A stretch of DNA of 26,606 bases from a virus: the IMG/VR virus record IMGVR_UViG_3300010392_001031, positions 1 to 26,606 of that record. One strand, written 5' to 3'. The notes under the pieces are model-generated. The model was given only the letters and a program-made list of their open reading frames with translations. It was not told the DNA's origin and did no database searches. Positions 1 to 26,606 of this stretch are shown one piece after another. The position numbers and the translations under genes are program-made. The first letter of the stretch is position 1. Each line of letters begins with the position of its first letter.

Positions 1-2
1 GC

Positions 3-74
3 AGGAATGCGCCCGGCGCGTACGTCAAGGTTTGGCGGGTTAGCTTAGATGGCAAACCACCACACACTATATAG
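3..74 (+). CDS. 3' end of an upstream gene (partial)
   Basis: The third frame is open from the window edge to a TAG at 72-74. It reads about 23 residues with ordinary composition (for example AYVKVWRVSLDGKPPHTI). The other two forward frames stop at 41-43 and 46-48 and read less naturally. The next gene begins 30 bases downstream after its own ribosome site, as expected for adjacent co-directional genes. The product cannot be named from so short a tail. Confidence 0.45.
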   Translation, partial: RNAPGAYVKVWRVSLDGKPPHTI

Positions 75-103
75 AAATGTAAACCAACAGAAAGGGAAAC
101 GAC

Positions 104-520
104 ATGGCGAAAGCTGAACTGAAAATTGACATCGAACATGGACCGGCGCTGAAAGCGTTGACTCGCATGGTCGGCGCGTTCGGATCGGGCGTACAGCCCG
201 GCACAGAACAGTCGGCGGCGTTAATTGAGGCGTATACCTGCATACAGAACGCCATGGTTGCCGAATCGCAGGCGTACACGACGAAGTCGAGCCGGCAGAA
301 GTGGTCGCATTATGCCGGGGCGCCGGCACTTATTGAATTCCTGAAGCGGAACGCCGACAAAAACGTTAGGATGCATGAAATATCCGGCACGGAAATTGCT
401 GGTAGGTTGGTCAAGAACACGCTGGCCGCTGATCATCACGCGTTTTACATTGTAAGGTTGTCATGCGTGCACTATCCAATTACGTTAGAAGCCGTGGAAT
501 GGATCGAATGCGTCGAATAA
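104..520 (+). CDS. hypothetical protein, 138 aa
   Basis: The start is ATG with an AAAGGGAAA ribosome site about 8 bases upstream. The product is a soluble protein of mixed composition with no signal peptide or membrane segment. I do not recognise a family. It is the first complete gene of the small-gene run before terS and overlaps the next gene at its 3' end. A role in host takeover or DNA metabolism would be a guess from position only. Confidence 0.75.
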   Translation: MAKAELKIDIEHGPALKALTRMVGAFGSGVQPGTEQSAALIEAYTCIQNAMVAESQAYTTKSSRQKWSHYAGAPALIEFLKRNADKNVRMHEISGTEIAGRLVKNTLAADHHAFYIVRLSCVHYPITLEAVEWIECVE

Positions 521-744
521 CCGACTTTCAGGTTGTTCAGTCCGGGCGAATAGAGGGTTCACGGATCGAAATCGTGTATGCCTTGACACATGACGGCATA
601 TTGTGGCGCCGGGGGGAAGCTGACAAGGCGTGGCTGGCGATTGAACCGCCGGGCGACGGTGACCCCTTCAAGCCGGAAATGACTGAAGAGCGGCTTCTAA
701 AGCGCCTTGCACGCGGGGGCGGGTTCCCAAAGGAAACGAAATGA
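499..744 (+). CDS. hypothetical protein, about 81 aa
   Basis: The frame is open from 463, and ATGs at 463, 499 and 508 are all possible starts. The 463 start has an AAGG site but overlaps the previous gene by 58 bases. The 499 start overlaps it by 22 bases and has AGAAG in place, so it is chosen with low certainty. The protein has the look of short phage proteins built around a 'HDGILWRR...W' strand pattern seen in small beta-rich proteins of unknown function. The stop overlaps the next start as ATGA. Confidence 0.65.
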   Translation: MDRMRRITDFQVVQSGRIEGSRIEIVYALTHDGILWRRGEADKAWLAIEPPGDGDPFKPEMTEERLLKRLARGGGFPKETK

Positions 745-932
745 TAATGCGGTGTTTTTTCATGTTCAAGGGGCGCGAGTATTTCGCCGATGGTCAAAGC
801 GTTGCCGATTTCAGAGCTGGATTCTGGGTTGACGTGTCGTTGAACGTGGTGCCTATGCATTATCTGAATCGCCGGTACTGGATACCGCCGCACGCCATAC
901 AACACATTGAAAAGGTAACGAAACATGACTGA
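741..932 (+). CDS. hypothetical protein, 63 aa
   Basis: The ATG overlaps the preceding TGA (ATGA) and is preceded by AAGGAAACG, a good ribosome site. The product is short and rich in aromatic residues, with no motif I recognise. Its coupled start and overlap with the following gene mark it as a real member of the operon rather than a chance ORF. Confidence 0.6.
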   Translation: MIMRCFFMFKGREYFADGQSVADFRAGFWVDVSLNVVPMHYLNRRYWIPPHAIQHIEKVTKHD

Positions 933-1146
933 CAAACAGTTTTTGAATTGGGTTGCAGACCGGTTCGTGTTCGTGTACGGCGAAAGCCCGAAAGTTGATT
1001 ACGTGCAGAAGCTTCGGGCGATGGCTGACGCGGCGCCGGGGTTGGCGCTGCCGGTAACGCCGAAGTCGACCGGACTGAAGGCTGCCGCCGGCGTATTCTC
1101 CGTGGTCGTGGTGGTCCTGCTGGTGTGGGGCGCGCTGTCAGTATGA
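925..1146 (+). CDS. small membrane-anchored protein, 73 aa
   Basis: The N-terminal half is soluble (MTDKQFLNWVADRFV...). Residues about 52-72 form a strongly hydrophobic stretch (AAAGVFSVVVVVLLVWGAL), which predicts a single C-terminal membrane segment. The ribosome site is AAAGGTAACG. The start overlaps the end of the previous gene and the stop overlaps the next start (ATGA). It is one of three short membrane or export-like ORFs here. A role in lysis or envelope modification is possible but not shown. Confidence 0.65.
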   Translation: MTDKQFLNWVADRFVFVYGESPKVDYVQKLRAMADAAPGLALPVTPKSTGLKAAAGVFSVVVVVLLVWGALSV

Positions 1147-1265
1147 TTGTCCGCTTGGTGCTGATAGCGTTATTAATGGTATCGTTTGCGCGTGAGCACA
1201 CAACGGGGTATGGTGGCTGGCCGACAGATGAACAAACGATTTCGAAAAGAGGGCAAGGTTTATGA
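1143..1265 (+). CDS. very small exported or membrane protein, 40 aa
   Basis: The ATG at 1143 overlaps the preceding TGA. The product opens with MIVRLVLIALLMVSFA, a compact signal peptide or membrane anchor, followed by a 24-residue polar tail. The stop overlaps the next ORF as ATGA. Support comes from tight coupling on both sides and the clean signal-like N terminus. Function unknown. Confidence 0.5.
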   Translation: MIVRLVLIALLMVSFAREHTTGYGGWPTDEQTISKRGQGL

Positions 1266-1390
1266 GTAATTGCACAACACGGAAAGACGACTGGAACCGG
1301 TTCTGTAGCGCAATCAAGTTCTTGAGCGTTAAGGGCATCCTACACACGGGCAAGAATATTCTTTTTGAAGAGCTGCGGCGCTGGAGGTGA
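1262..1390 (+). CDS. small basic protein, 42 aa
   Basis: This ATG overlaps the TGA of the previous ORF, and the frame closes at 1388-1390 just before the next gene's start. The product is short and basic, with two cysteines near the N terminus (MSNCTTRKDDWNRFC) and a basic end (ELRRWR). No family is recognised. Coupling on both sides is the main evidence for coding. Confidence 0.5.
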   Translation: MSNCTTRKDDWNRFCSAIKFLSVKGILHTGKNILFEELRRWR

Positions 1391-1394
1391 CGAC

Positions 1395-1865
1395 ATGTTT
1401 TTGGCGAAAGTAGAACTTGACTATGCCGGCCGGGCGAGTATTCAAGCCCTTGAGTTGGCAGTAGAAGCATATCACACACTGCGCGAGGCGGTGCCCGCAC
1501 TGGGTTTGCCGTTCGAGTACACCCAGACAGCCCTTGCGAGCTGGTGGCCGGGCGAACTGATCTGCGACGAACGGGACGTTGAAGCACTGACTGAAGCCGG
1601 GGTGAAGGTTACGATCGGTCGGTTGAAGGGGTTGCACTATGACGCCGACCGGGGGTCCCCATTACAGGCGGCGGCGCCACAGGTTTCAATGATTTCCGTT
1701 GCGAACGTGGGGTTATTGTCTGTCCGAAACGTGACATATATTGAAGACTGTTGCACCGACGAACTTCAAAGGCACTCGAACGAAGGCTGGCGCATTCTGG
1801 CGGTATGTCCGCCGAACGACACGCGGCGACCTGATTACATACTGGGGCGATCTGATGATTGGTGA
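1395..1865 (+). CDS. hypothetical protein with a DUF4177-like C-terminal part, 156 aa
   Basis: The ATG at 1395 has a strong GGAGG site 8 bases upstream. A TTG at 1365 in the same frame is rejected because it lacks a ribosome site. The last 45 residues follow the pattern ...ELQRHSNEGWRILAV...YILGR. This resembles DUF4177-type small domains, in which an 'EL...GWELV' strand-helix is followed by a 'Y.L.R' strand (family resemblance by eye, not searched). The N-terminal 100 residues are not recognised. The 3' end overlaps the next gene by 11 bases if that gene starts at 1855. Confidence 0.7.
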   Translation: MFLAKVELDYAGRASIQALELAVEAYHTLREAVPALGLPFEYTQTALASWWPGELICDERDVEALTEAGVKVTIGRLKGLHYDADRGSPLQAAAPQVSMISVANVGLLSVRNVTYIEDCCTDELQRHSNEGWRILAVCPPNDTRRPDYILGRSDDW

Positions 1866-2196
1866 AGACTTGAAGCCCGGCGGGGCCACGGTGATACAGG
1901 GACGGTTCCCGGCGCCGGCGGTAGGCGCGCCTGATTGGGTAAAGGCTGCCATGAAAAAGCACAGCGGTCTGACGTTCAAGCGTATTGGTGAGTGCTATTA
2001 CCTTGAAGGCGCCGGCGTGGCACTGCCGAACGGCAAGACGATCGACGGGGAAGCCGGCTATCTGCGGCTGACCGGACAATGGCGCGAAGACATCGGGCAG
2101 GGGTACGACGTCGAGTGCTTTTGCTGCAAGACCGGCAAAACAGGCTGGGTTCCGTCAAGGTTGTTAATTGGCGTCCGTTTGGTTGACAATCTTTGA
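1855..2196 (+). CDS. hypothetical protein, 113 aa
   Basis: The frame is open from a TTG at 1741, but that start would bury 125 bases in the previous gene. ATG 1855 has a GGGG site and a normal 11-base overlap, so it is preferred. The protein ends in ...TGKTGWVPSRLL, the pattern that closes many SH3-like folds, and carries a CFCC cysteine cluster just before it. An SH3-like binding domain is a weak inference. No enzyme motif is seen. Confidence 0.6.
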   Translation: MIGEDLKPGGATVIQGRFPAPAVGAPDWVKAAMKKHSGLTFKRIGECYYLEGAGVALPNGKTIDGEAGYLRLTGQWREDIGQGYDVECFCCKTGKTGWVPSRLLIGVRLVDNL

Positions 2197-2287
2197 AATT
2201 TGGTTGTTTATCAGGAGTTGGGTTCGGAACTGCATATAAAAAATAACGGCTCATAAGTGGATGTTTTTATTGCATAATGGTGGACTA

Positions 2288-2401
2288 ATGAAACAGGTAA
2301 TTGATTCTTTTGTGCATGGTTTCATGTGGTTGGTGATTTCGGTCGCGGTCGCGCTGATCGTTTGGTGGATTGTCGAAACGTTCGGGGAACCGCATAGATG
2401 A
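2288..2401 (+). CDS. single-span membrane protein, 37 aa
   Basis: ATG 2288 encodes a 37-residue product whose residues about 11-30 are hydrophobic and Trp-rich (MWLVISVAVALIVWWIVE), which predicts one membrane helix. In-frame ATG 2261 would add nine residues, and neither start has a convincing ribosome site. The stop overlaps the next start (ATGA). Its size and hydrophobicity would fit a small holin-like or inner-membrane regulator protein, but nothing specific identifies it. Confidence 0.5.
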   Translation: MKQVIDSFVHGFMWLVISVAVALIVWWIVETFGEPHR

Positions 2402-2787
2402 CGCTCACAGTATTTGAGCGGTTCTGGCTGTGGCGCCGGCGCAATGGGCTGAGCCAGTACGCGGCGTCGGATATAATTGGCTGTTCCCGGGAAACGGTTC
2501 AACTGATCGAAAAGGGCTGCGCGTGGCCGCTGCGCTGGATTGACGACTGGACCCTGCCGCACATACCTTCACCCGGGGAAGAGCTGCGCTTGATGCGTCG
2601 ACGTGCCCGACTGGACGCCGAACACATGTCGGCATTACTGGATATTTCCCGCACGACACTGTATAGCATTGAAAACGGTAAGATTTCCTTATCGGAATAC
2701 GAAATGGTCAGCATTCAGAAAGCAATCGTATACCATCAAAAGGCTGGAAACTGGCCGAAACCGGGACCCGGTCAAATAAGGAAGTGA
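2398..2787 (+). CDS. double helix-turn-helix (XRE-type) transcriptional regulator, 129 aa
   Basis: Two helix-turn-helix units are visible. Residues 8-40 contain RRNGLSQYAASDIIGCSRET followed by VQLIEKG. Residues 62-100 contain RRRARLDAEHMSALLDISRT followed by TLYSIENGK. Both match the XRE/Cro pattern, in which the recognition helix is followed by 'I(E)xG'. Two such units in one short protein suggest that one chain binds an extended or paired site. It lies directly upstream of the 400-base AT-rich region with inverted repeats and a cluster of TATACTA motifs, so autoregulation or control of the packaging/head operon is plausible (inference). The start overlaps the previous stop as ATGA. Confidence 0.8.
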   Translation: MTLTVFERFWLWRRRNGLSQYAASDIIGCSRETVQLIEKGCAWPLRWIDDWTLPHIPSPGEELRLMRRRARLDAEHMSALLDISRTTLYSIENGKISLSEYEMVSIQKAIVYHQKAGNWPKPGPGQIRK

Positions 2788-2828
2788 CTGAAAGCGCTGC
2801 TAATTATCACCTATTCGTGATAGTCGGA

Positions 2829-2861
2829 CAAAACTTCCTATAAGAGAAATACTATATACTA
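2829..2861 (-). repeat. left arm of a long inverted repeat
   Basis: Read on the - strand, this segment runs TAGTATA...TTATAGGAAGTTTTG and matches the + strand at 3150-3184. The last 15 bases are identical (2829-2843 against 3170-3184). The AT-rich upstream part matches with small indels. The left copy has no ORF in a position to use its AGGAAG ribosome-like site. Confidence 0.8.
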
Positions 2862-2892
2862 GACCAAAAACAAGAGTTGTCTTTTTGAGGTC
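2862..2892. repeat. hairpin-forming inverted repeat
   Basis: The arms GACC+AAAAACAA and TTGT+CTTTTT+GA+GGTC pair around a GAG loop with small bulges. It could form a short stem in RNA or DNA. It may act as a terminator for the upstream operon, since it has a U-run on the 3' arm, or as an operator. AT-rich stems are weak, so this is tentative. Confidence 0.35.
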
Positions 2893-2906
2893 AAAAAATA
2901 TATTTT

Positions 2907-2930
2907 GGGTAGTATACTAGTATATGACCC
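2907..2930. promoter_or_regulatory. candidate operator: 24-base near-palindrome
   Basis: The core TATACTAGTATA (2913-2924) is a perfect 12-base palindrome. It is flanked symmetrically by GGGT and ACCC at 2907-2910 and 2927-2930. It directly abuts TATAAT at 2931-2936. A dimeric HTH protein binding here would cover a promoter region. The obvious candidate binder is the double-HTH protein encoded just upstream (inference). Confidence 0.5.
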
Positions 2931-3041
2931 TATAATATTGTTATTTATCCATGGTTTACAATACATTCTTATGTATACTAAATGGAATACTCCAAGGATT
3001 TGTACTATTGCGTAATTGTATATTGTATACCAGATGAATAG

Positions 3042-3050
3042 TTATCCACA
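3042..3050 (+). promoter_or_regulatory. DnaA box (TTATCCACA)
   Basis: This 9-mer is identical to the high-affinity E. coli DnaA box consensus. It sits in an AT-rich block just downstream of two tandem TTGTATA heptamers (3016-3029). One perfect box can occur by chance, and no cluster of boxes is seen, so use as an origin is an inference. Confidence 0.5.
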
Positions 3051-3149
3051 ATTACTACAGTTCACTATAAATAATCAATAAGTTACTGTAATTACCTACC
3101 ACGCTTGCATTTTTCGGCGCCCTGGTAGATTTCCGGTTTCGAAATCGTG

Positions 3150-3184
3150 TAGTATAGTAGGTATTCTCTTTATAGGAAGTTTTG
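3150..3184 (+). repeat. right arm of the inverted repeat; carries the terS ribosome site
   Basis: This is the + strand counterpart of 2829-2861. It contains a possible -10 box (TATAGT, 3153-3158) and the AGGAAG ribosome site for terS. No good -35 is visible. The arm may therefore be a promoter plus leader, with the left arm as its mirrored copy. Confidence 0.7.
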
Positions 3185-3188
3185 CGGG

Positions 3189-3698
3189 ATGCATGACCTT
3201 ACATTAAAACAGCGGTGGTTCGCGCACGCGTACGTAAACACCGGGAATATCGAGCACGCAGCCAAGGCAGCCGAAATCACGGTTGAAGAGGCGCAGCTAT
3301 GGCTTATCGAACCGGACATTTCAGCGGTCATTGTGCACGACAAAGTCGCCGCCGTTACAACTGCGATGGAAACCCGGGACCGGATCATGGCGCGGTATGC
3401 CGTCATTGCGAATGCTGACTATGGCGACTATTTCGTGGTCGGCAGCGAATGTTCAATGCTCATTCCACTTGACAAATTGACCAAAGAACAGCGTATGTGC
3501 ATCAAGAAAATAAAGCACACGCAGCACGGTCCGGAACTTGAGCTGTACGACCGCATGCATGCAAACAACAAGCTTGCCGAAGCGTTCAAGATATTCGCCG
3601 ACGACACGACGGGCGCCAGCGTGGAAGAAAAAGCCAGCCAAATCAGAACATTACTTCAGGAAATGGACGATGTTACAGACGGGTTCACTGCTCACTGA
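3189..3698 (+). CDS. terS: terminase small subunit
   Basis: The opening residues LTLKQRWFAHAYVNTGNIEH followed by AAKAAE match the N-terminal DNA-binding helix-turn-helix of Terminase_2-type small subunits. The later pattern ...IKKIKHTQHG...LELYDRMHANNKLAEAF is the usual central/oligomerisation segment of that family. At 169 residues it is of normal length. It recognises the packaging site and recruits the large subunit. The ATG is preceded by AGGAAG within the inverted-repeat arm. The 3' end overlaps terL by 29 bases, consistent with translational coupling. Confidence 0.92.
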   Translation: MHDLTLKQRWFAHAYVNTGNIEHAAKAAEITVEEAQLWLIEPDISAVIVHDKVAAVTTAMETRDRIMARYAVIANADYGDYFVVGSECSMLIPLDKLTKEQRMCIKKIKHTQHGPELELYDRMHANNKLAEAFKIFADDTTGASVEEKASQIRTLLQEMDDVTDGFTAH

Positions 3699-5055
3699 AC
3701 GCTGGACCACACTGCGCTATGTGGCTGAGCAACAACGATTCTGGAAGTCGCAAGCGCGGTTTCAGGTCGTCCCCGCCGGGCGCCGGTCTGGTAAAACCGA
3801 GATTGGAAAGCGAAAAGTCATATATCGGGCACTGAAGGCATCCGGGCTGTCGCCCAACTATTTTTTCGGGGCGCCGACCCGCGATCAAGCCAAGCGTATA
3901 TTCTGGAAGGACCTGAAAGCGATGGTCCATCCGGACATTATGGTGGACAAATCAGAAAGCGAATTGTGGATTCTACTAATAAACGGCGCCACATTGTGGG
4001 TCGTGGGCATGGATAAGCCCGAACGCGTCGAGGGTACGCCGTGGGATGGTGGCATACTGGACGAATACGCCAACATGAAAGCGCACGCTTGGCCGGAAAA
4101 CGTACGCCCGGCACTTGAAGACCGGGGCGGGTTCTGCATATTCACGGGGGTTCCGGAAGGGCGCAACCACTATTATGACCTGTACCGCAACGCCGCAATC
4201 CGGGCAGACTGGGACCGGTTCCGCTGGAAGTCAGCCGAAGTCCTGCCGGCTGCCGTGGTCGAAGCCGCACGCCTTGACCTTGACCCACTGACATTCGCGC
4301 AGGAGTATGAAGCCGACTTCCTGAACTTCGAGGGTCGGGCATATTACCCGTTTCAGGAAGATTTACATTGCGCAAACCTGCGAGATAGGTATAATGTCAA
4401 TGGTGACCTGATTTTATGTTTCGATTTCAACGTTAACCCGGGCACCGCGACCGTCGCGCAGGAAATGAGCTTTCCACGCCGGCAGTCAGCCGAAGCGCCT
4501 GTTGCGATCGGCGGCGCTGAACTGTTTGCAGGCGCTATCGCACCCGAAGAGCACGGAACTGGTATAATCGGGGAAGTACATATACCTAACAACAGCAACA
4601 CAGCCGCTGTCGTTAATAAATTCATAGCCGATTGGGGGAACCACGCCGGCCGAATATACGTATACGGTGACGCAACAGGTGGTTCAAGAAAAACGTCAGC
4701 AACTGAAGGCAACGACTGGGACTTGGTCAAGAATGGCTTATATAGCCATTTTGGCAGCGAGCGCGTATACATGCGCGTTCCGCGATCTAACCCAAGCGAG
4801 CGGTCGCGAGTCAACGCAGTGAATACCAGACTGAAATCCGGCAATGGACGGATTCACCTTATGGTCGACCCGGTGGTGGCGCCTATGCTGGTGAAGGATT
4901 TCGAAGGCGTGCGGTTGCTGGAAGGCGGTTCAGGCGAGCTTGACAAGAAGCATGACCCGAAGCTAACCCATTTATCTGACGGACTGGGATACTATATTTC
5001 CAAAGAATTCCCGGTACGCAAAGTTCAAACAATCAGCGAGACATTGTACCTATGA
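3670..5055 (+). CDS. terL: terminase large subunit (ATPase-nuclease packaging motor)
   Basis: The ATG at 3670 has AGGAA at the right distance; the longer frame from TTG 3538 lies inside terS and is rejected. The product is 461 residues, normal for TerL. Residues 37-43 GRRSGKT form the Walker A loop, and 129-132 (ILDE) the Walker B motif with catalytic Glu. The C-terminal RNase H-like nuclease shows acidic residues at D252 (CFDFNVNPGTA), D334 (VYGDATGG) and D437 (HLSDGLGYY). The enzyme cuts concatemeric DNA and drives it through the portal. All key residues are present, so it should be active. Its stop overlaps the portal start (ATGA). Confidence 0.96.
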   Translation: MLQTGSLLTERWTTLRYVAEQQRFWKSQARFQVVPAGRRSGKTEIGKRKVIYRALKASGLSPNYFFGAPTRDQAKRIFWKDLKAMVHPDIMVDKSESELWILLINGATLWVVGMDKPERVEGTPWDGGILDEYANMKAHAWPENVRPALEDRGGFCIFTGVPEGRNHYYDLYRNAAIRADWDRFRWKSAEVLPAAVVEAARLDLDPLTFAQEYEADFLNFEGRAYYPFQEDLHCANLRDRYNVNGDLILCFDFNVNPGTATVAQEMSFPRRQSAEAPVAIGGAELFAGAIAPEEHGTGIIGEVHIPNNSNTAAVVNKFIADWGNHAGRIYVYGDATGGSRKTSATEGNDWDLVKNGLYSHFGSERVYMRVPRSNPSERSRVNAVNTRLKSGNGRIHLMVDPVVAPMLVKDFEGVRLLEGGSGELDKKHDPKLTHLSDGLGYYISKEFPVRKVQTISETLYL

Positions 5056-6755
5056 CCCATAACGTACACAGCAGCGGACCCGGTCACCGGGCGAATAGCA
5101 GTACCACGGCGCACAGCGCGGGCGGCAGCAAGAACCTAGTGGCTACGCCGACGCACGCATATGACGCGATGTCGGTTAACTGGTCACTGGTCGACACGCT
5201 ATGGGGCGGCACCGATGCAATGCGGGCATCCGGCAGGCGGTTCCTACCGCAAATGCCCGACGAACCGGAAGCCGCATACCGCGCGCGGTTGCATCAATCT
5301 GTACTGACCAACGTATACAAGGACACTATCGAAAAGCTGGTGTCGAAGCCACTGAAACAGCCGGTCACCTTGAAAGACGACGTACCGGACGATATTCAGT
5401 GTTTCCGCGACAACATCGACGGGCAGGCGACCGACCTTGACGTATTCACCCGGCAGGTCGGCGAAGCGGCACTGAATCACGGTGTAACCCACATTCTCGT
5501 TGACTATCCGCAGGCTTCACCCGACACGACGGCACTTGAAGAGCGCGTTGACCATATCCGACCGTACGCTATCCACTATGACGCCACGCAGGTTATCGGC
5601 TGGAAGTCCGAAGTACGCAACGGGCGGCGATTCCTGACACAGGTTCGCATTCTGGAAAAGACATACGAAGACGTCAGCGAATTTGAACAGTCGCTGGTAC
5701 ACAGGGTCCGCGTATTGGAACCCGGCTTCTATCGTACCTACCAACTGAAGGAAATCGGCAATGGTCAGGAAGACTGGGTGCTGACCGACAGCCACGAAGT
5801 CGTCGCGAATGGTCAGGTGCTTGACTTTATTCCGTTTATCAGTATTTATACCAACAAGCGCAATTTCATGATTGCCAGTCCGGCAATGATGGACGTTGCA
5901 CACTTGAATATTACGCACTGGCAGTCGGACAGCGACCAGCGCAACATCTTGCACGTTGCCCGGGTGCCGATCCTGTTCGGTTCGGGGTTGGGGGACGAAG
6001 ACAGCGTTGTTAAACTGTCGATCGGCGCCACGACCTTTATCAAGGGGCAGATTTCCAGCGACCTGAAGTACGTTGAAACGTCGGGCAAGGGAATCGACGC
6101 CGGGCAAAAGGACCTTGAAACCCTCATTGAACGTATGTCGTCGCTGGGCTTGAATATGCTGGTACGCAAGCAGCCGTCGGGCAGGGCAACCGCCACGGCG
6201 CGCACGCTTGACCAGTCAGAAGCCGACAGCCCGTTGTCGATGTTCGCCCGCGAGCTGGAAAACGGTCTGGAAACCATGCTGGATTTCTTCGGGGTGTTCA
6301 TGGGCAAGGGTCCTGACGCCGGCGGCAGCGTGGAATTATTCAAGGATTTCAGCATCACACAGCGCGACGCCGAAGACATCAAGGAACTTGGGCAAATGCG
6401 CGCCCGCCTTGATATCAGTCAGGTCACCTACTGGGAAGAGCTGAAACGCCGCAACCTGCTGTCGGACGACTTCGACGCAGAACAGGAAATTGATTTGTTG
6501 GACCTTGAATCGCCGGGAATGGATCGGCCGGGCATAACCGAAGCTGAACTTGAAGAGGGGAATGCGCCCGGAGACGAAACAGGACCGGCTGATGGGCACG
6601 TTCATGTTCTACAAGCTAACGGCTGGACCAACGTTATTGAAGGGCACAAACACAGGTGGGAAGTGACAGGCACACAAACTTCGGAAAATGATGGACACGT
6701 GCACGCCTTGGGCGTACAGTCAATGCAGACTGAAGAACAGGAAGGCGCAGAATGA
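5052..6755 (+). CDS. portal protein, DUF4055 type
   Basis: This is a 567-residue protein directly after terL. The segment with WSLVDTLWGGTDAMRASGRR followed by FLPQMPDE...AAYRARL resembles the N terminus of DUF4055 phage portal proteins. Portals form the dodecameric ring at one vertex through which DNA passes. The N-terminal 35 residues are Ser/His/Gly-rich and probably disordered. The C-terminal 55 residues carry three histidine pairs (DGHVH near 514, GHKH near 531, DGHVH near 547) beyond the expected portal core. ATGA coupling with terL supports the start. Confidence 0.88.
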   Translation: MTHNVHSSGPGHRANSSTTAHSAGGSKNLVATPTHAYDAMSVNWSLVDTLWGGTDAMRASGRRFLPQMPDEPEAAYRARLHQSVLTNVYKDTIEKLVSKPLKQPVTLKDDVPDDIQCFRDNIDGQATDLDVFTRQVGEAALNHGVTHILVDYPQASPDTTALEERVDHIRPYAIHYDATQVIGWKSEVRNGRRFLTQVRILEKTYEDVSEFEQSLVHRVRVLEPGFYRTYQLKEIGNGQEDWVLTDSHEVVANGQVLDFIPFISIYTNKRNFMIASPAMMDVAHLNITHWQSDSDQRNILHVARVPILFGSGLGDEDSVVKLSIGATTFIKGQISSDLKYVETSGKGIDAGQKDLETLIERMSSLGLNMLVRKQPSGRATATARTLDQSEADSPLSMFARELENGLETMLDFFGVFMGKGPDAGGSVELFKDFSITQRDAEDIKELGQMRARLDISQVTYWEELKRRNLLSDDFDAEQEIDLLDLESPGMDRPGITEAELEEGNAPGDETGPADGHVHVLQANGWTNVIEGHKHRWEVTGTQTSENDGHVHALGVQSMQTEEQEGAE

Positions 6756-6889
6756 TAGTCAAACGGGGCGGTCAGTTCTGTTTGATATCGAAAAAGGGGA
6801 ACAAGAACCTTGGGTGCTTTCCTACCAAGGCGGGCGCCGTAAAGCGAGAACGGCAGGTGCAGTTCTTCAAGCGTAAGGGCAAAAAGTAA
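6752..6889 (+). CDS. small basic head-region protein, 45 aa
   Basis: The ATG overlaps the portal stop (ATGA) and the TAA overlaps the next gene's ATG. The product is strongly basic (K/R-rich, ending FFKRKGKK), with the pattern LGCFPTKAGAVKREREQ-like 'LG.F.TK..A..R..Q...FK'. This pattern resembles the short tails found on some phage head-maturation proteins and in stand-alone small phage proteins (recollection, not searched). It may bind DNA or portal. Function not established. Confidence 0.6.
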   Translation: MIVKRGGQFCLISKKGNKNLGCFPTKAGAVKRERQVQFFKRKGKK

Positions 6890-7221
6890 TGGCGAAATCA
6901 ACGTCTGAAGAGATACAAGACGACTTCATTGCGCAGGATGTTCAATTGGCGCGCGTGGACGCGGGCTTGCAGAAACGGATTGACGCTAGGTTGGACCAGC
7001 TTGGCAGGGATTTAAAGCGTTTGACATTGGAAGTCGATGTGGCAGGGACGCCACGCAGGGATGCACAAATCAGGCGCATGAGTCGCCTAAACAAGGACAG
7101 CCGGGAGCTTATCCGCGTTGCCTATTCTGATATTAACATCCTGACACGTGACGTTCTGATTGACGTTGCAGCCGCTACGTCCATGGAAGTCGTCAGTTCC
7201 TTGGGAGAGAATATACCATGA
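6889..7221 (+). CDS. head-morphogenesis protein, N-terminal-like part, 110 aa
   Basis: A helical, coiled-coil-like protein (ARLDQLGRDLKRLTLEVDV...) between the portal and the MuF-type gene. Minor head proteins of the SPP1 gp7/Mu F class commonly begin with a helical region like this, fused in one chain to the MuF domain. Here the helical region is a separate ORF in a different frame from the MuF domain gene at 7407. It starts on the TAATG overlap with the previous gene and ends on an ATGA overlap. It may be a split subunit of the same complex (inference). Confidence 0.6.
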   Translation: MAKSTSEEIQDDFIAQDVQLARVDAGLQKRIDARLDQLGRDLKRLTLEVDVAGTPRRDAQIRRMSRLNKDSRELIRVAYSDINILTRDVLIDVAAATSMEVVSSLGENIP

Positions 7222-7397
7222 TGCAAGACGAAATCGACGCAGTTTTGAATGACCTGCCCATGGATCAATACTTGCGAACCGTGGCAATTTCCGCACAATA
7301 TCGCGCCAAGGCAATGAAGGGCAAGACGTCGCGAGCATCCTACCTGAACGATATTGCGGCAACCGCCGGTCGGTTCCTGCGTCTATTGCGGGGATAA
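7218..7397 (+). CDS. small hypothetical protein, 59 aa
   Basis: The ATG overlaps the preceding TGA. The product (MMQDEIDAVLNDLPMDQYLR...) ends with a basic helix (GRFLRLLRG). It lies in the same frame as the MuF-type gene at 7407 and is separated from it by a single TAA and three further codons before GTG. It is either an independent small protein or the detached front of the MuF gene. No family is recognised. Confidence 0.55.
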   Translation: MMQDEIDAVLNDLPMDQYLRTVAISAQYRAKAMKGKTSRASYLNDIAATAGRFLRLLRG

Positions 7398-7406
7398 TTT
7401 CCGGCT

Positions 7407-9125
7407 GTGGCGAAGGAAATCAAATTTGAAGGCACCGAGCTTGACGCGAACACGCAGCGCGCCATAGCCAGCAATGTCCTGATCGAAGGCGCCCGACCGC
7501 TGGGATGGTGGCGCAGGCAATCGAACAACACGCACAGCCAGTTCATGCGCGCAATGCGCACAAGCCTTGAAAACGGGGAATCGAGCGCGCAGGCGGCGAC
7601 CCGCATTACCGGCGGTACAATCGCTGGCGTGCCAGTCAACGGCATTATCGACACAAGCAAGAAACACGCCAATACCCTTGCGCGTACCGCGCTCAACAAG
7701 GTAACGAACGAAGCCCGCATTGCGTCATTCGAGGCGAACGCCGATGTTGTCAAGGCAATGAAGCAGATAAGCACCCTCGACAACAAAACAAGCCAGATTT
7801 GCATTGCGTACGACGGGCAAGTATGGGACACCGTAACGAAGAAGCCTATACCGCCGTCAACCCTGCCGTTCAACGCCGGACCGCCACGGCATTTCAACTG
7901 CCGGTCAACACTGGTGCCAGTCCTGAAGAGCTGGGAAGAACTTGGCATACCAGCCAAGGAACTGTCGGCAAGCACCCGGGCAAGCATGGACGGGCAGGTA
8001 CCGGACGACACGACCTTTGACGCATTCCTTAAATCGAAAACCGTAGCGTTCCAGAACGACATTTTGGGGGTGACGAAGGCGCAACCGTGGCGCGAAGGCA
8101 AGGTGACCTTGCAGCAATTGGTCGATTTCCGGGGTAACCCACTGACGACTGAACAGTTGCTGGCAGTTGCGGACCAACGACGGGCACGCAGGGCGGCGGC
8201 AGCCGGCGTCACTGCGGCAGCGGCACCACCACCGACATTCGGTGTGGAAGGCGAGCCGGTATTGGCTAAGCGGTGGCAGTCGACCAGTTGGGAGGATTCC
8301 CCCGGGTACGTGCGAAAGACTATACGCCAGACGCCGCCACTGAAGGAAGTTACCAACAAGGCAGACGGCGCGTACTTCCTGCCGGGCAAGTCGTCAATTA
8401 ATATGGACGCCGCGACAAAGACTGGGTCCCTGCGGGATAGAAGCACATGGCGCCATGAATACGGGCACCACTTGGACCGGGAGTTTGCACGACAACTGCC
8501 TGAAGGGCTGCGGAAAAAGGGCCGGAACCATGTCAGCGCGCAAGGCGATTTCCTGAAAGCGTTCGGCGCGGATACGCGCAGCGTGAACAAGGGTGCCGGC
8601 GGGCGCACACCGTCGGTAGCGTTCGACAAGGCGAATGAAATATTTCAGAAGCATGTCAAGGGGGCGATGGACGGCGGAATAGCGTATTTGGAAACTCAGT
8701 TTAAAAAACATGGGCTTAGCTATCGTGGCATGCGTGATTTGCATCGAAAACACATGGGTGCTACAGTGGAATCGCCCAACGATGTGATTATGCGGAACAA
8801 AATGGCTATGTTGTTGTCGGCGATCGAAACGAAGAACGCCAATTTTTACATCGAACAAGTATGGGAACGGGCGCAGTATTTCAAGTCCGGCATTTCTGGG
8901 CATATAGCCGATTATTACGGCGCCATAACGCAGAACAAGGTCGGGTATGGACATTCGCCCGGTTACTACAAGCCGGGAATATTCAAGCGCACGACCGAAG
9001 CTTTCGCCAACGCAACCGCGATGATTGGAGCGGAACCGGGCTGGGCCAAGGTGGTTCGCGCACTTGGACACGATAAATTTTTCAATGAAGTTGACAACTT
9101 ACTTAAAAATGGTGGCAAGATATGA
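7407..9125 (+). CDS. MuF/SPP1 gp7-type minor head protein fused to an HExxH metallopeptidase-like domain
   Basis: GTG start, 572 residues. Residues about 12-172 match the Phage_Mu_F minor head pattern: NVLIEGARPLGWWRRQ, then the hallmark IAYDG...P...GPPRHFNCRSTLVPV at 133-173. Residues 262-278 form an Ala/Pro-rich linker. The C-terminal part carries WRHEYGHHLDREF (HExxH at 350-354), the zinc-site signature of gluzincin metallopeptidases. A later TTEAFANATA (E531) fits the usual third-ligand 'ExFA' helix, preceded by HIADYYGAIT and GYGHSPGYY motifs that recur in such domains. MuF proteins enter the capsid with the portal and can carry C-terminal enzymes or toxins (established for the family). 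Whether this domain processes the head or is injected into the host is open. Confidence 0.85.
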   Translation: MAKEIKFEGTELDANTQRAIASNVLIEGARPLGWWRRQSNNTHSQFMRAMRTSLENGESSAQAATRITGGTIAGVPVNGIIDTSKKHANTLARTALNKVTNEARIASFEANADVVKAMKQISTLDNKTSQICIAYDGQVWDTVTKKPIPPSTLPFNAGPPRHFNCRSTLVPVLKSWEELGIPAKELSASTRASMDGQVPDDTTFDAFLKSKTVAFQNDILGVTKAQPWREGKVTLQQLVDFRGNPLTTEQLLAVADQRRARRAAAAGVTAAAAPPPTFGVEGEPVLAKRWQSTSWEDSPGYVRKTIRQTPPLKEVTNKADGAYFLPGKSSINMDAATKTGSLRDRSTWRHEYGHHLDREFARQLPEGLRKKGRNHVSAQGDFLKAFGADTRSVNKGAGGRTPSVAFDKANEIFQKHVKGAMDGGIAYLETQFKKHGLSYRGMRDLHRKHMGATVESPNDVIMRNKMAMLLSAIETKNANFYIEQVWERAQYFKSGISGHIADYYGAITQNKVGYGHSPGYYKPGIFKRTTEAFANATAMIGAEPGWAKVVRALGHDKFFNEVDNLLKNGGKI

Positions 9126-9295
9126 GCGCACAACTTAACGACTTAATGTCGCAATACGCCGATGTCTTCGGGGAAGACCCGACGATTATTGGGCTTACTG
9201 ACCCGGAAACTGCACTTGCGCAGGCGCTGACCACTGGCGAAAAAATACCAGACACGCCAATACCGGACGACGTTTCTGGACCTGCCGAGATATAA
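9122..9295 (+). CDS. small acidic protein, 57 aa
   Basis: The ATG overlaps the TGA of the metallopeptidase gene (ATGA), and the TAA overlaps the next ATG. The product is acidic, with a helical first half (MSAQLNDLMSQYADVFGEDP) and a Pro/Asp-rich tail. Its placement immediately after a possible effector gene makes an inhibitor or partner role conceivable, but there is no motif to support it. It is too short to classify. Confidence 0.5.
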   Translation: MSAQLNDLMSQYADVFGEDPTIIGLTDPETALAQALTTGEKIPDTPIPDDVSGPAEI

Positions 9296-9510
9296 TGGAC
9301 GACGTCACAGCACGCCGCCACAGAATTAACCCAGACTTCGAAATAAACATTTCCGCAACAGGTGTCAAACTGCCCGATGGCCGGGTAAGTTGGCGCCTGC
9401 ACAAATCAAGTTGCACCGCCACCGACGGTACCAAGCTGACGGCGATCTGGTGGGCGCAGCTATTCACTGACTGGGCAAAAACTTTTTTGCGTAAGGGGTT
9501 GCAAAAGTAA
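9295..9510 (+). CDS. hypothetical protein, 71 aa
   Basis: Starts on a TAATG overlap with the previous ORF. The product has alternating strand-like segments (ATGVKLPDGRVSWRLHKSSC) and a basic C terminus (AKTFLRKGLQK). No family recognised. It is the last gene before the promoter in front of the scaffold gene. Confidence 0.6.
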   Translation: MDDVTARRHRINPDFEINISATGVKLPDGRVSWRLHKSSCTATDGTKLTAIWWAQLFTDWAKTFLRKGLQK

Positions 9511-9528
9511 AATGGATTTCAGTATAAT
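9499..9528 (+). promoter_or_regulatory. sigma-70-type promoter upstream of scaffold/capsid genes
   Basis: TTGCAA (9499-9504) and a perfect TATAAT (9523-9528) are separated by 18 bases, close to the host housekeeping consensus. It overlaps the end of the previous gene and reads into the scaffold and major capsid genes, which need high expression. The transcript would end at the terminator after the capsid gene. Confidence 0.6.
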
Positions 9529-9568
9529 AATGGAGTATTCTCTAAAAACTTAACCGGGACGGTATAAA

Positions 9569-10375
9569 ATGACGATTGAAGCTTTTGTAACTGATTTGGA
9601 AGGCGTAAGCGAAAGTTTACGTGACGATTACGTCCAGACCGAAGGCGGGTACAGCCTTAAAATTCTGGGTGGCTTTGTGGCTAAAGACAAAGTCGAAAAC
9701 GTGGACGGTTTGAAGTCCGCACTTGGTAAAGAGCGCGAAAACGCACGCAACGCAACGCGGCAGGTTCGCGAGTTGCAAGAACAGTTCGGGGGTTTCGATC
9801 CTGATGAGCTGCTAAAGCTTCGCGACGAAAAGGCGCATGCTGAGGAAGAGCGCGCCAAAAAGGCTGGCGAATGGGACAAGCTGAAAATTCAGATTGTCAC
9901 CGAGCACGACAAGACCGTGGCTGCCAAAGATGCCACGATTGCGAGCCTTACCAAGGCGTATGACAACCAGTTGATTGATTCCGCAGTGGTCACAGCCATT
10001 GCGGCGGAAAAGGGCAACGCGACATTGCTAAAACCGCACGTGCGAGAGCATGTGAAAGTTACACAGGACGATAACGGTACGTTTAACGTGCAGGTAGTCG
10101 ACGACGCAGGCAATCCGCGTGTTGACGGTGCCGGTAAGTTCATCAGTGTTTCTGATTTCGTGAAAGAGTTACGGGAGCAGGACACATTTGCAGGCGCCTT
10201 TCTTGGTGCTCAAAGTTCGGGGGGCGGGACCCCACCGGGCGGCGGCGCTGGAGGTGGTGCAGGCGGCAAAGGTGGGATACCTTCAGATTTGAAACGCGGT
10301 AGCATGACACCCCGCCAAAAAGTGGACTTTATCAATTCCCACGGCGACGCGGAGTATCAAAAGTTACCAGCCTAA
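9569..10375 (+). CDS. scaffold protein (phage GP20-like)
   Basis: A 268-residue protein directly before the major capsid gene. Residues about 45-130 are highly charged and helical (GLKSALGKERENARNATRQV...LKLRDEKAHAEEERAKK), a coiled coil typical of minor structural GP20-type scaffolds. A folded middle part precedes a Gly-rich linker (about 217-236), and the basic tail (SDLKRGSMTPRQKVDFINS) is the sort of segment that contacts capsid subunits. Scaffolds guide capsid assembly and then leave. The start is the ATG after a weak GGGACGG site; the strong promoter just upstream compensates. Confidence 0.85.
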   Translation: MTIEAFVTDLEGVSESLRDDYVQTEGGYSLKILGGFVAKDKVENVDGLKSALGKERENARNATRQVRELQEQFGGFDPDELLKLRDEKAHAEEERAKKAGEWDKLKIQIVTEHDKTVAAKDATIASLTKAYDNQLIDSAVVTAIAAEKGNATLLKPHVREHVKVTQDDNGTFNVQVVDDAGNPRVDGAGKFISVSDFVKELREQDTFAGAFLGAQSSGGGTPPGGGAGGGAGGKGGIPSDLKRGSMTPRQKVDFINSHGDAEYQKLPA

Positions 10376-10405
10376 CGTAACTATTTGATTTAAGGAGCTA
10401 TTAAA

Positions 10406-11434
10406 ATGGCTGAAGGTACACGCGAATCCTTTGCGGCGGTCGGTCGACTGCCTGAAGGTCTCATTTATCCCGAACTTGTTCATAGCGGCTTGGTGGAAAC
10501 CCTGACGCAGAACACCGACGCGTTCAACGCTGCTTCACTGAACGCAATTCGCCTTGTTACGCAACTGCGTATGGGTGACTTCCATCAGGAATCGTTCTTC
10601 AAGAACGTTTCGAACCTGATTAGTCGCCGTCTGGTCAACGTATCCCCGGCAAACCCGGCGGTTGATTCCAGTGCAGTCCCTGCCGACGAGCACATCAGCG
10701 TCAAGGTTAACCGTCGTATCGGTCCTATCGACCAGACGCTTGACAGCTTCAAGAAAATGGGTCAGAACCCTGACTTCGAAGTTCTTTCGTTCCTTCTGGG
10801 CGAGCAGATTGCCAAGGCTATGCAGGTCGAACAGCTTGACACCGGTCTACGTTCGGTTCTGGCTGCCATCGTGGGTCAGGCTGCACTGCTGACCGACGGC
10901 GAAGCTTCCCCGCCTACCACGCTCGATACCATTGATCTGGTAAACGGCTTGGCGAACTTCGGCGACGCTGCGGACAAGGTTGTGTTGTGGGTCATGCACA
11001 GCAAGCCTTATTACGATCTGGTGAAAGATCAGATTATCCGCAACATCGACGGTCTGTCGAACTTCAACGTTGCCAGCGCAACCGCTGTGACTCTGAACCG
11101 TCCGGTTCTTATCACTGACAGCGCCGCACTGGTCGCAACTGTTGAGTCGCCCGAACGTGCTCAGTACACCACTTTGGGTCTGACCACCAACGGCGTTGTT
11201 CTCGAAGACAGCGAAGCGCCTACCCTGTTCAACGAAGTTGTTACCGGTAAGCAGAACCTTGTTACCCGGTTGCAGGGCGAGTTCGCTTACAACGTAAGCT
11301 GCAAGGGCTTCAAGCACGATGTCGCTAATGGCGGCGTGAACCCGGATGACACCACGTTGGCCACTTCGACCAACTGGGACAGCGTAATGGACAGCATCAA
11401 AGACCTGTCCGGCGTTGCAATCCGCACGTTCTAA
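10406..11434 (+). CDS. major capsid protein
   Basis: 342 residues, directly after the scaffold and followed by a terminator. It has an excellent AAGGAG ribosome site and codon choice (CGT, AAC, GGT, CTG) typical of highly expressed genes, unlike its neighbours. The middle segment VVLWVMHSKPYYDLVKDQII followed by LSNFNV recalls Gp13-like capsid proteins (HK97 fold; family resemblance by eye). There is no long N-terminal delta domain, in line with the separate scaffold. It forms the icosahedral shell. Function is secure from context; the exact family is less sure. Confidence 0.9.
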   Translation: MAEGTRESFAAVGRLPEGLIYPELVHSGLVETLTQNTDAFNAASLNAIRLVTQLRMGDFHQESFFKNVSNLISRRLVNVSPANPAVDSSAVPADEHISVKVNRRIGPIDQTLDSFKKMGQNPDFEVLSFLLGEQIAKAMQVEQLDTGLRSVLAAIVGQAALLTDGEASPPTTLDTIDLVNGLANFGDAADKVVLWVMHSKPYYDLVKDQIIRNIDGLSNFNVASATAVTLNRPVLITDSAALVATVESPERAQYTTLGLTTNGVVLEDSEAPTLFNEVVTGKQNLVTRLQGEFAYNVSCKGFKHDVANGGVNPDDTTLATSTNWDSVMDSIKDLSGVAIRTF

Positions 11435-11448
11435 AGGTAAGATGGTTC

Positions 11449-11488
11449 GCGGGGGCTTAACGGTCCCCGCTAACTTTTTCTATTTTTG
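11449..11488 (+). terminator. rho-independent terminator after the major capsid gene
   Basis: GCGGGG (11449-11454) pairs with CCCCGC (11465-11470) over a 10-base loop, followed by CTTTTTCTATTTTT. It should separate abundant capsid mRNA from lower-level downstream transcription. Confidence 0.75.
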
Positions 11489-11503
11489 AATGGAGCACAC
11501 AGA

Positions 11504-12004
11504 ATGTCAGATGATTTCGATATCAATAGCGACCGTCGAGTTGCAAAAATCTATTTCACTAACGGATTTGAAAGCCTTGTCAAGGACATGGCAGCCAGTA
11601 TCCGCAACCAGAAGTCACACGCACACCTTATTGACCAGCGCTTTTTCGTAAATTCAGATAATGTCCTGCCTTGCCATGCCGTACTGATTCAGGCGAGCGC
11701 ACGAAACGCTAGGTTGATCGGACGCACATACCAGCAAGACGGCGTCGCCGGCTGTGAAGTCGTGTTCTTCGACGACAACGGCAAGATTACCAAGCTTGAC
11801 CTTGTCGAACCGACCACCTCTTTTGCAACCATGCTGGGCGGCACCGATGAAAAACCAACTGGAAACGACGCTGAACAACAGGTTAACGGACTTCTGGGAC
11901 AACCTGAAGCATACCCCGACGGCGGAACAGCCGGCGAAACCGCAGGACCTGCGGACATTACGGACGGGAATTCCGCAGGAAACGCGGACAATACCGAGTC
12001 GTAA
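11504..12004 (+). CDS. hypothetical head-region protein, 166 aa
   Basis: The ATG at 11504 follows a TGGAG site; the TTG at 11486 in the same frame lies in the terminator tail and is rejected. The first 110 residues look folded (RRVAKIYFTNGFESLVKDMA...). The last 50 are Gly/Ala/Asp/Thr-rich and probably disordered (DGGTAGETAGPADITDGNSA). No family recognised. The disordered tail is encoded in the stretch that also encodes the start of the next gene. Confidence 0.75.
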   Translation: MSDDFDINSDRRVAKIYFTNGFESLVKDMAASIRNQKSHAHLIDQRFFVNSDNVLPCHAVLIQASARNARLIGRTYQQDGVAGCEVVFFDDNGKITKLDLVEPTTSFATMLGGTDEKPTGNDAEQQVNGLLGQPEAYPDGGTAGETAGPADITDGNSAGNADNTES

Positions 12005-12401
12005 CGGCTTCCTGATTGAGAACCTGCGCGGTCCGGCTATCAAGCTGGGCTGCACGGTTGTTATTGGGCACACCCTGGACATTGATCTGATATCGCAACG
12101 CGTAAAATCGGTTGAATTGTATGTGAACCAGTTCACGTATAGCACGTCGATGTTCGCTGGCGCCAGTGCCCGGAAGGAACCTGACTTACCAGACAACGTG
12201 AACTTGCGGCATGGCGCCTTACTTTCCGACGTCGGTTGTTTGGTATGCTTTGGTGAAACCAGCGTGGACTATGGTACAATACATTTTGTGCGTGGTGCGC
12301 GGGTCATGGGCGACCTTATCAATGTCAAACGGTTCGTGAAGGGCCGAAAATTTTCCATCCTGAACAGGTGGAAAGACTTTATCTGCATGGAGTTAGTTTA
12401 A
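11847..12401 (+). CDS. hypothetical protein, about 184 aa, overlapping the previous gene by 158 bases
   Basis: Downstream of 12004 this frame is clearly coding (GPAIKLGCTVVIGHTLDIDL...). No ATG, GTG or TTG suits a start there, so the gene probably begins at ATG 11847 inside the previous gene, with GGGCGG upstream. The upstream ORF from 11754 starts without a site. In the overlap both frames use common codons. The alternative is a +1 frameshift joining it to the preceding frame. The mature part looks beta-rich and soluble; function unknown, probably a virion or head-associated protein by position. Confidence 0.65.
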   Translation: MKNQLETTLNNRLTDFWDNLKHTPTAEQPAKPQDLRTLRTGIPQETRTIPSRNGFLIENLRGPAIKLGCTVVIGHTLDIDLISQRVKSVELYVNQFTYSTSMFAGASARKEPDLPDNVNLRHGALLSDVGCLVCFGETSVDYGTIHFVRGARVMGDLINVKRFVKGRKFSILNRWKDFICMELV

Positions 12402-12422
12402 TCAGTATAAGGAGTTACTGAA

Positions 12423-12959
12423 ATGCCGTTAAATAAGAGTTTAGTATCCGGACCACAAAGCACCGTTCTAAGTCAGCGCGTCATAGAATGGGAGCACTGG
12501 ATTATTCACAAAGGCGAATATTTCATTGCCTCCGATCGGCGAGATTTAGGGTCTATGGTAACACTGAATTACTTGTTTCGAACGGGCATACACGGCGTAC
12601 ACTTGGACATTTCAGCGTGGTCAGCGGGAGCACTGGACCTAGATATAAACAGCGCGCCAGTTATCGCAAGCCCTTTCGTCGGAACGGAAATGGCTATTTC
12701 TAATCACATCTTACCCTTGACTGGCATTCGTACGCCAGAATGCGAGATTTTCAAGGACGTTGACATCGTCGAAGATGGCGGAAACCCTGATTTGCAAAGA
12801 TTTATTCCGATTGGTTCCGGCGGAGAAATACTAAATCAGGCGGCTGGGCGCGAGTTCGTACTTGCACCACATCACGATTATTTGGTGCATATCGACAACC
12901 TGTCTAACGGAAACATTCGGTATTCGATCGAGTTTAATTTCTATGAGGTTTTATTGTAA
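12423..12959 (+). CDS. putative virion structural protein, 178 aa
   Basis: It has a strong AAGGAG site and ATG. It is a beta-rich protein ending ...HHDYLVHIDNLSNGNIRYSI followed by EFNFYE. That strand-turn-strand ending, with 'YL..I.N.S' and 'FYE', resembles C-terminal beta-sandwich segments of small phage decoration or fibre-like proteins (impression, not searched). It opens the more AT-rich block that runs to about 16538. A capsid decoration or head-fibre role is an inference from position. Confidence 0.7.
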   Translation: MPLNKSLVSGPQSTVLSQRVIEWEHWIIHKGEYFIASDRRDLGSMVTLNYLFRTGIHGVHLDISAWSAGALDLDINSAPVIASPFVGTEMAISNHILPLTGIRTPECEIFKDVDIVEDGGNPDLQRFIPIGSGGEILNQAAGREFVLAPHHDYLVHIDNLSNGNIRYSIEFNFYEVLL

Positions 12960-12978
12960 TCAGTATGATATACTGATT
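12958..12978. repeat. perfect inverted repeat between two structural genes
   Basis: AATCAGTAT (12958-12966) and ATACTGATT (12970-12978) pair over a GAT loop. The T-rich tail after it (ATTATTATCTTTATTTTT) makes a weak terminator possible, but the stem is low in G+C, so an operator is equally likely. TAATCAGTAT also occurs at 12399-12408, before the previous gene. Confidence 0.6.
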
Positions 12979-13015
12979 ATTATCTTTATTTTTAGACGCT
13001 TGGAGTAAATTTAAA

Positions 13016-13510
13016 ATGACTGTAGGAACCACTGAACTTTATTCAAACGGAATCAAGCGGTTATCTGGCGTTGATCCAGGTTCGCCTACCCCTTGCCGAC
13101 CGTGGGACACGCCTGACGTTGGGGCGTTCATGTTTGTGCTGGCATCAAGCGCATATACACCGAACTTTGTCCATGACGACATGACAGACGTTACTGGCGA
13201 AATTGTGGCCGGAGACGGCGCTCCGATAGACGCGACGACCAGAACTATAACAGTTTCTGGAAGTCCGACACGGACACGCTACAACAGTGACGATGCGAAT
13301 TTCGGGACAAGCGTAACAGTGACGGCTAAATACCTGCTGTGTGTGAAGCCTGATACCCCGGGGTCATTCGTAAATGATGCAACCACCAAGCTGGCATGGT
13401 ACGTTGACCTTGAAGTGGCATCCCCAGATCCCGGTGACCCTAGTTCTACAGCATCCGATTTCAGGATCAACCAGCCGGCAGAGGGATGGTTCACCGCGTT
13501 TCAACAGTAA
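13016..13510 (+). CDS. putative virion structural protein, 164 aa
   Basis: TTGGAG ribosome site and ATG. The segment GAFMFVLASSAYTPNFVHDD followed by MTDVTGEI resembles a family of small phage structural proteins that start with a 'L..s.Y.p....H' strand and a 'D(v/i)..Ei' turn (recollection, not searched). The rest is Thr/Ser/Asp-rich and beta-like. No signal peptide. By position it belongs to the same head/neck-proximal module as its neighbours. Confidence 0.7.
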   Translation: MTVGTTELYSNGIKRLSGVDPGSPTPCRPWDTPDVGAFMFVLASSAYTPNFVHDDMTDVTGEIVAGDGAPIDATTRTITVSGSPTRTRYNSDDANFGTSVTVTAKYLLCVKPDTPGSFVNDATTKLAWYVDLEVASPDPGDPSSTASDFRINQPAEGWFTAFQQ

Positions 13511-13548
13511 GGCGGAGACTATCTAGGCAACTTACATCACGGAGAGCG

Positions 13549-13570
13549 TACGCCGCCAAAGGGCGGCGTA
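13549..13570 (+). other. stable GC hairpin in the leader of the next gene
   Basis: TACGCCGCC (13549-13557) pairs perfectly with GGCGGCGTA (13562-13570) over an AAAG loop. There is no U-tract, so it is not a standard terminator. It ends 18 bases before the next start and may affect mRNA stability or ribosome access. Confidence 0.6.
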
Positions 13571-13587
13571 TAGTATCAGGAGACACG

Positions 13588-14187
13588 ATGCCCTGCGAAA
13601 TCTTGGTCAAAGCAACCGATAAACCGGGTGGCGTCTGGTTTAAGGGCGACCCTGTCGTTGTAAAAGATGATCCTGTATTTTGGGGCGCCAAGGAAGGTCC
13701 GCCAAACTGGGTTATTGTACGCGTAACTGATTCCAGCGCTGCTCAAATTGAACAGTATATGGCGGCATGGAAACGAGAATTTGAATTTGATATTCTCGCT
13801 AATACGCAGGCAGGGTGGCGGATTCGTATTTCAGTTGACCCAAAAGTGCGCCAAGTATTTGGCATCGATAAGGCTTTCCGCAATGACTTCAGGGATTACC
13901 TTATAGATACTTACGGCGCAGTGGTTCACGACTATGATAATGTGAACCATGAATACGCAGAGCTTGATTTCCCTAAACCCCTACTGAAACTTGACATTTC
14001 GCCAGCAGCGGAAGTCACGCTATCTTTCCTGCAACAAGATTTCCTTGACAAAGCAGAAGATGCACTACAGCCGCGATTATATTATTTTTCCTCAGCCGAT
14101 GTCGACGCCGCATTGACCGCCGGCGGCAAGGTAAACCAGACGCTTGCGCAAATTCAGGCTAAAGTAATAAATCGGCTGACTGAATAA
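13588..14187 (+). CDS. hypothetical protein, 199 aa
   Basis: ATG 13588 with a CAGGAG site is chosen; the longer frame from 13486 runs back through the hairpin and the previous gene. The protein is soluble and charged (KDDPVFWGAKEGPPNWVIVR...), without motifs I know. It overlaps the repeat-protein gene by one base (TAATG), so the two are probably co-translated. It could be an assembly helper or partner of that protein (inference). Confidence 0.7.
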   Translation: MPCEILVKATDKPGGVWFKGDPVVVKDDPVFWGAKEGPPNWVIVRVTDSSAAQIEQYMAAWKREFEFDILANTQAGWRIRISVDPKVRQVFGIDKAFRNDFRDYLIDTYGAVVHDYDNVNHEYAELDFPKPLLKLDISPAAEVTLSFLQQDFLDKAEDALQPRLYYFSSADVDAALTAGGKVNQTLAQIQAKVINRLTE

Positions 14188-16538
14188 TGGCGACTATCAC
14201 CGTCAGGCAATCTGGTTCCTCGCCAGCCGGTGACTTTTCCACGTTAGCTTCCGCGCTAGCTGACTCCGGCACAACTTCCGGCGATACTATATCGATCGAA
14301 GGAACGTGGTCGGTAGATGATACAACAGCTTGTACGATATCTGATACAAATTTAATAATAACCACTGATTCAGAGTCGAAGCACCCCGGCTTTCTGATTG
14401 AAGAAACACGTACTGGAGCGACTGATTACTACCGGCATGTATACGGCGGCGCGTCTGATAACGTAGACGTTAATGCTTCAGGGTGTACAATTTCAGGCAT
14501 CGCTTTTATATCAACCAGCACGACACCTTCGCAAGAAGCTATCGACTATCAGGGCGCGGACGTCGATATTGATTCTTGCATAATCCATTCGACGACGACA
14601 ACAAACCAGAAAGATGGGACATATACAGCTAATACAGCGCGCACACTTAATATAACTAACTCGATTATAACCGGCTGGGCGCGTGCAGGCGTTCATGTAC
14701 AGAACTACGCAGCCGGATCTGGAACACATACCTGTGATGTAGACAGCTGTACTATTTATGCGTGCGCGTTAGACGCGGGCACACGGGTTGCGGGCGGAAT
14801 TCGTGGACAACAAGCTACTACTACTGTCAACATGTCTGTTACAAATACTGTATCTGTAGGAAATACACAGGCAGACTTCGTAGATTCCAACAATCCACCA
14901 GCTTGTAATTGGGTTATAAATTATTGTATTGATTCAGATGGATCTATTGCTACTAATATTGATTCAGGCAGCGATAATCTAGCGAGTCGCACAGAAACAG
15001 ATAGCGATACCCCGGGTATTGGTGATTGGGTTGTATTTGAAGATGTAACATCGGCACCTTATGATCTCAGGTTAAAAACAAACGACGAAAACGACGCAGA
15101 AGACTCAGGGTCGACGGCACTATCAGTGGACATCGTTGGTACGTCTAGGCCGCAGGGTTTAAGTAGTCCTTTGACTGATGACCGCGGCGCGTTTGAAATA
15201 CCGACACCTGAAGGTTCCCCCGTTACGTCGCCGTCAATTCCATCGCCGGCAGGGTTCATTGCAACAGCTCTAGCGGGAATTATACTTTTCACTGGAGCTG
15301 CGCCGACGTTAAATGTTGGTGAAGTATTACCGGCAAATGCTGGTAATGTTATTTACACAGCGGAACAACCAGCAGTCAATATCGGGGTTTCCGGTACCGC
15401 AAATTCCGGCACGGTAGTTTTCAATGGTCAACAGCCGCAGATTGTTATCGGTCACAGCCTTACACCGACAGCCGGCGATATCCTATACAGCGGTCAGCAG
15501 CCCGCCACAGCTCGCGGCATAGCTGCGCAGGGTACGTCCGGAACTATCCTGTACAATGGCCAACAACCGGCAGCGCAGGTCGGAACGATACTCCAAGCCG
15601 CCGCTGGAAGCATAATTTTCAACGGTCAGCAGCCCGCACTAGTAACCGGTGATTCGTTTATTGGGCAAGGGTCCGCCGGCGACATAATTTTCAACGGTCA
15701 ACAGCCGACAGCTGTGGTCGGGGAAATAAAACAAGCATTATCCGGCAATATTATTTTCAATGGTCAGCAGCCCGCACTATTGGTCGGTGCCGGCTTTATT
15801 GATCAGGGTGTCAGCGGGACAATATTATTCAACGGCCAGCAGCCCGCACTATTGGTCGGTACCGCAGTCCAAGCATTATCCGGCAATATTATTTTCAATG
15901 GTCAGCAGCCGAGTGTTCAAGTTGGCGAGACAGGGCAAGGGGACGCCGGCACAATAATTTTCAACGGACAACAACCCTCGCTCCTAACAGGCGCCGGCTT
16001 TATTGATCAGGGCGCAAGCGGCACAATTGTATTCAATGGTCAGCAACCAGTTGTAATATCTGGCTTTGTTGATTCTTCGCTAACAGGCACAATTGTATTC
16101 AACGGACAGCAACCCGTAACGATTAGCGGGTTCATCGACCAAGCGGCAAGCAGCGAGATAATTTTCAACGGTCAGCAACCGGCGCTTGTAATCGGGGCTG
16201 CCTTTATTGGCCAAGCGGCTGCCGGCGAGATAATTTTCAACGGTCAGCAACCTTCGGTAGTTAGCGGAGACGCTTTCATCGGTCAAGCGGCTGCCGGCGA
16301 GATAATTTTCAACGGTCAACAACCTACTGTAGTATTGGGCAAAACATTAACGTCGATCGCTGGCGCTATCATTTTCAACGGACATCAACCAGCTTTATTT
16401 AGGCGAGTCACTACTATTCCCGGTACGCTTGTAGTATCATTGGTTGACGACGGTTTAACCGCCTCACAGGTATCTGACGGATTGGCGGTAACCGTTATTG
16501 AACTCGCACTCACAATAACAGTGGTGGAAACAATCTGA
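14187..16538 (+). CDS. beta-helix virion protein with 17 tandem 22/24-residue repeats, 783 aa
   Basis: Residues 1-350 show the features of a right-handed parallel beta-helix: an opening ITVRQSGSSPAGDFSTLASA, regularly spaced short strands, and many N/T/S/D turns (ITNSIITGW, VDSCTIYAC). Residues about 363-741 are 17 tandem units of consensus (A/S)G-x-IIFNGQQP-x(3)-G-x(5-8), most 22 residues, some 24. A short beta-rich tail follows. The repeats are probably a second stacked beta structure forming a fibre. Location between the capsid and neck genes suggests a head fibre, appendage or decoration protein rather than a tail fibre (inference). Codon use is more AT-rich than in neighbours. Confidence 0.8.
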   Translation: MATITVRQSGSSPAGDFSTLASALADSGTTSGDTISIEGTWSVDDTTACTISDTNLIITTDSESKHPGFLIEETRTGATDYYRHVYGGASDNVDVNASGCTISGIAFISTSTTPSQEAIDYQGADVDIDSCIIHSTTTTNQKDGTYTANTARTLNITNSIITGWARAGVHVQNYAAGSGTHTCDVDSCTIYACALDAGTRVAGGIRGQQATTTVNMSVTNTVSVGNTQADFVDSNNPPACNWVINYCIDSDGSIATNIDSGSDNLASRTETDSDTPGIGDWVVFEDVTSAPYDLRLKTNDENDAEDSGSTALSVDIVGTSRPQGLSSPLTDDRGAFEIPTPEGSPVTSPSIPSPAGFIATALAGIILFTGAAPTLNVGEVLPANAGNVIYTAEQPAVNIGVSGTANSGTVVFNGQQPQIVIGHSLTPTAGDILYSGQQPATARGIAAQGTSGTILYNGQQPAAQVGTILQAAAGSIIFNGQQPALVTGDSFIGQGSAGDIIFNGQQPTAVVGEIKQALSGNIIFNGQQPALLVGAGFIDQGVSGTILFNGQQPALLVGTAVQALSGNIIFNGQQPSVQVGETGQGDAGTIIFNGQQPSLLTGAGFIDQGASGTIVFNGQQPVVISGFVDSSLTGTIVFNGQQPVTISGFIDQAASSEIIFNGQQPALVIGAAFIGQAAAGEIIFNGQQPSVVSGDAFIGQAAAGEIIFNGQQPTVVLGKTLTSIAGAIIFNGHQPALFRRVTTIPGTLVVSLVDDGLTASQVSDGLAVTVIELALTITVVETI
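15273..16409 (+). repeat. protein-coding tandem repeat array, 17 units of 66 or 72 bp
   Basis: Each unit encodes (A/S)G-x-IIFNGQQP plus a variable half. The conserved core DNA is close to ATTTTCAACGGTCAGCAGCC. Units 1-5 and 17 are the most diverged, and the central units are nearly identical in the core. This fits growth of the array by recombination within the middle. Confidence 0.9.
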
Positions 16539-16933
16539 TGGCATGCGTACTTGGAATATCAAGCGAAATTTGTTACTTTCGGGGTGATACAAAAGCCATA
16601 CGGATAAAGGTCGAGGTGTTAGATACGAATGCCAGCCCTAACTTGCTGGTTCCACTAGATATTACCGGCTACACGTTCATAATGACCGTGAACAGTAACG
16701 AGGACCCTATCTCAGCGTCCCCTGTCCCCGGGCAACTATTAAGCATGGGCGGGATTATAGGCTCCCCGACCAATGCCGGAATTGTTGACTTCTTCCCTTC
16801 ACTGGCGGAATCGAATGCGCTACCGGCACCGGAGGAACTGTACTACGATATTCAAATGATCGACCTTGGCGGAATTATACGAACGATCGGCAAGGGAATA
16901 TTCACTACGATCATGGATATAACAAAATCGTGA
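16538..16933 (+). CDS. Ig-like (BppU N-terminal-type) structural protein, 131 aa
   Basis: The ATG overlaps the TGA of the repeat-protein gene. The layout (CYFRGDTKAIRIKVEV...PLDITGYTFIMTVNS...YYDIQMIDLGG) matches the beta-sandwich seen in BppU-type and related phage Ig-like proteins: 'RGDT', a 'lDitGyt' strand, and a 'YYDIq..d..G' strand (family resemblance by eye). Such domains attach fibres or decorate virions. Coupling to the beta-helix gene suggests that it anchors or caps that protein (inference). Confidence 0.75.
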   Translation: MACVLGISSEICYFRGDTKAIRIKVEVLDTNASPNLLVPLDITGYTFIMTVNSNEDPISASPVPGQLLSMGGIIGSPTNAGIVDFFPSLAESNALPAPEELYYDIQMIDLGGIIRTIGKGIFTTIMDITKS

Positions 16934-16989
16934 TAGCCTTAAAATATAAACCACCGAAAAAACGCAAGCCCAAAAAGCAGAGGCGATAA
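16930..16989 (+). CDS. tiny basic peptide, 19 aa
   Basis: GTG 16930 overlaps the previous TGA (GTGA), and the frame ends exactly one base before the next ATG. The peptide is MIALKYKPPKKRKPKKQRR, over half Lys/Arg. It fills an otherwise empty 56-base gap. It may be a real micro-gene or a device for carrying ribosomes across the gap; size alone makes coding uncertain. Confidence 0.35.
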   Translation: MIALKYKPPKKRKPKKQRR

Positions 16990-17577
16990 ATGGCTTTAAT
17001 AATTGAAGACGGAACCGTTGTCCCGAACGCTAACTCGTATGTTACGCGTTCAGAAACGAACGATTATTTCAAAGACGTCAACGACACAGTTTGGGCGGGG
17101 GTAACGAACAACAACAAAGATGCGTCGCTAGTGAATGCTTGGCGTTACCTAATACAGCAATATCGGCTTAGGTGGTTGGGTAGCCGTGTGGATGCGACCC
17201 AATCGGGCGACTGGCCGCGCCGTGGCGTACCGGTCGTTGATTTTTTCGACCCATTTTTCAATCAAGTAGGCGTGCCACTTGCGTTTCAGGATACGTACTT
17301 TATTCCAGAAAACGAAATTCCGCAGGAAACAAAAGAAGCGCAAATGCTTCTGGCGCGCGCACAGATTGATGTCGCAAGCGGGCTGACTGTGACATTGCAG
17401 GCACCGCTAGGTCGTGAAACAAGCAAAGAAAAGGTCGGAAGCCTTGAGGTTCAATACATGACGCCCGCAGACGGCGGCAGTGCGCGTCAGACTATTCAAT
17501 ATTGGGATGCTATGCAACGGATTGAGCCATTCTTAAACCCCGCATTTGGAACTGTGGGCAGACTATCAAGGAACTGA
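16990..17577 (+). CDS. head-tail adaptor (DnaT-like ssDNA-binding family annotation)
   Basis: The opening MALIIEDGTVVPNANSYVTR, then YF, and later W...DASLVNAWRYLIQQYRLRWL, is the pattern of the phage family often labelled 'putative DnaT-like ssDNA-binding protein'. In structural operons this protein sits in the adaptor slot after the capsid. 195 residues, normal length. It would form the ring under the portal. The ribosome site AGAGG lies at the end of the tiny basic ORF. Confidence 0.78.
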   Translation: MALIIEDGTVVPNANSYVTRSETNDYFKDVNDTVWAGVTNNNKDASLVNAWRYLIQQYRLRWLGSRVDATQSGDWPRRGVPVVDFFDPFFNQVGVPLAFQDTYFIPENEIPQETKEAQMLLARAQIDVASGLTVTLQAPLGRETSKEKVGSLEVQYMTPADGGSARQTIQYWDAMQRIEPFLNPAFGTVGRLSRN

Positions 17578-17578
17578 T

Positions 17579-17935
17579 ATGCCAGGATTATTGGACGGCT
17601 TGCAGCAAGTCGCGACGCGCTTAATTAACGATTTTGGCGGTCCGGCAGTGCTGCGAACGATATCACAGACATTTGACCCGGCAACGGGCAATACAACCGA
17701 CACATTCGCGGAAACTGGCGTGATAGCCACGCCGCCGGAACCGTACGCCGTCGGCAGAATCGACAACAGTGTGATTCAGACGCAGGACCTTTCCACGCTG
17801 ATACAGGGCGACGGATTGTCGCCGAAGACAGGCGACAGGTTCGTTAAGGACGGCGTCGACTATCAGATTGTGCGAATTCGCCCGCAGTCCGCCGGAACTG
17901 TTATCGCGTTCTATGAACTGCAGCTGCGTGTGTAA
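17579..17935 (+). CDS. head closure / head-tail joining protein, 118 aa
   Basis: ATG 17579 (MPGLLDGLQQVATRLINDFG) follows the previous stop with one base between; the longer frame from 17546 lies in that gene. Size, position and the ending GDRFVKDGVDYQIVRIRPQS...YELQLRV, a beta-barrel closing pattern, fit head-completion proteins that plug the neck before tail attachment. The call rests on neighbourhood plus fold-like features. Confidence 0.72.
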   Translation: MPGLLDGLQQVATRLINDFGGPAVLRTISQTFDPATGNTTDTFAETGVIATPPEPYAVGRIDNSVIQTQDLSTLIQGDGLSPKTGDRFVKDGVDYQIVRIRPQSAGTVIAFYELQLRV

Positions 17936-18333
17936 TGGCTCAGGGGCGCTTCAAGAATGGGGCAGAGTTCAAGCTTGACCTGAAGCGGTTCGAAAACCTG
18001 ACCCTTGAGCAGCACGCGCAATTAATAAAAAAAGTTGCGTTTCAGTTGCTTGCACTTATTGTCCAAAAAAACCCCGTCAAAACTGGTAGGTCGCAGAACA
18101 ACTGGCAGGTTGCCGTCGACACGGCAGCCGGCAACGCGAGCATTGATGGCGGGTCCGTTAGCGCCGTGGAATCAGCCGGGCTTGTTGAACTGGCGAATGT
18201 AAAACCGTTTTCAACGGTCATTCTGTACAATAACGTTGAGTATATCGTGTTCCTCGAAGATGGTAGCAGCACGCAGGCACCGCAAGGCATGGTACAACTT
18301 TCCATCATTGAGGTTGAAAGTCAGTTCACTTAA
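17935..18333 (+). CDS. HK97 gp10-like neck/tail-completion protein, 132 aa
   Basis: The start overlaps the previous stop (TAATG). The pattern KNPVKTGRSQNNWQVAV in the N-terminal half, with the C-terminal LEDGSSTQAPQGMVQLSI, is the typical signature of HK97 gp10-type proteins ('...TG.lr..w', '.G.s.qAP.GMv'). These act at the head-tail interface. Length is normal. The next gene is the tail terminator, as in most siphoviruses. Confidence 0.85.
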   Translation: MAQGRFKNGAEFKLDLKRFENLTLEQHAQLIKKVAFQLLALIVQKNPVKTGRSQNNWQVAVDTAAGNASIDGGSVSAVESAGLVELANVKPFSTVILYNNVEYIVFLEDGSSTQAPQGMVQLSIIEVESQFT

Positions 18334-18351
18334 CTGGTAAAATAGGAACTT

Positions 18352-18771
18352 ATGGGATATTCAGCAGACGCACAGACAATTCGTCAACGCTTTGACGCTG
18401 AATGGCCCGTTTTGCAACCAACGGTTCCATATTCGTTCGGCGACGTCGAGTTTAATCCGCCAGACGACGAACCGTGGGTGAGAGTCAACACACTATCCGG
18501 CGCCCAGACTCAGGTAAGCATGGGGAAATCGCGTCGATTTCGCCGCGTCGGTATGGTAGTTGTGCAAATATTCGTACCCGCCGGGAGCGGTGACGGAACA
18601 GCCCGGGAACTTGCGGATAGCGTCAGCGCGATCTATCTGGGCCGAACAGTGAACGGCGTAATATTCCGGGGAACGGGACTAACACGTGTGGGTATAGATG
18701 GTGCATGGACCCAATTTAACGCGTCAACCCCTTATCAGGCTGACGATTTGATTGCGAATCCAACACCTTGA
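18352..18771 (+). CDS. tail terminator protein, 139 aa
   Basis: ATG with an AGGAAC site. The pattern IRQRFDAEW followed by WVRVNTLSGAQTQVSMG...RRVGMVVVQIFVPAGSGDG fits phage tail terminator proteins (DUF4128-like). These cap the finished tail tube and bind the neck. It lies immediately before the tail-tube gene, as expected. Confidence 0.82.
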   Translation: MGYSADAQTIRQRFDAEWPVLQPTVPYSFGDVEFNPPDDEPWVRVNTLSGAQTQVSMGKSRRFRRVGMVVVQIFVPAGSGDGTARELADSVSAIYLGRTVNGVIFRGTGLTRVGIDGAWTQFNASTPYQADDLIANPTP

Positions 18772-18797
18772 TTAACTAAACAAGGGAGTTCAACAAG

Positions 18798-20009
18798 ATG
18801 TCAGACTCAAGTTCTGTCCAGTTGTTCTTCGTCGCAGAAACCGCGTGGGGCGAAATCCCGGTTGCCAGCCCGTTGGTATTATCCGAATTTCGTTTCACAA
18901 ATGAGTCTTTGACGCAGAATACTGAAACGGCCGTTTCCGAAGAAATTCGAAGCGACCGCCAAGTTGCCGACATTATCCGCACGCAGGTTGGCGCGGGCGG
19001 TGACGCAGGCATTGAACTGTCGTTCGGTTCACACGACCCTCTATTTGAGGGCGCACTGTACGACGATTTTTCCACCGAAGTCAACGACACGGCAGACATT
19101 GCCATTTCGTTTCCGTCGCCTGAGAACAACACGGCGATTTTCACAAACGTTGGCGGCGGCAGTCCGGACCCGTTCAAAAACATTGTTGCCGGGCAGTTTA
19201 TCCGTTTGGTAGGTTCGCTAGCATCACCGACGAACGACGGTTTTTACAAGGTTCTTACAGTCGACAGCACGGCAAGCCCGGAAAGTATTACCGTCAGCCC
19301 GGCGCCACCGAGCGTTGAAACGATTACCGGCGCCCAGATCAGGGGGCAGTTTATCCGCAACGGCACCACGCGGAAAAGCTTCCAGATTGAAAAGCTGTTT
19401 TCGGACTTGTCACCGTTGGAAATCCAGCGTTTTTCCGGTATGCGCGTAGGGTCGATGGACCTGAACATTGCGCCGGGCGCGATTATCAACGGATCGTTTA
19501 CGTTCCAAGGCAAACAGTTGATTGCCAGCAGCACGTCGATCGGCAGCCAGACGCAGGCGTTGTCTTCGGACGACGTAATGTCAGCGGTGGACAATATCAC
19601 TGACATTCTGATCAATGGCGAACAAATCACCGATCAGGCTGCATGCTTCACAAACGTTCAGTTCACTGTCGAAAACAACCTGCGTGACCAGCCTTGCATC
19701 GGTTCGCTTGCGTTGGGTGGCATCGGCATTGGCCGGACGAACGTCAGCGGCACGATTGAAGCGTATTTCCGCAACCGGGCGTTGTTCGACTTGTATCTGG
19801 ACTTCCTGACGACATCTGTCAGCTTCCGGGCGACACTGGGCGGCGATTCGTACGTGTTCGACTTCCCGGCCGTGAAATTCACAAGCGGCGAAGTTGTGGC
19901 AGGCGGCAATGATCAAGACGTTATCGTTTCACTTGAATTCGAGTCGAAGCGTGACCCGGCGTCCGATTTCATGGTTGCTATCAACAGAATTCCGGCAGGC
20001 ACTGCGTAA
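18798..20009 (+). CDS. major tail tube protein, 403 aa
   Basis: Good AAGGGAG site. The opening VQLFFVAETAWGEIPVASPL and the early FTNESLTQNTETAVSEEIRSD follow the TTP_2-type tail-tube pattern ('...ES...w.......e.i...R'). Repeated short strands and the ending VVAGGNDQDVIVSLEFESKR are typical of tube subunits. At 403 residues it is longer than minimal tubes, so an extra exposed domain (about 100-190) is likely. It polymerises into the tail tube around the tape measure and should be abundant. A GC hairpin follows. Confidence 0.85.
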   Translation: MSDSSSVQLFFVAETAWGEIPVASPLVLSEFRFTNESLTQNTETAVSEEIRSDRQVADIIRTQVGAGGDAGIELSFGSHDPLFEGALYDDFSTEVNDTADIAISFPSPENNTAIFTNVGGGSPDPFKNIVAGQFIRLVGSLASPTNDGFYKVLTVDSTASPESITVSPAPPSVETITGAQIRGQFIRNGTTRKSFQIEKLFSDLSPLEIQRFSGMRVGSMDLNIAPGAIINGSFTFQGKQLIASSTSIGSQTQALSSDDVMSAVDNITDILINGEQITDQAACFTNVQFTVENNLRDQPCIGSLALGGIGIGRTNVSGTIEAYFRNRALFDLYLDFLTTSVSFRATLGGDSYVFDFPAVKFTSGEVVAGGNDQDVIVSLEFESKRDPASDFMVAINRIPAGTA

Positions 20010-20025
20010 TAGCCGGGTAAGACAA

Positions 20026-20048
20026 GGCGGGGGCGCTGTGTCCCCGCC
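20026..20048 (+). terminator. GC hairpin after the tail-tube gene (first copy)
   Basis: GGCGGGG (20026-20032) pairs with CCCCGCC (20042-20048) over a 9-base loop. It lacks a U-run, so termination may be partial. Its right half, TGTGTCCCCGCCACCTT, recurs almost exactly at 20696-20711, after the next gene. Confidence 0.6.
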
Positions 20049-20071
20049 ACCTTAACGTCTACAATTATCCT

Positions 20072-20683
20072 ATGAACCTTGTCTTTATTTGTACACCGGG
20101 GAACACCGGGAGCAGCGTTTTATCCTCTGTTTTTTCTGAACATGGATTTGTCTCCGCGTCAAATAATAATACGATATCATTACGACGACCTTTCGGTAAT
20201 AACGAAAACTCGCACATCAACCTAACCGTCAAGCGCTACATAAAAGAACGAGGCGGCGATCCATGGTCGCCATTTAGCGGCAAGGAATTCGTTCCTGACG
20301 ATAGATGGCCAGCGATATTCAAGGAAGCTTTGCGCGCAAATAGACTTCATGGAAATGTGGTTATGAAGTCCTCTACGTATCTTTGGCTCAAGGAGAAAAT
20401 GCCGCCCGCGCAGTGGGTGTTTGCCCACCGGCGGATAGATCGGACAGTTGATTCTATGCTGGAAAGGCTATCGCGTAGTTATGATATTACACGCGAAACT
20501 GTTAGCGACCTTGTGAAAGAATATTTCGCCGTGGCGAAAGACAGGTGCGAGTATACGATTGACATGGACGATTTTATAAGAGGCGACAGCCAAGAAATAC
20601 CGCTGATAATGAAAAACTGCGGGGTTGAATATGATAAACTGAAAGCTGAAACTGTAACGAAACAAAAACTTTGGCGATTTTAA
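20072..20683 (+). CDS. sulfotransferase-like P-loop protein (moron), 203 aa
   Basis: Residues 4-20 (VFICTPGNTGSSVLSSVF) resemble the 5'-phosphosulfate-binding loop of sulfotransferases. NVVMKSSTYLWLKEKM (95-110) and WVFAHRRIDRTVDSML (115-130) follow the usual 'vlKsp...l' and 'vhR.p..tv.Sl' strand-helix (3'-phosphate-binding) pattern. It interrupts the otherwise invariant tail-tube/chaperone order, has no strong ribosome site, looks more AT-rich, and is flanked by duplicated hairpin sequence. These are signs of a moron acquired by transfer. It could modify host surface sugars or lipids, or a virion part. The loop lacks the classical Lys/Arg ('PRSGTT') form, so activity is uncertain. Confidence 0.7.
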   Translation: MNLVFICTPGNTGSSVLSSVFSEHGFVSASNNNTISLRRPFGNNENSHINLTVKRYIKERGGDPWSPFSGKEFVPDDRWPAIFKEALRANRLHGNVVMKSSTYLWLKEKMPPAQWVFAHRRIDRTVDSMLERLSRSYDITRETVSDLVKEYFAVAKDRCEYTIDMDDFIRGDSQEIPLIMKNCGVEYDKLKAETVTKQKLWRF

Positions 20684-20687
20684 CGTA

Positions 20688-20711
20688 GGGACATTGTGTC
20701 CCCGCACCTTT
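20688..20711 (+). terminator. hairpin after the sulfotransferase-like gene (second copy)
   Basis: GGGACA (20688-20693) pairs with TGTCCC (20697-20702) over TTG. The right part TGTGTCCCCGC-ACCTT repeats that of the hairpin before the gene, and TTAACGT lies beside both copies. The AGCTATAGAATG leader of the chaperone gene follows. Confidence 0.5.
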
Positions 20712-20724
20712 CGGGAGCTATAGA

Positions 20725-21105
20725 ATGGACATTACCAAGACTTTCACCACTGACAAATCGTTGGAAAACAACGGCGTATGGGTTGATATCGGCGGCGGAA
20801 CAAAACTTTGCGTTGCACGCATGTACAACGACCGGTACAACGAACTGTTGCGCGGCGCCATGAAACCACACAAGCGGCAGGTACTGGACAGCGAATCGAG
20901 CCTTGAAATTATGGTTGACGTTGAAGCCCGGTCGATCCTTATTGGCTGGGAAGGCGTCACCGCTGACGACAAGGACGTGCCGTATTCCATTGAAACCGCA
21001 AAGGAATACCTGCATATTCGCGACTTCCGCAAGCTTGTTCTTGAAATCGCGTCAAGCATGGAAACGTACAAGGCTCAGGAACTGGAGGCCGGCGAAAAAA
21101 ACTGA
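20725..21105 (+). CDS. tail assembly chaperone (G-type)
   Basis: Good GGGAG site. The pattern NGVWVDIGGGTKLCVARMYN...YNELLRGA...ILIGWEGVT is characteristic of phage tail assembly chaperone (TAC) proteins. 126 residues. It ends in a slippery A AAA AAC immediately before its TGA, so a fraction of ribosomes should shift -1 and continue into the downstream frame to make the longer GT-type product of about 235 residues. Chaperones bind the tape measure during tail-tube assembly and do not enter the virion. Confidence 0.85.
   Translation: MDITKTFTTDKSLENNGVWVDIGGGTKLCVARMYNDRYNELLRGAMKPHKRQVLDSESSLEIMVDVEARSILIGWEGVTADDKDVPYSIETAKEYLHIRDFRKLVLEIASSMETYKAQELEAGEKN
21096..21102 (+). promoter_or_regulatory. 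-1 programmed frameshift site (A AAA AAC)
   Basis: The heptamer matches X XXY YYZ in the zero frame of the chaperone gene (GAA AAA AAC TGA). After a -1 slip the frame continues CTG ATC AAC GCC TTG GAA and stays open to 21431. The zero-frame stop is the very next codon. Confidence 0.85.
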
Positions 21106-21431
21106 TCAACGCCTTGGAATGGAACCTTGAATACGGAAAGTTCCTTGGCAAGTATCAGCAGATTTACGAAAAAACGGGAAAAATGCCGTCCGCACTGGCA
21201 AAGCGTCCCGAAATACTGCCGTATCTGTTAGACTATTGGAATGGATTCACAAGCTTGGACAGGTCACGGGAATGGTCACTTTCAGGACCGTTCGGGATAA
21301 GGTACACGGAAATCGTTGCTTTCGCACAGGTACACTGCTTCCGCGACGATGATCTGTCCGACTTGGCTTTTTACGTCGGTAAACTTGACACAGTATATCT
21401 GAAGTGGTACGCGAAGCATGGCAACACTTGA
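21102..21431 (+). CDS. T-part of tail chaperone, made as a -1 frameshift extension
   Basis: This is the downstream half of the G-GT pair. It adds about 109 residues (LINALEWNLEYGKFLGKYQQ...) and has no good start of its own; the TTG at 21114 lacks a ribosome site. It is rich in Trp, Tyr and helices, as T domains usually are, and overlaps the tape-measure start by 14 bases. It recruits tube subunits to the tape measure (known for lambda G/GT). Confidence 0.82.
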   Translation: MINALEWNLEYGKFLGKYQQIYEKTGKMPSALAKRPEILPYLLDYWNGFTSLDRSREWSLSGPFGIRYTEIVAFAQVHCFRDDDLSDLAFYVGKLDTVYLKWYAKHGNT

Positions 21432-23529
21432 AGTTGAAATTGACGGTTCTGGCGCCCGACGTGGCGCCCGTGACGTCATACGGTCGTTAGATGATATCCG
21501 CCAGTCAACCGACGATTCGGAAGAGGGCTTCCGCCGCCAAGACAGGGCGATAAGGCGAGTCAACGAGTCCGGGCGAGCGCTGGGACAGCTTGCAGGCGTC
21601 ATTGCTGGCGCGTTCAGCGTGGTCAAAGTCATACAGGCAGCCGATGCATACACCCAAATTTCCAACCGCTTAAAACTCGTTACAGACGGCACTGAAGAGC
21701 TTACGGCGGTCACCGAAAACCTCTTTGCGATTTCACAGGACGCCAGGGTAGGCTTCGAGTCGACCGCCGAACTATATCAGCGTGTTGCCAGGGCGAGTGA
21801 CGCGCTTGGCAAAAGTACGCAGGAAGTGCTTGATGTGACTGAAGCAGTGTCACGGGCAATAAGGATTTCAGGCGTATCAGCCGATTCAGCGAACGCAGCC
21901 ATTGTGCAGTTGGGGCAGGGTTTGGCGTCCGGCGCGCTACGTGGCGACGAACTGCGGTCCGTACTGGAACAGACGCCACGGTTGGCGCAGGCAATCGCCG
22001 ACGGCTTAGGCGTGCCCATTGGCAAGCTTCGCGAGCTAGGCGCTGAAGGGGAACTTACGGCAAGGAGAGTGTTTGGTGCACTTCAGGATCAAGCTTCTGT
22101 ACTTGGTGACGAAGTAGGGTTAATGGGTGATACAGTCGATAAATCACTGACCGTACTACAGAACAGTTTTATTCGGCTATCTGGTAGACTTGATCAGACG
22201 CTTGGCGTCACTGGCAACCTTGCCGGCAGCTTCGTTATACTGGGCAAAACGATCGACGACGACGTGGACAGCATAGAAGATTTGGCATTTTCGTTCACGC
22301 AGTTGGTGCGCGCAGGAACCTTGTCCTTGACCACCCTGGACAATCGCTTTGACCAGTTGCAGAATACTATCGTTGGCACCATTGCAACGATATTCGGCGA
22401 CGATTCCGTGGCGGAAGCGGCAGCGAATGAGCGTGTTCAAATCGAAAAAGAACTGGACGCCGAAATTTTGGCGATAACCGATTTCCTGAGCGACGAGCGC
22501 GACGCCTTTGAAGAGCGAAAACAGTTATTTGAAGCCGCGGCGGAACTTGACCTTAATATTGCACCCACCGGCGCCGGCGCTGCCACGATCATTGACCCGA
22601 AGGCAGCGGAAGAGGCGGACAAGCTGTCAGCAAGCCTTGACAAACTGGCGGATAGCGTCCGCAGGCAGATTGACCCGCTGTTTGTGTACGAAGAACAGCT
22701 TGCCAAGCTTGACGAATTACTGATTACTGACAGGATCACACAGGAACAGTTCAACCTTGCGTTGAATGACGCAGGGCGCACGTACGCCGCCGCTACGCCG
22801 GCAGGTCAGGCATACAATGCAATGCTTGCCGAAGGTGCCCGGGTGACGGAAGCGGCGCTGACGCCGGCGGAAGAGTACGCAAACACAGTCAACAACCTTG
22901 CGGCACTGCTGGAAGGCGGTTTCATTACGCAGGAAACGTTTGCCCGGTCTGTTGAAGACGCAGCCGAGCAACTGCGCAGCGCTGGCGAAGCGAGCGGCGA
23001 ACTTGCCGCGTTCCTTGAACAGACCAGTATACAGGCGGCGCGCAACATTCAATCGGCGTTTGCGGACTTCCTGTTTGACCCGTTCGACGAAGGGCTTGAA
23101 GGGCTGGTGTCGAATTTTGCCGATGCATTGCGCAGGATGGCGGCGGAAGCCTTGTCCCAGCAGATACTTTCGGGTATATTGAACGTCGCGACTGGTGGTG
23201 CCGGCGCTGGCGCTGGCGGAATTCTTGGTGCCGTGGCAGGTGCCTTTACCAGTCGTCAGACTGGCGGCCCGTTGGTTGCCGGTCAAGGATCAATGGTGAA
23301 TGAGCGCGGGCAGGAAGCATTCATACCACGCGAAGCCGGTCAGGTTGTTTCAAACCGTGAAATGCGGCAGGGTGCCGGCGCGGCGCCGAACGTAAACGTG
23401 CCAGTCGAAATCATAAATGTAACGGACCCGTCGGCTATTCCGGCGGCCATGGAAAGCGCACAGGGGCAGAAAGCTATCCTTAATGTGATTCAGTCAAACC
23501 CCGATTCAGTCAGAAGGGCTTTAAGCTAA
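21418..23529 (+). CDS. tape measure protein
   Basis: 703 residues, mostly helical and Ala/Glu/Leu-rich, following the chaperones as always. Residues about 60-260 fit the tape-measure N-terminal domain (AGVIAGAFSVVKVIQAADAY...FESTAELYQRVARASDALGK...LRGDELRSVLEQTPRLAQAI). A Gly/Ala-rich hydrophobic part lies near residues 585-620 (ILNVATGGAGAGAGGILGAV). The end TGGPLVAGQGSMVNERGQEA followed by FIPREAGQVVS matches the usual C-terminal 'GGPV.G.g...eRG.E.fvP' motif. At the usual 0.15 nm per residue the tail would be about 100 nm long (estimate). Confidence 0.93.
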   Translation: MATLEVEIDGSGARRGARDVIRSLDDIRQSTDDSEEGFRRQDRAIRRVNESGRALGQLAGVIAGAFSVVKVIQAADAYTQISNRLKLVTDGTEELTAVTENLFAISQDARVGFESTAELYQRVARASDALGKSTQEVLDVTEAVSRAIRISGVSADSANAAIVQLGQGLASGALRGDELRSVLEQTPRLAQAIADGLGVPIGKLRELGAEGELTARRVFGALQDQASVLGDEVGLMGDTVDKSLTVLQNSFIRLSGRLDQTLGVTGNLAGSFVILGKTIDDDVDSIEDLAFSFTQLVRAGTLSLTTLDNRFDQLQNTIVGTIATIFGDDSVAEAAANERVQIEKELDAEILAITDFLSDERDAFEERKQLFEAAAELDLNIAPTGAGAATIIDPKAAEEADKLSASLDKLADSVRRQIDPLFVYEEQLAKLDELLITDRITQEQFNLALNDAGRTYAAATPAGQAYNAMLAEGARVTEAALTPAEEYANTVNNLAALLEGGFITQETFARSVEDAAEQLRSAGEASGELAAFLEQTSIQAARNIQSAFADFLFDPFDEGLEGLVSNFADALRRMAAEALSQQILSGILNVATGGAGAGAGGILGAVAGAFTSRQTGGPLVAGQGSMVNERGQEAFIPREAGQVVSNREMRQGAGAAPNVNVPVEIINVTDPSAIPAAMESAQGQKAILNVIQSNPDSVRRALS

Positions 23530-24605
23530 TGGCAAAAATAACAGGTACGGCAGATAGTTATCTTGATTTAATGACAGACTTCCGTGATTTCATCACCGGA
23601 TTATCACCGACGATTTCGTGGATTACAGTCCGCGACACGTCGACAAGCCCGGTCGGCGCCAATTCGCCGAACGTTACTGAAATGATTTTTGAAGGCGACG
23701 CAAGCAACGGCGGAAGCCCGACCCGCAACTTGTATTTCGGGATACGCAGTTATGAAGAACCGGGCGCAGGGGTGTTCGGCTGGGAACTGCGCGGCTTCAC
23801 AGGATTCCAAGACGGCAGCCCGGTCGGCAGCGTTGTATTCGAAGACCAGCCGGACGCCAGCCCGCCAACGTATATTCCGTTGCAAAACACAACAATGACA
23901 TACTGGATATGGGCGAACGAACGTCGCGTTGTCATGGTTGTGAAAACCGGCACAGCGTACCAGTGGTTCCATGCCGGGTTCCTTGACCCGTTCGCCACAG
24001 AAACCGAGTATCCTTACCCGTTGATGGTGTGCGGCAGTACCCACGACGACACCGTGGCGTTCAATAGCAATGCTCTTCGTTATTCGTCCATGATTAACCC
24101 CGGCGGAAATGATACCGAACTGCCAATTATCAGCAATGAATCAGTCATGTACATGCGATTCGTTGACGGTCAATGGTACCCGATCAAAAATTTCAGGGTT
24201 AGCGGTAGCGCCGAAGCGGAACAGACAGACCGCAACGTCTGGCCGATGGCGGGGTTTGTTGGTGCGGACTGGCCACCGGATAGCGCGCCACCGGCACCTA
24301 CCCGCGAGTGGCGGCAACAGTTCCTTTCGGCTACGGCGGGCGGCACTCCGACGTCGTTACTGGCGCAAACACCCGGCAGCCCGGACGATATTACGCCGCT
24401 GTACCCGTTGACGATTGTATGGAACGACCCAAGCATTCAGGCAATCGGCGAAATTTCGGGCGTGTTTTGGATTTCTGCAACTGGCGGCGTTACGTCGGAA
24501 GACGAAATTTTTGATAACGGCGTAAGTCCGCAACAGCGGTATCTTGCATTTCAGAATATCCACCGAACCGATCAATGGGAATTCGGCGCAGTAAAGGATG
24601 AATAA
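23529..24605 (+). CDS. putative tail-tip region protein, 358 aa
   Basis: TAATG overlap with the tape-measure gene. A beta-rich protein opening MAKITGTADSYLDLMTDFRD followed by FITGLSP. The next gene opens in the same way (GTATDPEDLMTKLDTFLTGTPG), so the two may be paralogues. Pattern and position (after the tape measure) fit distal-tail/tip proteins whose exact roles are not assigned. No enzyme motif is seen. It could be a baseplate or receptor-facing ring component. Confidence 0.7.
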   Translation: MAKITGTADSYLDLMTDFRDFITGLSPTISWITVRDTSTSPVGANSPNVTEMIFEGDASNGGSPTRNLYFGIRSYEEPGAGVFGWELRGFTGFQDGSPVGSVVFEDQPDASPPTYIPLQNTTMTYWIWANERRVVMVVKTGTAYQWFHAGFLDPFATETEYPYPLMVCGSTHDDTVAFNSNALRYSSMINPGGNDTELPIISNESVMYMRFVDGQWYPIKNFRVSGSAEAEQTDRNVWPMAGFVGADWPPDSAPPAPTREWRQQFLSATAGGTPTSLLAQTPGSPDDITPLYPLTIVWNDPSIQAIGEISGVFWISATGGVTSEDEIFDNGVSPQQRYLAFQNIHRTDQWEFGAVKDE

Positions 24606-24608
24606 ATT

Positions 24609-25580
24609 ATGAGCTACCAGACAGGCACGGCCACTGACCCAGAAGACTTAATGACGAAGTTGGACACGTTCTTGACCGGTACGCCGGGATGGACTTCCGA
24701 GCTATTCAGCGCGGCCAATAACCGGGCGATATGGTCCAAGGTTGGCGTCAGCGCAAAACTATATGGCGACTGGGACGCAAACAACATCGGAGTTTCGATG
24801 ATTCAGGACGTTGCGTCGCCAATAGATCAAGCGTTGCTGAGTCAGATTGGTTCCGAATTCACTTCGAACACGATTACATCGCGCCGATACTGCAACCTTG
24901 TGCCGGGCCCTTACCCGTCATACCACTTTTTCGAAGACGACGACTATGTGCACGTGGTTATTGAGAAAGATTCCGGCATATACCGACATTTCGGTTTCGG
25001 TCAATCGTTAAAGTTGGGGAAATGGACTGGCGGAATGTACGCGCACGGTCATTTTTGGGATCAGACAACCGCAGCAATTGATGTTCCAACGAGCCTAAAC
25101 CACCTCGCAGCGTGGAGCGGTTCAAATTCCGGCAACGCGACGCGTGGTGCCGGCATGCATGCCGAAGGGTTACCGGATCAAGTCGGCGCCGCGAAATACT
25201 TGCGCCAGACAACGAACACGTCGACCAACGATAACGATGGCGAAGACATCGGCAACGTGTTCCCGGGCGGATGGATGGACGGACAAAACGTGCATTTCAT
25301 GGCGGTTGGTGCGTCGCAATTGAATGGCTTTAAGCCGCTGATACCGATTCCACTTTATAACTGGCATTTCGGTTCGGTCCCTGACCGTGCGCGCCTGCTG
25401 GGATACATTCCGGACATGCGCAGCATTAGCTTACTAGGTTTGAACGTCGGACAAGAAATCACCGTTGCGTCAGACACGTGGATTGTGTTCCCGATAACCC
25501 GTAAGGGCAACAACGGCAGTTCGTTCAACCAAGAACAAAGCTTTGACTACGGCATTGCCTATAAAAAAGTGACGACGTAA
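24609..25580 (+). CDS. putative tail-tip region protein, probable paralogue of the previous one, 323 aa
   Basis: It starts three bases after the previous stop, with no strong ribosome site, suggesting coupling. The opening block GTATDPEDLMTKLDTFLTGT mirrors the upstream protein, and both contain aromatic-rich strands and G/N-rich loops (GGMYAHGHFWDQ, NWHFGSVPDRARLLGYIPDM). Function not recognised beyond tail structure. Confidence 0.68.
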   Translation: MSYQTGTATDPEDLMTKLDTFLTGTPGWTSELFSAANNRAIWSKVGVSAKLYGDWDANNIGVSMIQDVASPIDQALLSQIGSEFTSNTITSRRYCNLVPGPYPSYHFFEDDDYVHVVIEKDSGIYRHFGFGQSLKLGKWTGGMYAHGHFWDQTTAAIDVPTSLNHLAAWSGSNSGNATRGAGMHAEGLPDQVGAAKYLRQTTNTSTNDNDGEDIGNVFPGGWMDGQNVHFMAVGASQLNGFKPLIPIPLYNWHFGSVPDRARLLGYIPDMRSISLLGLNVGQEITVASDTWIVFPITRKGNNGSSFNQEQSFDYGIAYKKVTT

Positions 25581-25581
25581 A

Positions 25582-26606
25582 ATGGCCACGTTTCGCGGCG
25601 CCAATCAACAGGGCATAGGCACGGTATCTTTTGCCGCGTCCGTGCAGGCGTGGCCCGGATTCCATGCGAAGTTCAGCCTTGGCGCACCGCTGGCGTACCC
25701 TGCCGGGCAGGTACAGCCGGTCGATTTGGGCTTGCGCTTGTTCAAAAAGACACGCGTCACGGAAGGTTCGATTGTTTCGGTATTCGCGAATAGCCAAACG
25801 GCGAATCGCGGAAACCGCGCTGCGAACCTTGGGCAAGCGCCGATTGACGGAATGGGCATGGGCTTCGATTGGTTTGAGCGAATCCACGTGAACCCGCAGC
25901 GGCTTGACTTGGGTAATGTAGTCAGCGAAATAACGCAGTTCCTTGAACTGTACAACGCTTACCGCATTGACGACAGGGACTGGACAGCGTTTGTGAACAA
26001 CGCTGGCGACGGAATAACCATCGCCAACCTGCCAACGTTCCCGAAAACCATCGCCAACCAGACATCCTTCAACGTCGAAGTTCAGATTTCACCGAATGGA
26101 CCGCCGACAATCAACGGAACGCTTGATTTCACTTTCGACGTGACGGCAGTTTCTGTTCCGATCACTGGCACCCGTATTATTCTGTTCGGGTTACCGCCGG
26201 GCGACGGCGTAATGAACGAAAAACTATCATGGTTGACTGATGTCATGAAAGCGTCGGACGGAACAGAACAGCGGCTTTCAACACGACTATTTCCACGTCA
26301 GGAAATCAGCTATACAGCGCTATCTGTAAGGGATATCGACAGAAACCAGCTAAATGCATTCCTTTTCGATTGGCATAGCAGGGTTTTCGGCGTTCCGTTG
26401 TGGTGGGATGCGCGGATAATTGACCAAGACGTTGCGATAAACGACGCCGTCATTCATGTGGCAACAACTGAATGGGCAGATTTCCGCGTTGGCGGACTTG
26501 CCGTTGCAATAAGATTCGATGCGGAAGGTAACAGGACAGCCGACACGCTGGAAATTACCGCAGTGAACACGTCACCGTCAACCGTGGAATTCACAAGCGG
26601 AACGGC
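25582..26606 (+). CDS. putative distal tail structural protein (partial, cut by window end)
   Basis: ATG one base after the preceding TAA; the frame is open for 341 codons to the edge. A central segment (ITQFLELYNAYRIDDRDWTA...ISPNGPPTINGTLDFTFDV) looks like Ig-like beta-sandwich sequence. The second part (RQEISYTALSVRDIDRNQLN...HSRVFGVPLWWDARI) recurs in phage tail proteins of this neighbourhood (recollection). No stop is present, so total length is unknown. Confidence 0.75.
   Translation, partial: MATFRGANQQGIGTVSFAASVQAWPGFHAKFSLGAPLAYPAGQVQPVDLGLRLFKKTRVTEGSIVSVFANSQTANRGNRAANLGQAPIDGMGMGFDWFERIHVNPQRLDLGNVVSEITQFLELYNAYRIDDRDWTAFVNNAGDGITIANLPTFPKTIANQTSFNVEVQISPNGPPTINGTLDFTFDVTAVSVPITGTRIILFGLPPGDGVMNEKLSWLTDVMKASDGTEQRLSTRLFPRQEISYTALSVRDIDRNQLNAFLFDWHSRVFGVPLWWDARIIDQDVAINDAVIHVATTEWADFRVGGLAVAIRFDAEGNRTADTLEITAVNTSPSTVEFTSGT

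Follow-up and report, generated by a model that had tools for sequence, protein, structure and literature searches.

What does a long, regularly repetitive protein do in a phage whose gene for it lies between the head and neck genes, away from those of the tail tip? The question arises from a linear virus record of 26.6 kb (26,606 nt, called here the window), in which an earlier note had described a beta-helix followed by a repeat array and had suggested an undescribed head appendage. We give an even chance to the reading that this protein provides the shaft and the adhesin of a virion appendage that is exchangeable and is built where head and neck meet.

Gene order around the repeat gene

The window carries a siphovirus late cluster that includes genes for the terminase (3538), the portal (5052), a Mu-F-like minor head protein (7407), the scaffold (9569) and the major capsid protein (MCP; 10406-11434, + strand; PF20036, 9e-85), followed by small genes. 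Then come the repeat gene (14187-16538, + strand), a gene for a 131-aa protein (16538) and the genes for the head-tail adaptor Ad1 (16990-17577, + strand; phrog_477, 2e-36), Hc1 (17546) and neck1 (17935). The cluster continues with the tail terminator (18352), the tube (18798), chaperones, the tape measure (21418) and two tail-tip-like genes (23529 and 24609). The repeat gene is therefore part of the late structural cluster and lies between capsid and connector genes, where the earlier note had placed it, with the MCP on one side and Ad1, Hc1 and neck1 on the other.

The MCP gene forms the left anchor of this slot. A small gene 3' of it (11754-12401, + strand), conserved in most sister loci, marks the left edge of a variable cassette. 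It overlaps a second long frame (11486-12004); both frames have homologues in several sisters and could be overlapping genes or yield a frameshifted product. The gene immediately upstream of the repeat gene (13486-14187, + strand, with a start perhaps at about 13582) gave no match in PHROG and Pfam searches, and its stop codon overlaps the repeat-gene start (TAATG).

Two other features of the cluster were observed. The Mu-F-like protein (7407-9125) has a C-terminal extension with an HExxH-like motif (WRHEYGHHLD), which is a possible metallopeptidase domain and has related versions in the related contigs L001 and L011. Genes that appear by eye to be P-loop/sulfotransferase-like (FICTPGNTGSS..., VICGLPRAGSTLL...) occur at varying places in the structural clusters of these phages (20072-20683 in the window, 944-1552 in L001, 4284-4898 in L010 and 7027-7836 in L011).

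The repeat protein and its relatives

The repeat gene is an intact ORF of 783 aa. Its N-terminal part (aa 1-345; 14187-15221) is rich in Ser, Thr and Asp and, judged by eye from its pattern, is probably a right-handed beta-helix or adhesin. Pfam, PHROG, NCBIfam and PDB sequence searches gave no match backing a beta-helix, and an AF2 model of the full-length protein reached a pLDDT of about 25-45 over this part.

A degenerate motif identifies 17 tandem units at aa 366-735 (15282-16391); in 2000 shuffles of the protein the count averaged 0.003 and did not exceed one. Eleven units have 22 aa and five have 24 aa (the latter with an extra F-I near GFIxQ), in addition to the terminal unit. The number of units given by the earlier note is thus correct, but the exact string IIFNGQQP that it assigned to all of them occurs in 8 of the 17, and NGQQP in 13. 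Nor do 22- and 24-residue units strictly alternate, since their spacing runs 22, 22, 22, 22, 22, 24, 22, 24, 22, 22, 24, 22, 22, 24, 24, 22. The array is Gly/Gln/Ala-rich, with low charge (5.1% D/E/K/R) and no Cys. TRF detects two tandem arrays in the DNA itself: a 138-bp super-repeat (22+24 aa) at 15615-15910 and a 72-bp repeat of 2.8 copies at 16131-16334, in the region of units 14-15. The protein ends with a 48-aa C-terminal cap (16392-16535) of the form FRRVTx(4)GxLVVxLxDDGLTxS.

No curated profile in Pfam, NCBIfam or PHROGs covers the 22/24-aa unit. Scans of these collections gave sub-threshold partial matches, the best being phrog_34207 (6e-7 on L001, with no single stretch passing), and membership of a known repeat family was rejected. 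A PDB sequence search with the array and Ig-like profiles gave no meaningful match. When the array was modelled alone from a four-row alignment, AF2 placed short strands throughout and gave a solenoid-like chain, with a confidence that is low to moderate (mean pLDDT 61.7, pTM 0.65). The Foldseek neighbours of this model are weak and mostly beta-solenoids (CsgA, HxuA and LpxA/GlmU types), none of them significant (best E 0.11 in PDB and 0.012 in BFVD). AF2 is known to invent beta-solenoids from repeat sequences (PMC11795689). Structure prediction, which had been proposed as a check, thus supplies short strands in each unit, but with modest confidence and no significant structural neighbour.

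Three further, distinct IMG/VR phages encode the repeat protein at the same position: L001, L009 (of which L008 is a duplicate) and L010, which is truncated. Among 50,697 catalogued phages searched by tblastn with the full protein, its N-terminal part, the first units and the L001 array, the one useful match was marginal, to the Manatee Spring podophage (MW202742). When GTDB-derived contigs were scanned with the array and with the MCP, no relative could be confirmed and no prophage or host link emerged.

L001 and L009 are close relatives of the window (MCP identity is 96% for L001 and 87% for L009, compared with 83% for L011, which carries a different fibre). Of the four contigs that encode the repeat protein, three allowed its N-terminal part to be resolved. 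The L001 and L009 proteins begin about 17-35 residues ahead of the array and lack the N-terminal module of the window. Just upstream, each encodes a separate, unrelated protein: 250 aa and jelly-roll-like by eye in L001, 477 aa and beta-helix-like by eye in L009. No similarity was detected among the three modules. What is conserved is the start of the array (GFIxxALAxxILFxGAxPxLNxG), the 131-aa gene that follows and, in all four relatives, the C-terminal cap. This implies an unusual polarity, with a conserved C-terminus and a variable N-terminus.

The genes are also coupled. In the window, L001 and L009 the shaft gene overlaps the 131-aa gene, stop on start, and the upstream junctions overlap or nearly do so (TAATG and TGATG in the window, ATGA and TAATG in L001, a 1-base gap and ATGA in L009). 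That the N-terminal part and the shaft are fused in the window and encoded by adjacent genes in L001 and L009 suggests that they work together.

The near-identity of the central cores had been taken as a sign of active expansion and contraction, for which the DNA offers little support. No two of the 11 IxFNGQQP cores have identical DNA, and their pairwise codon differences comprise 173 synonymous and 26 amino-acid changing ones. Over 16 units the core has a pS of 0.78, which is near saturation, and a pN of 0.13 (pN/pS 0.17), compared with a pN/pS of 0.71-0.79 for the residues flanking it on either side. The cores are old and constrained by purifying selection, while the remainder of the unit drifts. 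Recent expansion as the main history of the array was rejected on the strength of this synonymous saturation. The final units of the array have one-to-one orthologues in L001, L009 and L010. Array length does change, since counts differ between phages and some units are younger (A01 and A02 of L001 are 91% identical, W14 and W15 of the window 82%). With terminal units missed by the motif added by eye, there are 17 units in the window, 13 in L001, 15 in L009 and at least 8 in the truncated L010. Comparison of repeat number across relatives therefore bears out variation in length, but not the recent expansion read from the cores.

The slot between MCP and Ad1 in sister phages

We compared the slot in 33 MCP-anchored IMG/VR loci. 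Between conserved flanks, the stretch as far as Ad1 is hypervariable, with widely differing contents in sisters whose MCPs are 56-96% identical. For example, L011 carries a 494-aa fibre with LADDDHPQYLLIDGTRAMTG and a 24-aa YadA-like periodicity, together with small Ig-like genes, and L027 a protein with a GGTGAVTAGAALGNLG fibre motif (GGTGA-type). The slot is thus an appendage cassette, exchangeable among close relatives and occupied by recognisable fibre genes, in agreement with the view of the repeat protein as fibre-like and encoded apart from the tail tip.

Homologues of the Syn5 structural protein gp53, a horn protein, occupy the cassette in seven distinct contigs (L022/23, L025, L028/29, L035, L037, L040 and L043; E 1e-58 to 1e-72), for example at 9833-12079 in L022. 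They are the first cassette gene, at the MCP end, while the repeat gene is at the Ad1 end. The gp53 homologues have no sequence relation to the repeat protein, and Syn5 itself encodes gp53 elsewhere in its genome. The window has no such homologue, although sister loci yield matches; in L024, L039, L001, L010 and L011 a horn homologue was looked for and not found. It may be added that these homologues sit in siphophage-type capsid clusters, and that horn-type appendages may be far commoner than one cyanophage group.

A parallel to the window is seen in L039, completed as L050. Here the same slot encodes a 1635-aa protein (L050 561-5468) with an N-terminal region of about 270 aa and then beta-like repeats in which a DDTL motif recurs at least 55 times, mostly at 21-aa intervals. 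Next come an Ig-like protein of 125 aa, with a weak A5 match (5e-4), and Ad1. This is the same architecture as in the window, built from an unrelated repeat (GTVAATTLDDTLVAAGEQDNR). At the other extreme, the slot of L024 (9311-9978) is empty: the MCP-side gene is followed by 41 bases and then Ad1. A profile search did not find the Ig-like gene on this 67-kb contig. The cassette is dispensable in this sister, and the absence of both suggests that cassette and Ig-like adaptor were lost together.

The marginal Manatee Spring match is also of interest here. It is a 196-aa protein with eight 22-residue LTG repeats of beta-like pattern, and its gene lies directly upstream of a phrog_394 tail-tubular/adaptor-type gene; its score of 25.0 bits barely exceeds the 23.8 bits reached by the best among 1000 permutations that preserve periodicity.

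Proposed attachment to the virion

The gene just before Ad1 is a candidate for the point of attachment. In the window it encodes the 131-aa Ig-like protein (16538-16933, + strand; phrog_1084, 3e-8), and phrog_1084-like genes occupy this position in L001, L009, L010, L011, L027 and L040 as well. The window protein is 66-67% identical to those of L001 and L009 and 40% to that of L011. In L022 the gene belongs to another family, and its product matches the 'GP4 fiber-tail adaptor gp77' (PF23148, 1e-10; PDB 8jou, 6e-4); the protein at this position in L037 is 40% identical to that of L022. GP4 gp77, which links fibres to the connector, is likewise small, and its gene immediately precedes that of the head-tail adaptor. 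When the window protein (16538-16930) was searched against Pfam, nothing matched at E 0.1, PF23148 included, and the PDB gave no meaningful match; GP4 and DEV, moreover, are podophages. In both of these, fibres are carried on 15-fold collars around the adaptor (PMC10925440). Collar proteins are also numbered directly before neck-1 in Milano (gp13 and gp14; PMC10491603) and 7-7-1 (gp118 and gp119; PMC12796354). This likeness is one of gene order. The decorating domain of the Milano collar resembles glycan-binding proteins, but Milano has no protruding fibres. Attachment at the neck or collar is thus our best guess from position and from these analogues (L022/L037, DEV/GP4, Milano and 7-7-1), not from family membership, and the 131-aa protein is a putative collar protein or fibre adaptor on the same positional argument.

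By this analogy, the repeat protein is most likely a neck or collar fibre, with a C-terminally anchored shaft and an N-terminal adhesin. The 17-unit array would form an elongated beta-rich shaft, whose C-terminal cap would probably sit on the virion by way of the co-translated Ig-like protein, itself forming a collar or ring on Ad1. The variable N-terminal module would face outward and bind a polymer or glycan on a surface, and would so keep the phage at the cell or within a matrix until the tail tip engages.

The gp53 homologues raise the alternative that the protein is a horn or head fibre, which would decorate a capsid vertex or the capsid surface and aid retention or environmental stability. 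The Syn5 horn is located at the vertex opposite the tail (PMC10575957), and the fact that gp53 homologues open the cassette in seven distinct contigs of sisters could point to the capsid vertex. However, within the cassette the repeat gene is at the opposite end and is coupled to the gene for the Ig-like protein, and the window lacks a gp53 homologue, so the two organelles may differ. In Syn5 the horn is reportedly formed by gp53 together with gp54 (attributed to Raytcheva, 2014). We consider a capsid location unlikely. The neck or collar is favoured because the repeat gene adjoins the Ig-like gene and Ad1 and because sisters encode a GP4-adaptor-like protein, and the 'head appendage' proposed at first is narrowed to an exchangeable head-neck appendage for which the neck or collar is likelier than the capsid surface.

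A tail or baseplate fibre or tailspike that happens to be encoded in the head module, using its beta-helix to bind or cleave polysaccharide, seems to us distinctly improbable. Beta-helices are common in tailspikes, and the fibre motif of L011 also occurs in hypothetical proteins of other viruses. Nevertheless, the repeat gene precedes all tail genes, with the tail-tip genes following the tape measure (23529 onward); it is coupled to the gene adjoining Ad1, and L024 lacks the whole cassette. Least probable is a product outside the virion, for instance a beta-repeat protein that the infected cell would secrete or display on its surface: the low-charge, Gly/Gln/Ala-rich array does resemble some extracellular repeat proteins, and the weak Foldseek matches include curli CsgA and adhesins, but the gene belongs to a late structural operon with overlapping genes and no signal peptide is obvious by eye.

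The neck or collar reading can be extended, more tentatively than the reading for the window itself, to a class of neck fibres of reverse polarity. In such a class a small collar protein, Ig-like or gp77-like and adjoining Ad1, would serve as a universal socket for C-anchored shafts of approximately 21-24-aa beta-repeats of independent origin, with exchangeable N-terminal glycan-binding tips, fused or separate, and the same cassette would carry horn-type capsid appendages in sisters.

The catalogue of neck and head appendages is poor, since these flexible structures are missed by annotation as well as by cryo-EM averaging. In these phages, one slot may be occupied by any of three unrelated repeat-shaft or fibre proteins or by homologues of the horn protein, or may be empty. 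This provides a positional rule for uncultured phages, in which the appendage gene is the one just before the Ig-like or gp77-like gene and Ad1, and the way in which exchangeable fibres attach to the connector becomes directly testable.
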